Notes under the pieces: generated by a model
Seen by the model: the letters and a program-made list of their open reading frames with translations, nothing else
Told to the model about the DNA's origin: nothing
The model's database searches: none
Translations under genes and position numbers: made by a program
Shown here: positions 1-64,000 of the stretch, piece after piece
Layout: every line of letters begins with the position of its first letter
Numbering within the stretch: position 1 is the first letter of the stretch
Source: Candidatus Bathyarchaeia archaeon
Lineage (GTDB): Archaea > Thermoproteota > Bathyarchaeia > 40CM-2-53-6 > DTGE01
NCBI GenBank assembly: GCA_038852285.1
Contig: JAWCKG010000003.1
Location: 62,001 to 126,000 of the forward strand
Direction: 5' to 3'
DNA length: 64,000 nucleotides

Positions 1-131
1 TTCTCAGGCGCTGAGGCCCGGCCTCCTAGGGATAAGGCTTTTCTCAAGATTTCTAAGCCATCTGATCCTTTTAACCCCACAGCGCCCCCTATGCCCGCTA
101 TGGGGTTCACTATCAACCCTATGGTTTTCAC
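1..131 (-). CDS. ATP-NAD kinase-like protein (COG3199), N-terminal part only
   Basis: Only the first 43 codons lie in the window; the gene runs off the left edge. Reading from a GTG at 131, the protein begins [19 protein letters not shown] and continues with LKGSDG, which is the start of the COG3199 family (predicted polyphosphate/ATP-dependent NAD kinase-like fold, related to diacylglycerol kinases). The glycine-rich NPIAGIGG segment is the nucleotide-binding loop typical of that fold. It starts 11 bases after the ileS stop codon on the same strand, so the two are probably co-transcribed. Function of this archaeal branch is not certain; NAD phosphorylation is the family prediction. Confidence 0.75.
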
Positions 132-142
132 TTAAAATGTCC

Positions 143-3100
143 TCACGCCTTCTTTACGCCAACCTGAAGGGTTCGTCCCCCTATCTTCCACTCCTTCAAG
201 TAAAAGTCTTCGGGGGGAGGGGTTTGGGAGACGATGAGATTCCTAGCTCTCACCTCCTCACTGATGTAGCCTCGAAATGACCGCACCCACTCCAATGTTT
301 TTTCATCCTTAGAGACGACGTGAACGTCGACATAGGCGTCGACTTGCAGGTCTAGTTGCCTTCTCATCTCCTGAATCCTCCTTACCACGTCCTGTACAAA
401 TCCCTCCTTTAACAGCTCGTCACTGAGCTGTGAGTCAACGTAAACTCTTCCACCTGGAAAGCTTGCCCCAGCGAATCCCTCCGGCATTTTCTCCTCGAAA
501 GAGATCATGTCGGATGTGATGTCGTAGACTTTGCCTTGAATCGTTAACTCCCACCGTCCTTGGGAGGCTAAGCTGTCCCTTAACTTGAACCCATCTACCT
601 GCTTTAGGGCTTCAGCGACCTTGAAGGCATCTTCTTTAAACCGAGGACCAATGACCTTGTAGTTAGGTTTAACGAATAACCTCTCCACAGTCTTTTCGGA
701 CGCCAAGTCAAACACTTCAACGTTTTTTGAGTTGGTCACTTGAAGCGTCAAATCCCTGAGATGTTCAACGGCCCATCTCAGCTCTGGGTCGTCGGAAAAT
801 ATGAGCAGCCTCCCAACGGGCTGTCTAAGCTTTATTTTTAATAGTTGCCGAGCGCTCATGGAGGCGGCTGATACGGTCCTCACGATGTTGATTCTACGCT
901 CCAATGTTTCATCTATGAGCGTTGGATCCGCCTCAGGCCAATCGTTCATATGCACGCTTTTAGGCAACTTGGACTCAGCGGGCAATATCATTTCCCTATA
1001 GGCTTTCTCAGTGAGGAAGGGGGCTATTGGAGCTGAGAGAAGAATCCAGCTCTTCAACGCGTGGTATAACGCGGCGTAGGCAGCAAGTTTATCCAAGCTC
1101 TCCTTCTCCTGCCAGAACCTTCTCCTGACCAGCCTGATATACCAGTGGCTTAAGTCCTCAACCGCGAACTCCATCAACTTCCTAGCAGCGGTGTGGAACT
1201 CAAGTTTCTCCATCGCCTCCGTCACCTCAATCTTTAACCTCTCAACCCTAGAGACAAGCCATTTATCTTCCGCTCTCATCTTTTCAAAGGCTTTTTTAAG
1301 CGGAAAGTTTGATGGGGTGAACCTGTCTAAGTTCATGTAAAGGCTCGCGAACGACATGACATTCCAAATCACCTTCAACTTGCTAGCCGAGTCTTCAAGC
1401 TTATCCCAAGAAAACTTGAAGTCCTCCCATGTAGTCGATTGGAGTAAGTAAACCCTAACCGCGTCCCTTCCATGCTTGGCCACCGCCTCTAACGGGTCGA
1501 TAAAGTTTCCCAAGGACTTACTCATCTTCTCCCCTTTCGGATCCAACGCATGTCCATGCATCAGAACCGCTCGATATGGGGCTCTCTCAAAGCATAGCAC
1601 GCTGGCGCCGAGTTGAGTATAGAACCATCCCCTGGTCTGGTCATGGGCTTCTATAATCGCGTCGGCTGGCCACCATTTCTCATATTCCTCAGTTTCAGTA
1701 GGATAGTTTAAGCTCGCCCACGCTGCGACCCCAGAGTCAAGCCAGACGTCTACGATGTCTGGGATTCTGCTCATGACCCCGCCGCATTCGCATCTCAACC
1801 TTATCGGGTCAACCACATCCCTGTGCAAATCCTCTAGGGGTGGAAGCGAGTTAACTAGACTTCTCAGCTCCTCTACTGAGCCTAAAACACTTTGTCTTCC
1901 ACAGGAGTCGCATACCCATACTGGCAGCGGAACACCCCAGAACCTCTGTCTGGATATCACCCAGTCCCTAGCTCCTTTCAACCAGTCGGCGAACCTTTTT
2001 GAACCCGCCCATCGAGGAGACCAGTAAACCCTCCTGTTCTCCTCCATCATTTTCTCCTTTAACAGGCTGATCTTAATGAACCACTGCTCCGTCGCCCTCA
2101 TCAAAAGAGGGGTTTTACATCTCCAGCAATGAGGGTAGGAGTGGATAATCTCAGTCGCCTTGAATAAAGCGTTTACCCTCTTCAAGTCTTCAACTATTAG
2201 GTTATCCGCATCCTTAACGTACATTCCCGCGTATTTTCCAGCTTTCTCAGTGAATCTCCCCCCGGCGTCGACCGGCGAGTAGACTGGCAGGCCCTTCTCC
2301 AACCCTACTTCAAAGTCTTCTTCTCCATGACCCGGCGCGGTGTGCACACACCCTGTCCCCTCCAACATGGAGACATGTTCCCTACTGGAAACGATCACGT
2401 GCGGATTTTCAGGGATCCTTTGAAGGGTTACTTGATCTCTGAGGGGGGAGATGTATGTGAGGCCTTCTAACTCAGCTCCTTTAAACCTTCTTTTAACCAC
2501 GTACGGCTCGTCGAATACTGATGCACACCTAGCCTCCGCCAGGATGTAGCGCTCCCCTTTATACTCGACTTCCACATAGTATTCATCAGGGTTCACCATG
2601 ACGGCCACGTTGGCTGGTAGCGTCCATGGAGTGGTTGTCCATATCAAAATGCTGATGTTTTCACCCTTTTCTTTAAGCGGAAACTTCACGTACACGGAGA
2701 AGTCTTTAACCATTCGGTATTCATCGGTTACCTCATAGCCGGCTAGGGCCGTTTCGCATCGGGGACACCAATGCACAACCTTTAAGCCTCGATCCAGTAA
2801 CCCCTTATCATAGGCCTTTTTCACCGTCCACCATACGGATTCCATGTAGTTTTTATGAAGGGTCATGTAGGGGTTTTCCCAGTCCATCCAGATGCCTAGA
2901 TTTTTGAACACCTCTGTTTGTTTCTCAGCGTTCTCGAACGCGTATCGCTTGCATGTTGAAATGAACCCTGAAACCCCTATTTTCTCCTCTATTTCCTTTT
3001 TGCTCTTAATTTTAAGCTCCTCCTCAACTTTCACCTCTATGGGTAAACCATGGCAGTCGTAGCCCGGTTGATCCCTCACATCGTGGCCCCGCATCCTCTT

Positions 3101-3340
3101 ATACCTGATCAAAGCATCCTTGAGGATTTTATTCCAAGCGGTGCCAATGTGAGGGGGATTAGTCACGTAAGGGGGGCCATCTAAGAAATAGAACTTCTCA
3201 CCATTCCTCCGCATGACTTTTAACTCATGGTACACTCGGCATGCATCCCACCACCTGAGAATTCGGTCCTCATGGCTTAAATCGTATCCTTTCGAGGTTT
3301 TGCCGACTACGCCCCCCATTTCCACTCCTCCCACATACAA
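143..3340 (-). CDS. ileS: isoleucyl-tRNA synthetase
   Basis: Cytoplasmic class I synthetase that charges tRNA-Ile. The 1065-residue length is normal. The HIGH-type motif is HIGT at residues 64-67 after PPYVTNPP, and the KMSKS loop (EKMSKSLGN) lies near residue 605. Between them is the large CP1 editing insertion with GTGCVHTAPGHGEEDF, where mischarged Val is hydrolysed. Several CxxC pairs (WCPRC, CWRC, CDSC, CECGG) suggest bound zinc. The C-terminal third is the anticodon-binding region. Start: the first ATG at 3340 fits a TATA-like box at 3371-3380; a second ATG seven codons in is possible. It is divergent from aglB and followed closely by the COG3199 gene. Confidence 0.97.
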   Translation of the reverse strand: MYVGGVEMGGVVGKTSKGYDLSHEDRILRWWDACRVYHELKVMRRNGEKFYFLDGPPYVTNPPHIGTAWNKILKDALIRYKRMRGHDVRDQPGYDCHGLPIEVKVEEELKIKSKKEIEEKIGVSGFISTCKRYAFENAEKQTEVFKNLGIWMDWENPYMTLHKNYMESVWWTVKKAYDKGLLDRGLKVVHWCPRCETALAGYEVTDEYRMVKDFSVYVKFPLKEKGENISILIWTTTPWTLPANVAVMVNPDEYYVEVEYKGERYILAEARCASVFDEPYVVKRRFKGAELEGLTYISPLRDQVTLQRIPENPHVIVSSREHVSMLEGTGCVHTAPGHGEEDFEVGLEKGLPVYSPVDAGGRFTEKAGKYAGMYVKDADNLIVEDLKRVNALFKATEIIHSYPHCWRCKTPLLMRATEQWFIKISLLKEKMMEENRRVYWSPRWAGSKRFADWLKGARDWVISRQRFWGVPLPVWVCDSCGRQSVLGSVEELRSLVNSLPPLEDLHRDVVDPIRLRCECGGVMSRIPDIVDVWLDSGVAAWASLNYPTETEEYEKWWPADAIIEAHDQTRGWFYTQLGASVLCFERAPYRAVLMHGHALDPKGEKMSKSLGNFIDPLEAVAKHGRDAVRVYLLQSTTWEDFKFSWDKLEDSASKLKVIWNVMSFASLYMNLDRFTPSNFPLKKAFEKMRAEDKWLVSRVERLKIEVTEAMEKLEFHTAARKLMEFAVEDLSHWYIRLVRRRFWQEKESLDKLAAYAALYHALKSWILLSAPIAPFLTEKAYREMILPAESKLPKSVHMNDWPEADPTLIDETLERRINIVRTVSAASMSARQLLKIKLRQPVGRLLIFSDDPELRWAVEHLRDLTLQVTNSKNVEVFDLASEKTVERLFVKPNYKVIGPRFKEDAFKVAEALKQVDGFKLRDSLASQGRWELTIQGKVYDITSDMISFEEKMPEGFAGASFPGGRVYVDSQLSDELLKEGFVQDVVRRIQEMRRQLDLQVDAYVDVHVVSKDEKTLEWVRSFRGYISEEVRARNLIVSQTPPPEDFYLKEWKIGGRTLQVGVKKA

Positions 3341-3370
3341 AGACGTTTTAATGTGGTAGATTCAAAGGTG

Positions 3371-3380
3371 GATTTAAATT
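3371..3380 (-). promoter_or_regulatory. TATA-like box for ileS
   Basis: The A/T block GATTTAAATT is centred about 35 bases upstream of the ileS ATG. With the usual archaeal TATA-to-start spacing of about 26 bases, transcription would begin near 3349, giving a very short leader. Inferred from position and composition only. Confidence 0.5.
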
Positions 3381-3504
3381 CTAAGCCGCCTCGTTGAAAG
3401 GTTGGTTTAACCCCTACTGTCCTTTTAGGGTTCCGCGAAAGCTTAAAAGAGTGGATTGAAATAAACTTTAACCTCAGAACCCATAACTCGGTGATGGCCT
3501 TCCA

Positions 3505-6252
3505 ATGCTTCGACCAGACGAACGTAGCGCCCGCACCTCAACGAGGGGAAATACTGGTGAAATCTTCTCCTCCAAACTCAAGGCGATCAAGGACTATTTG
3601 GCGACGATTCCACGGGGATCCGCGTTGGAGGCCCTTACCCTCGCTTTAATCCTTTTGATCGGGTTAACGGTGAGGTTGCTTCCGTTAAGATGGGGCTTTT
3701 ACCTATCGGAATTTGACCCATACCAGCAATATCGGTTAGCTGAGCATATAGTGGATCATGGATTCTACAGTTGGTTTACTTGGCATGACAACATGAGCTG
3801 GCATCCATGGGGAAGGGATACTGCGACAACCAACTACGCTGGGGTTCCATTCACAGCCGCCATCCTATATGGCTTCATCCGATCAATTGGGTTCAACGTC
3901 CCCTTATACGATCTATGCGTCTTGTTTCCAGTCGTTTTCGGAGCGGTGACCTGTGTCGCCATCTATTTCCTAGCGCGGGAATTGCGAGGTGGGGTAGTTG
4001 GCCTCTTCTCAGCTCTGTTTCTAGCGTTAAGCGCATCCCACATTTCAAGAACCAGCCTAGGGTTTTTCGACGATGAGTCCATCGGAATCTTCACCATGAT
4101 CCTTGTATTCCTCTTCTACCTGAGGGCCATCTCTCAGGAAAGGCCGCTTAGAGCTACCCTCATATACTCAATCATAACCGGCTTAGGAGTCGCATATTTA
4201 TCCGCCAGCTGGGGGGCCTCAAGGTATGTGATAGCGCTCCTAGCCCTGTTTACCTTCGTGCTGACTTTGATGAAAAGGTCCTCGCCTAGGCTTCTGTTCG
4301 CTTACGCCGTAACCATGGGGTTAGGGTACTTGTTAATGGGGCAAATTCCATTCTTAGGATACGGATTCTTCATGGAATGGGTTACAGCCGCCGTTCTAGG
4401 CGTTTTTCTAATCCTCCTAGGCGTGGAATGCTCTAAGAGGTTTAAAGGATTCAAGTTTAAAGTTACCTCGCTAACGGTGGCGGGGCTGATCGTGGCCGCA
4501 GCTTTAATCCTGCTGTGGAGGGAGGGCTACATAACCCAGCTTTCAGGCAAGTTTCTAACCGTGCTTAACCCATCTACCAGGTTTGAAATGCCGTTGGTGG
4601 AGTCTGTGGCTGAGCATAGACCAGCCACATGGGCCTCGTTCTTCTACGAGTCAGGAATATACCTCTTCCTTGGAATGTTTGGATTTTACTTCCTCACGCG
4701 AAGGATGGGCGAAGGCGACCTGCTCCTAATACTGCTCGGTGTAACCTCATTCTACTTCGCAGCCTCTCTGGTACGCCTCACCCTTATACTGGCACCATTC
4801 CTCGCGGTGACGTCCGCCGTAGCTTTAGGCGAACTCTGCAAACCAGCCGTCGACATAGTGAGGGGTGTGGGGGTTCTGCCAAAGAGAAGGATGGCCTTAC
4901 CGGGGAGGGTTGGAAAAGAGTTCGGCGTCTCGATCCTTTTAATCACTCTCATCATAACCACCCCGACCCTATACTACTCGGTGCAAGCGGCTTATGCGCC
5001 AACCACCATCGCGACATCCAGCATACCCGTGGCGCCCACCGGATCCGACGCTAGACGCTACCAGGATTGGATGCATGCCCTCATGTGGATGAAGGAGAAC
5101 CTTCCTGAGGATGCTGTGGTTTTCTCATGGTGGGATTATGGGTATTGGATCACCGCTATAGCGGATAAAAGAAGTCTCGCCGACAACGGAACGATAAACA
5201 GCACCCAAATCGCGGTCATCGCCGTCACCTTCCTCTCAAACGAAAGCCAAGCCGTCCCCATATTGAAGCGGTATAATGTAACCCACGTAGCCATCTTCGC
5301 CACTTGGACAAAGGATGAGAGTGGAACCGTGAAGTTTTACGGCTACGGCGAAGATAACAAATGGTATTGGATGGCTAAGATCGGTAATGGAACAACCGTT
5401 AACGGGGTAAAATACAACTTCTATCAGCGCACCGTAGGAGAGAACACGGTTTTCTACAGAACCCTAACCGTGAACGGAGAGGTTGTTTCCAACAACACCA
5501 TCACCGACCCCAACGGGTTAAACGACGTAACTATGCTTGGAAAGCTCATTCAAATGGGCATCAACCCAGTTGGGGCGACGTCGGACTACTTCAGGAACGT
5601 GTTCTCCTCAGTTAACAGATTCGTGTTCATATACGAGGTCAATTACTTAAAGAAGGCTGTCATCGACTTCGAGTTAGACAAGTCGTCCATGGTTTTCGGG
5701 GAATCCGTTAAATCCATGGGGAGGCTGTACGATGAGGAGGAGAGGGTCGCGTTGGAAGGTAGACAGGTAACCATCGAATACTCCATGAATAGGGGAGAAA
5801 CGTGGAACGAGCTCGTGACCGTGGAAACTCAGGTTAATGGAACGTTCCTCGCCTCTTGGGGTCTTAATGTTGGAAGCTACCTTGTGAGAGCTCGATGGCC
5901 GGGTGAGGGGGGAAAATACTTGGAGGCTTTAAGCCAGCTAATAGGTTTAAACGTCACCGTCGCGAACGTAACCCTCACCTGCACGTTGTCCCATGAGCAG
6001 GTTAAAGCTGGATCTTCGGTTAACGTCAGTGGAATATTGTCGAAACCCCTTAACACGGGCAACTTAACCATACAGTACAGCTTAAACGGTGAAGAATGGC
6101 TCAACCTCGCCGGAGGGCCTCCTGTGAACGGGTCCTTCACCGCTGAGTGGGAGCCTCCAGCGTCGGGCGAATACTACATTAGAGCGGTGTGGTCTGGAGA
6201 TTATAACCATACCCCCGCGGTCAGTGAGGCTAGGAAGCTTACCGCGACTTAG
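3505..6252 (+). CDS. aglB: oligosaccharyltransferase AglB/STT3 with C-terminal Ig-like tandem
   Basis: Membrane enzyme that transfers a lipid-linked glycan to Asn in N-X-S/T sequons of exported proteins. The N-terminal ~480 residues carry many hydrophobic segments (about 12-13 helices), with the acidic EFDPYQQY motif of the first external loop near residue 70. The catalytic WWDYGYW motif is at residues 542-548. After the globular domain, residues ~719-915 form two similar ~95-residue modules, each with a [VL]TI[EQ]YS-type strand, a VNG-[TS]F turn and a YxxRAxW strand, resembling bacterial Ig-like or sugar-binding beta-sandwiches. There is no final membrane anchor. The extension itself has sequons (NVT, NGS, NGT). 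The start is fixed by an in-frame stop seven codons upstream. It appears monocistronic. Confidence 0.93.
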   Translation: MLRPDERSARTSTRGNTGEIFSSKLKAIKDYLATIPRGSALEALTLALILLIGLTVRLLPLRWGFYLSEFDPYQQYRLAEHIVDHGFYSWFTWHDNMSWHPWGRDTATTNYAGVPFTAAILYGFIRSIGFNVPLYDLCVLFPVVFGAVTCVAIYFLARELRGGVVGLFSALFLALSASHISRTSLGFFDDESIGIFTMILVFLFYLRAISQERPLRATLIYSIITGLGVAYLSASWGASRYVIALLALFTFVLTLMKRSSPRLLFAYAVTMGLGYLLMGQIPFLGYGFFMEWVTAAVLGVFLILLGVECSKRFKGFKFKVTSLTVAGLIVAAALILLWREGYITQLSGKFLTVLNPSTRFEMPLVESVAEHRPATWASFFYESGIYLFLGMFGFYFLTRRMGEGDLLLILLGVTSFYFAASLVRLTLILAPFLAVTSAVALGELCKPAVDIVRGVGVLPKRRMALPGRVGKEFGVSILLITLIITTPTLYYSVQAAYAPTTIATSSIPVAPTGSDARRYQDWMHALMWMKENLPEDAVVFSWWDYGYWITAIADKRSLADNGTINSTQIAVIAVTFLSNESQAVPILKRYNVTHVAIFATWTKDESGTVKFYGYGEDNKWYWMAKIGNGTTVNGVKYNFYQRTVGENTVFYRTLTVNGEVVSNNTITDPNGLNDVTMLGKLIQMGINPVGATSDYFRNVFSSVNRFVFIYEVNYLKKAVIDFELDKSSMVFGESVKSMGRLYDEEERVALEGRQVTIEYSMNRGETWNELVTVETQVNGTFLASWGLNVGSYLVRARWPGEGGKYLEALSQLIGLNVTVANVTLTCTLSHEQVKAGSSVNVSGILSKPLNTGNLTIQYSLNGEEWLNLAGGPPVNGSFTAEWEPPASGEYYIRAVWSGDYNHTPAVSEARKLTAT

Positions 6253-6438
6253 GTAGCTTTGAGGTTGGCGGGTTCACAAGGGCGATTTAGGCGTCAGGAG
6301 CCACAGTAGACGTTGCCACGAGGCCCTTCACTCATAGAACTATGGGATGGCTGGCCGCATCTAAAGTCCAAGAAAAGAGAGGATTTGAACGAATGTACGA
6401 ATCGAAGCTGAGCGTCTGCTTGTTTAATGTGAGGTGCG

Positions 6439-7220
6439 TTAGACCGTAGTTGACGTAGGGATGCCAGGTTTATTAGGCTTATCTACTAAAAAGAACCCTA
6501 ATCCATTTTGGTGATGATATTTCAGGTTCGCAAAACTTCCCTTTTTTAGCAACTTGGTCCAATCGTCTTTTTTAAGGAGTTGCCAGAAGGCGAAAGGAGT
6601 GAAAAGAAAAAGCATTCTCACGCTCCTTAAAGGCTCCACCAGTAAAAATCTTCCACCATTCTTTAAAACCCTATGTATTTCAGATAATGCTCTGATCTTT
6701 AAGCCATCCCCATTTAAATTATTTAATACACTGCTGCTCGTCACTAAATCAAAGGTATTATCTGGGAATGGGATTTCAAGAACATTACCGTATTTAAATT
6801 CTACCTTTTCTCTAACCCTCTCAACCTCAGCGTTAGCATACGCCCTCTCAGGGGAATTACTCCTAAATGCTTCTTATCCCAAATATCAATGCCCGTGACT
6901 TTACCATCTCTCAGCCTCTTCGCCACCGCTATACTCATTCTTCCCAATCCACATCCAACATCCAAAACATGCTCATTACCTTTAATCTATAAAAAATCAG
7001 GAAAATCTTCCTCACGTTTCTGATGAATCAACATTAAGGAAATTCCATAGGATACCCCGATATATGATCCAAAACCTACAATGACCCAGCCAAATAGTTT
7101 TGATACAAAATAGATAACGACGAGGCCGATTAAGAATATTATCCCTATCATCATGCTGAGGATCGGTAGCCCATAATATCCATGATGCGCCTTCTTAAAC
7201 CCCGTCTTTCCCTTTCTCAT
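6439..7220 (-). pseudogene. membrane-anchored SAM-dependent methyltransferase, broken by a TAG and a frameshift
   Basis: Three pieces join into one recognisable protein. The first (7220 to 6990) is 77 residues with two hydrophobic helices, starting MRKGKTGFKKAHHGYYGLP. It ends at a TAG at 6987-6989, but the same frame continues at once with IKGNEHVLDVGCGLGR, the SAM-binding motif I of class I methyltransferases, then GKVTGIDIWDKKHLG. Near 6861-6863 the frame must shift by one base (apparent deletion) to continue with SNSPERAYANAEVERV, then FPDNTFDLVTSSSVLNNL and EIHRVLKNGGRFLLVEP. A known archaeal/bacterial family has exactly this order: two helices, then a DIW...NSPE-type methyltransferase. 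Two lesions argue for a pseudogene, though sequencing error or TAG recoding are alternatives. Its start overlaps the nop10 3' end. Confidence 0.8.
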
Positions 7221-7395
7221 CGCTTACTCTGTATGGCGCACCGGACTTGACCGTGTAAAACCTGTATCTCGCGTACTTGTCTTCTAGCGAGAATCGAGGG
7301 GGATGAGGTGTACGCGTGTCTGAGCCACATCTCGGGCAGGTCTCCTTTAACGTGTATTCTCCACATTCCCCACATCTCTTTATCAGCCATTTCAA
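7195..7395 (-). CDS. nop10: H/ACA RNP protein Nop10
   Basis: Small zinc-ribbon protein that with Cbf5, Gar1 and L7Ae forms the H/ACA ribonucleoprotein guiding pseudouridylation of rRNA. It starts MKWLIKRCGECGEYTLKE and has a second CPRCG pair, followed by the family signature HPPRFSLEDKYARYR. At 66 residues it is slightly longer than the usual ~55-60, with a charged tail that overlaps the start of the broken methyltransferase gene. Its ATG overlaps the end of the aIF2 alpha gene by four bases, an arrangement common in archaeal L44e-S27e-aIF2a-nop10 clusters. Gar1 and L7Ae are also in this window. Confidence 0.93.
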   Translation of the reverse strand: MKWLIKRCGECGEYTLKETCPRCGSDTRTPHPPRFSLEDKYARYRFYTVKSGAPYRVSDEKGKDGV

Positions 7396-8168
7396 CTCAG
7401 CTTTCGACCCTCACCATCCAACTCCTTTATGGACAGCAGGGCTTCTTCAACCGCCCGATTCAGCAAATCCTCCGCCGATTCATAGTCACTGGCTGACACG
7501 TCAATTCTATACTTAGGAGCCCCTATCGTGTAGATTTTAATTTCAGCCTTCTTTGACTTACGAACCTTCTTAGCTCTCATTAAGCTCTGCTTCACGGCGT
7601 CTACACCGTTGCGACTCATGCACGTCAACTCTAAAATGGCTGATCGCCTGGCTTTCTGTACCCTTATTTTAGATCGCGCGGCTTCGGTTAACGCATGCGC
7701 CCACTCAGACGGCAAAGACAGTTTTTCTAAAACCTGAGGCCCACCTTCAACCGCGTCTTCGAAGGCATCGTATACAAGATCGTACTTAGCTTGAATCTTT
7801 TCTTTAACATCCTTAACGGCTTCAAAGCCAACCTTTAACCTCTCCGCCGCCCCCTTGAGGATCGACTCCGCCTTCTTATCCATTTTCCACTGCAGCATCT
7901 TCTCAGTTTTCTCCCTTCCGGAAACCCTCCTCAACGATAGGTCGACTTGACTTCTAGAAGGATTTACCCTCAAAACCTTCAAAACGAGCTTCTGTTTTTC
8001 CCTCACATGATCCCTGATGTTGCGCACCCATGTGGTGGAGATTTCGGAGATGTGAATGAGCCCCTCCACTCCCTCATATTCGTCCAAGGTGACGTAGGCT
8101 CCGTAGTCGGTAATCCTTTTCACCGTCGCGATGACGAGATCCCCTACCTCTGGATATTCAAGGCTCAT
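7392..8168 (-). CDS. eif2a: translation initiation factor aIF2 subunit alpha
   Basis: One subunit of the heterotrimeric factor that brings initiator Met-tRNA to the small ribosomal subunit. The 258 residues match the family length. Residues 1-85 form an S1/OB RNA-binding domain (GDLVIATVKRITDYGAYV, then GLIHISEIS). A helical middle follows, and the C-terminal alpha/beta domain that contacts aIF2 gamma ends with YRIDVSASDYESAEDLL. The S51-like loop of eukaryotic eIF2 alpha corresponds to HISEISTTWVRNI here. The gene is downstream of S27e and overlaps nop10. The gamma subunit is at 42.8 kb. Confidence 0.96.
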   Translation of the reverse strand: MSLEYPEVGDLVIATVKRITDYGAYVTLDEYEGVEGLIHISEISTTWVRNIRDHVREKQKLVLKVLRVNPSRSQVDLSLRRVSGREKTEKMLQWKMDKKAESILKGAAERLKVGFEAVKDVKEKIQAKYDLVYDAFEDAVEGGPQVLEKLSLPSEWAHALTEAARSKIRVQKARRSAILELTCMSRNGVDAVKQSLMRAKKVRKSKKAEIKIYTIGAPKYRIDVSASDYESAEDLLNRAVEEALLSIKELDGEGRKLS

Positions 8169-8188
8169 TTACCGTAAAACCTCAAACC

Positions 8189-8386
8189 TTAACCCAGGAC
8201 CTGGAGGACTTCCCCCTTAACACTAGCCCGACCGCCTGTTGGAACCATCAACGTTTCATCACATACCTCGCATTTCACCTCAGTGGATGACCTGTCGAAA
8301 ACAACCCGTTCAGCACCGCAGTTTTTACATTTAACCCTGAGGAAAAGGCTCCTCGGCCTGGGAATTAGGTTACCTGTATCAGACAT
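8189..8386 (-). CDS. rps27e: ribosomal protein S27e (eS27)
   Basis: Zinc-ribbon protein of the small subunit. The core VKCKNCGAE, then VKCEVCDETLMVPTGGRA, gives the four Cys ligands. I chose the ATG at 8386 (MSDTGNLIPRPRSLFLRVKC), which gives 65 residues as expected for the family and lies just after the L44e stop codon. A longer frame opens inside L44e but the extra 25 residues have no family counterpart. Co-transcribed with L44e upstream and aIF2 alpha downstream. Confidence 0.93.
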   Translation of the reverse strand: MSDTGNLIPRPRSLFLRVKCKNCGAERVVFDRSSTEVKCEVCDETLMVPTGGRASVKGEVLQVLG

Positions 8387-8391
8387 ATGCC

Positions 8392-8670
8392 TCACTCCCC
8401 AATCTGAAGCTTCCTCAACCTCTCGCCGAGCCGGAACACCTGATACCCGCATTCCTTGCATTTAAGCTTCAACACCTGTTTCTTAGTCGTCTTTGCCGAC
8501 CGTTTAAGCTCAGGCCATTTCTGCCCCCCATACCCATGCTTCTCCCTCTCATGTCGTCTAACGCCGGATGCCAGAGACCTTTCCTTACCTTTCCTGTACA
8601 AGGAGACGCTGTGAGCTGAATGATGTTTGCATCTAGGACAGTATGCTCTTAATTCTTTCGGAACGTTCAC
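8392..8670 (-). CDS. rpl44e: ribosomal protein L44e (eL42)
   Basis: Large-subunit zinc-binding protein near the E-site. The pattern is YCPRCKHHSAHSVS, the basic SGVRRHEREKHGYGGQKWP loop, and LKCKECGYQ. I place the start at the GTG at 8670 (reads NVPKELRAYCP), giving 92 residues like relatives. It has a GGGGG tract eight bases upstream and lies about 45 bases from a TATA-like box at 8713-8720. A frame open to a TTG at 8709 would start upstream of the predicted transcript, so it is less likely. First gene of the L44e-S27e-aIF2a-nop10 unit. Confidence 0.93.
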   Translation of the reverse strand: MNVPKELRAYCPRCKHHSAHSVSLYRKGKERSLASGVRRHEREKHGYGGQKWPELKRSAKTTKKQVLKLKCKECGYQVFRLGERLRKLQIGE

Positions 8671-8712
8671 CTCGAATCCCCCGTATCGGGCTTCATGAAC
8701 ATTCACCAATCC

Positions 8713-8720
8713 TATTTATA
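8713..8720 (-). promoter_or_regulatory. TATA-like box for the L44e operon
   Basis: TATAAATA on the minus strand lies in the short gap after the GINS gene. It predicts a transcript start near 8689, which supports the internal GTG at 8670 as the L44e start and lets the ribosomal-protein genes be expressed separately from the replication genes upstream. Confidence 0.55.
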
Positions 8721-8751
8721 GGTTTACCTAAAAGCCACGCTTAGCTGTTTT

Positions 8752-9303
8752 TCAAACATCCTCGAATGGTTTAACTCGAACCGCGACTCCTCGCTCAACG
8801 AGCTTCTCAGCGTCCGAGGATGGCAAGGTGGCGACATCCTCCGGGTTGAACGGTCCATACGCCTTTAGGTCTGTGCAAACTATCCTGGGAACGGGTTTAA
8901 TGAACCTTAGAATCGTTTTCCTTATGGGTTCTGCCGCTTCCTCCGGTTTAACGAACGGAATGGATTTTAACGATTTAACCTCTCTTACCACATGGTTTAA
9001 CGCTTCAACCAACTTGGCCTCGTCGTCAGCTAAGAGGTTGAGGCCTAATTCGCCGGTCGAGGCGATGGTTTGAAACATCTTCTTAACCCTCAAATCCACG
9101 AGTTTATTCAAAACCATTTTTAGGTTGTTTATTTCCCCCTCCAACAGGGTTCTCTGAACGCCTTGGGCTTCCTTTAACCGAAATGTTAAGTTCCTCACGT
9201 ACTCGGTTAAATCGCTGTAGAAACGTTGGTCAAGGGGTTGGAGGGTTTGGGTTGAAAGCTCCTTTCTCCACGCCTCGACAAGCCTCTGGTACACGTTAAA
9301 CAC
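8752..9303 (-). CDS. gins15: GINS complex subunit, Gins51/Gins15 type
   Basis: Part of the archaeal replicative helicase complex (Cdc45/RecJ-MCM-GINS). The 183 residues show a helical A domain first (DLTEYVRNLTFRLKEAQG, VKKMFQTIAS) and a small beta-rich B domain at the C terminus (KAYGPFNPEDVATLPSSDAE). A-then-B order is that of Gins51/15 rather than Gins23. It begins at a GTG and overlaps the priS stop by eight bases, so it is translated with priS and priL. A RecJ-like partner candidate is at 38.3 kb. Confidence 0.82.
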   Translation of the reverse strand: MFNVYQRLVEAWRKELSTQTLQPLDQRFYSDLTEYVRNLTFRLKEAQGVQRTLLEGEINNLKMVLNKLVDLRVKKMFQTIASTGELGLNLLADDEAKLVEALNHVVREVKSLKSIPFVKPEEAAEPIRKTILRFIKPVPRIVCTDLKAYGPFNPEDVATLPSSDAEKLVERGVAVRVKPFEDV

Positions 9304-10495
9304 CGGTTGGATAGGCTTTCCCCTTACATATTAGAAGGAGGGCGGCCTCCACCGGCAAGGTCTTTACCTCCCCCTTATAGGGCCCATATTCCATGTCGCC
9401 CACCCTAAACTTAGGGGAATCCGCGATATAAACGGTTTCTTCACCGCCCCTCAAAGATAGGCCCTCCCTCAAAGGGTCAAATTTATCGATCTCTTCTACC
9501 TCGACGACCCTTAAACCAGTTTTCCCGTTGAGCGTCCCCGGCAGCCTTACAAGTCGATGCACATCCGTCGTCACAACGGTGTCGATGTGAGCGGAGCATC
9601 CAGCAACAGCCGCCTCCAATATGCTTTTAAACCTTGATTCAACCAGCCTGATCGTTGAAGGCTTTACCGATTCTTCTTTGATTTTTCGCCTAAAATCCAG
9701 TAGCTCCCTTAACTTCCTCTCACTTAGACCGCGGCGGTTAAGCTCCTCCTCTTCCGCGTAAAACAGCAATCTCAGCAGCTCCCTTTCAAGCCGACGCCTC
9801 CACCCCCAATGCTCGTAGGAAACTGGGCTTTCAGAGAACAGAAGGGTCGGGTTTAGCCCTAATCCAACCACGTAGTCGACGATTTCCTTCCTTTCTTCGC
9901 CTCTTAGCGTTCGAACCCTTTCGTTTCTCACGTGAACATGGTATCCTCGGTGGCCCGTGAAATATACGTGAATATCGCGGCCGCTGAAACCTAGGTCATC
10001 AGTTAACATCTCTAAAAGCTTCTCTGTCTCCTCCTTAGCCTGGTTTAAGCATAACTCGCATATCCACGTCTCCTCCCTTAGGTTTGTGGCGCCGCATCTT
10101 AAGCATCTCTCAGGAGGGGCTCCAGCGCCCGTTGTTCCGCAATTGCCGCAGGTCCACCTGTCATGGATGAGTTTACAGGGAGTGTTCAAATGGTCTGCGT
10201 CGATGTCGAAGACGAGGTCTGCTCCAAGCCAACCCTTCCTATCCATGCTTTCTTCCGGGTTCATGTAGTAAGCCGAGGAGTAATATACGTCTGAGGGGAC
10301 AATAGCCTCGATGAAGGATCTTAAATCTCCACCGGATTTGAAGCCCTTATGCCTTACCATCTGTTTTTCAACGAAAAGGAGAAATCCGTACTCCCTCTTC
10401 TCCATCTCGCTTGGGGGGCGTACGCTTCCAGGGTTTTTCAGGTAATACTCTCTAAACTTGCCTTTAACGTACTCTTCTGCCTGAGCCTTATCCAC
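9296..10495 (-). CDS. priS: DNA primase catalytic subunit PriS
   Basis: Archaeal/eukaryotic-type primase that makes the RNA/DNA primer for replication. The catalytic acidic pair is in DLVFDIDADH (Asp97 and Asp99). A second signature, HVYFTGHRGYHVHV, is the nucleotide-binding His region. Between them is a zinc region with CxxC pairs (CGNC, CLRC, CELC), larger than in many homologs and probably the zinc knuckle. At 399 residues it is a little long for the family. It overlaps priL (10488) and the GINS gene, forming a priL-priS-gins unit. Confidence 0.95.
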   Translation of the reverse strand: MDKAQAEEYVKGKFREYYLKNPGSVRPPSEMEKREYGFLLFVEKQMVRHKGFKSGGDLRSFIEAIVPSDVYYSSAYYMNPEESMDRKGWLGADLVFDIDADHLNTPCKLIHDRWTCGNCGTTGAGAPPERCLRCGATNLREETWICELCLNQAKEETEKLLEMLTDDLGFSGRDIHVYFTGHRGYHVHVRNERVRTLRGEERKEIVDYVVGLGLNPTLLFSESPVSYEHWGWRRRLERELLRLLFYAEEEELNRRGLSERKLRELLDFRRKIKEESVKPSTIRLVESRFKSILEAAVAGCSAHIDTVVTTDVHRLVRLPGTLNGKTGLRVVEVEEIDKFDPLREGLSLRGGEETVYIADSPKFRVGDMEYGPYKGEVKTLPVEAALLLICKGKAYPTGV

Positions 10496-11504
10496 CTCTC
10501 AGCTTCCCTACCTTACGGCGATAGTATCCTAAGGGGTGAGTAATTTTAAGACAGGTTTCATCAGGGTTCCTACATAATCCATGGGTCTTTAACGTTTTAC
10601 AAGCCGGAGGGGCGTACTTTCTTCTGCTACCCCTCACACCCATAATGTGCTCTATCTGGTATCTGGCTTTCTCCTCATCGAAGTCTGGTAAAGGCTTGAA
10701 TAGTCCAAGCAGATCCTCTAGTTTTAACCCCATTTTCACGAGAAAGGTTGTTAAGGTGAAACGCTCTATGTGGGATATGTTCCGGCCAGCGGTAACCGCG
10801 TCGTATAAGCTTTTGACGCAGGGGGGAATCATGGAAAGCGTCAAGCGTCCCGGTGCAGGTGTTTCAGATAGAGGTTTTAAAGTCTCTTCGACTCGTTTAC
10901 TGAGCTCCTTCACCCTCTCCTCTAGGCTTTTAGTTAAAACCGGGCTTAAGGCGGCGATCTTCCTATGAATAGTTGAAGCGATTTCCTCTTGCATGAGCCT
11001 GGCAAAATCCACTTTACCAAGGTATACGTAGCCTCTGATAACGGGTCTGTTCACCAGCTTCCAATGCGATTCTTTAATTTTCGAGGAAGCCTTCAAATAA
11101 TCTGGAAACGATAGCAATAACTCCTCCTCTTTAAGGTTTGAGGTTTGCGCATCCCATTCAAAAGCAAGGGAGTACTGCTTTAATTTTTCAGTGGGCTCAA
11201 GCCTTAGGCGTTCATAAGCCCTTTTAGCCTCTTTAACGGCGAATCTTCGGTTTAATAGGTCGTTTCTCATCCAACTCAGCATCATTAGGGCTACTGGAAA
11301 GGAGAGGAGCTCCACTCTGTCGTCAACGTATTTCTCGTCGATGGACTGGGGGGCTAATGCCTCTAATATCCTTTCCTCAGCCCTTTCCAGAACCTTCTCG
11401 TATAGAGGGGAGTCCAGCTCATCGATCTTTACTCCCAGCTCCCGCACGTGATCTGCGGCTTCGGGTAGGAAAGGGTATTTGGCGAGCTCGGAAATCGATA
11501 TCAT
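10488..11504 (-). CDS. priL: DNA primase large subunit PriL
   Basis: Regulatory primase subunit with a 4Fe-4S cluster. The C-terminal half has the four expected cysteines: IPPCVKSLYDAV, then PPACKTLKTHGLC, and ETCLKITHPLGYY. The N-terminal half is helical (FLPEAADHVRELG, ALMMLSWMRNDLL). The 338 residues fit the family. The gene overlaps priS by eight bases and begins five bases after the PCNA stop, so PCNA, PriL, PriS and GINS appear to be one replication operon. Confidence 0.95.
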   Translation of the reverse strand: MISISELAKYPFLPEAADHVRELGVKIDELDSPLYEKVLERAEERILEALAPQSIDEKYVDDRVELLSFPVALMMLSWMRNDLLNRRFAVKEAKRAYERLRLEPTEKLKQYSLAFEWDAQTSNLKEEELLLSFPDYLKASSKIKESHWKLVNRPVIRGYVYLGKVDFARLMQEEIASTIHRKIAALSPVLTKSLEERVKELSKRVEETLKPLSETPAPGRLTLSMIPPCVKSLYDAVTAGRNISHIERFTLTTFLVKMGLKLEDLLGLFKPLPDFDEEKARYQIEHIMGVRGSRRKYAPPACKTLKTHGLCRNPDETCLKITHPLGYYRRKVGKLRGG

Positions 11505-11508
11505 AGCG

Positions 11509-12264
11509 CTATTCGGCTTCTATTCTCGGGGCCAAATAATATGAGAGGCAGCCGTTTTCAGCTAAGGGGAACTCAAGCTTTAAGGGCATGTTGGTTGAGA
11601 ATTGGATTGTAGAAATCTCCGACGTCCCGGATCCAGCCTTCACCATCTCCAGGAGATAGTTTAGGTTGAAGGTGGCTTTTGAAGGCTCCTTGACTACGAG
11701 GTCGATTAACGCCTCGCTTCCCCTTTCTATCTCAAACCTGCCACTGCTTAAACTGGTGGCGGCGCTGACTATGAATCGATCCTCCTTTGTCTCCAAGCTT
11801 ACGTTGTCACTAACCTCCTGAGTGTCTTCGATAACCTCTCTTAATGTTTCTGAGGTGAGCTTAACCAAGGACTTGAACTCCAGTCTTGGGGATGGGGCTT
11901 CCTCCTCAGAGACCTCTAAGGTTGGAATCGTGTAGGCTTTCTTGATAGCCCCCAACACCGTCATGTGAACCTTTCTGGACTCGGGGTCGTATGTTAGCTC
12001 TAAGATTTCTTCACTTTTAGCCCTCTTCAACAACTTGATCATCCCGCTGAGGCTTATCCTCACCTTCACCTGTCCATCTGAAACATATTCCTTAAATGCC
12101 TCCCTGGGAAGCTTAAAGTCAACCATCGCTACATGGGAGGGGTCCATAGACCTTAACGTCAATCCTTCGGGAAGGAGGTTGAATGTAGCTTCATCCACCA
12201 ATGTGGAAATCGCCGTCAGCAGGCTTTTCCACATTCTCGCATCGGAAAACACGATTTTAAACAT
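11509..12264 (-). CDS. pcn: DNA polymerase sliding clamp PCNA
   Basis: Ring-forming processivity clamp for replication and repair. Family hallmarks are FKIVFSDARMWKSLLTAIS at the start, LRSMDPSHVAMVDF in the first domain, and the second-domain strand pattern to the end. The ATG at 12264 gives MFKIVF as in relatives; it has a GGGGAT tract eight bases upstream. An ATG four codons earlier is also in frame. A TATA-like box lies at 12321-12334. It heads the priL-priS-gins group. Confidence 0.96.
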   Translation of the reverse strand: MFKIVFSDARMWKSLLTAISTLVDEATFNLLPEGLTLRSMDPSHVAMVDFKLPREAFKEYVSDGQVKVRISLSGMIKLLKRAKSEEILELTYDPESRKVHMTVLGAIKKAYTIPTLEVSEEEAPSPRLEFKSLVKLTSETLREVIEDTQEVSDNVSLETKEDRFIVSAATSLSSGRFEIERGSEALIDLVVKEPSKATFNLNYLLEMVKAGSGTSEISTIQFSTNMPLKLEFPLAENGCLSYYLAPRIEAE

Positions 12265-12320
12265 CCTTATCCCCATCTACCGGATAGAGGTCAACTACAC
12301 GTAAAGAGAAATTGGACATC

Positions 12321-12334
12321 TATTTTAAATATAT
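12321..12334 (-). promoter_or_regulatory. TATA-like box for the PCNA-primase operon
   Basis: The minus strand reads ATATATTTAAAATA just after the TFS stop codon. It would start transcription near 12301, leaving a leader of about 37 bases before the PCNA ATG. Confidence 0.5.
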
Positions 12335-12337
12335 GTC

Positions 12338-12658
12338 TTAAGACATTTCTCTCCAAGTGTACTGACATTTAACACATCTGAAAAACTGGGTTGAAGATTC
12401 ATCAGCCCCCCTGGTTTGAACGATCCAGTAATAGGCTTCGCCGTGTCCACATTTAGGGCACTCAGCCCTAGCCGTGGGCAGTGTCCTTATCTTCTGAGCT
12501 TGTTTTCCTATGACGATGACCTTCTCCGCGGGCTTCGGCTTAGCGTAGGCCTTCTCACCCTTGGAGGTTTCGTGACCACACTTCGCGCACTTTAAAACGA
12601 TCTTGTTCTCTCGTTTTGAAGGTGTGAGAACAGTGCCGCATTCAGGACAGAACTTCAC
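12338..12658 (-). CDS. tfs: transcription factor S (TFIIS/RPA12-like)
   Basis: Cleavage-stimulating factor that rescues backtracked RNA polymerase. It has an N-terminal zinc ribbon (KFCPECG, LKCAKCGHE) and a C-terminal TFIIS-type ribbon (AECPKCGHGEAYYWIVQ, FFRCVKCQYTWRE). The acidic DE pair in RGADESS is the catalytic tip that inserts into the polymerase pore, so this copy looks cleavage-competent. I prefer the GTG at 12658, giving MKFCPECG and 106 residues; a TTG seven codons upstream is also open. The gene ends just before the PCNA promoter. Confidence 0.93.
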   Translation of the reverse strand: MKFCPECGTVLTPSKRENKIVLKCAKCGHETSKGEKAYAKPKPAEKVIVIGKQAQKIRTLPTARAECPKCGHGEAYYWIVQTRGADESSTQFFRCVKCQYTWREMS

Positions 12659-12695
12659 CCCGAATACACCAGCCCCCAACTAGATTCAAAGCAGC

Positions 12696-13274
12696 CTAAT
12701 TTAATCTTTTTGTTGCGCTTAGATACCTGTTGAACGCGGCCGCGATGATTCGAGCTGATTTAAGCGCGGTCACCGTGCCCACCTCATCCGCGCAGTGATG
12801 TAAAGTCCTAATTAACTCAGATCTACTTAACCCCTTACAGTAAACATAGAGCCTCGTCTTCCTGATTTTCACCTTGAATCCATTTCCAAATGAAGATAAG
12901 GGCTTTGAGCATTTTCCGAGTCGGCTTTTAAACAACATGTTTAACCGTGCTATGTTAATGGGTCTGCTGCGCACAATGGCAACGGGAATCCCAAGATCAT
13001 GGTGCGCTTCATCCAGATCTACGACGTTGAGGCCGGAGAAATAGGGCGAGTCCAAGAGAACGAGTCTTACTTGAGGCTTATAACGCGATTTCGCTAAGCA
13101 TCTGATTAACGCCTCCGTTGAGTCGGATCCATTCCAACTTACTTTTTCCTTTAAAACGCCTTCCAGCAGGAGATTCCCCCTGTAAACCACTCCAACTAAC
13201 ATCCTACTGGGAGCCGTTGACCCCAAACGGCCGTCGCTGAACGCCACAACCCTGCTCTGAGCCTTCATTTTCAC
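12696..13274 (-). CDS. DUF99 family protein (UPF0215)
   Basis: A 192-residue archaeal protein of the DUF99 family, which shares an RNase H-like fold with endonuclease V. Visible features are FSDGRLG near the start, LVGVVYRGNLLLEGV, and the family block FSGLNVVDLDEAHHDLGIPVAIV. Its biochemical function is not established; a nucleic acid role is inferred from the fold. It overlaps the RNase III-like gene by four bases and precedes TFS, so it sits in a transcription/RNA processing cluster. Confidence 0.8.
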   Translation of the reverse strand: MKMKAQSRVVAFSDGRLGSTAPSRMLVGVVYRGNLLLEGVLKEKVSWNGSDSTEALIRCLAKSRYKPQVRLVLLDSPYFSGLNVVDLDEAHHDLGIPVAIVRSRPINIARLNMLFKSRLGKCSKPLSSFGNGFKVKIRKTRLYVYCKGLSRSELIRTLHHCADEVGTVTALKSARIIAAAFNRYLSATKRLN

Positions 13275-13675
13275 GTTAACCTTTTAACGGCTTCTCTGAC
13301 AATCTCCTCCAATGAGCTAACGGGATCGTATAGCCTCTTTCTAAAAACCTCCATCATGTCTTCGAATTTCAACACTCCCCTAAGCCAAGTGTACATAATG
13401 AGGGCCTCTATGGAATCCGCAACCCGACCTTTAGGGGTTCTACTCGGCAACATAGACCTGATTCCAGTGGCCTTGGCCACATCAACCAATGTTCTGTCCT
13501 TTATGCGGGCGCCGGTCGGCTTTCCTCCAGCTTCGCTCAAAGCCATAGAGTAGAGAAAGTTTAGGTAGGAGTCTCCCAGCCTAGCCAGCCCCTTATCTGA
13601 GATTATGTCGAGGAGGCCTCTGGGGGACTCCGGAAACCCTCTAAGCTTTAACTTATCCCCCCTCACAGCGGTCAT
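13271..13675 (-). CDS. RNase III-like domain protein
   Basis: A 134-residue protein resembling the stand-alone RNase III-like proteins of some archaea. The helix LARLGDSYLNFLYSMALSEA and the later RVADSIEALIMYTWL match the paired helices of the RNase III fold, where acidic residues (D in GDSYLN; D and E in ADSIEALI) would bind metal. There is no dsRNA-binding domain. Substrate is unknown; rRNA or tRNA processing is a guess from context between rpoL and DUF99. It begins directly after the rpoL stop. Confidence 0.6.
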   Translation of the reverse strand: MTAVRGDKLKLRGFPESPRGLLDIISDKGLARLGDSYLNFLYSMALSEAGGKPTGARIKDRTLVDVAKATGIRSMLPSRTPKGRVADSIEALIMYTWLRGVLKFEDMMEVFRKRLYDPVSSLEEIVREAVKRLT

Positions 13676-13963
13676 TTAGCCTATAGCAGCCTCAGCCTTC
13701 TTGAAGGTTTCAGCGAATTGGGTTAACCTGCCTTCCAGCCTGCGTAAAGCTTCCTTTAAAGCCCTTCTAGGGGGTTTACGTCCCACGGTCCTTATTTGAA
13801 GGATCATCGAGTCCAGAAGTGGGTGGGGTACGTCGTATCCAGCGTACTCCACATGTTCGTCGTTCAGCAATTCATGTTGAAGGAGGCCTCCCAAAGTATG
13901 ACCTTCCTTGCGTATCTCAATTTTCAACACGTTTCCCTTCTCCTCTAAAATAGCCACCTCCAA
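13676..13963 (-). CDS. rpoL: RNA polymerase subunit L (Rpb11-like)
   Basis: Assembly subunit that pairs with RpoD (Rpb3-like) in the polymerase platform. The signature EGHTLGGLLQHELLNDEHVEYAGY is clear, followed by HPLLDSMILQIRT. The 95 residues are the normal size. It lies six bases after csl4 and touches the RNase III-like gene, a common archaeal arrangement. Confidence 0.95.
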   Translation of the reverse strand: MEVAILEEKGNVLKIEIRKEGHTLGGLLQHELLNDEHVEYAGYDVPHPLLDSMILQIRTVGRKPPRRALKEALRRLEGRLTQFAETFKKAEAAIG

Positions 13964-13969
13964 AGAAGA

Positions 13970-14539
13970 TCACCTCAAAACTTCTCCATAATCCGAGGAG
14001 GTTTTCCTGTTCTCCGCGTTGCCACAGACTTCACAGAATAGCTTATTAGATCTTTTGATCAACGTGCCTCCACATCGGGAGCAGTAGGCGACGATAACTC
14101 CCATATCGCTTCCCACAGAGCTTAGCTCAGGAATTTTATTTTTCACGTTGATTACCCTCGCTTTTAAGACATCGCCTACCTTACATACTTCGTTCATAGA
14201 CCTCTCATATCTTGGGCTTGAACTATGGATGTGCAGTACGCCTGTAAAGGGATTAGGGGCGATTTTACCGTCGATGTTGAATATGGATATGATGGCCATT
14301 CTTTCCTGGGCGTCTTTAACAAACCCGATGACTGTGGATCCTTCTTTTGGGAGAAGCGGGGATTTCGCCTCTTTCACGGACACAACCTTCCTCACTGGGT
14401 CTAGATGGGCGACGCCGACACAGTTAGAGTATATGAAGCCTGAATCCTCATAGGTTCCAGGGCCAGGTTTACATTCCTCGATAACGGCTAACCTGTCACC
14501 TGGAACAGTGAACCTTACTCTATTCGGGGTTTGAATCAT
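13970..14539 (-). CDS. csl4: exosome RNA-binding protein Csl4
   Basis: Cap subunit of the archaeal exosome that recruits substrate RNA to the Rrp41-Rrp42 ring. It has an N-terminal beta domain (RVRFTVPGDRLAVIEE), a central S1 domain (GSTVIGFVKDAQERMAII), and a C-terminal zinc ribbon (YCSRCGGTL, FCEVCGN). The 189 residues are standard. It overlaps the METTL5-like gene by four bases and precedes rpoL. The Rrp41/42 ring is not in this window. Confidence 0.94.
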   Translation of the reverse strand: MIQTPNRVRFTVPGDRLAVIEECKPGPGTYEDSGFIYSNCVGVAHLDPVRKVVSVKEAKSPLLPKEGSTVIGFVKDAQERMAIISIFNIDGKIAPNPFTGVLHIHSSSPRYERSMNEVCKVGDVLKARVINVKNKIPELSSVGSDMGVIVAYCSRCGGTLIKRSNKLFCEVCGNAENRKTSSDYGEVLR

Positions 14540-15162
14540 GTCCTCTCTAACCTGTACAAATCCACTTTAACTACATAGCTTTTCCTACGGTGGAACTCGA
14601 ACGTCCATGGGATTCGAAGGTTCAGCCTGAACAGGCCAGTTATCCTTCCCCCCTCCCTTTCAACCATCCTTTTAATAAACTCTATGCTTTTAGCCCCATG
14701 CTTATGCAAGGAGTAAACGACGTGGGCTAACTCTAAGGCCTTTTTTACGAAAGCCCTGTCAGCGCCCCTTCTTTTCACGCCGAATGGAGGGTTCTGTATC
14801 GCGGTGTCGAATTTACCTCTCAAACACTCTACATCCGAGGCTATCCAATGCACGTTTCCGTTTAAGCCTAATTGAAGTTGATTCCGACGCGCCTCCTCCA
14901 CCGCCTCCGGGTCGATGTCGACGCCGTAAACCTCGGAGGCCCCCATGAGGATAGCCCCCAACGCCAACCTGCCGGTTCCGCATCCCAGCTCCACCACCCT
15001 TTTCCCCACAATATCCTTATGCATCACGCCTGCTATGAAGAGCACCTCGACGGCGGCGTCCGCGGGGATAGTGTATTGTTCAAGCCACGGCTTAGGAGAG
15101 GGGTGAGGCTTAAGGTGTTGTAACAAGAGCTCCAGTTTTTTCTTCTTCATCAACCGCTCCAT
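14536..15162 (-). CDS. METTL5-like rRNA/nucleic acid N6-adenine methyltransferase (COG2263)
   Basis: Class I SAM methyltransferase of the METTL5/YtrX type. Motif I is VVELGCGTGRLALGA, the acidic motif II is VYGVDIDPEA, and the catalytic NPPF tetrad appears as QNPPFGVKRRGADR, typical of N6-adenine methylation. Eukaryotic METTL5 modifies one adenosine of small-subunit rRNA, so rRNA is the likely substrate. The LEQYTIPADAAVEVLF segment near the N terminus is also characteristic. It is followed by csl4 with a four-base overlap. Confidence 0.85.
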   Translation of the reverse strand: MERLMKKKKLELLLQHLKPHPSPKPWLEQYTIPADAAVEVLFIAGVMHKDIVGKRVVELGCGTGRLALGAILMGASEVYGVDIDPEAVEEARRNQLQLGLNGNVHWIASDVECLRGKFDTAIQNPPFGVKRRGADRAFVKKALELAHVVYSLHKHGAKSIEFIKRMVEREGGRITGLFRLNLRIPWTFEFHRRKSYVVKVDLYRLERT

Positions 15163-15178
15163 TTTCTACCCTTAATCC

Positions 15179-16150
15179 CTACACCTTATCCTTTTTAGAT
15201 TCTAGGAGGGTTAACGCCTCCTCGGCGTTCAGGATGGGTTTAACGAAGCTTTCACCGTCATCCCAGGCGATTCTCGGACAAGCGGTGTTGATGAAGAGGT
15301 CGACTTCGGTGAATGAATTGAGGTTTAAGTCTGTTAAATCTCTCCCCGCTATTAATACACATTCCTTTCCCTCATGTTCAAGCTTGCTTTTAACTCGTTG
15401 GGCGAAGTTTCTCCTCATCTGCCCTGGCTTTAAGCTTATTAAAATCCCTATTCTCTTGGCTTCCAGCATCCTTCCTAGAAGCGCCTTCCTAGTTTTCATC
15501 AACTTCTCGACTCTTTCAGTCACCTTGACAGCCCTTCCAATGTAAGGGTCGACGGCTATTGCGGGCTTACCGGTCGCAGCCTCAACTCCCACCGCGTGGA
15601 AAACACCTCCAGCGATGACGAGGTAGAAGTCAACATTCCTCCTAATCGACATAGCCGCCGTGTAGTCGCATCCTAAAACCTGCCCATCATACTTCAGCTT
15701 TCCCCCAGCCCTTCCAATGTACACTTCCTTCCCCAGCTCCCTCAGGATCCGGGAAGCCTTCTCTAACAGGTGAATGTGCTGAACGGTAGCCAGGAGTCCC
15801 ACTTTTACTCCTTCAACCATCCTTAACGCTTCTTTAAGCGGCTTCTCAATAGGCGCATTAGACCTGGCTTCCAAGTAGATTGTCCGGCCATTGTTTAAGT
15901 CAGGTATCTGCGCGTGGCCACAGTGGATAATGAGGTCCGCTTGAAGAAGGTTCATAGCCTCCCAAGCTAAGTCGCACGCCCCATAGCATGGGTCAGACGT
16001 TAAATAAACTTCTACACCGGTTTTCGCTTCTATCTCCCTACATAAATTGAACCCTAACGGCTTCAGTCCGTCGGGAAGTTGAATAATAACCCTCTTCGCA
16101 TCTCGGGCCTTTATTTGCTCAATCGCCTCATTAACATTTAAATCGTACAT
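15179..16150 (-). CDS. dph2: diphthamide biosynthesis enzyme Dph2 (radical SAM-like 3-amino-3-carboxypropyl transferase)
   Basis: Catalyses the first step of diphthamide formation on elongation factor aEF2. The family binds a 4Fe-4S cluster with three widely spaced cysteines instead of a CxxxCxxC motif; here these are Cys59 (DPCYGACD), Cys161 (LGCDYTAA) and Cys291 (NTACPRIAWDDG). The length of 323 residues fits archaeal Dph2. It lies 16 bases upstream of the METTL5-like gene and after ppsA, so it may be read with the translation-linked genes downstream. Confidence 0.95.
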   Translation of the reverse strand: MYDLNVNEAIEQIKARDAKRVIIQLPDGLKPLGFNLCREIEAKTGVEVYLTSDPCYGACDLAWEAMNLLQADLIIHCGHAQIPDLNNGRTIYLEARSNAPIEKPLKEALRMVEGVKVGLLATVQHIHLLEKASRILRELGKEVYIGRAGGKLKYDGQVLGCDYTAAMSIRRNVDFYLVIAGGVFHAVGVEAATGKPAIAVDPYIGRAVKVTERVEKLMKTRKALLGRMLEAKRIGILISLKPGQMRRNFAQRVKSKLEHEGKECVLIAGRDLTDLNLNSFTEVDLFINTACPRIAWDDGESFVKPILNAEEALTLLESKKDKV

Positions 16151-16175
16151 TAAGGGAGGCCTGATTTAATACCCC

Positions 16176-18560
16176 TCAATTTGGATTCCACTCTAAATCT
16201 GGGTCTTCCCTCACACCTCTGCCCAAAGCTTTTTCCAGCAGCAACCTTTGCTCTATGCTCGCGACCCATTTTCTAACCTGTACTACGGCGTCTGGGTTAA
16301 CGGATATGGAGTCTATTCCGCTTTCCACAAGGAATCGTATGAAGTCTGGGCCGTGGACGCTTGGGGCTTGACCGCATATGGAAACGGTTTTACCATCCCT
16401 GTGGGCCACGTCTATTAGATGTTTGATGGACCTCTTCACCGCTAGGTCTCTTTCGTCAAATATGGATCCGACTTCCGCGTTATCCCTGTCGCATCCTAGG
16501 ACGAGCATAGTGTAGTCGTTGGATCCGATGCTGTAACCGTCTACAAACTTGTTGAACTTGTCCGCCAAGATCACGTTGCTGGGGATTTCGGCCATGAGCC
16601 ATACTTTAAAGTCTGGGCCTCTCTCCAGTCCCTCTTCTCTCAGTATCTCCAGCACCCTACTCGCTTCTTCAACCGTTCTCACAAACGGTATCATGACCCA
16701 CAGGTTTTTCAACCCATACTCGTCCCTTACCTTTTTAACGGCCTTCACCTCCAGTTTGAAGGCTTCCTTATATCTTGGGTGATAGTATCTTGAAGCGCCT
16801 CTCCATCCCAGTAGCGAGGAAGGCTCCTCAGGCTCGTATTTTTCCCCACCCTTCAACTCTCGGTATTCGCTGGACTTGAAGTCGCTGAACCTCAATACAA
16901 CAGGCCTTGGGTTCATCGCCTGACATACCCTTCTGATGCCTTCAGACAGCTTGTCTACAACCTTCTCAGGCTGGCCGGTTTCAATCAAATATAGGGGGTG
17001 CTCCCCGATTTCTGAGGCCCATATAAATTCTTCTCTCATCAGGCCTACGCCGTCGCATGGAAGCTTAGAAACCTTCTCCGCTATTTCAGGTTCCCCTAAG
17101 TTCACAAGGATCTTTGTTCCCGTGACAGGGTATGATTCAACGATCGATGGAGAAACAGTTGATCGAGCCTCAACCTTAGGCGTTACTGCAACCTCCTCCA
17201 ATATGCCTTCGTAGACTACGCCATTAGTGGCGTCTACCGTGATGTCCATCATGTTTTTTATTGTCTCAGTTCCCGGGGTTCCCTTACTCGCCGTGCCAAC
17301 GATGCATGGGATGCCTAGCTCACGGCTGACGATGGCGGCGTGGCAGGTCATACCTCCACTGTTGGTGATAATCGCCTTCGCTTTTCTCATCGCTGGAACC
17401 CAGTCAGGCGCGGTCATCTCGGTTACCAGGATCTCGCCGGGTTTAAACTCGTTAATTTCTTGCACAGACCTTATCACATGGGCTTTGCCAGCGGCCAGCC
17501 CCGGAGAGGCTGGTAAACCTTTAACGATGACCCGGCGGTCTGTAGCAGTGGCCGCCTTTGCTTCAGGCTCTTTAACGCTCCACACGGTTTCAGGCCTAGC
17601 TTGCAGTATCCAAAGCTTGTCCCCCCTCTCATCTAACGCCCACTCAATGTCCATGTGCCGGGCGTAGTGCTTCTCAATGGCTACCGCGTATTTCGCCAGT
17701 TCCCTAATTTGCTCATCCGTTAAAACCTGTTTGTCCTGCAACTCTCTAGGCACCGGTTTTTCCTCCACACCTCCATCCGGGCTCCTCACCAGCTGCCTCG
17801 TTTTCCTCGGGATCACCTTATCAACTATCTTTAGATCCTCTTTTCTCACGTAATACTCATCTGGGGTAACTGTTCCCTGAACCACATATTCCCCGAGGCC
17901 GTACCCAGCTTCGATCAATACCTCGCTTTCATCACCATTGGACACGTTTAACGTGAACATTACCCCTGAGGCTTTTGAGTAAACCATGAGTTGAACCGCG
18001 GCTGAAAGCGCGACGGATAGGTGGTCAAAACCCTTCTGAATCCTGTAGAAAATCGCCCTATCGGTGAAGAGGCTTGCGTAGCACTTCTTTACCTTGTCCA
18101 CGACCTCCTCTGCGCCTGAAACATTCAGGTATGTTTCCTGTTGCCCGGCGAAGCTGGCGTCCGGTAGGTCTTCAGCCGTGGCGGAGGACCTGATCGCCAC
18201 GAAGGGGTTTTTCTCTCCAACCCTTTCTCCCAGCTTCATATAAGCGTCCTTTATCGCCCGCTCTAACTCGGATGGCATTTTGGATTCGTAAACCAGCTTC
18301 CTAACATATTCCCCTATTTCCTGAAGGGTCGAGGTGTCATTGGGATCCTTAAGCTTTTTTAACGCTTCGTCAATACTTTGGGTCAATTCAGCTTCTTCGA
18401 GGAAACGTTTATACGCTTGGGCCGTGGTGGCGAAACCATAAGGAACCGGCACGTTCGTCCGCCTAATCATCTCCCCCAAGCTAGCTGATTTACCTCCGAC
18501 AAGAGGGACATCCTCTTTCCCTATCTCATCAAACCACACTACGTATTTCTTATTCGACAT
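16176..18560 (-). CDS. ppsA: phosphoenolpyruvate synthase
   Basis: Converts pyruvate, ATP and water to PEP, AMP and phosphate, feeding gluconeogenesis. Domains in order: N-terminal ATP-grasp pyruvate/PEP-binding region (GGKSASLGEMIR, RSSATAEDLPDASFAGQQ), the swivelling phosphohistidine domain with GGMTCHAAIVSRELG (catalytic His near residue 406), and the C-terminal TIM barrel (LRFSDFKSSEYREL, SIGSNDYTMLVLGCDRDN, SICGQAPS). Length is 794 residues. A TATA-like box is at 18598-18609. It is the only central-carbon gene in this informational stretch. Confidence 0.96.
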   Translation of the reverse strand: MSNKKYVVWFDEIGKEDVPLVGGKSASLGEMIRRTNVPVPYGFATTAQAYKRFLEEAELTQSIDEALKKLKDPNDTSTLQEIGEYVRKLVYESKMPSELERAIKDAYMKLGERVGEKNPFVAIRSSATAEDLPDASFAGQQETYLNVSGAEEVVDKVKKCYASLFTDRAIFYRIQKGFDHLSVALSAAVQLMVYSKASGVMFTLNVSNGDESEVLIEAGYGLGEYVVQGTVTPDEYYVRKEDLKIVDKVIPRKTRQLVRSPDGGVEEKPVPRELQDKQVLTDEQIRELAKYAVAIEKHYARHMDIEWALDERGDKLWILQARPETVWSVKEPEAKAATATDRRVIVKGLPASPGLAAGKAHVIRSVQEINEFKPGEILVTEMTAPDWVPAMRKAKAIITNSGGMTCHAAIVSRELGIPCIVGTASKGTPGTETIKNMMDITVDATNGVVYEGILEEVAVTPKVEARSTVSPSIVESYPVTGTKILVNLGEPEIAEKVSKLPCDGVGLMREEFIWASEIGEHPLYLIETGQPEKVVDKLSEGIRRVCQAMNPRPVVLRFSDFKSSEYRELKGGEKYEPEEPSSLLGWRGASRYYHPRYKEAFKLEVKAVKKVRDEYGLKNLWVMIPFVRTVEEASRVLEILREEGLERGPDFKVWLMAEIPSNVILADKFNKFVDGYSIGSNDYTMLVLGCDRDNAEVGSIFDERDLAVKRSIKHLIDVAHRDGKTVSICGQAPSVHGPDFIRFLVESGIDSISVNPDAVVQVRKWVASIEQRLLLEKALGRGVREDPDLEWNPN

Positions 18561-18597
18561 AGCGCCGAAACCTACTTTACCTTTAACGATTCAAGGG

Positions 18598-18609
18598 CTT
18601 TTTTAAACG
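18598..18609 (-). promoter_or_regulatory. TATA-like box for ppsA
   Basis: On the minus strand CGTTTAAAAAAG is centred about 44 bases before the ppsA ATG, implying a transcript start near 18577. Confidence 0.45.
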
Positions 18610-18649
18610 TTCCGCTCCATAAGTTGCGTGAGGAATTAGCAGCTGTCCT

Positions 18650-19162
18650 CTACGAGGCCTTAGCCGCCTCCACTTTCTCTATAAGGATTCTAGTTATGGT
18701 AGGTAACTTGGAGGCAGCAGCCTTCAAAGCCTTTTTACCAACTTCGAGGTGGGGCTCATTAACGTATACTTCTACTACGGGGTCCCCGGCTTTAATTCTA
18801 GCAGCCCTGCCTATGGGCTTACCGAAGGCCCTTCGCATTCCTTCTTGAAGCCTATCAGCCCCAGCCGTGGCTATCATTTTATTTTCCCTTAAGATTACAT
18901 GCGGATAAACTCTCACCCTTAGGAGATACCCGTCTCCACCAACCTCGTCCAACAGAACCTTGTTGGCGGATATTCTAGCCGCCTCCAAGGCGTTATGTCT
19001 AATTTGAACGCTTCTAACCGATTGGAGGACAAGCCTATACTCATAGGATCCTTTCGCATTCCCCATGATGAACTTGACTATCTTGGATTGCGGTGAACCC
19101 GCGATGTACTCTCCCCTGACGTATGGCTGTCCCCTAGGAATCCTATAATTTTTTCCCTTCAT
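18650..19162 (-). CDS. rpl10e: ribosomal protein L10e (uL16)
   Basis: Large-subunit protein at the A-site side of the peptidyl transferase centre. Family features include the basic start YRIPRGQPYVRGEYIAGSPQ, the block RHNALEAARISANK, and RVYPHVILRENKM followed by MRRAFGKPIGRAAR. The 170 residues are typical of archaea. It has its own palindromic TATA box (19216-19229) and sits upstream of ppsA. Confidence 0.96.
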   Translation of the reverse strand: MKGKNYRIPRGQPYVRGEYIAGSPQSKIVKFIMGNAKGSYEYRLVLQSVRSVQIRHNALEAARISANKVLLDEVGGDGYLLRVRVYPHVILRENKMIATAGADRLQEGMRRAFGKPIGRAARIKAGDPVVEVYVNEPHLEVGKKALKAAASKLPTITRILIEKVEAAKAS

Positions 19163-19215
19163 ACAGTATGCCTCCTTAAAGCCGTTTAATTTTTTTCTTT
19201 TGGAATAGAGGCGTT

Positions 19216-19229
19216 AAGTATATATACTT
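19216..19229 (-). promoter_or_regulatory. palindromic TATA box of L10e
   Basis: AAGTATATATACTT is a perfect 14-base palindrome centred 60 bases before the L10e ATG, predicting a leader of about 34 bases. Because it is symmetric it could also direct plus-strand transcription into 19250-19391. Confidence 0.55.
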
Positions 19230-19239
19230 TTAAACGGAT

Positions 19240-19278
19240 CCCCCAGCGGAAAGGTTCGCTGGCGTGAAGGGGGTTTTT
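19240..19278. repeat. GC-rich hairpin with T-run on the plus strand
   Basis: CCAGCG (19243-19248) pairs perfectly with CGCTGG (19257-19262) around an eight-base loop. Outer C and G runs (19240-19242, 19269-19273) could extend it, and TTTTT follows at 19274-19278 on the plus strand. It lies between trmJ and L10e. It may end a transcript or be part of a small RNA; neither is shown. Confidence 0.35.
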
Positions 19279-19391
19279 CTATCGCTCGATTTCTCACCCT
19301 AACCTGCTTTAGCGCTCCATGTTAGGTTTGAAGGATGAGTAATGCGTAGAAAACGGGTAAACAGCTTGGGGATAAGTTGGCTAGGGTTTGC

Positions 19392-20084
19392 TCAGCGTAA
19401 AACTTTTAAGCAGCGTCTGAAGGCCCCTATGATTAACGTCGCCTCCCTTCTCGTGATCCAGGCTCTGTTTACAAGGTTTTTAAACGCGGTTTCCGTGATT
19501 TTCCTTCTATGAACGGGAATCGCGGAGAACTCTACTATCCTATGAAATTCCCACATCAGCCTTTCCCTAAGCCTCCTATCTAGGAATGTTTTAAGCGGCG
19601 CCATCCTTTTCAGATTGAGTTCATAGAAAATTACCGTGGCTGCGTGGGAGATGTTTAAAGTTGGGTAAGATGGATTCGCTGGGATCGTGATTAACATGTC
19701 GCAACGCTCAATCTCCCTGTTCCTTAACCCTGTGTCCTCTCTGCCTAGAAGCAATGCCACGTGTCCTCTATGTTGAGCGTAATGAGCGGCGAATTCTCTG
19801 GGGGTTACACATATCCTTAAAATGTTTCGAGTCGACTTAGCTGGTTTCGCCGTTGTTCCCACCACTAGGTCCATGCCTCTTAAAGCATCGTCAAGCCTCT
19901 CGACGATCCCAGCTTTTTCCAATATTTCATGTGCGTGGGCCGCGTAGGGCTTCGCCGATTCCACGTTACCTTTAGGGCCTACTATGAAAAGTTCTTCAAT
20001 CTCGAAGTTCTTCATAGACCTCGCCACGTAGCCGACATTAGCCATATAGAGTGGCTCAATAAGCACGACCCTTAAAACCATCAA
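19392..20084 (-). CDS. trmJ: SPOUT-family tRNA 2'-O-methyltransferase, TrmJ-like
   Basis: Knotted SPOUT methyltransferase of COG0565, which in characterised relatives methylates the ribose of tRNA position 32. The three family motifs are visible: VLIEPLYMANVGYVARSMKNF, then VALLLGREDTGLRNREIERC, and ITIPANPSYPTLNISHAATV. At 230 residues it is near the usual size. It follows ksgA by 21 bases on the same strand, so the two RNA methyltransferases are probably co-expressed. Confidence 0.92.
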   Translation of the reverse strand: MMVLRVVLIEPLYMANVGYVARSMKNFEIEELFIVGPKGNVESAKPYAAHAHEILEKAGIVERLDDALRGMDLVVGTTAKPAKSTRNILRICVTPREFAAHYAQHRGHVALLLGREDTGLRNREIERCDMLITIPANPSYPTLNISHAATVIFYELNLKRMAPLKTFLDRRLRERLMWEFHRIVEFSAIPVHRRKITETAFKNLVNRAWITRREATLIIGAFRRCLKVLR

Positions 20085-20105
20085 AGCCTCCTCTATTCAC
20101 ATTAC

Positions 20106-20888
20106 TCATTCATCTAAATCGATTTCGCGTCGACACCTAAGCCTATAGAGGCTGTTAGCGATTTGCTCTAATTCTTCAACCCTAAGCTCATAAACTCTTT
20201 TAACGCCTACCGGTGGGTGAAAGCCCTTTAACCCGATTTCCAAAGCGAACCTAGTAACCGATGGCGCGGCGAGCTTTCTCTTCACCGAAAAAAGATAATT
20301 TAACATTTTTTCATAGAACTTCTGGAAATCGAGGTTGAGGGCGTGGGTTTTTCTCGTTATTTTAACTATGCAAGAATCAACTCGTGGTGGAGGTTTGAAA
20401 GCCTTTGATGGAACGTGTTTAACGACTTCCACATCCATTTCCCTCCTTATCAAGGGCATTATTTTACAGTACGATTTTGAACCAGGCTGAGAAACGAGCT
20501 TTTGGGCGAACTCCCTTTGCAACACCAGTATGGCTGATTCGAAATCCTTTCTTAAAAGCCATTTAAGAAACTTTGTGGAAACACTGTAAGGTAGGCTTGA
20601 CACCACCTTATTAAAATTTGGAAGAGCGACTTTAAAAACGTCACCCTCTATCAAACGGACGTTTTGGAATCCATCCATCTTCGCCGAGAGGATGTGATAA
20701 AGCCTTGGATCCTTTTCAACCGCGATCACTAGCCCTGATTTTACAGCTAGAAGGCGTGTTAGGCTCCCATAGCCTGGGCCAACCTCCAAGACCGCGTCTT
20801 TTCTGTTTAGCTCAGCGGTTTCGACGATGAACTCTATGACGTTCAAGTCGATTAAGAAATGTTGACCCAGCCTTTTCCTTCGGTTCAT
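20106..20888 (-). CDS. ksgA: rRNA adenine dimethyltransferase KsgA/Dim1
   Basis: Adds dimethyl groups to two adjacent adenosines in the helix 45 loop of 16S rRNA during small-subunit maturation. It begins MNRRKRLGQHFLIDLNVI, with SAM motif VLEVGPGYGSLTRLL and catalytic NLPY-like motif as SSLPYSVSTKFL (Ser replaces the usual Asn; the flanking block is otherwise normal). The ATG at 20888 is preferred because it matches relatives and follows the DUF655 stop; the frame is open 18 codons further upstream. Confidence 0.94.
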   Translation of the reverse strand: MNRRKRLGQHFLIDLNVIEFIVETAELNRKDAVLEVGPGYGSLTRLLAVKSGLVIAVEKDPRLYHILSAKMDGFQNVRLIEGDVFKVALPNFNKVVSSLPYSVSTKFLKWLLRKDFESAILVLQREFAQKLVSQPGSKSYCKIMPLIRREMDVEVVKHVPSKAFKPPPRVDSCIVKITRKTHALNLDFQKFYEKMLNYLFSVKRKLAAPSVTRFALEIGLKGFHPPVGVKRVYELRVEELEQIANSLYRLRCRREIDLDE

Positions 20889-20907
20889 GTCCAAAGTTAA
20901 AAGGTTT

Positions 20908-21513
20908 TTACCTTGTAAAAAGCCTGTATTTCGACTCCTCACTTAACTCCTCGAGGATTCGTTTAACGATGATTTTAGTTGGATCGATTAAGCCAATCCT
21001 CTCCTTTAGATCTTTAAAGCTGGTGAAAGGCTTTTTCTCCCTCTCCTCTATGATCTGCCACATGGATTTCTTACCGATTCCCGGTAGAAGCTCAAGGGCG
21101 TGCATCCTAGGGGTAACAGCTGAGGATTTATTGAAAAACTCAATGAACCTCGACTCCTGTTCTACCACCATTTTCTCCAGTACCGGCTCCAACTCGGACC
21201 TAGCGGCGGCCGTTAACTCGTTGAACCCTATTCTACCTGTAACCCTCAACACCTTATCCCTCGCCTCTTTACCGATGTATATTCTTTCCTGAGGATTTGC
21301 GGAGACCCCAGGTTTCAGCTGTGCTTCTAGGAGGGTGAAGTGTCTATCTCCGATCAACTGTACCGTAGGGCCCATGAGCCTAGATCGCCTATCCCCCATA
21401 CCTCTGCCGTACGGAAGGTAATCTAATACACGACCGTATTCTTCGTAGGCTTTTTGATGATAAACCCTAGAGGAATGCATGGATTCGCTTTGTCTACTTA
21501 ACCCGTCACCCAA
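20908..21513 (-). CDS. DUF655 family protein with helix-hairpin-helix domain
   Basis: Archaeal protein of unknown exact function, found next to rpoF and ksgA in many archaea. The N-terminal part has YEEYGRVLDYLPYGR and an OB-like region (PTVQLIGDRHFTLLEAQ). The C-terminal part has a helix-hairpin-helix nucleic acid motif (LELLPGIGKKSMWQIIEER) followed by a second helical element. The true start may be the ATG at 21480. Nucleic acid binding is inferred from the domain; a role in ribosome or tRNA maturation is a context guess. Confidence 0.88.
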   Translation of the reverse strand: MGDGLSRQSESMHSSRVYHQKAYEEYGRVLDYLPYGRGMGDRRSRLMGPTVQLIGDRHFTLLEAQLKPGVSANPQERIYIGKEARDKVLRVTGRIGFNELTAAARSELEPVLEKMVVEQESRFIEFFNKSSAVTPRMHALELLPGIGKKSMWQIIEEREKKPFTSFKDLKERIGLIDPTKIIVKRILEELSEESKYRLFTR

Positions 21514-21692
21514 AACCTACACCGTCCGAGTCGATTAACTCTCATATAGTCCTTCATTCAACTGTTGGAACAAAGTCGATGTGGATATCATCAACACCAC
21601 GAGGCTCTATAATTTCAACTAGATTAAAGTTTACAGACGCCATAATGATCGATCTTTAACTAAAAATCTATTTCACTCATTTAAAGCCTTTT

Positions 21693-22025
21693 TCATCTCG
21701 ATTTAAACCTTTGAATCTCCTCTAAAATTTTCTGAAGCTCCTCGTTTAAAATGATCTTGCCTTTAACGGCCAGAATTGACCTGACCTCCTCTATTGAGCT
21801 TGGCATGCAATTTACCAGTTGAATGGCCTCCCTTTCACTTAAACCAAACTTATTTGTTAAACTTTTAACCGCCTCCCTAGCCTTGTCGCTGGAAATCTTA
21901 GCGAACTTGGTTAGGTAGTCAAATGTTCTTCTCTGAAACTCCCCTAGCTCGTCGTTAACTCCTTCCATGACAGCCTTGGATTCGGGGATTGTTAGGTCCC
22001 TCGCCTCCACTATTTTTCTCGGCAT
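21693..22025 (-). CDS. rpoF: RNA polymerase subunit F (Rpb4-like)
   Basis: Stalk subunit that pairs with RpoE (Rpb7-like, at 44.6 kb). The 110-residue protein has the HRDC-like helical pattern: LTIPESKAVMEGVNDELGEFQRRTFDYLTKFAKIS, here split as two helices, then LTNKFGLSEREAIQLVNCMPSSIEEVRSIL. It overlaps the L21e gene by 16 bases and so is translationally linked to it. DUF655 and ksgA follow, as in many archaea. Confidence 0.93.
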   Translation of the reverse strand: MPRKIVEARDLTIPESKAVMEGVNDELGEFQRRTFDYLTKFAKISSDKAREAVKSLTNKFGLSEREAIQLVNCMPSSIEEVRSILAVKGKIILNEELQKILEEIQRFKSR

Positions 22026-22324
22026 TCCTCACCCCTCAAAGGCTGTATGTGCTCTGGTCTAATGATAATGTTTTTAACAGCTCCGCTTACCGGAACCTCG
22101 ACGACGTAACTTTTCCCCCTTCTACCCAAAACTCGACCGACTAGCCCATGAAACCTTCTGTGGGGCATACCTTTATGGATGGCGGAGTCTATGATTACCC
22201 GCACCTTATCGTTTACGTCGTAGTTATGGAGGAGGCGGCTTAAACCGACTTTTCCCGACGTCCCCGCTCTCTTTCTTGAGAGATGCCTGCTCCTCGAGCG
22301 GTAACCTCTAGATCTTTTACCCAT
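22010..22324 (-). CDS. rpl21e: ribosomal protein L21e (eL21)
   Basis: Large-subunit protein with an SH3-like core. It starts MGKRSRGYRSRSRHLSRKR, and has VNDKVRVIIDSAIHKGMPHRRFHG, then VGRVLGRRGKSYVVEV, all standard family blocks (the second spans about 24 residues in the protein). 104 residues. Its 3' end overlaps rpoF, and srp54 lies 46 bases upstream. Confidence 0.95.
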   Translation of the reverse strand: MGKRSRGYRSRSRHLSRKRAGTSGKVGLSRLLHNYDVNDKVRVIIDSAIHKGMPHRRFHGLVGRVLGRRGKSYVVEVPVSGAVKNIIIRPEHIQPLRGEECREK

Positions 22325-22370
22325 TTTCCTTCACTAACCTGCATCCTTAACCCGTTAGGTTGAACGGAGG

Positions 22371-23714
22371 CTAATATGCTTTTATATTCTTTTCAAATAA
22401 GAATTTTTTCTGAAGAACTCCATGTCTTTTCCTCAACGTTTTGACCATCTTTTTCATGGTAAAGTACTGTTCGATAAGCTCCTTCACGTCCCTTTCACTC
22501 TTCCCGGATCCCCTCGCTATTCTACGAGCCCTAGAGGAGTCTATGATCCTTGGATCTTCGATTTCATCGCTTCTCATCGATTGAATTATTACTCGCCAAT
22601 CCTTGAACTTCTTTTCGGCCAAGTTTAGCTGTTCGGCATCCACGCTTAACCCGCCGGGCATCATGCCTAAAATCTTCTTTAAAGGACCTAGCTTACGCAT
22701 GGATTCGACTTGCTCATATAAGTCCTTTAATGTGAACTTTCCTTCCATGAGGGCTCTGGTTTTTTTCTCGGAGGGTTCAATTTCCGCTTCTTTAACCTTC
22801 TCGATGAGGGTTTCAAGGTCCCCCATTCCCAGCAGTCGGCCTACAAACCTCGCTGGGTCAAAAGGCTCTATATCGTCTATTTTCTCGCCGACGCCGATAA
22901 ACTTAACTTTAGCCTGAGTCGCGGCTACCGCGGAGAGGGCTCCCCCACCCCTTGCTGAGCCGTCAAGCTTCGTTACGTATATTGAGCCTACTCGCGTTGC
23001 ATTTTGGAAAGCCTCAGCATGGGATAATGCTTGCTGCCCGATTGTTCCATCTAATACAAGCATCACTTCATCTGGCTTTATATGGTATTCAAGCCTACGC
23101 ATTTCATTCATCAATTCCTTTTCGTTTTTATGTCTTCCAGCGGTATCGATAATGATCAGTTGGTAACCTTCTTTCGCGAGTTTGGAAACGGCTTCCACCG
23201 CCATGGATTCAGGGCTTTTTTCTTCATCCCAATAAACAGGAATGTTCACCTTATCAGCGAGTTGTTTGAGTTGCACATACGCTCCCGGTCTGTATGTGTC
23301 AGCGCATACTAAGGCTACCTTCACCCCTCTTTTCTGGTAGAATCTTCCTATCTTCACAGCTCCGGTTGTTTTACCCGATCCCTGGATTCCGATCAGCATT
23401 AAAACGTAAGGTTTCTTCTGTGGAATTGAAACGGTGGCTGGCTTTTCGCCTAGAAACCGAGTTAACTCCTCGTATAAAACCTTAATAACATGCTCCCTTC
23501 GGGAGATTCCGGCGGGAAGTTTCTCCTTGAGAGATCTTTCAAACACTTTCTCAGAGATCCCTAACACTAGTTTCACGTTCACATCGGATTGGAGGAGAGC
23601 CCTTTGAAGGTCTTTCACAAGCTCTTCTACAGCTTTTTCATCAATCAACGGCAACCTAAGTAAACGCCTCACCGCCCCACTTAGGGATTTACCGAGGTCT
23701 TCTAAACTTGTCAA
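22371..23714 (-). CDS. srp54: signal recognition particle GTPase SRP54
   Basis: Targets ribosomes making exported proteins to the membrane. Domains: helical N domain (residues 1-90), Ras-like G domain with GIQGSGKTTGAVKIG (P loop), DTYRPGAYVQLKQLA, DTAGRHKNEKELM and TKLDGSARGGGALSA, then the helical M domain with the signal-peptide groove and RNA-binding helices (ARGSGKSERDVKELIEQY). The M domain is Met-poor compared with bacteria. 447 residues, as usual for archaea. It precedes L21e on the same strand. Confidence 0.96.
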   Translation of the reverse strand: MTSLEDLGKSLSGAVRRLLRLPLIDEKAVEELVKDLQRALLQSDVNVKLVLGISEKVFERSLKEKLPAGISRREHVIKVLYEELTRFLGEKPATVSIPQKKPYVLMLIGIQGSGKTTGAVKIGRFYQKRGVKVALVCADTYRPGAYVQLKQLADKVNIPVYWDEEKSPESMAVEAVSKLAKEGYQLIIIDTAGRHKNEKELMNEMRRLEYHIKPDEVMLVLDGTIGQQALSHAEAFQNATRVGSIYVTKLDGSARGGGALSAVAATQAKVKFIGVGEKIDDIEPFDPARFVGRLLGMGDLETLIEKVKEAEIEPSEKKTRALMEGKFTLKDLYEQVESMRKLGPLKKILGMMPGGLSVDAEQLNLAEKKFKDWRVIIQSMRSDEIEDPRIIDSSRARRIARGSGKSERDVKELIEQYFTMKKMVKTLRKRHGVLQKKFLFEKNIKAY

Positions 23715-23770
23715 AAGTCTTCAGCTCTCTTCAACAATAGATGGTATAGGCCTTAGGGCGATTTGTGGAC

Positions 23771-24406
23771 TCATCTTATTAGTCCCTTAAACTTCTTAAG
23801 GAGCTTCCAGCCTCTTAACCCTTGCTCCATACCCTTGAGAAAAATCCTCTCAAGCTTGTTTGGATCCATTTTTACGATCACTGAGATAACGATCACGGAA
23901 AGCGCAAACGAGACGGAGGCTAACTTAACGTCAAATATGTTTGTTATCCTAGTTATTTGACTCGCTGAAAACGATCCTATCAGACATGTTAAAACCTTAC
24001 CTGAAAAATAGGCGGTTATAAACTTAGGGAAGCTGAACCTGACGACTCCAAGGGGGATCACAACGGGGTCGTCTGGAATAGGTGAAATCGCGGCTAGGAA
24101 AGAGCCTAATGACCCCCACCGGTTCAGTAGAGAACGATACCTACTCACTCTTTCTTCTTCAACTTTAGCCATTCTAGCGATGCGATCACTCAGACAGTAA
24201 TGGGTGGATTTGGAGGCTGTAGCCCCCATAGCGATAAAGAAGGCAACATAAAGAGGGTTTAACTGTGGAAACATCAGCATGATTGCCCCTGACATTACAA
24301 GGTTAGATGGGGAGGCGAATGGAATTAAATTAACGGCTATAGACATTAAAAGGATCCCTAGGTAACCGTGGGCGCCAAGAGACCACATTTCGAGCAAACT
24401 GTTCAA
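23771..24406 (-). CDS. VTT-domain (SNARE-associated/DedA-like) membrane protein
   Basis: A 211-residue membrane protein with about five hydrophobic segments. The block AISPIPDDPVVIPLGVVRFSFPKF matches the VTT/DedA signature in which a re-entrant loop carries acidic and Pro residues. The family includes lipid scramblases and undecaprenyl-type lipid flippases in other organisms; the archaeal role is unknown. A second, clearly similar protein is at 36052-36705. It lies downstream of no obvious partner and is divergent from aIF5A. Confidence 0.7.
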   Translation of the reverse strand: MNSLLEMWSLGAHGYLGILLMSIAVNLIPFASPSNLVMSGAIMLMFPQLNPLYVAFFIAMGATASKSTHYCLSDRIARMAKVEEERVSRYRSLLNRWGSLGSFLAAISPIPDDPVVIPLGVVRFSFPKFITAYFSGKVLTCLIGSFSASQITRITNIFDVKLASVSFALSVIVISVIVKMDPNKLERIFLKGMEQGLRGWKLLKKFKGLIR

Positions 24407-24455
24407 TTCAAAGCCTCCTTGGAAAGAAGTGATTTATATGGGCTCCACTTACTCA

Positions 24456-24468
24456 TTTTTATATATTA
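24456..24468. promoter_or_regulatory. TATA-like region between the VTT gene and aIF5A
   Basis: TTTTTATATATTA lies about 60 bases before the aIF5A GTG and 50 bases before the VTT gene's ATG, so it can serve either direction. A second A/T block (TATATATTTAAA, 24501-24512) is too close to the aIF5A start for a normal leader unless transcription begins inside the gene. Confidence 0.4.
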
Positions 24469-24525
24469 CTCCATCTACACACTTAATGAAAAGTTTCGCG
24501 TATATATTTAAATGGGGTTAGTACT

Positions 24526-24918
24526 GTGAGTAAACCAGTGGATGTGGGAAGTCTGAAGATAGGCCAGTACATCATCATCGATGAGGAGCCATGCCGAATC
24601 GTAGAGTTTGAGAAATCTAAGCCTGGAAAGCACGGCGCAGCCAAAGCTAGGATCGTTGGGATAAGTGTTTTTACAGGTCAAAAGAAAAGCATCATCAGCC
24701 CTGTAGACGCGAAGGTTAACGTCCCAGTAATAGAGAAGAGAACCGCCCAGGTGATATCTGTAACCGGCGATACCGTACAGCTGATGGACATGGAGAATTA
24801 CTTAACTTTTGAAGCAACAATGCCGGAGGATGAGGAGTTGAAGTCGAGGATGACTCCTGGAATCGAAGTTGAGTACTGGAGCATGTTGAACCGAACGAAA
24901 ATTATGCGGATTAAGTGA
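24526..24918 (+). CDS. eif5a: translation factor aIF5A
   Basis: Hypusine-containing factor that helps stalled ribosomes form peptide bonds. The modified lysine loop SKPGKHGAAKARI is intact, with Lys35 as the predicted deoxyhypusine/hypusine site. An SH3-like first domain and an OB-like second domain (VISVTGDTVQLMDMENYLTF) give 130 residues. Start is a GTG with a GGGGTTA tract eight bases upstream. The same reading frame stays open for about 50 codons after the TGA stop (see findings). Confidence 0.96.
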   Translation: MSKPVDVGSLKIGQYIIIDEEPCRIVEFEKSKPGKHGAAKARIVGISVFTGQKKSIISPVDAKVNVPVIEKRTAQVISVTGDTVQLMDMENYLTFEATMPEDEELKSRMTPGIEVEYWSMLNRTKIMRIK

Positions 24919-25254
24919 GCTGAAACATCAGGGTTAGCCGACTGGGCTGAACGATTCCTAATTAATGAGTGGGTGAAGTCGATCAAGACTCATGGAAAAT
25001 CCCTCAGCGGTCTACACGAAGAGTTGAGTAGAGCTGATAGATCCTCGAAAACCTATAAAATTCATTTCTAAACTCTTCTTTCAGAAAGGATTCTTCGACA
25101 TTTGGCTGTTTCACGATCGCTGGTTCCAGTTGGGTTAAGGTTGGTCTTTAAAGGGTTAAATGAAAATGGTTTCGTTTACAGCATTGTTTTTTCCTCTCCC
25201 CAATGCTTATCTCTCCCATGACCAAAGATTAACCGACAACTCAACGGGCTGTAA
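24919..25254 (+). other. intergenic region after aIF5A, with in-frame open stretch
   Basis: No gene is assigned to these 336 bases. After the aIF5A TGA the same frame remains open to a TAA near 25071, encoding a protein-like stretch including LADWAERFLINEWVKSI. It lacks an early ATG or TTG, so it may be chance or the remains of a longer aIF5A tail. The final ~100 bases presumably hold the promoter of the Clp1-like gene. Confidence 0.4.
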
Positions 25255-26319
25255 ATGAATGTAAAGATAAAGTTGCCAGCGGGTAAAAGCATGCTGGTCG
25301 ACGGACCAGCCTCTATTACGTTTGAGGAGGGTGAAGCCCAGGTCCTCGGAGCCCCTGTGAGAAGACGTGAGAAACTCCTCGTAAAAGATGGTGTTAGGCT
25401 CCCACTAGATTCCATTAAAAACTGCGATTTAACCTTGAATATAATGGATGAGAGGCAACTCATCATCGTGGAGTCCAAGGCGATTCCTTCATCATGGATA
25501 GACGTAGCCGCGGAGTTGGTGAAAAGAAACCTAGAGAAGGTCATGGTTTTAGGCGCAGTCGACGCTGGTAAAAGCTCTTTATGCACCTATCTTTCAAACA
25601 TTTTCTTCGAGAAGATGGGAAAAGCCTACATTCTCGATTTGGATCTAGGTCAATCGAACCTAGGCCCTCCCACCACCCTGGGGCTGGGAGAAGTCAGGAG
25701 CTATATTAAAAGTTTGGGCGAAGCGTGCACACTTGCCCTATACTTCGTTGGTTCAAACACACCTCACAACGCGCTGAACAAGGTATTCAGGGGCGTGGTT
25801 AAGTTAACCACCGTTGGGTTAACTGCCCCCTTAATCATAAACACTGATGGGTGGATATCTGATGAGCTAGCCGTGTCCTACAAGCTCAGGTTAATAGAGT
25901 TGATCAAGCCGAAAGCCTTGGTAGCGTTAGGTGAAGAGGCGAATAAATTATTGACGGCTTCTGAAGTGACCGCCTTCAAAGCTCAAACACCCCCCTATGT
26001 GTTAAGGAGAAGCCGCGAAGACAGAAGAATCATCAGGGAGCGAAGGTTTTACGAGTACTTGAAAAATGGTAGGCCAAGATTCTTCAATTTAAAATCGCTT
26101 ACCTACGAAGGGCTCCGCGATGAAAAAGAATCTTTAAGATCGCTGGTCGGATTGTTGAATTCCGAGGGATGGTTGCTTGGAATAGGCGTTGTCAAAGAGT
26201 TAAGCCTCAAAAAATGCTACGTTAAGGTTCACACAAATTTCGATGGAAAGGTGCACAGGATAGAGGAAGGAGACGTTAAACTCGATGATCAGGGTAGGGA
26301 AATTCCACCGAATCAGTAA
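25255..26319 (+). CDS. Clp1/Grc3-like polynucleotide 5'-kinase (COG1341)
   Basis: Predicted RNA/DNA 5'-hydroxyl kinase. After an N-terminal beta domain (residues ~1-90) comes the P loop GAVDAGKSS (residues 100-108), then DLDLGQSNLGPPTT, the Clp1-family Walker B/clasp-like block, and later LINTDGW as INTDGWI. The C-terminal domain ends with GWLLGIGVVKELS. In archaea such enzymes phosphorylate 5'-OH RNA, possibly in tRNA splicing or repair. 354 residues. It reads alone on the plus strand and is followed by a stem-loop. Confidence 0.88.
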   Translation: MNVKIKLPAGKSMLVDGPASITFEEGEAQVLGAPVRRREKLLVKDGVRLPLDSIKNCDLTLNIMDERQLIIVESKAIPSSWIDVAAELVKRNLEKVMVLGAVDAGKSSLCTYLSNIFFEKMGKAYILDLDLGQSNLGPPTTLGLGEVRSYIKSLGEACTLALYFVGSNTPHNALNKVFRGVVKLTTVGLTAPLIINTDGWISDELAVSYKLRLIELIKPKALVALGEEANKLLTASEVTAFKAQTPPYVLRRSREDRRIIRERRFYEYLKNGRPRFFNLKSLTYEGLRDEKESLRSLVGLLNSEGWLLGIGVVKELSLKKCYVKVHTNFDGKVHRIEEGDVKLDDQGREIPPNQ

Positions 26320-26332
26320 ACGGGAGATCGAA

Positions 26333-26355
26333 GCCGCTTCCCAAATTGAAGCGGC
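26333..26355 (+). terminator. stem-loop after the Clp1-like gene
   Basis: GCCGCTTC and GAAGCGGC form a perfect 8-bp stem around a seven-base loop, starting 13 bases after the stop codon. There is no clear T-run, so its role as terminator is inferred from position only. Confidence 0.4.
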
Positions 26356-26492
26356 AGCATCCAGCGTCTAATCAAACTTCGAATGGGCTTTGACTCCACG
26401 ATATTTATAACTGACTACCTGCTCTAATTCACGTATGTAAAAGATTTGAAGTTATTTTCCAGGGGCTTTTTAAAATTCTATTAGAGGGAGAA

Positions 26493-26819
26493 TTGTTGGA
26501 AGAGGAGAAGCATTCGACGAAGGTTGACGGTGTAGAAATTTGTTTATCATTGTTCAGATTGGAAAACGCCGTAATCGCCTTTTTCTATGAAAAAGTAGCC
26601 AAGCTTGGAACATTAGCGGTTTCCCTAACACTGCCCGGGGGGTTGAGGTTAGGGCCATCTTCCACGATTCTCGGCGAAAAAAACAAGTTGGCGGCGCGGG
26701 TGATCGCTGAAAGGCTGGCCTTTAAGACGGGCAGAATCGCACTCGTCTCCGTTTACGCCAATATGCCTGAAAAAGAATTATTGAAAGCGATGGTAGGACT
26801 AATCGAGGAGATCTGTTGA
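26493..26819 (+). CDS. small protein resembling proteasome assembly chaperone 4 (PAC4)
   Basis: A 108-residue soluble alpha/beta protein. The segment GPSSTILGEKNKLAARVIAE and the following RLAFKTGRIALVSVYAN match the pattern I recall for eukaryotic PAC4/PSMG4 (STSLLGD, then GLAQRLARKT and VFVSYNLQN), including spacing to a C-terminal helix. If so it would assist 20S proteasome assembly. The start is a TTG, at 26493 or 26496; the second is better spaced from GGGAG at 26486-26490. Base composition is like its neighbours. No proteasome subunit gene is in the window, so the call rests on sequence pattern alone. Confidence 0.55.
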   Translation: MLEEEKHSTKVDGVEICLSLFRLENAVIAFFYEKVAKLGTLAVSLTLPGGLRLGPSSTILGEKNKLAARVIAERLAFKTGRIALVSVYANMPEKELLKAMVGLIEEIC

Positions 26820-26827
26820 TCAGCCTC

Positions 26828-28093
26828 TTAATATGAGATTTTTGCCTCGGAGGGTAGAGACCCCAATATCGTCTCCGAAGCTTTTTTAACACTAGCTCTA
26901 TGCTCCTCTCGCGTATACACCCTTAAAATGCTCATAAATACCGTTAACACATTTATTATCCTAGAGATTTCCCCAACGCTTCGAACGTCTTTTTTCCCCT
27001 CCCTATCCACAAGTATGGGAATATCCATAAGCTCCGAGGTCGCGTCTGAATAAGGAACTGACGGCAGTGAAGGCACATCTATCACCACTTCCTCTCGAGG
27101 TAAGTTCGCTTCCGAGGCTATCTCATCTTCAATTCTACCGCGAACCGACTCGTTTGTAAAAATGCTGGAAACCAACTTATCCTTCGTGTATAGGGTCACC
27201 TCGTACGCGCATTTGAGAAGCCTTCTACACTCCAGATCCTCCAATATTTTTCTTGAAGATGGACATCGCTTCAGGAGGCTCCAAGTGGAGTAGTCATCTA
27301 ACTGAAGATACTCGTCAGAATTTTGGAATTTTAATAAATCAAGCTCGTTCATAGCTGACTCTAACGCCTTAACAAGCATGATTTGAACAGCCCTAGAGGC
27401 TTTATGGAAATATATGGTTTTAAACGACTCAAGCCTAGCCAAGAGGAAAGCCTCCAAAGTGGAGAGGGCTGTGCTGTCTACGACCAGCATGTCATCTCGC
27501 AGATCCATAGTGTAGATAAGCCTGTAAACATCCACGTATCCATAGCCGGCGCCTGTATGATATGAGTCCCGAGATATAAAGTCCAGTTTATCTACGTCAA
27601 CAGCCCCCGCGATCATCTGGTTTTTAAAGGGCCTGTCCTCTGTTAACTTGCCAACGGCCAGCTTGCTCAAGTCTGTTCTGCTAAACCCATGAGACTCAGC
27701 TATGTCGCCCACTTCAGACTCTTTGATCAACCACGATGTTAAGTCCTCATGCGTTTTTCCGAGACGCTTGATTAAAATGGGGTCGAATACGTGGGAGAAT
27801 GGCCCATGACCAAGGTCATGCAGTAACGCCGCCAACCTGATCCGCTGCCATTCTTCAGGGTTTTCTTCCACTGGCAGGTTCTCCCACATCAATCCTGCCA
27901 GATACATGGATCCTAAAACATGCTCAAACCTAGTGTGGTTGGCCGCAGGGTAAACGTACTCTGACCCGGATAGCTGTTTAATTCTTCTCAGCCTTTGAAC
28001 CGGTCTAGTGTCGATTACCTCTTTCTCCATGTTCGTAATCTTTATGTACCCATATAAGGGGTCCTTAATGAACCCCCAGAATTGACGCTTCAT
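26828..28093 (-). CDS. HD-domain phosphohydrolase (COG1078)
   Basis: Metal-dependent phosphohydrolase related to dNTP triphosphohydrolases and SAMHD1. The start FIKDPLYGYIKI is the COG1078 hallmark, followed by PVQRLRRIKQLSGSEYVYPAANHTRFEHVLG-type sequence (His-containing), the HD motif in AALLHDLGHGPFSHVF, and DFISRDSYHTGAGYG. It probably hydrolyses dNTPs or related nucleotides; the substrate is not known. I start at the ATG at 28093 because the family begins there. The frame is open to 28195, but that would overlap tmk. Divergent from tmk, so both act in nucleotide metabolism. Confidence 0.88.
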   Translation of the reverse strand: MKRQFWGFIKDPLYGYIKITNMEKEVIDTRPVQRLRRIKQLSGSEYVYPAANHTRFEHVLGSMYLAGLMWENLPVEENPEEWQRIRLAALLHDLGHGPFSHVFDPILIKRLGKTHEDLTSWLIKESEVGDIAESHGFSRTDLSKLAVGKLTEDRPFKNQMIAGAVDVDKLDFISRDSYHTGAGYGYVDVYRLIYTMDLRDDMLVVDSTALSTLEAFLLARLESFKTIYFHKASRAVQIMLVKALESAMNELDLLKFQNSDEYLQLDDYSTWSLLKRCPSSRKILEDLECRRLLKCAYEVTLYTKDKLVSSIFTNESVRGRIEDEIASEANLPREEVVIDVPSLPSVPYSDATSELMDIPILVDREGKKDVRSVGEISRIINVLTVFMSILRVYTREEHRASVKKASETILGSLPSEAKISY

Positions 28094-28185
28094 TTTAATT
28101 AAAATATAAAGCGGAGTCTTAAAAACTTCTTTATATTGATTCATATGATGATTTGATAAATCGCGTTGAAATGGAGACTTGAAAA

Positions 28186-28791
28186 ATGGTTTCACGTAAA
28201 AATGGTTTTTTTATAGTTTTAGATGGGATTGATGGATGCGGGAAAACGGTTCAATCAAAGATTTTGCAGAGAAAGCTTTCCAAGATGGGGATCCCCTCAA
28301 AGTATACGGCGGAGCCCTCCGCAGGCTTTGTGGGCGCTTACCTTAAGAGGCTGCTGGCTTCAGGTAAGAAGATGCCGCCTATGCTTGAGGTGTTGCTTTT
28401 CGCCGCCGATAGATTCGATCACTTGAAAAGCTGTGTTGAAGTTGAGGTGAATAAGGGATGCTCGATTGTTTGCGACAGGTACGTTTACGCGTCACTGGCC
28501 TATCAGGGAGCACAAGGAGTTGAATTAAATTGGATTAGAGAAGTTAACAACTTCGCTTTAAAGCCTGATGTTTCAATCTACCTGGACGTCGACCCAGAGG
28601 TTGGCCTTAGAAGACGGGGCGATAGACGATCCATCTTCGAATACTTAGAGTTAGAGAGAAAAGCGAGGGAGATATACCTTCAACTTGTAAAGGAGGGTGA
28701 AATGATTTACGTTAATTCAATGGAAGAGCTCAGCCAGGTTAGTCAAAAAATTTTCGATATTACGGTAAACGCGATCAAGAAGATTCGTTAA
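28186..28791 (+). CDS. tmk: thymidylate kinase
   Basis: Phosphorylates dTMP to dTDP for DNA synthesis. P loop DGIDGCGKT at residues 13-21, DRYVYASLAYQGAQG for the nucleoside-binding DR(Y/F) motif, and DVDPEVGLRRRGDRR for the lid region. 201 residues. Cys18 in the P loop is a small deviation from the usual Ser/Ala. It starts at an ATG and is divergent from the HD phosphohydrolase. Confidence 0.93.
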   Translation: MVSRKNGFFIVLDGIDGCGKTVQSKILQRKLSKMGIPSKYTAEPSAGFVGAYLKRLLASGKKMPPMLEVLLFAADRFDHLKSCVEVEVNKGCSIVCDRYVYASLAYQGAQGVELNWIREVNNFALKPDVSIYLDVDPEVGLRRRGDRRSIFEYLELERKAREIYLQLVKEGEMIYVNSMEELSQVSQKIFDITVNAIKKIR

Positions 28792-28802
28792 AACTCAGAA
28801 AG

Positions 28803-29750
28803 TTATAGTTTAACCTCGATGTACAACCTTTCAAGAAGCTCCTTATACCTATTCCTGATGGTGACCTCAGTTACATTAGCCACTTCCGCTATTTCCCTTT
28901 GAGTTTTCCGTTCATTGGTTAAAACGGTTGCTATGTAAGTGGCTGCGGCCGCTATGCCAGTCGGCCCCCTCCCACTGGTAAGCTTCAGATCCTTGGCCAT
29001 TTGAAGAATTTTTATGGCTATGGCCTCAGCCTTCCCTGAAACCACAAGCCTGTTAGAGAAACGCGCGGCGTATTGAGGACTTATCGATGGTGGGACAAAC
29101 GCTCCCAGCTCCCTTACCATGAACCTGTAGCTTCTCCCTATGTCCTTCTTACTTATGTTAGAGGCTGAAGAAATCTCATCCAACGTCCTAGGCACACCGC
29201 ATTGCCTGCAACTCATGTATATGGCCGCCGCTGCTACGTTGTGAATCGACCTGCCCCTTATCAGCCTCTTCTTTATGGCTTTACGGTAAATCACCGAGGC
29301 GGTTTCTAGAATGTTTTTAGGCAACTTCAAAGAGGATGCAATTTTAGTAAGCTCTGAAAGGGCGACCGCCAAGTTCCTCTCCGTGGCATCGGACACCCTA
29401 ACCCGCCTCTGCCACTTCCTAAGCTTATAGATTTCAAGCCTCTTCTCACAAGCGTCACCGGTGAGTGAGCGGCCGTCCCTCCAATCGATCATGGTGGACA
29501 GCCCCTTATCATGTATTGTGTAAGTTAACGGTGAACCCACCCTCATCCTCTTAGCCCTCTGCTCCTCGTCGAACGCCCTCCATTCAGGACTTGCGACGGC
29601 AATTTTATCGTCGACTACGCATCCACAGTCCATGCACACAACCTCAGCCACATCATAATCCCTCATCAACCTAGTACCGCCGCATTCAGGACACACAGTC
29701 ACAACTCCCTTAACAGGGCTTTCCTCGTCAAGGCCACGTGGTTCAACCAT
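28803..29750 (-). CDS. tfb: transcription initiation factor TFB
   Basis: Archaeal TFIIB homolog that joins TBP-bound promoters and recruits RNA polymerase. N-terminal zinc ribbon with CPEC (20, 23) and CMDC (39, 42), then the B-reader region (FDEEQRAKRMRVGSPLTYTIHDKGLST in two parts), followed by two cyclin folds (LAVALSELTKIASSL; and KDLKLTSGRGPTGIAAAATYIA) with the recognition helix TQREIAEVANVTEVTIRNRY. 315 residues. Gar1 is five bases upstream on the same strand, the usual archaeal gar1-tfb pair. Confidence 0.96.
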   Translation of the reverse strand: MVEPRGLDEESPVKGVVTVCPECGGTRLMRDYDVAEVVCMDCGCVVDDKIAVASPEWRAFDEEQRAKRMRVGSPLTYTIHDKGLSTMIDWRDGRSLTGDACEKRLEIYKLRKWQRRVRVSDATERNLAVALSELTKIASSLKLPKNILETASVIYRKAIKKRLIRGRSIHNVAAAAIYMSCRQCGVPRTLDEISSASNISKKDIGRSYRFMVRELGAFVPPSISPQYAARFSNRLVVSGKAEAIAIKILQMAKDLKLTSGRGPTGIAAAATYIATVLTNERKTQREIAEVANVTEVTIRNRYKELLERLYIEVKL

Positions 29751-29754
29751 AACC

Positions 29755-30009
29755 CTACTTACCTCTCTTTTCAGCGTAAATGACCCGACCGATAATTTTT
29801 TTGGGAAAAGCCACTTCAGGTTTTATCGATAAGTATGGTGATTTAACCGGGCCGAACACGTCTAACAGTAAACCCACAGGACGAAGTTCACTGTCAAAGA
29901 CTTTTGATCCTAAAGGTGGAGGCGTTCTCGACTCCATCCTAGCGATGAGGCGCCGGCTACTGGAAAAATGAGATATCTTCCCTATTCTAATCAAACAGTC
30001 GTCCCCCAT
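29755..30009 (-). CDS. gar1: H/ACA RNP protein Gar1
   Basis: Small beta-barrel subunit of the pseudouridylation RNP. The block PPPLGSKVFDSELRPVGLLLDVFGPVKSPYLSI (shown here as two adjacent pieces) has the Gar1 pattern G-x-V-x-D, VG-x-[LV]-x-DVFGPV, and PY. 84 residues, normal for archaea. It pairs with tfb, and Nop10 and L7Ae of the same complex are elsewhere in the window; Cbf5 is not here. Confidence 0.92.
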   Translation of the reverse strand: MGDDCLIRIGKISHFSSSRRLIARMESRTPPPLGSKVFDSELRPVGLLLDVFGPVKSPYLSIKPEVAFPKKIIGRVIYAEKRGK

Positions 30010-30340
30010 CGCGCCACGGCCCTAGCTAAAATGGCATATATGAACTGGGCTCTCCCTTTTAAACCTAGTTTTTCAACTCATTAACGCCGTTAACGATCCT
30101 TCAAAAACAATGCGAATTTTCAATCATGATAAAAGAACGATTATCTAACCTCGATAAGGCGGTGAGAGAACAGTAATCCGCCTAGAAAGCAGACTCCTAA
30201 AGACTTTAAGGTATGCCTAAGTGTCCGAAAAAATGAAAAAGCCGCAGACTCATCTATGGAGATTCCCGTCCTGGGGAAACATTTATGTAACCTCAAGGAA
30301 TCCCCTTAATTTCAAATAGCTGTCAACGTGGAATCAGAGA
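30010..30340. other. intergenic region between gar1 and L15e
   Basis: This 331-base divergent region should hold promoters of the gar1-tfb pair and L15e. Apart from an A/T-rich box near 30278-30290 I see no gene, tRNA or convincing small RNA. Confidence 0.5.
30278..30290 (+). promoter_or_regulatory. TATA-like box for L15e
   Basis: AAACATTTATGTAA is about 55 bases before the L15e ATG, giving a leader near 30 bases if used. Confidence 0.35.
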
Positions 30341-30811
30341 ATGTCAGCATACAAGTATTTATCTAAGGCATGGGCCAAGCCTCAAGCCGAGATGCTTGGT
30401 GTCTCGGTTAAAGAATGGATGAAGGAAACCCTCATTAAATGGCGGAAACAGCCCTCCGTAATCAGGGTTATGAAACCCACGAGAATCGACAAAGCCAGAA
30501 GGTTAGGTTATAAAGCCAAGCCAGGATTCATAGTCGTCAGAGTGAGAGTTAGGAAAGGGGGTGCGAGGAAGCCTAGGCCACGTTCAGGTAGAAGGCCCAA
30601 GGCCTTGGGCGTAACAAAGTACACGAGGGAGAAAAGTTTAAGGAAAATCGCCCAAGAGAGAGCTACCCGCAAATACGTGAACCTCATACCCTTGAACACC
30701 TATTTTATATGGGAAGACGGTAAGCACGCCTGGTTCGAGGTGTTAATGGTCGATCCAAACCACCCCTCAATAAAATCGGATAAAAGTCAACCTGTACCAG
30801 AAGCCCTTTAA
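30341..30811 (+). CDS. rpl15e: ribosomal protein L15e (eL15), short form
   Basis: Large-subunit protein. The start SAYKYLSKAWAKPQ, the strand QPSVIRVMKPTRIDKARRLGYKAK (two pieces), the basic loop RKGGARKPRPRSGRRPKALG, and WFEVLMVDPNHPSIKSD are standard. It ends at 156 residues just after the DPNHPSIK block, whereas many euryarchaeal and crenarchaeal homologs run to about 190-215 with a further basic tail. Short forms are known in some archaea such as Thaumarchaeota, so this is likely lineage-specific rather than a truncation. Confidence 0.94.
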   Translation: MSAYKYLSKAWAKPQAEMLGVSVKEWMKETLIKWRKQPSVIRVMKPTRIDKARRLGYKAKPGFIVVRVRVRKGGARKPRPRSGRRPKALGVTKYTREKSLRKIAQERATRKYVNLIPLNTYFIWEDGKHAWFEVLMVDPNHPSIKSDKSQPVPEAL

Positions 30812-31124
30812 ATACGCATGCCCCTCAACGACGCTCAACGTTAAGCATATCAAACCTTAAAAAATATTCGCCATCATCTCCATCTCATATAACATTTGAG
30901 GTTCCGTTTTTTCATCACTCGAACAAATATCGCCAGCAAGCTCCATACCGCTAAGAACACCACTGAAGAGTTGATGGATAGCCTAGCCTTGCCTCCGTGT
31001 TAGGATAAACCGAAGCCCCATGGGGCTTTCTTCGATAAAAAGCCTCCTTGGCTTCGTTTGAATCAATAACCAACTTTAATAAGATGCTCCTAGTGGGGGT
31101 ACTCCTTAAATTGCGTAGGATGCT
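30812..31124. other. intergenic region between L15e and the tautomerase gene
   Basis: These 313 bases separate two convergent genes. The only clear structure is the palindrome at 31013-31028 with a flanking inverted repeat (CGAAGCC and GGCTTCG). No small gene was recognised. Confidence 0.5.
31013..31028. repeat. perfect 16-bp palindrome
   Basis: AAGCCCCATGGGGCTT is a perfect palindrome in the gap between convergent genes. A wider inverted repeat CGAAGCC...GGCTTCG surrounds part of it. It may act as a bidirectional terminator or just be a stem-loop. Confidence 0.45.
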
Positions 31125-31334
31125 TTATGGCGGCTTTATATGTTTGAGTTTCTCATCCTCGCTGGCTTGTTTCCCACCTAGTCCCCAGTTTTCCTTCATA
31201 ACCTCGTGAATTACAACTTCAACGCCTTCCGCAGGGACTCCTATTTCGGTGAAAAGATTCGTTATGCCTGCTATCACCTTTTTCTTAGCTTCGTTTGAAA
31301 ACCCCGTCCAAACATAAATATGTACAATCGGCAT
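31125..31334 (-). CDS. 4-oxalocrotonate tautomerase-like protein
   Basis: A 69-residue member of the tautomerase superfamily. After Met, the N-terminal proline is present (MPIVHIYVWTGFSNEAKKK), as required for catalysis in 4-oxalocrotonate tautomerase-type enzymes. The rest has the expected VVIHEVMKENWGLGGKQAS pattern. Substrate unknown. It stands alone between two intergenic stretches. Confidence 0.85.
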   Translation of the reverse strand: MPIVHIYVWTGFSNEAKKKVIAGITNLFTEIGVPAEGVEVVIHEVMKENWGLGGKQASEDEKLKHIKPP

Positions 31335-31607
31335 AAGTTGAAATATGTTTATAATGTTTAAAAGTTTTATTTCATCATGGCTAGAATAGCGTTACGGGGG
31401 CCGTTCTCAGCCTACGTGTTCTGGCTCTGACGATTGACAAGGATTAGTGTTGGTTTGATCGAATGGTAGAAGGCTGTGTTTATCATGAAACAGTATGTAT
31501 CCTAACCCGCCTGAATAACGCTATATGTGCTTCTTTCAAAACGCATGCGAAGTTTAATGCGGTTTATATGCGCTGAGGGAGAAAGGTAAGAAGACATTTT
31601 ATCCTCA

Positions 31608-32042
31608 TTATTCGATCGTAATGTATTCTTCGGGCAGTTGTACGATGCCGACGTTGTTTAAATAAGTGAATACTCCGAACTCGTCTAGGACGGAGTCTAT
31701 AACTATGGCTATGATATAAGGTGAGAACTGCTGTAGCTTAAGTTGGGTTTGCACATCCATGTCGGACATGAAGACGCCACAACCTACATGTGAGTGATAC
31801 CATCCTACGATGCTGCCTTGAATTTTCCCTATCATCATCTCTTGGGCTATTTTAGCCATGCGTCTGGCGGAGAAGATGGAGGTTGAACCGTCCGCCTCTC
31901 CCTCCCCTTCTATAGCGTCGGTTACCTTTAATTCGCCGCCTTCTAATCCCCCCAAAAGCAATCCAATTTGCTCGTAAGGCTTTTTAGTATGCGAGATTAT
32001 TTTCCCCATAGCTAATCTGCTAATGGCAACCTTGAAGAGCAT
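31608..32042 (-). CDS. JAMM/MPN+ metalloprotease, Rpn11-like
   Basis: Predicted zinc isopeptidase of the JAMM family. The full metal motif is present: HSH then seven residues, Ser, two residues, Asp (HSHVGCGVFMSDMD), with the catalytic Glu in YEQIGLLLGG. The context GWYHSHVGCG...TQ is closer to eukaryotic Rpn11 and CSN5 than to typical prokaryotic JAMM proteins, which have Pro before the Ser. The ATG at 32042 is preceded by GGAGG with a four-base gap, giving 144 residues; the frame is open 20 codons further. Rpn11 removes ubiquitin; no ubiquitin-like, E1 or E2 gene is in this window. Confidence 0.88.
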   Translation of the reverse strand: MLFKVAISRLAMGKIISHTKKPYEQIGLLLGGLEGGELKVTDAIEGEGEADGSTSIFSARRMAKIAQEMMIGKIQGSIVGWYHSHVGCGVFMSDMDVQTQLKLQQFSPYIIAIVIDSVLDEFGVFTYLNNVGIVQLPEEYITIE

Positions 32043-32172
32043 TTTTCCTCCATCCACATTCTCAACATAGCATAATAGTATTGAAAGATTTTTAACCCGC
32101 ACCTTTAAATTTACATGGAAATCCCTTTTAATCTATTCATGATTTAGGGCGAGAATCCTAGAAGGGATAAAA

Positions 32173-33381
32173 TTGGTGGACTACATTGTTGGGATTGTAG
32201 GTAAACCTAATGTAGGGAAATCCACGTTTTTCTCAGCTCTAACGATGAAAACGGTGCCCATTGCGAACTATCCTTTCACAACGATTCAACCAAACAGAGG
32301 CGTAGGATATGTAAGGGTTCCATGCGTGTGCAAAGAGTTCGGGGTTAAAGATGAACCAACGAACTCCGCTTGTATAAACGGCAACAGGTTTATCCCAGTT
32401 GAGCTAGTTGACTGCGCGGGTCTTGTTCCAGGGGCTTGGATGGGGAAGGGGCTTGGAAACATGTTTCTAGACGAGATTAGGCGCGCTAAGGTTTTAATAC
32501 ATGTAGTGGACGCTTCAGGATCCACCGATGAGGAGGGTAAGCCATGTGCGACTGGGACCCATGACCCCTCCATCGACGTGAAGTTTCTCGAAGAAGAAAT
32601 CGACAGATGGTTGATGAGCATCATTAAGAAAGACTGGAGTAAAATAGTGAAGTTAACCGAAGTTGACAAGAAACCCTTAACCGAGGTGATAGCGGAGAGA
32701 TTAAGCGGCATATCCGTGTCTAAAATTGAGGTTGCTCAGGCGTTGAGTAGCGCAGGTCTCATGGAGGCTAGGGCTTCAGAGTGGGGGGATGAACGATTAA
32801 TGGATTTTACAAGGAAGGTTAGGGCTAAGTCAAAGCCCATGCTAATCGCCGCTAACAAAGTTGACATCCCAACTGCGGAAGCATATGTTGAGAAATTAAA
32901 AGGTAGTGGGTCGCATGTGGTGCCCTGCTCTGCTGAAGCCGAACTAGCGCTAAAGAAGGGAGTTGAAAAAAACGTTTTGTCATACTTGCCGGGCGACGGA
33001 GATTTCGAGATAATAGGGGAGATAACTGACGCGCAGAGAAAGGCGTTAAATTGGATTAAAGATAACGTTCTCGGAAAATGGGGTTCTACAGGTGTGCAAC
33101 AAGCTTTGAACTTTTCCTTCCTAAACCTTCTAGGCATGAAGGTAGTTTACCCGGTTGTTGACCCAGACAAGCTTACCGATCATCGAGGAAGGGTCCTGCC
33201 TGAAGCCCATCTGGTCCCAGGAGACGCCACCGCCAAGCAGTTTGCGTATTCCATTCACACCGAGTTGGGGGAGCACTTCATATACGCGGTGGAGGCGCGT
33301 TCTAGTAAAAGGGTTGGAGAAGACTATGTGCTAAAAGACGGCGACGTCATCTCAATAGTTTCTGCTAGAAAAAGGGGTTGA
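32173..33381 (+). CDS. YchF/OLA1-type GTP-binding protein with TGS domain
   Basis: P-loop ATPase/GTPase of the OBG-HflX-like superfamily. GKPNVGKSTFFSALT (P loop), DCAGLVPGAWMGKGLG (switch II), NKVD in AANKVDIPTAE, and a C-terminal TGS domain (RGRVLPEAHLVPGDATAKQFA, DGDVISIVSA). Archaeal members are about 400 residues, as here (402). Role likely in translation or ribosome biology. Start is TTG at 32173 or GTG at 32176. It is divergent from the JAMM gene. Confidence 0.9.
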   Translation: MVDYIVGIVGKPNVGKSTFFSALTMKTVPIANYPFTTIQPNRGVGYVRVPCVCKEFGVKDEPTNSACINGNRFIPVELVDCAGLVPGAWMGKGLGNMFLDEIRRAKVLIHVVDASGSTDEEGKPCATGTHDPSIDVKFLEEEIDRWLMSIIKKDWSKIVKLTEVDKKPLTEVIAERLSGISVSKIEVAQALSSAGLMEARASEWGDERLMDFTRKVRAKSKPMLIAANKVDIPTAEAYVEKLKGSGSHVVPCSAEAELALKKGVEKNVLSYLPGDGDFEIIGEITDAQRKALNWIKDNVLGKWGSTGVQQALNFSFLNLLGMKVVYPVVDPDKLTDHRGRVLPEAHLVPGDATAKQFAYSIHTELGEHFIYAVEARSSKRVGEDYVLKDGDVISIVSARKRG

Positions 33382-33561
33382 ACTTTCTTCCCGCCGTGTT
33401 GTTAAGAAATAAGAGCTTATGTTTGCATAATTTTAAAAGATTTCTATAATGTTACCATTAATTGAGCCCTTCAGCCAGAAACGTCAAAATTTCAGAGATA
33501 TTATCCTTCATTTATCAATGTCAACGAAATAAATTGAGCAGGCCCATCCCCTGCATCTCGG

Positions 33562-34839
33562 CTACAAATCCACCATGTTAACTTCGCATTTTGTCATTAC
33601 AAATTTTCGTGAAGGTACGTCTTTGTAGATAAGCGAGTTGGGGCCCACGATCGAGTCACAGCCAATTTTAACGCCTGGCATTAAGCATACATGGATTCCA
33701 GTTTTAACTCGGTCACCTAATACGGCTCCCAATTTTTTTCTGGCACTATTCACATAGTCTTCTTTAATCATCATTTTTATGTTTGACTCGTCGAAACGGA
33801 GGTTTGCCGTTATCGTCCCAGCTCCTATGTTACAGTTTTCGCCTATAATGCTGTCCCCTATGTATGAGAGGTGAGAGATTTTAGATCCATTCATAACGAG
33901 GCTGTTTTTAATCTCACATCCATAACCAACCTTAACCCTACGGCCAATCGCGGTGTAAGGCCTGAGGAAGCAGTTAGGCCCTATAGCGGCTTCTTCACCT
34001 ATGTAAACCGGCCCCTCAACCACAGACCCAGCTTTCAACACAGACCCTTCTCGCATTACAATCGCGCCTCTCACCGATACATGGTCCTCTAATTCACCTT
34101 CAACGCGGTTTTCCATCTCCTTTAGAATCCTCTCGTTGGCATCCAATATGTCCCATGGGTATCCTATATGCATCCAATCATTATCCTCCGCTTTAACGAC
34201 ACTTACCGCGCCACCTGATGCGACGTACTTGTTTATGGAGTCCGTTAATTCGTATTCTCCTCTGGGAGATGGTTTAAGGTCCTCGAGGAAAGGGTAAAAG
34301 TCCTCATTGAACACGTAGATGCCCGCGTTAACGTAGTTCAGAGCCTCAGGTTCGAGACGTGGCTTTTCCATGATGCTAATCAATCTATCCTCCCTAAATT
34401 TTACAATTCCAAGGTCTTGGCTTGGGGACTTGGACGCGACAGCTACCATGACGTTAAGTTTGCAATTTTCATGAACGCTGAGGATTCTTTCTATCACTGA
34501 GGTCTTCAGGATTATGTCTCCATATACGAGGAGGACAGGACCTGAGGTTAACAGATCTTTAACGGTGGAAACGGCGTGGGCTGTTCCCTTAGGCGTCTCC
34601 TGTTCAACGTATGTAAACTTGCTCTCAGGTTTAACGTAAGCCGATAATGCTTTTTGAAAGCTCTCCTTTCTTCCTTTATCCACTACGAGCGTGAAATCGT
34701 TTAAATGTAGTTCTTCTAGAGAGTTGATCGTGTACGATAGGAGGGGTTTCCCTAACAAGGGGATGAGAGACTTAGGACGCGTCTCCGTTATGGGGTATAG
34801 CCGTGTACCCCTACCAGCGGCCAACAACACCGTCTTCAT
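33562..34839 (-). CDS. glmU: bifunctional sugar-1-phosphate nucleotidylyltransferase/acetyltransferase (GlmU-like)
   Basis: Makes UDP-GlcNAc or related nucleotide sugars. The N-terminal half is a nucleotidyltransferase (LLAAGRGTRLYPITETRPKSLIPLLGKPLL in overlapping pieces; DNDWMHIGYPWDIL). The C-terminal half is a left-handed beta helix with hexapeptide repeats (VYIGEEAAIGPNCFLRPYTAIG region; NIGAGTITANLRFDESNIKM). I chose the ATG at 34839 (MKTVLLAAGRG); an upstream frame of 20 codons has no family counterpart and overlaps S3ae. Products could feed AglB-linked glycan synthesis. Confidence 0.9.
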   Translation of the reverse strand: MKTVLLAAGRGTRLYPITETRPKSLIPLLGKPLLSYTINSLEELHLNDFTLVVDKGRKESFQKALSAYVKPESKFTYVEQETPKGTAHAVSTVKDLLTSGPVLLVYGDIILKTSVIERILSVHENCKLNVMVAVASKSPSQDLGIVKFREDRLISIMEKPRLEPEALNYVNAGIYVFNEDFYPFLEDLKPSPRGEYELTDSINKYVASGGAVSVVKAEDNDWMHIGYPWDILDANERILKEMENRVEGELEDHVSVRGAIVMREGSVLKAGSVVEGPVYIGEEAAIGPNCFLRPYTAIGRRVKVGYGCEIKNSLVMNGSKISHLSYIGDSIIGENCNIGAGTITANLRFDESNIKMMIKEDYVNSARKKLGAVLGDRVKTGIHVCLMPGVKIGCDSIVGPNSLIYKDVPSRKFVMTKCEVNMVDL

Positions 34840-34864
34840 AGTGGTGAACCTGGGGCCCTCAGGG

Positions 34865-35503
34865 TTACACCTCGGTCTTGGCTTCCACGACGCCTTCAAC
34901 TCCGGCTTCAGCTGGAGCTGCAGGTGCCGTGAGCAACTTGGATTTGCGAACCCCTACATGCCTGAGCGGCATTATCTTCTTCGTGAGATTATATACGTCA
35001 GAACCGATTTTTCCTAACACCATTTCATGGCATAGCTGGTCGTAAGTGAGTTCCTTCGCTTTATCCTCCAAAACCTGTCTCATGATGGCCCTTATCGCCT
35101 TCTCTTGAGAGGACTTTACCCTAGCTTTTGTGAAAGCCACCACGGACACCCTGGTAACGTACCCATCCTTGGATTTAACGTTGAAGATGCCGTCGATCCG
35201 GCTTGTGCCCCTTCTCACGAGGCTTCTTAAATAATCTGAGGAGTACTCATGGCCTTTCAATATGCTCTTAGCAGTGGAATCAGTGATCTCGGTGATGATA
35301 AAATAGAGTTTTATGGATTGGTGGGAGAAGTCATTTGTAATCTCAGACAACGTAGTTTCAACGACTCGACCCCTCAGCTTGCTAGGCTCGTCCGCAGGAA
35401 TGCTCGCCACGTTGATCTCCCCAAAATATGGCGGGGTAATCACGGAGAACCATTTTTTAAGGCGCCATTTGTCCCTCAGTTTTCTTCTAGTTGGCTTTGA
35501 CAT
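34865..35503 (-). CDS. rps3ae: ribosomal protein S3ae (eS1)
   Basis: Small-subunit protein near the mRNA exit. KDKWRLKKWF-like start (RDKWRLKKWFSVITPPYFGE), then TTLSEITNDFSHQSIKLYFII and SRIDGIFNVKSKDGYVTRVSVVAFTKAR (shown in parts) are family blocks. The 212 residues end in an Ala-rich tail. It precedes the GlmU-like gene by 25 bases and follows the membrane protein gene. Confidence 0.95.
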   Translation of the reverse strand: MSKPTRRKLRDKWRLKKWFSVITPPYFGEINVASIPADEPSKLRGRVVETTLSEITNDFSHQSIKLYFIITEITDSTAKSILKGHEYSSDYLRSLVRRGTSRIDGIFNVKSKDGYVTRVSVVAFTKARVKSSQEKAIRAIMRQVLEDKAKELTYDQLCHEMVLGKIGSDVYNLTKKIMPLRHVGVRKSKLLTAPAAPAEAGVEGVVEAKTEV

Positions 35504-35531
35504 GCCGCAGCTCCCTCTTTACCTCAACCAT

Positions 35532-36068
35532 TCAGCCCTTTATAATATTGTTGGTGGCCCTCTCCATTCTCATGAAAAAGTATATCCCGTATAGGGAGCC
35601 GGAGAAAAACATCGCGAACAGCTTAGAGATGAAGTTGAAGTTGACAGGTTTCGGCATCGCGGGGTTTATTTGATGATACAGTCTATCCAAGTCCCCTCCA
35701 TACATTATGTAGAAACTGGTCCACATGAGGAAGTTTTGGATAAACTCATACATCATCACGAAGGCTGCGGTGGCTAAAAAAATTATTATTAGACGCTTGA
35801 TGATCGTTGGAAACTTTACGAGGTAGTTTCTGAATCCCTCTAGGCCTAGAGCCCAGTAAAGAAATCCAAAGATAGTGAATAATGTTATCGGTTTAAAGTG
35901 AAAGGTGTAAATGGGGGTGGGAAGCGTTAACTCATCCATGATGAAGCTTTCTCCAACGGCGTATTCAAAGGGACGGGTTATGAGAACTCTAAGCATAATT
36001 GCGAGGCCTAAAACTCCGAACACGGCGGATAGAATACGATAAACGTTAAGCTCACTTCCTTCGTTCAT
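35532..36068 (-). CDS. hypothetical membrane protein
   Basis: A 178-residue protein with about four hydrophobic segments (ILSAVFGVLGLAIMLRVLI, ITLFTIFGFLYWALG, LIIIFLATAAFVMMYEFIQ, SKLFAMFFSGSLYGIYFFM). I do not recognise a family. It overlaps the VTT-domain gene upstream by 17 bases, so the two are translationally linked and probably act together in the membrane. Confidence 0.65.
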   Translation of the reverse strand: MNEGSELNVYRILSAVFGVLGLAIMLRVLITRPFEYAVGESFIMDELTLPTPIYTFHFKPITLFTIFGFLYWALGLEGFRNYLVKFPTIIKRLIIIFLATAAFVMMYEFIQNFLMWTSFYIMYGGDLDRLYHQINPAMPKPVNFNFISKLFAMFFSGSLYGIYFFMRMERATNNIIKG

Positions 36069-36705
36069 ACTCCTCCCCTTTACCTCGCAGGAGAAGCTTC
36101 TCCCAGTCGATCTTAAGCATCATCACGGTGGCGACTATCAACACTCCTATCGAGATAACGATTAGCCACGTGTTTTCAACCTCAGAGCCCATGATCCATG
36201 ATATGGTTGACCCGGAGAACTTACCCGACCAAACTGCTACAGAGGTTAAGAGGAACTTCCCGAAGAGGCATGCTAAGAAGGTTTTAGCTGGACTGTACTC
36301 CATCATGCCCAATGGGATGAAGACTATGTCGTCAGGTAATGGGGAAGCCGCGAACAGGAACGCCGCGAAAAATGGGCTTCCCCCTAAAATCCTTCGGAGG
36401 GCGTCGAAGCGTCTCCTGTATTTTTCCCCTAGGGTCACCCTGCCACTGTATCCGATAAGGTAGCTTACGAACTTGCCCAAGGTTGCGCCAATGGCCCCCA
36501 GAATGGAGAGAATGAAAGGTCCATGTCCAACGGCTTTGAGGCCTATGGTGAAGACTACGGCCAGGTACGGTACTGGAAAAAACAGCGTGAGGTTGGCTAG
36601 CAAGCTTACGACGAACACACCTAGATACGGGTTCCCCACGGTCTTCATGACCAAGTATAGTAGCTCCATAAGCCCCAAAGCTGTCCCTTCCTCGCGAATC
36701 TTCAA
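36052..36705 (-). CDS. VTT-domain (SNARE-associated/DedA-like) membrane protein, second copy
   Basis: A 217-residue membrane protein with the VTT signature ASPLPDDIVFIPLGMMEYSPAKTF, parallel to SPIPDDPVVIPLGVVRFSFPKF in the protein at 23771-24406. About five helices plus the re-entrant loop are visible (VFVVSLLANLTLFFPVPYLAV). It is linked to the membrane protein downstream by overlap. Lipid transport is the family-level idea; the archaeal substrate is unknown. Confidence 0.72.
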   Translation of the reverse strand: MKIREEGTALGLMELLYLVMKTVGNPYLGVFVVSLLANLTLFFPVPYLAVVFTIGLKAVGHGPFILSILGAIGATLGKFVSYLIGYSGRVTLGEKYRRRFDALRRILGGSPFFAAFLFAASPLPDDIVFIPLGMMEYSPAKTFLACLFGKFLLTSVAVWSGKFSGSTISWIMGSEVENTWLIVISIGVLIVATVMMLKIDWEKLLLRGKGEEYERRK

Positions 36706-36785
36706 ACTGCAAGTAACATATTTAAAGAGGCGGTATTTATTGATTTAGACTTAAATTCAGTAATTGGATCACGTCACCCGGCTGG

Positions 36786-38081
36786 TTGAAGGGTTTGATT
36801 GACATTAAGCTGTTGAGAAACAACCCGGAGCTTGTGAAGGAAGATCTAAGGAAGAGGTTCGCTTACGAGAAGATTCCATGGGTAGACAAGATTTTAGAGC
36901 TTGATGAAAATAGGAGAACTGCGCTGATCGAGATAGATAGGCTTCGACATCGGAGAAACCTTATCACCGCGGAGATAGCGAAGATGAAAAGGGAGGGGGT
37001 ACGTGTCGAAGAGAAATTGGAGGAGGCTAAAAAAATCCCATTGGAGATTAAGAGGCTGGAAGAGGATGTGGGCAGGCTTGAAAAAGATATTTATGGACTT
37101 TTGGCTAGGATACCGAACCTAACCCATGATTCAGTACCCTTGGGTGAAGACGAAAGCTACAACGAGGTTGTTAAAGTATGGGGAGAAAAACCTACATTTA
37201 ATTTTAACCCCAAAGACCACATCGATCTATGCGGCAAATTAGACCTCATGGACGTTGAGCGAGCTGCAAAGGTTTCCGGAGCCAGGTTCTACTACCTAAA
37301 AAAAGAGGCAGTGCATTTAGAGTTCGCCCTGATAAGGTACGCTTTAGACTTGGTCGTCGAGGAAGGTTTTACACCTGTGATCCCACCTGTAATGGTTAGA
37401 AGAGAAGCGATGTATGGGGCCGGCTTCCTGCCTGAAGGAGAAGCCGACATATATTGGATTAAAGGTAAAGACCTATGTCTCGCGGGTACGGCGGAAATCC
37501 CGTTGGCGGCTATGCATATGAATGAAATACTGGAGCAGGATAAATTACCCCTCTACTACGCTGGATTTTCAACTTGCTTTAGAACAGAGGCTGGAGCCCA
37601 TGGCAGGGATACGAAAGGGATCTTCAGGGTTCACCAATTCGATAAACTTGAGCTCTTCAAATACACTTCGCCGGAGGAGTCTTGGAATGAGCATGAAAAG
37701 ATGCTAGCCACCGTTGAAAAAATATATCAAGGCTTAGGATTACATTACAGAGTTGTAAACGTCTGCTCCGGAGAGCTGGGGTCTTCAGCAGCGAAGAAAT
37801 ACGATTTAGAGCTATGGCTACCGGGTCAAGGCAAGTTTAGGGAAGCGGTTTCGTGCAGTAACTGCACGGACTATCAGGCTAGGAGGTTGAATATTAGGTT
37901 TAGGAAAAGCCCCGGTGAAAAGCCTAGGTTCGTCCATACCTTAAACAGCACAGCTGTAGCTGTCAGCAGGACGCTTGTGGGGATCTTTGAGAACTATCAA
38001 ATGGAGGACGGATCCATCAGGGTTCCAGACGTCTTAAGAAAATACGTGGATTTCCGCAAGATCCCTAGCGGTGGTGAATGA
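36786..38081 (+). CDS. serS: seryl-tRNA synthetase
   Basis: Class II synthetase with the N-terminal coiled-coil arm that contacts the tRNA-Ser variable arm (residues ~35-110: RRNLITAEIAKMKREG, EIKRLEEDVGRLEKD). Motif 2 is FRTEAGAHGRDTKGIFRVHQF and motif 3 is in LNSTAVAVSRTLVGIFENYQ. 431 residues; this is the common bacterial/archaeal form, not the methanogen type. The start is TTG at 36786 or 36795; the second reads MIDIKLLRNNPELV, as in relatives. Confidence 0.95.
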   Translation: MKGLIDIKLLRNNPELVKEDLRKRFAYEKIPWVDKILELDENRRTALIEIDRLRHRRNLITAEIAKMKREGVRVEEKLEEAKKIPLEIKRLEEDVGRLEKDIYGLLARIPNLTHDSVPLGEDESYNEVVKVWGEKPTFNFNPKDHIDLCGKLDLMDVERAAKVSGARFYYLKKEAVHLEFALIRYALDLVVEEGFTPVIPPVMVRREAMYGAGFLPEGEADIYWIKGKDLCLAGTAEIPLAAMHMNEILEQDKLPLYYAGFSTCFRTEAGAHGRDTKGIFRVHQFDKLELFKYTSPEESWNEHEKMLATVEKIYQGLGLHYRVVNVCSGELGSSAAKKYDLELWLPGQGKFREAVSCSNCTDYQARRLNIRFRKSPGEKPRFVHTLNSTAVAVSRTLVGIFENYQMEDGSIRVPDVLRKYVDFRKIPSGGE

Positions 38082-38091
38082 TCAACAATCT

Positions 38092-38352
38092 TTAACGCCT
38101 CAAACACTTCAAGCTTTTTGAAGAAACCGAGTAGCATGTTAGGATTTCATCAAATGTGGGCAATAAACGGTCGATCTTCGCGGCTGCTATGTTGAACAAC
38201 AAACTTCTTCCAACTCTTCGAGCCTTAACTGTCAGGTCAGGTGGAGTTACTTCGTTGTCGGGCTGTAAGGCCCCTAAAATGGATGAAGCCATTAACTCGT
38301 CCTCGGCGTAGATAATTAGCTTTAGTTGAAATGGCTTCATTTTTTCAGGCAT
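38092..38352 (-). CDS. pcc1: KEOPS complex subunit Pcc1
   Basis: Small dimeric subunit of the KEOPS complex that makes t6A in tRNA. The 86-residue protein has the Pcc1 pattern: beta strand FQLKLIIYAEDELMASSILGALQPDNEV (in two pieces), VKARRVGRSLLFNIAAAKIDRLLPTFDEIL. The recJ-like stop codon at 38337 overlaps its start; an ATG at 38340 is the more usual start. Kae1 and Bud32 are at 41-42.7 kb. Confidence 0.88.
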   Translation of the reverse strand: MPEKMKPFQLKLIIYAEDELMASSILGALQPDNEVTPPDLTVKARRVGRSLLFNIAAAKIDRLLPTFDEILTCYSVSSKSLKCLRR

Positions 38353-39767
38353 TGAGCCGCCCCATCCTCAACGTCCTTTAAGAAGGATTCAAGCTTTTCC
38401 ATCGGGACCTTCGCTCCAGCGGCCACTTTATGTCCTCCACCCATCCCTCCGTTTCTAACCGAGGCTTCATACATGAGTTTTCCCAGGTCTATGGGGGAAT
38501 CCTTTAAATTTTCTTGGATTCTCGCGGATATTTTAGCCGAACCATCTTCAGCCCTAGTCACCACCAGCAACACCCTATTTTTATCGTAGCGACCTGACGT
38601 ACACAGCATGGAGGAAACAGCTCCGGACATTCGTTCATCGAGGCTATTTTCACCCCTCACCACCACCAGGTGCTTCAATTCCTGCGTCGAACACTCGTTT
38701 CCAAGTATCAGCTCCATGTAGCCGGCGAGGGTTGCGCGATACTCTTTTAACACATCCTCAACTTGGAGGATTGCCGTCCTATCTCCTAGGCACGCTGAAA
38801 TCCCTAAGCCATGTTTTCCCATCCTCCCACACGCGTTTAAGGCTGTGGCGTACTCCCTGCCGTCCCTAAGGGCTGTTCCAGGCTCCTGCCCTAATAAGGT
38901 GTAAACTGAGCCGATTAGGCCTCTCGCGGCTTCAAGATCGTGTCCCCCCGCGGAAAGGTGTTCAACTATCCTGGAAATTAGCCGCCTTTTCTCATCCTCC
39001 GTGAGATCGGAAACCGTCCTCCACCTATCATCCATTTTTAAGTCTATGTTGGCTGAGGAGAGAAGGGATAGACATCGATCCTCCCTACCGCTTAGGCCAG
39101 GTAGAAATGGGGAGGTTGTGCTCGCAAGGGCTTTGTGTAGAGGTCTCGTCTCCCTTCCGAATAAGATGAGGTCTGTCTCCTCCTTTAGGAGGCCTGAGTT
39201 TGAGGCTTCTTCAACAATGAGGGCGTTAAGTCCTTCAAGTCTTTTCTTCTCATTTCTGTCCTGGGTGTCCCCTAGTGCCCCGACGACGGCTAAGACGGAT
39301 AGGTCAGTGTTATCCGCCTTCATCTCCTTGGCCACAAGGTACATCATTCCAGCTCCGCTTATGTCCTTTGACCCGTCAAATCCGTATAGACATGGGTTGA
39401 CATGGTATGGGAATCTTTCCGCCTCTCCTAGGACAGGGTGGTGATCTATAACGACCGTTTTGTTTGTTGAGCATTTATTCTCAATAAGCTCTAGGTATCC
39501 ACTTCCCATCTCTGAGAAAACCAAGATTTCATGGCGGATCTTTAAGACGTCGTCTATAAGTTTCTCGTTGAGGTCGTTCACTACGCGTATGTGAAATGAA
39601 GCGTTTAAACGTGTAAGGGCGGCGGCTAGGATGCTGCCGGCGGCTAATCCATCCGCGTCGAAGTGGGTTAAAATTAGGAAAGTTGAAGCCTCTTCAGCTC
39701 TCTCCGATAGAAAATGAGCTGTTTGATACGCTTTCTCGAGTAGGGCTTTCAAATCAGGCTTTGACAT
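38337..39767 (-). CDS. DHH-family nuclease, archaeal RecJ/GAN type
   Basis: Single-strand-specific exonuclease homolog. LTHFDADGLAAGSILAAAL carries the first acidic motif, VVIDHHPVLGE is the DHH motif, and the C-terminal DHHA1 domain ends with GGMGGGHKVAAGAKVPMEKL. Archaeal RecJ-like proteins (GAN, Cdc45-like) bind GINS and travel with the replisome; the intact DHH and HFDADG motifs suggest an active nuclease. 476 residues. Co-transcribed with S15 upstream and pcc1 downstream, the usual archaeal trio. Confidence 0.9.
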   Translation of the reverse strand: MSKPDLKALLEKAYQTAHFLSERAEEASTFLILTHFDADGLAAGSILAAALTRLNASFHIRVVNDLNEKLIDDVLKIRHEILVFSEMGSGYLELIENKCSTNKTVVIDHHPVLGEAERFPYHVNPCLYGFDGSKDISGAGMMYLVAKEMKADNTDLSVLAVVGALGDTQDRNEKKRLEGLNALIVEEASNSGLLKEETDLILFGRETRPLHKALASTTSPFLPGLSGREDRCLSLLSSANIDLKMDDRWRTVSDLTEDEKRRLISRIVEHLSAGGHDLEAARGLIGSVYTLLGQEPGTALRDGREYATALNACGRMGKHGLGISACLGDRTAILQVEDVLKEYRATLAGYMELILGNECSTQELKHLVVVRGENSLDERMSGAVSSMLCTSGRYDKNRVLLVVTRAEDGSAKISARIQENLKDSPIDLGKLMYEASVRNGGMGGGHKVAAGAKVPMEKLESFLKDVEDGAAQCLKK

Positions 39768-40217
39768 TTACGTTACAGCGGCTACTGCAGCTTTATACTT
39801 CCAGTCCTCAGGGAGGGCTCCCCGCTTCCTATAATACTTGGATAGGTTGTGAATCTTAGACTCGAGGAGGGATAACGCCCTTTTGTTTATGTAGTCGGTT
39901 TTGTTTCTGGCGAGGTGTTTCTTTAGGTTTTCAGCTTTCTTTATAAGGCTCTGTAAATCCTCCGGAATGTTCGGAGAGAATCCAGCCGCTGATAACGTAT
40001 CCTTCATCGATTTTCCCAAGATGGGCTTGATCAACGGGATTCCGTACTGGTCTCTGAGTATGGCGCCTATCCTTGAAGGAGGCAGACCCTGCCTTGCGAG
40101 TTTAACCACTAAATCCTCCACCTCCTCCGCGGCGTATTTACACCATTGAGGAGGCCTCTTACTAATAGGCCTAGTCGACCCGGACTTCCCCCTCTTTCTT
40201 GTATACATCCTTGCCAT
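39768..40217 (-). CDS. rps15: ribosomal protein S15 (uS15)
   Basis: Small-subunit protein binding 16S rRNA helices 20-22. The archaeal extension MARMYTRKRGKSGSTRPISK precedes the core (ARQGLPPSRIGAILRDQYG, then LESKIHNLSKYYRKRGALP). The ATG at 40217 gives the usual N terminus and 149 residues; the frame opens four codons earlier. A TATA box is at 40279-40288. The recJ-like gene follows with no gap. Confidence 0.95.
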   Translation of the reverse strand: MARMYTRKRGKSGSTRPISKRPPQWCKYAAEEVEDLVVKLARQGLPPSRIGAILRDQYGIPLIKPILGKSMKDTLSAAGFSPNIPEDLQSLIKKAENLKKHLARNKTDYINKRALSLLESKIHNLSKYYRKRGALPEDWKYKAAVAAVT

Positions 40218-40278
40218 GGAAAATTGCACCTGTCACGTAGATAAGTGGCCTCGTTCACTACGGTGGACTGATCTCATC

Positions 40279-40288
40279 TATTTAAATT
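40279..40288 (-). promoter_or_regulatory. TATA-like box for the S15-recJ-pcc1 operon
   Basis: AATTTAAATA on the minus strand is about 67 bases before the S15 start, placing transcription near 40257 and a leader of about 40 bases. Confidence 0.45.
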
Positions 40289-40468
40289 TTCTTAACTTTG
40301 AAAATTGTTAGCTTTTAACTCGTTTTAAAGAGCCGTTAATTTATCTTTGAGGAGCTTCACCGTGTTGAGGCGATGTTAACAAGAGATCTTTAAACATTAA
40401 CCATTTCGAGGAGCATATTAGCGATTTTAGCGATACTTCCCTCGTGCTGGTTTCGGGAATTCTTAATT

Positions 40469-41062
40469 TCATGGGAAATCGCCGTGAGTGAGAAGCCATC
40501 GCGCAAGCTTTTTGATGGAGCGCCCTCGGTGGGAAAGTTGATTTTTAAGTTCTAATTCCATTTCCGCGAACGTTCGTCCGTCTCCAGTCGTGGGTATGAA
40601 AATCGGGTCGAACCCGAACCCCCTTTCACCCTTAGGCTTCTCAGATATCTCGCCCTTCACGATGCCTTCAAAAACCCTGAGACCTAGATTGGGGTCGTAT
40701 ATTCCGGCTACGGATCTAAATTCGGCTCTCCTATCTTCTTCGTCTTCCATTAGTTTTAGGAGCCCCTTTAACCCAATCGTATTGAACGCGTAAGACGAAT
40801 ATGGTCCTGGAAAACCCCTAAGCGATTTAACGAACAGTCCCGAATCCTCCATTATAAGCGGTGTGGGAGTTTTACCAGCCATCTTATCCAATGCTTCTCT
40901 AATTATTTTCTTTAGGTTTGAGGATTGAATTTCAACTTTTTTGCCTTTCTTAACTTTAACCTTAATCCCGTAATCTTTCAGTATGGTTGAGATCTCTTTA
41001 ATTTTTCCTTTATTTGAAGTCATTAAATAAACTTTTAAACGAATTTTACATTCTTTCTCCAT
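40469..41062 (-). CDS. XTP/dITP diphosphatase (Ham1/RdgB-like)
   Basis: Removes non-canonical purine nucleoside triphosphates. Family blocks: VYLMTSNKGKIKEISTIL, PLIMEDSGLFVKSLRGFPGPYSSYAF, and GERGFGFDPIFIPTTGDGRTFAEM with SHRGRSIKKLARWL. ATG at 41062 is chosen over a TTG at 41083; it has GAGGAAG upstream and yields 197 residues. It overlaps the bud32 end, a common archaeal neighbour pair. Confidence 0.93.
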   Translation of the reverse strand: MEKECKIRLKVYLMTSNKGKIKEISTILKDYGIKVKVKKGKKVEIQSSNLKKIIREALDKMAGKTPTPLIMEDSGLFVKSLRGFPGPYSSYAFNTIGLKGLLKLMEDEEDRRAEFRSVAGIYDPNLGLRVFEGIVKGEISEKPKGERGFGFDPIFIPTTGDGRTFAEMELELKNQLSHRGRSIKKLARWLLTHGDFP

Positions 41063-41681
41063 GATATCTTCCTCTTCGCTCAATTTCCCTAATTTTCAAC
41101 ATAACTAGCTCCCCTTCTTTTTTAAGCACCGTTTTATAGCCTTCCATGAGAAGTTTGAAGCATCGATTTGCCACTTGATGATGAGTGCTGGTTAAAGCTC
41201 TTTTCAGGAGGTATAAGTCCACTCCCCTATCCTCAAGGGAGCTTGAGTGGTATCCCAAACCAAAATCAATGAAGTAAAGTTTTCCATCCTCTGTCAGAAT
41301 CATGTTAGAGGTTGTGAGATCTCCATGTATTATGTTTCGCTGGTGTAATAGGGCGACTTGCCTCCCAATTAACCATGACGGCTTAACGTGATTCTTTCTG
41401 AACGGCTCGTTGAAGACTTCTTTGAGCCTCTCGCCTACAATGTACTCCATAACGATTGTGAAGGCTTCCTGATCGACCAAATATATGATTGGGGTGGGGA
41501 CGCCGGCGGATTTCGCTTCATGAATTAACTGGGCTTCGTGCACAGTTCTATAAGATCTAAGCTTTCTATCCAGCGTCCCCAGCCTATACTTTTTTTTCAC
41601 CCTTCGCTTAATCAATACGGATTTTCCGTTCAGCTCAGAGAGATAAAGGTTGGCTTCAGCTCCTTTCCTTATTAAACGCAT
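41046..41681 (-). CDS. bud32: KEOPS kinase/ATPase Bud32
   Basis: Atypical small kinase of KEOPS. KGAEANLYL (glycine-loop region), invariant Lys in SVLIKRRVKKKYR, catalytic HGDLTTSNMIL and DFG in YFIDFGLGYHS. I start at the ATG at 41681 (MRLIRKGAEA); an ATG six codons earlier overlaps kae1 more. About 211 residues. It is separate from kae1, not fused as in Methanocaldococcus-like archaea, and directly follows it. Confidence 0.94.
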   Translation of the reverse strand: MRLIRKGAEANLYLSELNGKSVLIKRRVKKKYRLGTLDRKLRSYRTVHEAQLIHEAKSAGVPTPIIYLVDQEAFTIVMEYIVGERLKEVFNEPFRKNHVKPSWLIGRQVALLHQRNIIHGDLTTSNMILTEDGKLYFIDFGLGYHSSSLEDRGVDLYLLKRALTSTHHQVANRCFKLLMEGYKTVLKKEGELVMLKIREIERRGRYHGERM

Positions 41682-42703
41682 ATCCCGTTTCCTCTCCACG
41701 GGATTGGAACCTGGTCAATCCTCCACCTAGGTTTCACGGCGCTTTCACCCACGTTTAAAGTCACACCTGCTTTATAGGCCAGAATTCCCGTCCAAGCGAT
41801 TTGGGCTCCGCAGTCTGCGCTGAACTTTTTGTCAACGACCTTGAAGATCACGTTATGTTCTCTGGAAATTTCCTTGAACATCGCTTGAAGCCTTCGATTG
41901 GCGGCAACCCCTCCGGTGAGCATGAGCTCCTTTTTCTCCAAGTGGGCTAAGGATCTCTCAGTCGCCTCAACTAACATGGCGAAGGCTACTTCTTGAACTG
42001 AGAAACACACGTCTTCAACCTTCGCGCCTTCCTTCAATTTTTTAACGGCAGCTGTTAACAAACCAGAGTACGCGACGTCGTTTCCCTTCACAGTATATGG
42101 GAGGTCGACGTATTCGCCTCCCTTCTCAGCTAATTCCTCCATTTTCTCTCCCCCAGGTGATGGATAACCTAACTTTCTAGCCAACGCGTCCAGTAAGTTC
42201 CCCAAGGTAATGTCTTCGGTTTCACCGAACACCCTCCAATATCCATTTGAGAAAGCTACGATGGACGTGTGTCCGCCTGAAACTATGACTGTGAGTGGGT
42301 CCTGAAGGCCGGTAGTTAACGCGGCGATTTCGATGTGGCCTATCGCGTGGTGAACGGGGATCAACGGTTTTTTCAAGTGAAGGGATAGGGCTCGGGCCAC
42401 GGTAGCCCCAACTCTTAGAACTGGCCCCAATCCTGGACCCAGGGAAAACGCTATCGCGGCGATTTCCTCAGCCTCCACACCGGCTCTTCTTAAAGCTTCT
42501 TGAAGAATTTTAGGCGCGATTTGAACGTGATGCTGAGCCGCCTCCCTAGGATGGATTCCCGAGCCGATAGGGGGTTTATACACCGCTTTTACGTCAGAGA
42601 GTATGTCCCCCGCATCAGATGCCACGGCCATCCCTAGTGTATGCGCCGTGCTTTCAATGCCTAGGCATAGCGCCCTTGCGCTCAAGGCCATCACGGTTGA
42701 CAT
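41672..42703 (-). CDS. kae1: KEOPS catalytic subunit Kae1
   Basis: Transfers threonylcarbamoyl to A37 of tRNAs (t6A). LGIESTAHTLGMAV, the metal-binding pair in HHAIGHIEIAALT, HPREAAQHHVQI, and VSGGHTSIVAF. The 343-residue length fits Kae1. Start is the ATG at 42703, with a bidirectional TATA-like box at 42753-42763. It overlaps bud32 and is divergent from aIF2 gamma. The fourth subunit Cgi121 is not here. Confidence 0.96.
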   Translation of the reverse strand: MSTVMALSARALCLGIESTAHTLGMAVASDAGDILSDVKAVYKPPIGSGIHPREAAQHHVQIAPKILQEALRRAGVEAEEIAAIAFSLGPGLGPVLRVGATVARALSLHLKKPLIPVHHAIGHIEIAALTTGLQDPLTVIVSGGHTSIVAFSNGYWRVFGETEDITLGNLLDALARKLGYPSPGGEKMEELAEKGGEYVDLPYTVKGNDVAYSGLLTAAVKKLKEGAKVEDVCFSVQEVAFAMLVEATERSLAHLEKKELMLTGGVAANRRLQAMFKEISREHNVIFKVVDKKFSADCGAQIAWTGILAYKAGVTLNVGESAVKPRWRIDQVPIPWRGNGICV

Positions 42704-42752
42704 TTTCCAAGCTATAATCTGACTCCCTTTAGATAAGTTATGTGAATCATCA

Positions 42753-42763
42753 GTATTTATAAG
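42753..42763. promoter_or_regulatory. TATA-like box shared by kae1 and aIF2 gamma
   Basis: GTATTTATAAG lies 50 bases from the kae1 ATG and about 40-55 bases from the aIF2 gamma start, so it can serve both divergent genes. Confidence 0.5.
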
Positions 42764-42794
42764 ACGCTTCCATTAATTCAACAATTCGGAAATA

Positions 42795-44033
42795 TTGAAA
42801 GATGGTGATTATGTGGCGATCCAGCCTGAAGTCAACATAGGAACCCTTGGGCATGTTGATAATGGGAAGAGCACGTTGGTGCAGGCGCTAACTGGAGTAT
42901 GGACGGCAAGGCATTCCGAGGAGCTGAAAAGAGGAATCACCATAAGAATAGGCTACGCTGACGCCTCTTTTTTTAGATGTGAGGGACATGACAATCCGAT
43001 CTATCTGGCTACGGGAAGATGCCCTGTTTGCGGTGGGGAGGCTAAATTCCTCAGAATGGTGAGCTTTGTCGACTGCCCTGGGCATCACAGCCTTATGGTT
43101 ACGATGCTTTCAGGCGCGGCTTTAATGGACGGTGCGTTGTTCGTTATCGCCGCTGACGCAAAATGTCCTCAAGCTCAAGACAGGGAGCATATGATAGCGG
43201 CGAAGATGGCGGGGATCAGGAACATCATCTTAATCCAGAATAAGATCGACATCGTAAGCCGTGAGAGGGCCATTGAAAATTATTATGAGGTCGTGAAGTT
43301 TCTCGAGGAGTTCGGCATGGAGAGGTCGCCCATCATACCGGTTTCCGCTCAGCATAAAGTTAACGTTGAGGCCGTCATAGAGGCCATCGAAAAACACGTC
43401 CCTACCCCTTCAAGGGACCCAAACGCCCCACCCAAGATGCATATATTGAGGTCGTTCGACGTAAACAAGCCTGGGACCGAGGTGGAGGACATAGTGGGCG
43501 GTGTTTTAGGGGGATCCATCACTCAGGGAGTCTTCAGGGTCGGTGATGAAATAGAGATTAAGCCAGGAGTGCGGGAGAAGGGTGGTAAAGGAGGTTACGT
43601 AACTCTCACATCGGAGATAAGGAGTTTAATGGTGAGCACAGGTCAAGTGGAGGAAGCGAGGCCTGGAGGTCTAGTAGGAGTAGGCACATCTCTGGATCCA
43701 TTTTTAACGAAGTCGGATGGGCTGGTTGGGAATCTCATGGGTAAGGTTGGAACATTGCCGGAGGCTTTGAGCACGTTAACGATGGAAACACAGCTGTTCG
43801 AGAAGGCTGTGGGGACTGAGGAGTTGGTAAGTGTTGAGAAGATTAAAATGAACGAAGCGCTGGTTTTAAACGTGGCTACATCCGTAACCTCCGGGGTGGT
43901 TACATCTGTCCGGGATGATGTCGTAGAAATTAACCTTAAGAAGCCGGTGTGCGTTGAGCCTGAAGGCAAAGTGGCCATCAGTCGGAGAATCGGGGAAGGC
44001 TGGAGGTTAATAGGGTATGGGAAGCTTCGATAA
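42795..44033 (+). CDS. eif2g: translation initiation factor aIF2 subunit gamma
   Basis: GTPase that carries initiator tRNA. GHVDNGKSTLVQ is the P loop (Asn replaces the His common in relatives), KRGITIRIGYAD is switch I, DCPGHHSLMVTM switch II, and IQNKID the base-specific motif. A zinc knuckle (FRCEG, CPVCGGEAKF) is present. Domains II and III complete 412 residues. The start may be TTG 42795 or GTG 42813 (MAIQPEVNIGT), the second agreeing with the family. Confidence 0.96.
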   Translation: MKDGDYVAIQPEVNIGTLGHVDNGKSTLVQALTGVWTARHSEELKRGITIRIGYADASFFRCEGHDNPIYLATGRCPVCGGEAKFLRMVSFVDCPGHHSLMVTMLSGAALMDGALFVIAADAKCPQAQDREHMIAAKMAGIRNIILIQNKIDIVSRERAIENYYEVVKFLEEFGMERSPIIPVSAQHKVNVEAVIEAIEKHVPTPSRDPNAPPKMHILRSFDVNKPGTEVEDIVGGVLGGSITQGVFRVGDEIEIKPGVREKGGKGGYVTLTSEIRSLMVSTGQVEEARPGGLVGVGTSLDPFLTKSDGLVGNLMGKVGTLPEALSTLTMETQLFEKAVGTEELVSVEKIKMNEALVLNVATSVTSGVVTSVRDDVVEINLKKPVCVEPEGKVAISRRIGEGWRLIGYGKLR

Positions 44034-44073
44034 AAACATCTCAATCCGAGGGTAGGGAAAACTGGGGCTAAAG

Positions 44074-44466
44074 GTGCTCCTAGACTCTAACATTCTCATC
44101 CACGCCATTAGGTTTAAGTTAAACTTGCTGGAGGAGGTTCAGAGGATAATTTCCAGAAACGTAGAGTTCTATGTTTTAACGCAGGTATTGGATGAGCTGT
44201 CAGCCATAGTTGAGAGGGGAAAACGCGGCTCTAAAGAGGCGAGGGTGATTCTCCAGCATTTAAACGGGGTGAGGCCGCTGGATTTTCATCATCCTGGAAA
44301 GGTGGACGACCTGATCCTGCAAGCCGCTAAAAAGTTGGGTATGGTTGTGGCTACGTCTGATGTGGCGTTGAGAAAAAGACTGCGGGAGATGAAGGTTCCA
44401 ATAATCACTTTGAGAGGGGGAAGACTCTACCTCCAACCTGAAGATCCGGAATTATGGTCTATCTGA
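44074..44466 (+). CDS. PIN-domain protein, Fcf1/Utp24-like
   Basis: Predicted PIN nuclease, 130 residues. LLDSNILIHAIRFK carries the first Asp, LDELSAIVERGKRGSKEAR the Glu, and VATSDVALRKRLREMKVPIITLRGG the later acids. The family relates to eukaryotic Fcf1/Utp24, which cleaves pre-18S rRNA; in archaea a gene of this type often sits after aIF2 gamma, as here. Start is GTG. It likely acts in ribosome assembly. Confidence 0.82.
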   Translation: MLLDSNILIHAIRFKLNLLEEVQRIISRNVEFYVLTQVLDELSAIVERGKRGSKEARVILQHLNGVRPLDFHHPGKVDDLILQAAKKLGMVVATSDVALRKRLREMKVPIITLRGGRLYLQPEDPELWSI

Positions 44467-44543
44467 CCTCAAGATCTTTGTAGGTTATTTAAAACGCTGG
44501 TCCGATAAACCTTTCAGGGGGATACGATGGATCTCTGTGAAAA

Positions 44544-44552
44544 GTATTTAAG
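44544..44552 (+). promoter_or_regulatory. TATA-like box for rpoE
   Basis: GTATTTAAG is about 60 bases before the rpoE ATG at 44609, predicting transcription near 44575. Confidence 0.45.
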
Positions 44553-44608
44553 TTGGATGCTTTTACGCCTAACGGATGTAAACGGCATTCCATTTGGAGA
44601 GCGCCTAC

Positions 44609-45163
44609 ATGTTTAAAATTTTCACCATAGAGGATGTTGTGCGGATTTCACCGGATAAGTTCGATAAACCCATCGAGGAGGTTGCTAAAGAGCAAATTAA
44701 GATCAGATATGAGAATTTGGTGGATGAGGAGCTAGGCTACGTGATCCTCGTGGTCGAGGTTAAAGTTGATCCTGTAGGGAAAATCCTTCCAGGTGATGGG
44801 TCGACTTATCATAAAGCAGCCTTCAAGGTTCTCAGCTTTTACCCTCAACTTCAGGAGGTTGTGGAGGGGGAGGTTGTGGAGGTTACAGATTTCGGGGCAT
44901 TCGTTAGAATTGGACCTGAAGACGCTTTACTCCATGTATCCCAGATCATGGACGACTACTTATCCTATGACAGCAAAAGGGGTGTACTCCTAGGAAAAGA
45001 GAGTCAACGTAAAATTGAGAAGGGCGACATAGTTAGGGTTCGAGTGATAGCTGTGAGTTTTCCAAGAGGGGGTGGAGGTGGTAAAATCGGGGTGACGATG
45101 AGGCAGCCATTTCTCGGGAAGCTTGAGTGGATAAAGGAGGATTTGAAAAAGACTTCAAGGTGA
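44609..45163 (+). CDS. rpoE: RNA polymerase subunit E (Rpb7-like)
   Basis: Stalk subunit that pairs with RpoF and binds nascent RNA. N-terminal domain MFKIFTIEDVVRISPDKF and C-terminal S1 domain (VEGEVVEVTDFGAFVRIGPEDALLHVSQI in parts). ATG at 44609 is preferred; a TTG five codons earlier is also in frame. Followed by spt4 four bases on, the standard archaeal rpoE-spt4 pair. Confidence 0.95.
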   Translation: MFKIFTIEDVVRISPDKFDKPIEEVAKEQIKIRYENLVDEELGYVILVVEVKVDPVGKILPGDGSTYHKAAFKVLSFYPQLQEVVEGEVVEVTDFGAFVRIGPEDALLHVSQIMDDYLSYDSKRGVLLGKESQRKIEKGDIVRVRVIAVSFPRGGGGGKIGVTMRQPFLGKLEWIKEDLKKTSR

Positions 45164-45167
45164 TCCT

Positions 45168-45353
45168 GTGACTGAAAAGGCTTGTAAAAATTGCGGCGCG
45201 TTGTCCTCTGGGCCAGTTTGTCCGCAGTGTAAGTCAACGAACCTGAGCGAGGACTGGTCTGGACTTATCATCGTCTTGGACCCAGATAAATCGGAGATCG
45301 CTGGAAAGGTCGGCATTAAGTCTAAGGGTAGATACGCCGTAAGGGTGCGTTAG
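45168..45353 (+). CDS. spt4: transcription elongation factor Spt4
   Basis: Zinc-ribbon partner of Spt5 that keeps RNA polymerase processive. ACKNCGALSSGPVCPQCKSTNLSEDWSG (two parts) gives the four cysteines, followed by IIVLDPDKSEIAGKVGI. 61 residues from a GTG start. It ends immediately before the GTG of the dephospho-CoA kinase gene. Spt5 is not in the window. Confidence 0.93.
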   Translation: MTEKACKNCGALSSGPVCPQCKSTNLSEDWSGLIIVLDPDKSEIAGKVGIKSKGRYAVRVR

Positions 45354-45890
45354 GTGCCGGAGATCAAGATTACTCGAAGTCTCCGGAGGATGTTGAAGGA
45401 GCCGTTTGGGGAAGTGGTCGCAGGCTCCGAGGATGAGGTGCTAAAAGATTTAACGGCGTTGGAAAGGCGGCTTAAACCAAAGAAAGTTATATGTGTGGGG
45501 GACGCTGTTTCAAGGTTGACGTTAAAATCCCCATTCAAGGTTAACCTTCGAATCATCGACAACAGGGAGAGAAGGAGGAAGGTTGAGCCCGTCGATTACG
45601 GAGCCAGACGTATGTTCAAGCTTCATAACCCTCCTGGCATGATCGTGGAGGAGGCTTGGATAGTGGTTAACCAAGCCGTTAAAACCGATGATTCGTTGGT
45701 GATCGTCGACGGAGAAGAGGACTTACTCGGCCTAGTGGCCGCCTTAGAGGCGCCGGTGGGATCGCTATTACTTTATGGTCAACCTAAAGTAGGGGTTGTA
45801 GCTGTCAAGGTTAACGAAGATTTGAAGAGAAGGGTCAGTGGCATTCTATCCTTAATGAGGAAGATCAAGGCTGATATTACTGCTCAATGA
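45354..45890 (+). CDS. GTP-dependent dephospho-CoA kinase (DUF359)
   Basis: Last step of coenzyme A synthesis in archaea, phosphorylating dephospho-CoA with GTP. Family blocks: [76 protein letters not shown]. 178 residues from a GTG that abuts the spt4 stop. Its last 14 bases overlap the convergent S27ae gene. Confidence 0.9.
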
Positions 45891-46062
45891 ACTCGGTGTA
45901 GCTGCAGCCTCCGCAGGTCCACCTTTTCACGGGATTTAAATGCGAAGCCATAAGAGCTCCGCATCTCGGGCACTTCTTGTTTTTTAGTTTAACTAAACCC
46001 TTCGAGTAGTCGTATTCGTAGAGTTTGCTCAGTCTGGCCTTAGGAGGTTTTTCCTCAGACAG
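45877..46062 (-). CDS. rps27ae: ribosomal protein S27ae (eS31) with apparent CTG start
   Basis: Reading the minus strand gives a 61-residue protein with [20 protein letters not shown], then [20 protein letters not shown] and [11 protein letters not shown], an unmistakable S27ae zinc protein. The frame has no ATG, GTG or TTG before the first Cys pair. The best start is a CTG at 46062, six bases downstream of GAGGTGA, a strong ribosome-binding sequence lying in the end of S24e. A TGA bounds the frame five codons upstream of the first sense codons. It ends on TAA at 45877 and overlaps the dephospho-CoA kinase gene. In eukaryotes this protein is fused to ubiquitin. Confidence 0.9.
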
Positions 46063-46417
46063 ATTCCTTCACCTCTTCAGCTTCTTCCTTCGTCCTCTCC
46101 AATTCTTCACCAGCCTTTTCGCCTTGCTTCATGCCTCTTTTTCTTAGATGTTCTGGAACGATTCTTTCACCGGCTGAAGCTTCGTCGTAGCATTCAACTC
46201 TACACATGGACTTGTTGGTTCCGGTAAGGGTTTTAACGTCTATAATGTAAATCTTTTTTTCCTCCACTCCCAGCTGCGCGGAGACGAGCTTCTGAATTGA
46301 AGCGCGGCTGGGGGTTCCCTCTGAGCTATGTTCAATTTCGACGCGTAACTCTTTTCTTTGAAGCAGAGGATTGTAGGATTGATTTAGGATCTTAAGCTTC
46401 ACCACCCTCAGCCCCAC
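46055..46417 (-). CDS. rps24e: ribosomal protein S24e (eS24)
   Basis: Small-subunit protein. [23 protein letters not shown] (two parts), [18 protein letters not shown], and [19 protein letters not shown] are family blocks. The 120 residues include an acidic Glu/Lys-rich tail, whose coding region holds the S27ae ribosome-binding site. It overlaps S6e by 26 bases. Confidence 0.94.
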
Positions 46418-46790
46418 CTTTAGGCTCCTCCGGCTTAGGTTGCTCCTCCTTCAACACGGTCATGTTAATCACGTACGTGTCCTCTGTTATGATGGAGCCT
46501 CTCACGGTCTTACGCCTCCTCTCACCCCTCTTCCTTGCTTTAAAGCCTACGCCTCCGGTTAAAATCAGCCTTTTTTTCCCTCCTCCATGAACGTCCGGCC
46601 TCAGGGGGAAGCCGTCTCTGTCAACGCCTCCTGTTATGCGAAGCTTTTTCCCCCTCAATCCGAGTAGGGATCCATCTAAGGTTTCATTTACCGTCCTACC
46701 GATCAGGGGTTGAGCGTTGACCCCTTCAACCTCCATGTTTCTGGCTTTTCCCTCAACTGGGTCAGAAATGATTATCTTAAATTTGACCAC
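46392..46790 (-). CDS. rps6e: ribosomal protein S6e (eS6)
   Basis: Small-subunit protein. KFKIIISDPVEGKARNMEVEG, IGRTVNETLDGSLLGLRGKKLRITGGVDRDGFPLRPDVHGG (in pieces), and GERRRKTVRGSIITEDTYVINM match S6e. 132 residues. It is first in the S6e-S24e-S27ae unit, with a TATA box at 46878-46887. Confidence 0.95.
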   Translation of the reverse strand: MVKFKIIISDPVEGKARNMEVEGVNAQPLIGRTVNETLDGSLLGLRGKKLRITGGVDRDGFPLRPDVHGGGKKRLILTGGVGFKARKRGERRRKTVRGSIITEDTYVINMTVLKEEQPKPEEPKGGAEGGEA

Positions 46791-46877
46791 CCGAATACCC
46801 TCGCTTTACAGATTGGCCATAGTTTGATCGCGTCCACTCGCTTGATTCGTTGAACGCTCGAGTATGAGGCGAAAGCT

Positions 46878-46887
46878 TATTTAAATA
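46878..46887 (-). promoter_or_regulatory. palindromic TATA-like box for S6e-S24e-S27ae
   Basis: TATTTAAATA, a perfect palindrome, lies just beyond the infB stop and about 90 bases before the S6e ATG, giving a leader near 65 bases. Confidence 0.4.
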
Positions 46888-46892
46888 CGTTA

Positions 46893-48695
46893 CTAAGATT
46901 TGTCGGTGGAGTTGAGAAGAGGCCTAGCCTGTTTTTCAGCCATCTCATTTAACTCCTCTATCAACTGAACCTCCTCCTCGGAAAGCTCTCCTCTAAATTT
47001 AGTTAAGAGGGTTTCCCTATGAGATTGAGGGACATCCACGTAGAGTGTTCCTTCTTCAAAGATGTTTCTTCCCACAAAGCCTTCGTCGATTGAAACGGCT
47101 ACCTGACTACCGGCGACCGCCTCGGCGATGTCCTGGCCTTTATCTTGAATCCTTAAGATCTTCCCAATCCTCTTTCCCTCCTCGTTCAATAAAGGGTAAC
47201 CAGGTTGTATCCTACCCTTTAGCACTTCCACTCCTACTATGGCTGGTTTACTTCTCCTAAACACATAACCTCCCAAGACCTTAATCTTTCCTGGCCTTAT
47301 CAGGGAGGCTAGCTGGGAAGAGATCTGTGAGAGCCTTACGTCCTTTTCCCATTCCCGGTATTGCTCTAAAAGTCGGTATATGATCTTGGCCTCAAACGTG
47401 GGGATGCCCCATTTCTCGATTTCGAGTCTAGCGTCCGGTAGTACCTCCACGTTAAACGCCAGTATGACGCCTAATGTAGGGTCTTTTTTTCTAACAGTTT
47501 CAGCTTCGACGACGTCTCTTTTAGATACATCTCCAACGTCCGCAAGTCTAATAGGTACGCTGTGGGTTTGGAGCATGTTCGTTAGGGCCTCTAGGGATCC
47601 TAAAGTATCGGCTTTTAAAACAACTCCCAGCTTGTCGGTGTTGAATCTAAGCTTTCTAACCTCCTCGGTTATTCTCCGCTTGAACGGGTTGGGGTCTGAG
47701 CCTTCTGGCACCACATATAATGGGGCTCCAGGTAACGCCGAGTTAAGGTCAGGCGCGACGATTTTAACCCCAGCTGCGGCAGAGACTTTTTGAACGTTCA
47801 TGAACCTGTCTCGGGGATCTCGGATTTCGTCCAGGGGTTTCGGCTTCAGAATCGCCCTCACAGTTGTTTCAACAACGTCTTCACGGCCTCCGAGAACAAT
47901 TCTATCGTTTACCTTCATTTCCCCGTCATAGATGATGGCGTTAACGGTGACGCCGAGTCCTACGTCTTCTTTAACCTCCAATACAACTCCCTTCGCCGGA
48001 CCTGAGGTGATAGCTAGCTCCTTCTTCATGTAGGTTTGAGTTAACCCCACTAGGACTGTTATTAAATCTGGGATGCCTTCCCCGGTTTTAGCGCTGGTTG
48101 GAACAAGGGCCACGTGGGTTCTGAAGTCCTTGACTCTATCATATCTATCCGATTTAAATCCATGGGTTGACAGGTCGCCCATGAGACGGTAGATTTTCTC
48201 CTCCAGCATTCCTTTAACCTCTTCAGGTTGGAGTTTAAAGGATTCTAGGAAGCTGTAGTCCGGATTCGCCTTCCAACCTGGGATTAAGTCGATTTTATTG
48301 GCCGCTACGAGGAAAGGTGTTCTTCTGGCCTTTAAGATTTCGATCGATTCAACTGTTTGGGGCTCAACACCCTTCACGGCGTCTACAACCAAAATGGCGA
48401 TGTCCGCCGCTGAGCCTCCTCTTCTTCTAAGGTTCGAAAATGTTTCGTGGCCTGGGGTGTCTATGAACAGTAAACCTGGAATTGTCACCTCGAAACGAAA
48501 TTTTTTGAGAAGTGGGCCACAGATTCTTTTCAGGGTTTCAGCCGGGATCATGCTGGCGCCTATCCACTGGGTTATGGCTCCAGGCTCTCTGAGGGCCACG
48601 GTTGTTCCTCTGACTTTGTCCAGTAGGCTGGTTTTCCCGTGGTCAACATGGCCTAGAACTGCCACTACCGGCTGTCTGATCGACATGGAGGTCAC
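46893..48695 (-). CDS. infB: translation initiation factor IF2/aIF5B
   Basis: GTPase for ribosomal subunit joining. GHVDHGKTSLLDKVRGT (P loop), DTPGHETFSNLRRRGG (switch II), AANKIDLIPGW, followed by domains II-IV. The 600 residues and short N terminus are typical of aIF5B rather than bacterial IF2. Start at ATG 48695 or 48686 (MSIRQPVVAVLGHVD, closer to family). A TATA box is at 48731-48740. Confidence 0.96.
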   Translation of the reverse strand: MTSMSIRQPVVAVLGHVDHGKTSLLDKVRGTTVALREPGAITQWIGASMIPAETLKRICGPLLKKFRFEVTIPGLLFIDTPGHETFSNLRRRGGSAADIAILVVDAVKGVEPQTVESIEILKARRTPFLVAANKIDLIPGWKANPDYSFLESFKLQPEEVKGMLEEKIYRLMGDLSTHGFKSDRYDRVKDFRTHVALVPTSAKTGEGIPDLITVLVGLTQTYMKKELAITSGPAKGVVLEVKEDVGLGVTVNAIIYDGEMKVNDRIVLGGREDVVETTVRAILKPKPLDEIRDPRDRFMNVQKVSAAAGVKIVAPDLNSALPGAPLYVVPEGSDPNPFKRRITEEVRKLRFNTDKLGVVLKADTLGSLEALTNMLQTHSVPIRLADVGDVSKRDVVEAETVRKKDPTLGVILAFNVEVLPDARLEIEKWGIPTFEAKIIYRLLEQYREWEKDVRLSQISSQLASLIRPGKIKVLGGYVFRRSKPAIVGVEVLKGRIQPGYPLLNEEGKRIGKILRIQDKGQDIAEAVAGSQVAVSIDEGFVGRNIFEEGTLYVDVPQSHRETLLTKFRGELSEEEVQLIEELNEMAEKQARPLLNSTDKS

Positions 48696-48730
48696 CGAGA
48701 AGGTCTGTAACTGGTTTAGTCTTAGATGGC

Positions 48731-48740
48731 TTATAAATAA
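48731..48740 (-). promoter_or_regulatory. TATA-like box for infB
   Basis: On the minus strand TTATTTATAA is about 40 bases before the infB start, with predicted transcription near 48709. Confidence 0.5.
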
Positions 48741-48772
48741 AGCTGTTTCTTAAGTTACGTGCTTAAGGTGTT

Positions 48773-48967
48773 TTACGCCTCTCTCTCCTTCTTTCCATGG
48801 TAGCTGGTCCACTTCAGCTTCCTTGAGTCCCTGCCTAGCCTCAGAACGCTTTTCCTACACTTACTGGAGCAGAAGTATAGGAGGGCTCCATCGTTCTTCA
48901 CGTACATCATACCTGTGCCTTGGGGGAAAACTCTGCCGCAGAAGGAGCATTTATAGGTTTTAGGCAT
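48773..48967 (-). CDS. rpl24e: ribosomal protein L24e (eL24)
   Basis: Small zinc-finger protein of the large subunit. [21 protein letters not shown], then [24 protein letters not shown] (in parts) is the family pattern. 64 residues. It lies 16 bases after S28e in the L7Ae-S28e-L24e-infB order common to archaea. Confidence 0.95.
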
Positions 48968-48983
48968 TTAAGCCAAACCTTTT

Positions 48984-49208
48984 TTACTTGATTTTTTTAG
49001 CCTCTCTCTCGGTTTCCCTTAACATTAATATGTCTCCTATTCTGACCGGGCCTTTCACGTTCCTTGTGATGACCCGTCCCCTATCCTTTCCTTCCATTAT
49101 TCTAACCCTTACCTGTATGACCTCTCCAGTTATGCCGCTTCTCCCGATTATCTGAGTTACTTCAGCCGGGGTTAAGGACTCTTCGGCTCTTACTTTAGCG
49201 CTGCTCAA
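48984..49208 (-). CDS. rps28e: ribosomal protein S28e (eS28)
   Basis: Small-subunit OB-fold protein. [25 protein letters not shown] (two parts), [33 protein letters not shown] are family blocks. 74 residues. It overlaps the L7Ae gene by four bases. Confidence 0.95.
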
Positions 49209-49594
49209 CTTTTAACGGCTCCAGTTTCCGATAAACTGCCGTAGGCTTTAACCAGCTCCTTCAAGGTTTCACCAGCTTCTCCCTCTTCGATGATTGAAAC
49301 CGAGGAGCAGGCCACATCGATGCCGGCTGACCGGCCTAATTCCATTTTGCTTGGAACATAAAGGTATGGGATCTTTCTCTCCTCACATAACAGGGGGATA
49401 TGCGCGACTATTTGAGGCGGGTCCACATCTTCAGCTATTATGACAAGCTTCGCGACCCCACGCTCAACCGTTTTGGTCACTTCATTCGTGCCTTTCCTTA
49501 TCTTCCCAGATTCACGGGAAACCTGAATCAGCTGGTACGCTTTATCAGCTAACTCTTTGGGGACGTTGAACTTCACGTAGAAGGGCTTTGACAT
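49205..49594 (-). CDS. rpl7ae: ribosomal protein L7Ae (eL8)
   Basis: Kink-turn RNA-binding protein of the ribosome and of box C/D, H/ACA and RNase P complexes. [55 protein letters not shown] (pieces), [20 protein letters not shown]. 129 residues. It may bind kink-turns in the H/ACA RNP together with Nop10 and Gar1 here. A TATA box is at 49659-49668. Confidence 0.95.
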
Positions 49595-49658
49595 TTCGCC
49601 TCACACTCTCATCGGCTAATTTCACGCTGAAGACGCTTTCACCCTAATGAAGCTTCCT

Positions 49659-49668
49659 ATTTAAAAAC
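49659..49668 (-). promoter_or_regulatory. TATA-like box for the L7Ae-S28e-L24e operon
   Basis: TTTTTAAATA on the minus strand lies about 70 bases before the L7Ae ATG, shortly after the gltX stop; leader of about 40 bases. Confidence 0.45.
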
Positions 49669-49687
49669 TTTTTATTTTAAGACGTTT

Positions 49688-51433
49688 TCAGGGGTGTGTA
49701 AAGTATAGGGTGATGGAGTCTTTTAATTTTTCTTCGACTCGAGCGAAGCCAAACCTAACCAGCTGAACGGTTGACCCTATCTTTTCATCCCTCAATGAGC
49801 CTTCTGAAAGCCCATTGGAGATGGAGGCGTCGGGCATGACGACGCTTGTTTTAATGGAGGCGCTTAAATCCACCCATTGAATTATGGGGGCTTTCAAAGC
49901 TTTTGCCTCTTCAACCCCCTTACTGTGGAATCTTAACTTCACTTCTGTACCGCCTGTTTCGATGACTTCAACGTTCATCAACTCCATTAAACGCAGTATT
50001 TGGCCGGGCTTTAAAAGGCCAAGGTCTTGGCTTGAGATGTATAGGGTTAGTTCACCTTTTACGGGTTTGAGGGCGATTTTCCTAGATCCCTTAGAAGGAT
50101 GGTCGGGGTGGTAGGGAATTACCGCCTCAACGCTCGAGGGTACTCCTTCAACCCTGACTTTAATCGGGTCTTTCACGAAGAAATATCGGTTAGAAGATGG
50201 GTCGAGAATTCTCCTGTTAATGGCGTAGATGTTTTCCCAGCTTACGGTGGCTTCGACGGGTTTAACCCCAACATCCATTATTAAAGATTTAAAGCATTCT
50301 GGGGTGAACCCCCTTCTCCTCAACGCTTTCAACGTCGCCATCCTTGGGTCATCGAACCCTGAAACCTCCCCTGACTCGACGGCCCTTATAATTTTTGATT
50401 TGCTAAGCTCAGCGCCGACGATTCTTAAACGACCATAGTGAACCGTCTCAGGGTACTTCCATCCTAAGTGCCTATACAGGTACTTTTGCCTTAAGGTGTT
50501 CGTTAAGTGCTCTTTTCCACGTATGATGTGTGTGACCCCCATTAGATGGTCGTCTACTCCGCAGGCGAAGTTGTAAAGCGGCCACGCACTGTATTTAGAT
50601 CCGACTCTTGGGTGAGGATGCTTCACGGGGTCTATGATTCTGAACGCTGGCCAATCCCGGACGGCTGGGTTAGGATGGGTGAGGTCGGTTTTAACCCTTA
50701 AAACTGCCTCTCCTTCACCGTAAAACCCATCCAGCATTTTCCTCCATCGCTCTAGGTGGTGTTGAGAAGGTAAATCTCTGCATGGACAGGGGGCCCCTTT
50801 AACTACCTTTTCATGAAAGTCTTTCCTTGAACATGTACAAACGTAGCCTCCGTTGAGTTTGATTAACCTCTCCGCTTGTTCATAGTAGATTGGAAGTCTG
50901 TCGCTTTGAACGTATTCTTCGTCCCAGTGGCATCCCAGCCACTTCAAGTCGTCTCGAATGGATTGATAAAACTCCAGGGCGGATTTTTTAATTCTAGGGT
51001 CGGTGTCCTCGAACCTTAGGATGAATTTACCCTTGTATTTCACCGCGTATTCGTGGGAGAGGATGAGGGCTCGGAGAGATCCTAAGTGGAGGACGCAATC
51101 CGGGTTTGGTGAGAACCGTGTCACCACGACCTTATACCTATCCACGTTTGGAAGTGGTGGAAGGGCTTTTTCAGCTCTTTCTCTTTTGACTTGAAGCAGC
51201 TCAGGCCAGTTTGACAGGATTAACCTCTCAACCTCTTCTTCAGACAGTATATTTACCTCTTCCACGATGGTTTTAACCTTCGGCAGAATTTCCTTGACCT
51301 TTGCACGTAGTTGAGGTTTCTCCGACAGTATTTTTCCGAGCACCGCTTCCACCGAGGCTTTACCTGAATGCCTCAAGGCGTTTAGGAGGGCGTGTTTCCG
51401 TATCGTTTCATCCTCTTCCGCTGGTCCGGACAT
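49688..51433 (-). CDS. gltX: glutamyl-tRNA synthetase (archaeal type)
   Basis: Class I synthetase that charges tRNA-Glu (and possibly tRNA-Gln for later amidation). The HIGH motif reads HLGS in PNPDCVLHLGSLRALIL, a variant as in other TACK-side enzymes I recall, and KMSKS reads LSKSKI. FILRFEDTDPRIKKS is the acceptor-end binding segment. The C-terminal beta-barrel region places it with archaeal/eukaryotic GluRS. I use the ATG at 51433, five bases after the DUF2070 stop; a GTG at 51448 is also open. About 581 residues. Confidence 0.93.
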   Translation of the reverse strand: MSGPAEEDETIRKHALLNALRHSGKASVEAVLGKILSEKPQLRAKVKEILPKVKTIVEEVNILSEEEVERLILSNWPELLQVKRERAEKALPPLPNVDRYKVVVTRFSPNPDCVLHLGSLRALILSHEYAVKYKGKFILRFEDTDPRIKKSALEFYQSIRDDLKWLGCHWDEEYVQSDRLPIYYEQAERLIKLNGGYVCTCSRKDFHEKVVKGAPCPCRDLPSQHHLERWRKMLDGFYGEGEAVLRVKTDLTHPNPAVRDWPAFRIIDPVKHPHPRVGSKYSAWPLYNFACGVDDHLMGVTHIIRGKEHLTNTLRQKYLYRHLGWKYPETVHYGRLRIVGAELSKSKIIRAVESGEVSGFDDPRMATLKALRRRGFTPECFKSLIMDVGVKPVEATVSWENIYAINRRILDPSSNRYFFVKDPIKVRVEGVPSSVEAVIPYHPDHPSKGSRKIALKPVKGELTLYISSQDLGLLKPGQILRLMELMNVEVIETGGTEVKLRFHSKGVEEAKALKAPIIQWVDLSASIKTSVVMPDASISNGLSEGSLRDEKIGSTVQLVRFGFARVEEKLKDSITLYFTHP

Positions 51434-51438
51434 TAGGT

Positions 51439-53262
51439 TCAACCCCACGGGAATCGGCTTATCACGGCAAAGGCGAGGATGGATGCCCCTAGAATCGGGA
51501 TAAGCGACGAGGCTATGAGCCTCGCCATCTTATATCCGATTCCCGTTAAGTCTTTGAACAGTTTTAGCCCTAAAACCTTCACCTTGATTCTCCTATGCTC
51601 GTGGAATACTTTAACCTCCTCCAAGTTGTCTTCCGCTTTTTCTAGGGAAGACTTAACTTTGCGTACCAATGTTGAAACGTCGACTTTCTCGCCTAGAGGG
51701 TAGTATCCTAGCTTGGCGGGTACCCTTCCGTTGACTTCATGGGTGTCCGTGGTCATAACCTCCGCCTCGTGGGCTCCCAATTTATTGGCGATGGAGAGCA
51801 TTTTCTCCCTCAGGTCCTTCGACATGTTGTTCGCGTCGAAGGTGATGTAAACTGACCTCAAAGATCCTACCTCAAACATCTGGACGATTCCTCCTCCGGA
51901 TCCAACACCGAGGTCTGGCCCATACTCGTTGAGTTCTATTTCGGCGACGCCGAGTTTGAACCTGTGTTTATTTTGGTTGACAGCTTTCTTCAAGGCTTGG
52001 AACGCGGATTCCTTCAACGCGTTTAAATCGTCTTGGCTTAGAACGGTGACCTGGCTTATGCAGTTATGGGCGTCGACGACGGCGGCGTATTTGAAATATC
52101 TCCTCACGTGACGCTGGATTTCAGCGCCGGTTTCAAGTGGAATGTCCTCCATGGTTTTAGGTGAAAGTGTTAGCGTGATGAAGGGGCATTTCCCGAAAAT
52201 TTGACAGGTGGAGGAGGCTCCTTCATGGGTTATGGAAACCGGGGGGGTGGACTCTTTAAAACATTTTTTACTGTTCAACATTTCCAATACGTTTTGAATA
52301 ACCTTCTCGTTTTCCTTTTGCGAAACTAGGTTCATTTCATGGCCGGAAACTCCGTGAGGAACAGCGGCGGGTATGTTGAAGCGGGCTTTAACGGCTTCCA
52401 TTATCTTTTTGGGCAGCGAGCTGCTTCCAACGTTTAGGAATGGGCCTGGATGAAAGTTTGAGACGATGATCGCTGACTTCAACTTTCCATCTGAGACTGC
52501 TCTAAACCCTAATGTCACGATGTCCAGTTCCCGTTCTACGCTTAAATCATTCAACATAGACTCGAATTCTCTGTCATCTTCTTCAAGCAGTGCCTTCAAA
52601 ATGCCTCTAAACATTGAAACTGGGGAGACTCCTATAACCTGAGCCCCGATCCTATCCAAGGTTTTTAGGAGCCACGTTGTGTACATGCGCCCTATGAGTG
52701 CGGCGGCTGCGAAGCAAACCATGACCTTCGCTGGGTCTAGGGATAGGGTGTAGGTGAAAACGGCGACGCTTATGGAGGGCGTAATCAAAGAGGAGGCTAA
52801 CCGATTAAACATTGGAGGAGTAGAAACGGATGTCAATACCAAGCTTCTAAGGGGTACCGTTATGAAAAGCCATATGAAAGTTGGGTCTGAGGGAAATTGG
52901 AGGGATGGAATAATCTTTGAGGCCAAGCCACCTAACACCATGCAGACGGCCCAGATGGTGGAGGAAAAAAGTGATAGCGCGTATAGACGTCTTAGGTTGA
53001 ATATGGATTCGTTTCTAAGCAAGGTTTTTGAGGTTAACGCGTCGAATAGCAATGATGGTACGGCCAAGCCGGTTAAACCCGTGAACACTCCCTTTAACGT
53101 ATCTGCTTCTTGTCCAGCCGCTAAGTAGGCGAGCCCTCCGCTGAGGGATGTTAGCGAAAACAAGGTTATGAGGATCTTCCTGAGGGATGGAAAACCTATC
53201 GTCTTGATTAGATTATAGTAGGGAGTTGTTTTCTTAACTTTGATGTAGTCTTCATCGTCCAT
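51439..53262 (-). CDS. DUF2070 family membrane protein
   Basis: Archaeal protein of unknown function. The N-terminal ~200 residues carry about six to seven hydrophobic segments (LFSLTSLSGGLAYLAAG, VMVCFAAAALIG), followed by a large soluble domain with FHPGPFLNVGSSSLPKK and VVDAHNCISQVTV, and ends with a hydrophobic pair (ASSLIPILGASILAFAVI). Its end overlaps the first gltX frame. The HPGP and DAHN motifs resemble the metal-like sites seen in the family, but the enzyme activity is not known. Confidence 0.82.
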   Translation of the reverse strand: MDDEDYIKVKKTTPYYNLIKTIGFPSLRKILITLFSLTSLSGGLAYLAAGQEADTLKGVFTGLTGLAVPSLLFDALTSKTLLRNESIFNLRRLYALSLFSSTIWAVCMVLGGLASKIIPSLQFPSDPTFIWLFITVPLRSLVLTSVSTPPMFNRLASSLITPSISVAVFTYTLSLDPAKVMVCFAAAALIGRMYTTWLLKTLDRIGAQVIGVSPVSMFRGILKALLEEDDREFESMLNDLSVERELDIVTLGFRAVSDGKLKSAIIVSNFHPGPFLNVGSSSLPKKIMEAVKARFNIPAAVPHGVSGHEMNLVSQKENEKVIQNVLEMLNSKKCFKESTPPVSITHEGASSTCQIFGKCPFITLTLSPKTMEDIPLETGAEIQRHVRRYFKYAAVVDAHNCISQVTVLSQDDLNALKESAFQALKKAVNQNKHRFKLGVAEIELNEYGPDLGVGSGGGIVQMFEVGSLRSVYITFDANNMSKDLREKMLSIANKLGAHEAEVMTTDTHEVNGRVPAKLGYYPLGEKVDVSTLVRKVKSSLEKAEDNLEEVKVFHEHRRIKVKVLGLKLFKDLTGIGYKMARLIASSLIPILGASILAFAVISRFPWG

Positions 53263-53335
53263 TCTTCGGAAACCTCATCTCTGCGAAGGGGTTCAGTTAA
53301 CCGTCCATTTAATTTGCTTCGACTGGTTGAGCCGC

Positions 53336-54511
53336 TTAGCTTAGGAGGGCCACCGCGACCCTGGCCGCTAAAATGGGGTGGGCTAAGAGTTTTTTCGCTA
53401 CGCGTTCAACGTTGGTTCCGTTGGCTAGATCCAATACGTCGGCTCCTGTTAAAACTTCGGCGAGCTTGTTTAAATCGTCGTCGGAAAGCTTTTCTAGAAC
53501 GGTGAGAGCCTTCCGGCTTTTCGCGATTCTTTCCCCGTACGCTAGGTTATACCTTTCCACGTACCTGTTTAGGCTGGTTTTAGAGAGATCGTTTTGGCGT
53601 AGCGCTTCGACGGCTACCTCTCCAGCTATCTTTCCCGAGACCAGAGAGGTGTGTATGCCGGCGCCCGTTAGTGGGATGACTTGGCCCGCGGCTTCGCCGC
53701 AAAGCATGATGTTGTCTTGAACGATGTTTTTTATCTGGCCGCTCACCGTCACTGGGGCTCCACCTACTTCCATGATCTTCGCGCTTGAAAACATCTCTGG
53801 ATGTTTTTTGATGAACTTGTCTAGGTAGTCTTTCGCCGGGCCCTTCCTCACGCCAACGCCTACGTTGGCTAAGCCGTTTCCTTTCGGGAAAACCCATAGG
53901 TAGCCGAGGGGAGCTACTTCACGGCCGAAATAGAACCTCATCACGCTTTCATCCCCTAGCCTGCATCCCTGCATAGTGTACTGAATGCAGGAAATGAGCT
54001 CAATTCTCTCATGAGGGGATATGGTTTTTCTGATGGTTGAGTTGAAGCCGTCGCATCCGATGATGAGTTTCGCGGAGACCTCTCCTCTAGGGCTTAACGT
54101 TACTTTCACCGCCTCTTCGAGGTTGATTCTTTCGCATTTCACGACCGTGGTCCCTAACTTGAACTTTGAACCTCGCTTAGCCGATTCTTCCAGTAAAGCC
54201 TTTAGGAAACGCTTCTTGTCGATTATGAAGCCTGATCCTATTTCCTCTATTTCCCTGAAAATCTCCACCATCTTGGACTCATCGGGCGCGTACACGTACG
54301 CGGCCCTTATCTTGTTCAACAGGACATTTTCGTCAAAGTGGGCTTCAGCGTCTTTGAGCGTGGCCTCGGACACAGCCTCCCCGCATGGCTTCTCCCCTAA
54401 ACGCTCGCCCTTTTCAACTAAGAGTACTTTAAAGCCTCCTTCAGCGATCTTCCTAGATGCCATAAGCCCAGCGGGTCCGGCGCCGACAACGACAGCGTCG
54501 TAGGTTTCCAT
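53336..54511 (-). CDS. geranylgeranyl reductase / digeranylgeranylglycerophospholipid reductase
   Basis: FAD enzyme that saturates isoprenoid chains of archaeal ether lipids. VVGAGPAGLMASRKIAEGG is the dinucleotide-binding motif, KPCGEAVSEATL the family block with a redox-relevant Cys, and LCGEAAGQVIPLTGAGIHTSL the second FAD site. 391 residues. It is divergent from the prenyltransferase gene, so the two catalyse successive lipid steps from a shared promoter region. Confidence 0.92.
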   Translation of the reverse strand: METYDAVVVGAGPAGLMASRKIAEGGFKVLLVEKGERLGEKPCGEAVSEATLKDAEAHFDENVLLNKIRAAYVYAPDESKMVEIFREIEEIGSGFIIDKKRFLKALLEESAKRGSKFKLGTTVVKCERINLEEAVKVTLSPRGEVSAKLIIGCDGFNSTIRKTISPHERIELISCIQYTMQGCRLGDESVMRFYFGREVAPLGYLWVFPKGNGLANVGVGVRKGPAKDYLDKFIKKHPEMFSSAKIMEVGGAPVTVSGQIKNIVQDNIMLCGEAAGQVIPLTGAGIHTSLVSGKIAGEVAVEALRQNDLSKTSLNRYVERYNLAYGERIAKSRKALTVLEKLSDDDLNKLAEVLTGADVLDLANGTNVERVAKKLLAHPILAARVAVALLS

Positions 54512-54562
54512 TAAGACCCCTCTTCAAATAGTCCTTCAAACCCTCTAACCGAGTAACACACA

Positions 54563-54573
54563 ACTATTTAAGG
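54563..54573. promoter_or_regulatory. TATA-like box between the ether-lipid genes
   Basis: ACTATTTAAGG is about 37 bases before the prenyltransferase ATG and 55 bases before the reductase ATG, so it could serve either or both. Confidence 0.45.
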
Positions 54574-54604
54574 TGATGTCAGCATGATAAAAATGTAGTT
54601 ACGG

Positions 54605-55471
54605 ATGTTTGAGGTTTCTTCAATGCGCCTTGAGAAGGCTGTGGGAATTGTTCGGTTGATTAGGGTGAAAAACTGCATGTTGATGGGTTTAGCGGTGATC
54701 GTTGGATACCTCATCGCCTGCCGGGGGGGCCTTCAATACGGGGTCGCGGCGGTGGGGTTCTTTGTGGCCTTTACCTTAACCGCAGCCACTATGGCGTTTA
54801 ACGACTACCGAGACGTGAAAATAGATGAGATAAATGAGCCGCTTAGGCCCATTCCCTCCGGCGCAGTTTCTCCTCGGGAGGCGTTAACAGCGACTTTTCT
54901 CTTGGCCTCCGCTGGAATTGTTTTGGCCGCGTTCATTAACGTTTTTTCCCTCTTGGTGGCGGCTTTAGCTCTCATATTGATGATCTACTACAACGTGAGG
55001 GGGAAGAGAACAGGGTTCCCCGGCAACATCGCTGTAAGCGCATGCGTGGCGATTCCCTTCATCTTCGGAGGCGCGATGAACGGGAGGATTACAAGCTTAA
55101 TCGCAGTCTTCTCCTCAATGGCTTTCGCGTCAAACCTTGGAAGGGAAGTGATAAAGGGCATAGTTGACGTGGAAGGGGACAGGTTAGCCGGGGTGAAAAC
55201 CCTTCCAATTCTACTGGGCGCCGGTAGATCAGCCGTGATCGCCTCGATGTTCATCCTTACCTCTGTGGGCTTAAGTGTCGTACCTCTTTTAACGAAATCC
55301 GTTTCCATCATCTACCTACCGTTCATCGCTGCCGCTGACGCTGGTTTTATTTGGTCCGCTTATCGCGTTGTCCGCAGACCTAACTCATCAGAAGCGAGGA
55401 CCGTGAAAAACCACATTTTAATCTGGATGCTCCTCGGCTTACTGGGGTTTTTAACCGGATCCGCCTGCTAA
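54605..55471 (+). CDS. UbiA-family prenyltransferase (geranylgeranylglyceryl phosphate geranylgeranyltransferase)
   Basis: Integral membrane enzyme attaching the second geranylgeranyl chain to GGGP. The two Asp-rich motifs are NDYRDVKIDEINEP and DVEGDRLAGVKTLP, with about eight to nine helices between and around them. 288 residues; start at ATG 54605, or the ATG at 54623. Pairing with the reductase fits ether-lipid synthesis. Confidence 0.9.
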   Translation: MFEVSSMRLEKAVGIVRLIRVKNCMLMGLAVIVGYLIACRGGLQYGVAAVGFFVAFTLTAATMAFNDYRDVKIDEINEPLRPIPSGAVSPREALTATFLLASAGIVLAAFINVFSLLVAALALILMIYYNVRGKRTGFPGNIAVSACVAIPFIFGGAMNGRITSLIAVFSSMAFASNLGREVIKGIVDVEGDRLAGVKTLPILLGAGRSAVIASMFILTSVGLSVVPLLTKSVSIIYLPFIAAADAGFIWSAYRVVRRPNSSEARTVKNHILIWMLLGLLGFLTGSAC

Positions 55472-55896
55472 CATCGTCCTTCGATGGTGTAATCGAAAAT
55501 ATTCTGGTTTCAAAATCAAGCTTTAAACCACAAGGAGCTCTCGATGGGTTAATTAAAGCTCCCTTTGATCTTAACTATAAACGCTCCCTAAATGATTAAG
55601 ATGCTACATGAAATGTGAGTGATCTAGGGGATATGGTTCAAAAGTATCTCTAAAGCGTTCCTTAGGAACAGGGGCGTTAATTGGGAAATATGGCTAGGAT
55701 AAAATTTAGATGGCCCTTAGATCGATTTTTCGAATGTTTCTCCATGTGAAGGCTCGTCCGAATCTAACGGAACGTTCCGAGCATGCTCAGTTTCCACGAA
55801 TCAGGTTATGAGGCAGTTAAGGATAGAAGACTTGAAAACGCGGTAACGTTTCCAGTTGGAGCTTATCTTAGAAAATTAGTTTAATCTATTATCATT
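55472..55896. other. intergenic region between convergent lipid and copper-ATPase genes
   Basis: This 425-base stretch carries no assignable gene. A 33-codon open frame at 55783-55884 (begins MLSFHESGYEAVKD) and several short hairpins are present but nothing supports translation. It may hold the ends of both convergent genes' transcripts. Confidence 0.45.
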
Positions 55897-58008
55897 TTAA
55901 GGTTCTATTCTGAATCTTTTAAGAAGGGCTGAGTTGGATACGACCGATATGGAGCTGAGTGACATGGCAGCCGCCGCTATCATGGGGTTTAGAAGACCGA
56001 GGGCCGCTATCGGTACTCCTAATGAGTTGTAGATAAGGGCCCAGAAAAGGTTTTGCTTTATCTTCCTCATCGTGGCCTTGCTGAGTTTAATTCCAGCGAC
56101 AACGTCTCTTAAATCGTCTTTGACGAGCACGATTCCCCCAGTTTCTTTCGCTATGTCTGATCCGCTTCCAATGGCGACTCCTATGTCCGCGCTGGCCAAT
56201 GCTGGGGCGTCGTTGACACCGTCTCCAACCATGGCGACAACCTTTCCCTCTTCTCTCAGCCTTCTTATAATGTCTGCCTTCTCCTGCGGGGAAACGCTCG
56301 CGATCACTTTGTCGATACCCACCTGCTTTGCGATGGCTTTGGCTGTTGTTTCGTTATCTCCACTCAACATCACTAATTCAACCCCCATATCCCTCAGCTT
56401 CCTCACAGCTTCTACCGAATATTGTTTCAACGTGTCAGCGACCCCTATCACCCCTATCAGCCTTCGGTTTAAAGCCACCATTATGACAGTCTTCCCCTGC
56501 TTCTCGAGGCTCTTCATCCAATCCTCCATAAAACCATGCTCAACACCTTCCTCTTCCATGAATAACCTGTTTCCGAGGATTATTTTATTCCCTTGAAGGC
56601 TGGCTTTAACGCCTTTTCCCGAGGTGGCCTCAAATGAATTCACCTTCGGAATTGGCATTCTCCTCGCTTCAGCCTCCTTCACTATGGCTTTACCGATGGG
56701 ATGTTCAGACCCTTTCTCCGCCGCAGCGGCGAGTAAAATAACCTCCTCAGCTTTCCTTTCATCGGTGGGGATAACGTCCGTGACAGAGGGCTCGCCCCTC
56801 GTTAGGGTGCCTGTTTTATCGAAGACCACGGTTGTAAGCTTCTGAGCCCTTTCTAGGTATTCAGCGCCTCGAATCAATATTCCCATCTCAGCTCCCTTAC
56901 CTACGCCAACCGTCAACGCGGCCGGTGTGGCTATACCCATGGCGCATGGACAGGCGATTATCAAGACGGCGATGAAGGAGAGGAGGGCTAGAGTGTAATT
57001 TCCCAGAGTTATCCAGCTAACAGCGGCCACAACAGCCGTAGCCAGCACCGCTGGAACAAAGTAGGATGCCACTTTATCAACGATTCTTTGGATGGGCGCG
57101 GTTGAGGCTTGAGCCTCCTCAACCATCCTTACTATCTGCTCCAAGGTTGTTTCAGCTCCTACCTTCGTGGCTTTAAACTTGAGCATCCCCGCCCTGTTGA
57201 TGGTGGCGCCGACAACTTCATCGCCGGGCTTCTTGTCAACCGGAATGCTTTCCCCTGTGATCATCGACTCATCAACCGATGAAAAGCCCTCGATAACCAC
57301 TCCATCCACAGGGATCTTGTCGCCTGGCTTAACAACCACGATGTCACCTACCTGAACGTGTTGAGCCGGAACCTGAACTTCCACTCCATCTTTGATCACC
57401 GTCGCCATATTGGGTCTTAAGTCGAGGAGCTTTTGAACCGCCGCTGAGCTTCGCTTCTTGATCGCTTCCTCCATGAACTTGCCCAGTAGAACGAAGGCGA
57501 TGATGACGGCGGAAACCTCGAAGTAAACCTCCTTCTGCTCCACTGGTAAAATCCCTGGAAGGAAGAGCACGAAGGTGCTGTAAAAGTAGGCTGTTAAAGT
57601 TCCGGTCGAAACCAGTAGATCCATGTTAGGGACGCGGCTCCTGATGGCGTGATAAGCGCCTTTGTAGAAGCTCCATCCTCCGATGAATTGAATGGGGGTG
57701 GTGATGAGGAACAGGATTAAACCCCAGGTGAGGGTTGGGAGCGATGGTATTGGGGCCCAGGTGACCAGAACAGCCCCGAACGCCAAGGCGAGGTAGGCGG
57801 CGGCGCGGAGAACGGCGATCGCTAACACTCCTGATACGGCGACGTACATGCGTCGTTTGAGGTTTCTCAACTCCACTTCAGGCAACTCAAAAACCCTGAG
57901 GCAGCTCTCGCTGCAGAAATAATACTTTCTTCCACCGATTTCCGCGCTCAGCGCCCTCTCCTCGTCGACGATCATTCCACATACAGGATCCTTAGCCACC
58001 TTCACCAC
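55897..58008 (-). CDS. copA: copper-translocating P-type ATPase with YHS domain
   Basis: Exports Cu(I) from the cell. The N terminus has no heavy-metal-associated domain but a YHS/TRASH-like cluster, [11 protein letters not shown] and [13 protein letters not shown] (Cys10, 32, 36). Then about eight helices, the metal channel CPC (IACPCAMG, near 353), DKTGTLT (phosphorylated Asp near 395), SEHPIGKAI, and [11 protein letters not shown]. The YN and [12 protein letters not shown] motifs of the last helices match CopA1-type Cu(I) pumps. 703 residues. Confidence 0.93.
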
Positions 58009-58109
58009 CCTTATCCCAGCTTAACCTCATTCACTTAGGTTTACTTATTATAATTCGCGCTTTACGCTTCAAGAAAAGTGAGTTAGGAGCATATGGCGAA
58101 AGGTCAGGC

Positions 58110-58158
58110 TATCGGTGTTGAGAAGATATCGAAGGTCTTTAAGCTCTTATATCGGTGT
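58110..58158. repeat. pair of TATCGGTGT direct repeats
   Basis: The 9-mer TATCGGTGT occurs at 58110-58118 and 58150-58158, forty bases apart, in the gap between the divergent copper ATPase and cyclase-family genes. Could be a regulator site or chance. Confidence 0.25.
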
Positions 58159-58220
58159 CAGCTCATCTTTCACTAGTTTAAAGGCACTTTTCTTTTAATG
58201 GTTAGAGAGGAGCATAGTTC

Positions 58221-58829
58221 ATGTTAATCGATGTTTCGGTTGAAGTAAGCGAGGGGATGGTTTTCAGGCCGGGAAGTCCACCTGTAAGACTGGATAGGGT
58301 TAAATGCTTTGGCGAGGAGGAGGGAGAATATTTGACCACGGTTCTGTCTACGCCCACTCATATTGGAACGCACATCGACGTCGTTTACCCTGAACGGAAA
58401 ATAGAGTTGCAGAGGCTTATGGGCGTTGGAAGGTTGGTCGACGTTTCCGCCATTAAGGAAGGAATGGTGGCTTTAAAAGACGTTGAGGAAGAAATCAAAA
58501 TTGGTAGCGGAGAGTTCGTGTTCTTCATGACGGGTTGGAGCAAGTATCTTGGAACACGAAGGTATTTTGAGCATCCTGAGCTTTCCATGGAGGTTTTAGA
58601 ATGGCTTGCCTCTAAAAGGGTGAACATGGTTGGAATCGACGCCCTTGGGCTTGGAAGACTTAAGAACCACAGCTCCTACGATAAGTTTCTTGCGGATAAA
58701 AACGTTTACATCATAGAAAACCTTACGAACCTCAGCTCGATAAATCGGCAACCCTTCAGGGTTTACTGTTTTCCGTTAAAGATTCAGGGCTCCGACGCTT
58801 TGCCTTGTAGGGTGATGGTTGAAACATAA
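58221..58829 (+). CDS. cyclase-family metal hydrolase (kynurenine formamidase-like)
   Basis: A 202-residue member of the cyclase family. The metal-binding motif is HIGTHIDV (H-x-G-T-H-x-D), and MVGIDALGLGRLK near the C terminus is the conserved DA(L)G block. Homologs include N-formylkynurenine formamidase and isatin hydrolase; substrate here is unknown. It is divergent from the copper ATPase. Confidence 0.85.
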   Translation: MLIDVSVEVSEGMVFRPGSPPVRLDRVKCFGEEEGEYLTTVLSTPTHIGTHIDVVYPERKIELQRLMGVGRLVDVSAIKEGMVALKDVEEEIKIGSGEFVFFMTGWSKYLGTRRYFEHPELSMEVLEWLASKRVNMVGIDALGLGRLKNHSSYDKFLADKNVYIIENLTNLSSINRQPFRVYCFPLKIQGSDALPCRVMVET

Positions 58830-58996
58830 CAAGAGGGGAAATGAGTTTTTACTGATTGGTTTTAATGGATTCCAAACAGTTTTCTTCAAGTGTGGCCTTA
58901 CCCATTTAAACAGCCTTGAACGACCTTAACGTTTCAATCCATTGAGGGATTTACTTAAGGCCCTCCTTTAGCTTTCCCTTAACTTGCAAGGCATTT

Positions 58997-61198
58997 TCAA
59001 GCCTCCTCAGCCTTGTATACTTTGCAGTATACTTTGCATAGGCTTCCTCTGAGGGGTGTGGCGCCTGTGACGGGTTCGTAGGGGGGGTCGTTGGAGGTGA
59101 TGAGGTTGATGTTGGATTCGAAGGCGCCGTGGAGTGGGTCGTCTTTTCTCTCTGGGTACCACCAGTGGGATGGGGCTGATACGACTCTTGGATGTACTCC
59201 TTGGGTTAGCTTGGCTTTCTGCTTTACCCGTCCTCTTCCGAAAGGCGCCTCTATCCAAACCCAATCTCCATCCTTTATCCCCAGCTTCTCCGCGGTTTCC
59301 GGATGGATCTCCAGGTAGGGGTATGGGTAGAGCTCGCGAAGCCATGGCAGCTCACGGTTGGCTCCATGATAGTAGGCTACGGTTCTCGCTCCTGTGATGA
59401 GGATCAGGGGGTATTCTTTAGCCACTTCCGGCATGGTCACAGGAGTTTCAGGGTTTTCGACATGTGAAGGTAGGGGGTCGTACCCGTATTTCTCGGCGAT
59501 GCTGGAGTATAACTCAACCTTTCCAGATGGGGTGGCGAACCCGGTTTTCTCATATTTCCTGTACTGGGTTTTCTCCCAGACCACCCTTTTCTCGCATAAC
59601 TGTTGGAAGGTTATGCCTAGGCCTTTGACGCAGTAGTCAAGGTATGTTTCCACGCTCTTGAAGATTTCAGGCAGATCCTTTATTAGGTCCGGAGCCTTGA
59701 GCTTCATTCTTCTTATAACCTCTAGGTCGACGGTGCGTTCATCCCTCGTATCGTATTCGGGCTCTATGATCTTCGGGCGGGCCGAGATGAATCCCTCGTA
59801 GAAGAGGTGTTCGACATCGTTTCTAGCGAGGTAGCTGCATGGTGGGAGGATTAGGTCGGACAGCTCCATCATGGGGGTCATGATGAAGTCGGATCCGACG
59901 ATGAAGTCAATTTTTTCTATGGCTTTCAAGGTTTCAGGTGTGCCTTCAAGGGCTAAAAGTAGGTCGTTTATATGCCATAGAGCCTTTATCGAATATGGGT
60001 GGCCTTCCAACATGGCGTGGATCATGCTGGGTGGATGGGGGTAGTTTCCAACCATGGATTCGGATCCTGAGAAGAGCGGGAACTGCTCCCTTCCAATCAC
60101 CTGGTCGGCGACCTCCTTCGGTAGGGTGAGGAACTCCTTAGAGATCTCCCTACGGGATTTAACGGGCCTCGGAGTGTTGGGGAATAGATGCCCGCCCTTG
60201 ACATCTAGGTTTCCACATATGGCTGCGAGGCTGCTGATGGCGCGTATGGCGGAGTTAACGTTTAGGCTCATTTGAACGCCGATTCTTGTGTGAACCGTGG
60301 CTGGGCGGTTCAAAGCGTACATGTAGGCAGCCTCTAGGATCTGATCCTCGGGGACCCATGTGATTTCTGAAACCTTCTCAACAGGGTATTGCCGTGCCCT
60401 TTCTCTAAGCTCATCAAACCCAATGCACCACTTTCTCACAAACTCCTTGTCGTATAGTCCTTCTTCGATGATGATGTTGATGATGCCTAAGGCCAGGGCG
60501 CCGTCGGTGGCGGGCCTCAGCTGAATGTACAAGTCAGCTTTAGAGGCTATCTCAGTGAACCTTGGATCTATGACGATGAGCTTCGCGCCTCTCTTTTTCC
60601 CGATCATGATGTCTCTCGCCCTCGTGGGATGGGATGCCACCGGGTTTCCACCCCACAGCATGATGCATTTGCTGTTCCTATAGTCTGGGCCCGTTTCCGA
60701 AGTGACTCGAGCCCCAAAGATCATCTTGTTAGCCACCAAGACAGGGGAGTGACAGTAATGAGCGTCTGAGTGGAAATGCGTGGGACTTCCCATGGCGTAG
60801 AGCCAAGCCTGCTTGAAGTCCACGAGGCTGCGGAAGCCAGCGTCCCCCCAAGACCATGAAACCGAGTGGGGACCGTATTTTCTGATGGCGTCGACAAAGC
60901 CTTCAGCAGCCATGTCCAACGCCTCATCCCAAGAGATCCGCCTCCACTTTCCCTCCCCCCTCTCCCCAGCCCGCTTCATCGGATACCTTACCCGATCGGT
61001 GTGGTATAGAAGCTGGATGTAAGCCAGGCCCTTCGGACACATCATGCCCTCGTTCTGGGGGAACTCTGGATCACCTTCAATCTTAACTACCCTATTATCC
61101 TCCATGTGAACGAGTACGCCGCAGGCGCAGTGGCATCGATCGCAAATTGACTTAAACACCTTACGAGCCATCCGTGATCCACAACCTTTTTCCTTCAT
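58997..61198 (-). CDS. molybdopterin (Mo/W) oxidoreductase-family enzyme, acetylene-hydratase-like
   Basis: 733-residue DMSO-reductase-superfamily protein with bis-MGD cofactor. The 4Fe-4S motif is Cys19-x2-Cys22-x3-Cys26 and Cys54 (MMCPKG). YCHSPVLVA around Cys149 occupies the place of the metal-ligand Cys/Sec. The C-terminal domain has the ATPSGKVELYSS block. Overall order and length resemble acetylene hydratase, but the residue right after Cys22 is His, where that enzyme has an essential Asp, so a different reaction is likely. There is no twin-arginine signal, so it is cytoplasmic. No electron-transfer subunit lies beside it. Start is ATG 61198 or 61171. Confidence 0.85.
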   Translation of the reverse strand: MKEKGCGSRMARKVFKSICDRCHCACGVLVHMEDNRVVKIEGDPEFPQNEGMMCPKGLAYIQLLYHTDRVRYPMKRAGERGEGKWRRISWDEALDMAAEGFVDAIRKYGPHSVSWSWGDAGFRSLVDFKQAWLYAMGSPTHFHSDAHYCHSPVLVANKMIFGARVTSETGPDYRNSKCIMLWGGNPVASHPTRARDIMIGKKRGAKLIVIDPRFTEIASKADLYIQLRPATDGALALGIINIIIEEGLYDKEFVRKWCIGFDELRERARQYPVEKVSEITWVPEDQILEAAYMYALNRPATVHTRIGVQMSLNVNSAIRAISSLAAICGNLDVKGGHLFPNTPRPVKSRREISKEFLTLPKEVADQVIGREQFPLFSGSESMVGNYPHPPSMIHAMLEGHPYSIKALWHINDLLLALEGTPETLKAIEKIDFIVGSDFIMTPMMELSDLILPPCSYLARNDVEHLFYEGFISARPKIIEPEYDTRDERTVDLEVIRRMKLKAPDLIKDLPEIFKSVETYLDYCVKGLGITFQQLCEKRVVWEKTQYRKYEKTGFATPSGKVELYSSIAEKYGYDPLPSHVENPETPVTMPEVAKEYPLILITGARTVAYYHGANRELPWLRELYPYPYLEIHPETAEKLGIKDGDWVWIEAPFGRGRVKQKAKLTQGVHPRVVSAPSHWWYPERKDDPLHGAFESNINLITSNDPPYEPVTGATPLRGSLCKVYCKVYKAEEA

Positions 61199-61244
61199 AT
61201 CTTAACGTTTACATACAGCCTGATTCATCTTATTAAAATGCTCT

Positions 61245-61260
61245 GAGCCGTCTAAGGCTC
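61245..61260. repeat. short hairpin upstream of the molybdoenzyme
   Basis: GAGCC and GGCTC pair around GTCTAA in the divergent gap between the molybdoenzyme and nitroreductase genes. It may be an operator or a chance stem. Confidence 0.3.
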
Positions 61261-61404
61261 ATTCGACCAAGAGGCAAGATCATTTAACTTGCTCGAAACG
61301 GAGAGTTTTTGAGGCGTTTAAAATTTAAGACGCAAAGCGGCTGGGTGGAGCTGTTTTATGAGGCTGTTGAAAAATTTAATTCTCATAAATACGTGTAATA
61401 ATAT

Positions 61405-62163
61405 ATGCGCGAGTTTAAAGCAAGTTTTCGCCGTTTGTTCATCAATCTTGTTAAGGCGAGGAGAACGATTCGAGGCCCACTCCTTCAGAAGCGTATTTCG
61501 AAGAAGGATTTAAGGTTCATCCTGGAGGCCGCTAGGTGGGCTCCCTCGGGACATAACACGCAACCCTGGGAGTTCATCGTCGTTGAGGATGAGGGTTTGA
61601 AAGAGAAGATCAGTGAATCCACCAGGCGCGTATATGAGGAGTTGCTGGGAGACGAGGAGAAGTTGAAGACGACCTTTGGAAACTATGGAAGATGGCTTCA
61701 TCGAGAACATGGGAGAAAGGATGGAATATATGTTCAGAAGCCGACCACCTACAGTGAGAGGAAGTCTAATACATTCAACTTGGAGGGGTTAAAGATAAGG
61801 GCTGGAGATTACTGTAGACTGGTTTCAGACGCTCCAGCTTTGCTGATAACACTGCTAGACAGGGAAAGATCTCCTCCCAACATGTCTAGAGGCTTGATCT
61901 CACTGATCAGCGTGGGGGCTGCTTTACAGAATATTCGCTTGGCCGCGAGAACCATGGGAGTAGGATGCCAAGACCTGGCTAGACCCATAGACACGGTGGA
62001 AGGGGAGAAAAGGTTGAAGCAGATATTGGGGATTCCGGAAAGGTTTAAGGTGGTAAGCGTGATGAGGCTTGGATACCTGAAACCCGGCGCCACGCATCCT
62101 TACAAGTCCAATTTCAGAAGGCCCTTAAAAAGCCTCGTCCACTCTAACCTCTTCACCCGATGA
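61405..62163 (+). CDS. nitroreductase-family FMN protein
   Basis: 252 residues. RRTIRGPLLQKRISKKDL, then AARWAPSGHNTQPWEFIVV is the FMN-binding start of the family, and GAALQNIRLAARTMGVG(C) the later helix. It probably reduces flavin, quinone or nitro-aromatic substrates with NAD(P)H; substrate unknown. It is divergent from the molybdoenzyme and might act as a redox partner, though nothing shows this. Confidence 0.88.
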   Translation: MREFKASFRRLFINLVKARRTIRGPLLQKRISKKDLRFILEAARWAPSGHNTQPWEFIVVEDEGLKEKISESTRRVYEELLGDEEKLKTTFGNYGRWLHREHGRKDGIYVQKPTTYSERKSNTFNLEGLKIRAGDYCRLVSDAPALLITLLDRERSPPNMSRGLISLISVGAALQNIRLAARTMGVGCQDLARPIDTVEGEKRLKQILGIPERFKVVSVMRLGYLKPGATHPYKSNFRRPLKSLVHSNLFTR

Positions 62164-62406
62164 GTGTGGGGCAAGGAATTAAAACGTTGACGTAATTCCA
62201 GATATTGAGGAACAGTAGACCAGGCTTTTAAAGAAAGAGCTTTGGGCTGAGGTTTAAACCTGTAGGAATGTATTGAGGAATGGTTTATAGAATGTAAGCG
62301 TAGGGTGAAGATGAGAGCGTTGAAACCATTCTTGGTGGTTTTATTACAGTGGTGGTTGGATTATCCATCCTAACCCTTAAATATCATACCCCGCAATCAA
62401 TCCGGT

Positions 62407-62895
62407 ATGACAGGTAAAGCTCCTCTAGCGTTGCGCTTGATGAGGCTGGCAACCCTTTCCTCGCTGTGCGTCGCAGGCTCTTTTATTCACCCACCCTCTC
62501 CGGTTCAAACAATCGCGTTCGACTCAGCCCCAGGATTCTTCGCAGCTCTATACTTCGGAGCCGTGGAAGGGGCTGTTGTAACGGGGTTGGGGCACTTTAT
62601 CACCTCAATAATAAACGGATTTCCTTTAGGGGTTTTACACCTCCCCATAGCCTTGGGCATGGCCTTGGCAGGAGGCGTGGTGGGAGCGGTTAACCAAGTC
62701 CACTTAAGATACGGGTTTATTCCAGCCACGTTAGCGGGCGTGGCCGTGAACACGGGTTTATTTGCGGTCGCGGCTCCAGCGTTAGGCTGGTACGCCTCTC
62801 TGCTGCTTATTCCCTTCTTGTTAACCGCGTCCTCTCTAAACATGGGGTTGGCCGCCGCGGTTTACCTTGGTTTAAGAGGAAGACTACGGGTTTAA
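62407..62895 (+). CDS. ECF-transporter S-component-like membrane protein
   Basis: 162 residues with about five hydrophobic segments (FFAALYFGAVEGAVVTGLGHF, LHLPIALGMALAGGVVGAV, SLNMGLAAAVYLGLRG). The size and pattern are those of small substrate-binding S components of energy-coupling-factor vitamin transporters. The next gene is AIR-synthase-like, an arrangement seen in the CblT/CblS alpha-ribazole salvage pair. The energising EcfA/EcfT proteins are not in the window. Confidence 0.65.
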   Translation: MTGKAPLALRLMRLATLSSLCVAGSFIHPPSPVQTIAFDSAPGFFAALYFGAVEGAVVTGLGHFITSIINGFPLGVLHLPIALGMALAGGVVGAVNQVHLRYGFIPATLAGVAVNTGLFAVAAPALGWYASLLLIPFLLTASSLNMGLAAAVYLGLRGRLRV

Positions 62896-62912
62896 CGGGT
62901 GATCCGCCTACG

Positions 62913-63656
62913 GTGAATGGAAGGTTGAAAACCTCCCGGGACGTCCTCGTCTACCCTCTTGGGAAGAGGGTGCTGGTGGTTGGATGTGACTCAAGCGGGG
63001 GAGTGGGTCCAAAACCATTAGACGTGGTTAACGTAAGCGGACATGTCGTCGGCAGGTATGTGGCGCGGGTGGCTTTGATGGAGGTGCTCTCCACCGGGGC
63101 TGAACCCTTCTGCTTGGTTAACACGAGTTGCGTTGAGCCTAAGCCTCTAGGGGAGGAGGTTTTGAGGGGTATAAGGGATGAGGTTCAGGAGGCAGGTTTA
63201 GATCGCATTGTTTTCACGGGAAGCTCTGAGAAAAACTTGCAGGTCCAGCAAACAGCCACGGGGGTCGTCATACTCGGTTTGGCTGAGAAGGAGCAGTTGA
63301 GGATCGGGGTGTCCAGAAGGGGGGATTTGATCTTGGCTTTGGGGAGACCATGTGTTGGAATGGAGGTGGTCGCCCATGAAGACGAGGTGGCCGATGTTCA
63401 GGATCTTCGTATAATGCTTGAAGAAGATTCGATCCATGAGGTCATCCCGGTTGGGTCTAAAGGAATCATTCACGAAGCCGAAACATTGGCTCAAGACTCA
63501 TGCCTCGATTTAAAGCTTGAAACTGAGCCTGATGTGGATTTAAATAAGTCAGCGGGACCTAGCACCGTCCTCTTGGCCACGGCTCAGCCGTCAGCTCTTA
63601 GAAGATTGAGGAAGAAGTTTCGAAAACCGATGAGCATAGTTGGACGCCTTGACTGA
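62913..63656 (+). CDS. AIR-synthase/PurM-like protein, possible alpha-ribazole kinase
   Basis: 247-residue member of the AIR-synthase/selenophosphate-synthetase-related fold. VLVVGCDSSGGVGPKP near the N terminus fits the acidic ATP/Mg loop, VARVALMEVLSTGAEPF the dimer helix, and LILALGRPCVGMEV the central strand of family members. Start GTG at 62913, 17 bases after the S-component gene, so co-transcribed. CblS, a PurM-family alpha-ribazole kinase, pairs with the transporter CblT in Firmicutes; function here is by analogy only. Confidence 0.65.
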   Translation: MNGRLKTSRDVLVYPLGKRVLVVGCDSSGGVGPKPLDVVNVSGHVVGRYVARVALMEVLSTGAEPFCLVNTSCVEPKPLGEEVLRGIRDEVQEAGLDRIVFTGSSEKNLQVQQTATGVVILGLAEKEQLRIGVSRRGDLILALGRPCVGMEVVAHEDEVADVQDLRIMLEEDSIHEVIPVGSKGIIHEAETLAQDSCLDLKLETEPDVDLNKSAGPSTVLLATAQPSALRRLRKKFRKPMSIVGRLD

Positions 63657-63712
63657 ACGTAAGGCAAAGCCAGCTCCCCTGGCCACTTAACGAATCCCTT
63701 TTTCAGATCGAA

Positions 63713-63724
63713 AAGAGGCCTCTT
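63713..63724. repeat. 12-bp perfect palindrome
   Basis: AAGAGGCCTCTT follows the AIR-synthase-like gene by about 57 bases and may end its transcript. Confidence 0.35.
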
Positions 63725-63865
63725 CGAATGGGTTTGAAATTCATAAAAGCTCAATCAGAGTGACTCAAATTCTCCTTATCAGATGCGTTTCGATGGTTTG
63801 TGGGTGTTTCTTGGCTTCGAGGAGTTTATAGGAGTCTTTTATGATGGTTGAATTAGGGGGTCGGT

Positions 63866-64000
63866 GTGATCGATCGCTACGAGTTCGGTTTAATGGTTGT
63901 TTCAGGTAGGCGTTACGGTGGGGATTTAATTCTTTACCGTGACATGGTTGTTGATGATCGATGGTGGAGGAGGGAAGGGCATAGGTTAAACGTAGAGGAC
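63866..64000 (+). CDS. Mth938-like domain protein, N-terminal part
   Basis: 45 codons from GTG to the right edge, beginning MIDRYEFGLMVVSGRRYGGD and continuing through DRWWRREGH to LNVED, matching the Mth938/DUF498 pattern (YxFGxMVVxGxxYxxDL; WWRxxGHxLxxED). A GGGGG tract (63856-63860) lies five bases before the GTG. Family function is unknown; it also occurs in human AAMDC. It continues beyond the window. Confidence 0.75.
   Translation, partial: MIDRYEFGLMVVSGRRYGGDLILYRDMVVDDRWWRREGHRLNVED

Follow-up and report, generated by a model that had tools for sequence, protein, structure and literature searches.

Known archaeal Rpn11 genes usually lie in or beside a ubiquitin (Ub) operon, although this placement is not strictly defining. 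In the window analyzed here, a 64,000-nucleotide stretch of contig C3 from a Candidatus Bathyarchaeia archaeon genome, an Rpn11-like JAMM metalloprotease gene is found neither within nor adjacent to such an operon, and the question is what a protease in this position could act on. Our favored answer, to which we assign a probability of roughly 0.68, is that the stand-alone JAMM is catalytically active, processing the Ub precursor and acting as the deubiquitinase of a dispersed archaeal Ub system whose other genes are located elsewhere in this genome, on contig C8.

The gene encodes a protein of 144 aa (Table 1), and the full JAMM motif reported for this reading frame in the original prediction is intact, with E24 followed by H83-S-H85-(x7)-S93-xx-D96 in GWYHSHVGCGVFMSDMDVQTQ. 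These five residues are invariant in an alignment of the 15 stand-alone orthologs, and the protein combines the Glu and the HxH-x7-S-x2-D within an MPN fold, as defines the JAMM/MPN+ class. A longer ORF with a GTG start (164 aa), called mechanically, is disfavored because GGAGG precedes the ATG and the orthologs align from this same ATG. The Val that follows HSH, also remarked upon in the prediction, is indeed present but is no diagnostic marker, because the position varies among the orthologs (mostly Val, Ile or Leu, with Pro in one and His in one). Pfam JAB (PF01398) matches at 48 bits (cut-off 22.5), Prok-JAB scores slightly under its cut-off, and the NCBIfam desampylase model (NF041370) gives 14.7 bits (cut-off 130). 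The top Foldseek matches of an AF2 model (pLDDT 91) are yeast Rpn11, CSN5 and CsRpn11, the Rpn11 of Caldiarchaeum subterraneum, and a PDB sequence search returns CsRpn11 first (E 1e-15), then CSN5 and Rpn11. In both sequence and model this is a minimal domain, lacking Ins-2 as well as the C-terminal helices H4/H5. As judged from sequence and predicted fold, the protein is Rpn11/CSN5-like and not an ordinary desampylase-type JAMM.

Table 1. Features at the stand-alone JAMM locus (window coordinates)
Feature	Position	Strand	Details
Stand-alone Rpn11-like JAMM metalloprotease gene	31608..32042	(-)	ORF, 144 aa; ATG 32042, stop 31608
Shine-Dalgarno-like GGAGG 5' of the JAMM ATG	32047..32051	(-)	sequence GGATGGAGGAAAAATG
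Ribosomal protein eL15	30341..30811	(+)	identified by eye; in families f1 and f4 it adjoins JAMM
Small 4-OT-like tautomerase ORF, downstream of JAMM	31125..31334	(-)	69 aa; family by eye; neighbor
YGR210/OLA1-like GTPase, divergent neighbor of JAMM	32173..33381	(+)	PF08438, TGS

The order eL15-JAMM-GTPase is common to the window's genome and to genome G027, the eL15 side is also kept in G025 and G026, and in family f6 the stand-alone JAMM follows aRF1 and an HD-domain gene. This shared local gene order implies that the JAMM was inherited in place within subgroups. It is never found beside Ub genes; the nearest case is G037, where the two are 16 kb apart on one contig. The description of the gene as stand-alone is thus apt for the locus, with its housekeeping neighbors, but not for the genome, which carries a Ub/E2/E1 cluster elsewhere.

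The genome, which is about 99% complete and comprises 1.7 Mb in 42 contigs, was checked by family searches, and the search for Ub, E1 and E2 proposed with the original prediction found all three, clustered on C8. The cluster reads, in order, Zn-ribbon/B-box membrane protein, membrane JAMM, Ub, E2, E1 and a second Zn-ribbon protein, the gene for which is broken by a run of N. The Ub (83 aa; PF00240, 2e-10) has the C-terminus GG-KPN, the E2 (188 aa; PF00179, 1e-18) keeps HPN and the catalytic Cys, the E1 (409 aa) is of the ThiF type, and the JAMM protein (527 aa) consists of a JAMM domain, a transmembrane helix and an ectodomain. What an Rpn11-like deubiquitinase requires of its genome, namely a Ub with C-terminal GG, an E1 and an E2, is therefore encoded on C8. 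The third and last JAMM protein found in this genome, on contig C33, is JAMM-1/desampylase-like (NF041370, 5e-32), and four ThiS/MoaD-like proteins were also detected. The prediction had spoken of a dispersed or different system; dispersed it is, with E1, E2 and Ub on C8, but the cluster carries a JAMM of its own, a sister paralog of the stand-alone copy.

Other features of the cluster were recorded alongside. The N-terminus of the E1 (L013:10142-11371) is Ub-like, with a weak PF00240 match in this genome and matches over the cut-off in G021, G026 and G033. The two Zn-ribbon/B-box-like proteins on C8 (L013:6798-7568 and 11381-11779), which border the cluster on either side in several families, are a possible E3-like or docking part; at least one of them has membrane helices. 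Convergent to the cluster in most families is a gene for a 671-aa protein (L013:11753-13768, (-)) that combines Ig-like repeats with a membrane helix and, by eye, a Zn ribbon.

Across 257 genomes of the class, a survey whose presence table depends on how complete and how free of contamination the MAGs are, close orthologs of the stand-alone JAMM were found in 15, all from one Bathyarchaeota-like order; those relatives that have names are mostly Candidatus Bathyarchaeota MAGs. Outside this order, the 257 genomes contain no comparable stand-alone JAMM, just two weak matches, both JAMM-1-like. The E2 family (UQ_con) exceeded the cut-off in 14 of the 257 genomes, all from this same order, and the same 14 have Ub and a Ub-type E1. 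Thirteen of the 14 also have the stand-alone JAMM, the exception being G033. Fisher tests on the JAMM and E2 tallies gave p 2.5e-7 for genomes within the order; at the level of genera, p was 0.089 inside the order and 1e-9 when 109 genera were compared. Because these tests ignore phylogeny, the association is suggestive and short of proof, and within the order much of the genus-level signal may be shared ancestry. When the same 13 genomes are compared for each component, mean pairwise identity is 86% for Ub, 66% for E2, 51% for E1 and 53% for the stand-alone JAMM, making Ub the most conserved member of the set.

The JAMM could instead act on a SAMP/MoaD/ThiS-type modifier or a non-Ub isopeptide, with the Ub co-occurrence due to shared ancestry only. 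For example, G027, a member of the same family that is about 98% complete and keeps the eL15/GTPase locus, has the JAMM and no Ub, E2 or Ub-type E1, and G032 (80% complete) likewise has the JAMM and no Ub, E2 or Ub-type E1. Since G027 is nearly complete and syntenic, it makes the strongest case that the JAMM has an additional or another substrate. The ThiS/MoaD-like proteins of the window's own genome and the genus-level result within the order fit this possibility as well. We nevertheless regard it as unlikely: the JAMM passes the cut-off for Pfam JAB and not for Prok-JAB, the C33 protein already provides a desampylase-like function, and the rest of the class, without Ub and E2, has no ortholog, only the two weak JAMM-1-like matches.

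The original prediction had also called for a phylogeny against Rpn11, CSN5 and prokaryotic JAMM proteins. The stand-alone JAMMs form one clade (98/96), the sister of which comprises the cluster JAMMs and coiled-coil JAMMs of family f6 (90/63). In the best tree, the stand-alone JAMMs, their cluster paralog, bacterial JAMMs and short Caldarchaeal JAMMs group together (94/92), beside and not inside the Caldiarchaeum Rpn11 and the Rpn11/CSN5 groups. JAMM-1 sequences make up a separate clade (100/99) that leaves the stand-alone JAMM outside, but AU tests reject neither joining the stand-alone clade with JAMM-1 (p 0.20) nor joining it with Caldarchaeal Rpn11 (p 0.24). On the combined evidence of sequence and modeled fold, the protein is nearer to Rpn11/CSN5 than to JAMM-1, with deep branching that is not firm. 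The predicted likeness to Rpn11/CSN5 survives in the best tree as a position outside JAMM-1, but not as a specific closeness to eukaryotic Rpn11. That the protein is an ordinary JAMM-1 of the desampylase type, with a superficial resemblance to Rpn11, seems highly improbable; its small single-domain form and the AU result would allow it, but the JAMM-1 clade excludes it, the desampylase model scores it far below the cut-off, and Rpn11/CSN5 are its nearest relatives by fold and sequence.

The tree includes the four membrane JAMMs without the catalytic Glu. Its human RPN11, BRCC36 and AMSH-LP cores match PDB chains letter for letter, a comparison that covers all but one terminal residue of BRCC36 and 18 N-terminal residues of RPN11; CSN5 was taken from the PDB-search alignment, except for its first residue and some 17 at the C-terminus. 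Some Caldarchaeal-type genomes (G465, G470 and G491) encode a second, short JAMM of about 166 aa; the one placed in the tree, L151, groups with bacterial JAMMs and not with their Rpn11. A very divergent JAMM followed by a TPR-like repeat region was seen in G033 (C84, L036), perhaps on a contaminant contig.

If our favored reading is correct, a soluble, single-domain, zinc-dependent JAMM isopeptidase would serve the Ub conjugation system of C8, an activity and a substrate that we infer. Because the Ub of this genome has residues following the GG, it should need a protease to mature. The stand-alone JAMM would trim KPN from the precursor, so that E1 could activate the Ub, and would also take Ub off conjugates. 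Work on C. subterraneum found that E1 cannot activate pro-Ub until it has been processed, and that Rpn11 by itself suffices for this trimming and for removing Ub from substrates (PMC5654768, PMC6043591); the active-site residues of CsRpn11 carry the same numbers as E24, H83, H85, S93 and D96 of the stand-alone JAMM, and CsJAMM failed to cleave CsUb (PMC6043591). In the window's genome, the C33 JAMM-1/desampylase-like protein might also trim Ub. Among the other 13 genomes with the system, Ub has no tail after GG in 7 and tails of 2-8 residues in 6. Precursor trimming as the sole role is therefore ruled out, with 7 of the 14 genomes encoding Ub that ends exactly in GG. Since the stand-alone JAMM occurs in genomes with tailed and with tailless Ub, deconjugation would be the more general function, with trimming added here.

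The cluster paralog has to be considered as a competing enzyme. In JAMM enzymes, losing the catalytic Glu generally abolishes hydrolysis. The cluster JAMMs of the window's genome (G000) and of G025 carry Arg at the position of E24, where the one of G026 has Lys and that of G022 Ala; the metal ligands and Ser are retained in these Glu-less proteins, which fall in two lineages, and the Glu itself is kept in G021, G023 and G024. It follows that in G000, G022, G025 and G026 the stand-alone protein is the sole Rpn11-type JAMM found with the full catalytic set, and to judge by these residues it may be the working enzyme where the cluster copy has degenerated. The membrane JAMM is predicted to consist of a JAMM domain, a disordered linker, one helix and then Ig-like sandwiches; in Foldseek the JAMM domain finds Rpn11/CSN5 and the ectodomain generic Ig-like matches only. 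In G030, the one f6 cluster that could be read whole (the remaining ones being on short or partial contigs), the corresponding transmembrane/ectodomain protein has no JAMM domain. Family f6 also encodes, distant from the Ub cluster, a coiled-coil plus JAMM protein with complete catalytic residues (L045-L050, about 304-336 aa).

One could still suppose that the membrane JAMM is the true deubiquitinase despite the Glu loss and that the stand-alone JAMM is a minor backup, given its linkage to the Ub-E2-E1 genes in several families, its retained metal ligands and Ser, and the three genomes with Glu. The replacement of this residue in two lineages, the G030 cluster without a JAMM domain and the integrity of every catalytic residue in all stand-alone copies speak against this, and we give it little credence. 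The Glu-less membrane paralog is instead a probable pseudoprotease or Ub receptor; alongside a catalytic stand-alone JAMM it would serve as a membrane-tethered Ub receptor or scaffold, much as Rpn8 partners Rpn11. A further and rather doubtful extension is that an ancient duplication within this order gave rise to a soluble catalytic JAMM and a membrane, often dead, JAMM that joined as an Rpn11-Rpn8-like MPN pair at the membrane.

Work on archaeal Ub systems that comprise E1, E2 and an Rpn11-like protease has centered on Caldiarchaeum and Asgard archaea, and a limited literature search, covering few subscription journals, turned up no paper describing a Ub cluster in Bathyarchaeota. The window's genome and 13 relatives carry a Ub system with a near-invariant Ub, and most of these 14 combine a dispersed, catalytically complete JAMM with a membrane-tethered cluster JAMM that is degenerate in several. 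The proteasome lid and the COP9 signalosome are both built around an active/inactive MPN pair, and the system offers a route to study how such a pair could have arisen; it also bears on whether the membrane is where Ub functions in these archaea.

Among known proteins, CsRpn11 (PDB 6FJU/6FJV/6FNN) is comparable in its JAMM core, catalytic positions, absence of Ins-2 and Ub/E1/E2 partners, and the two proteins are about 32% identical when aligned by fold. It differs in its length of about 200 aa, its helices H4/H5 and its position adjoining a Ub operon and RING E3 genes, whereas here the protein has 144 aa, the gene is dispersed, the cluster holds a degenerate second membrane JAMM, and the zf-RING_2 profile found no RING in the genome, the control being likewise unmatched. 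Eukaryotic Rpn11/PSMD14 and CSN5 share the JAMM core fold and the HSHxG...S..D context, and an active/inactive MPN pair may exist in the present system as well; the stand-alone JAMM lacks the Ins-2, N-terminal extension and C-terminal helices of eukaryotic Rpn11, which anchor that protein in the proteasome lid, and in the tree it falls outside the eukaryotic clade. The desampylases of the JAMM-1 group (HvJAMM1, PfJAMM1) are also small single-domain JAMMs but belong to a separate clade and match separate models. Fuchs et al. (2018) described as JAMM-3 prokaryotic JAMMs closer to Rpn11/CSN5, those nearer to Rpn11 being linked with Ub, E1 and E2 operons (PMC6043591). The bacterial/Bathyarchaeal branch of our tree may correspond to JAMM-3, compared by description only, with the difference that the stand-alone JAMM is unlinked from its operon. 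Bacterial Ub-like operons of type 6d combine a Ub-like protein, JAB, E1 and E2 (Iyer 2006; PMC1779556), a gene set that they and Bil share with the present system. PADLOC gave weak Bil/E1-E2 matches only for the Ub-system proteins, and in contrast to the bacterial operons, the system here has a classical E2 with HPN and Cys and a Ub that matches PF00240.
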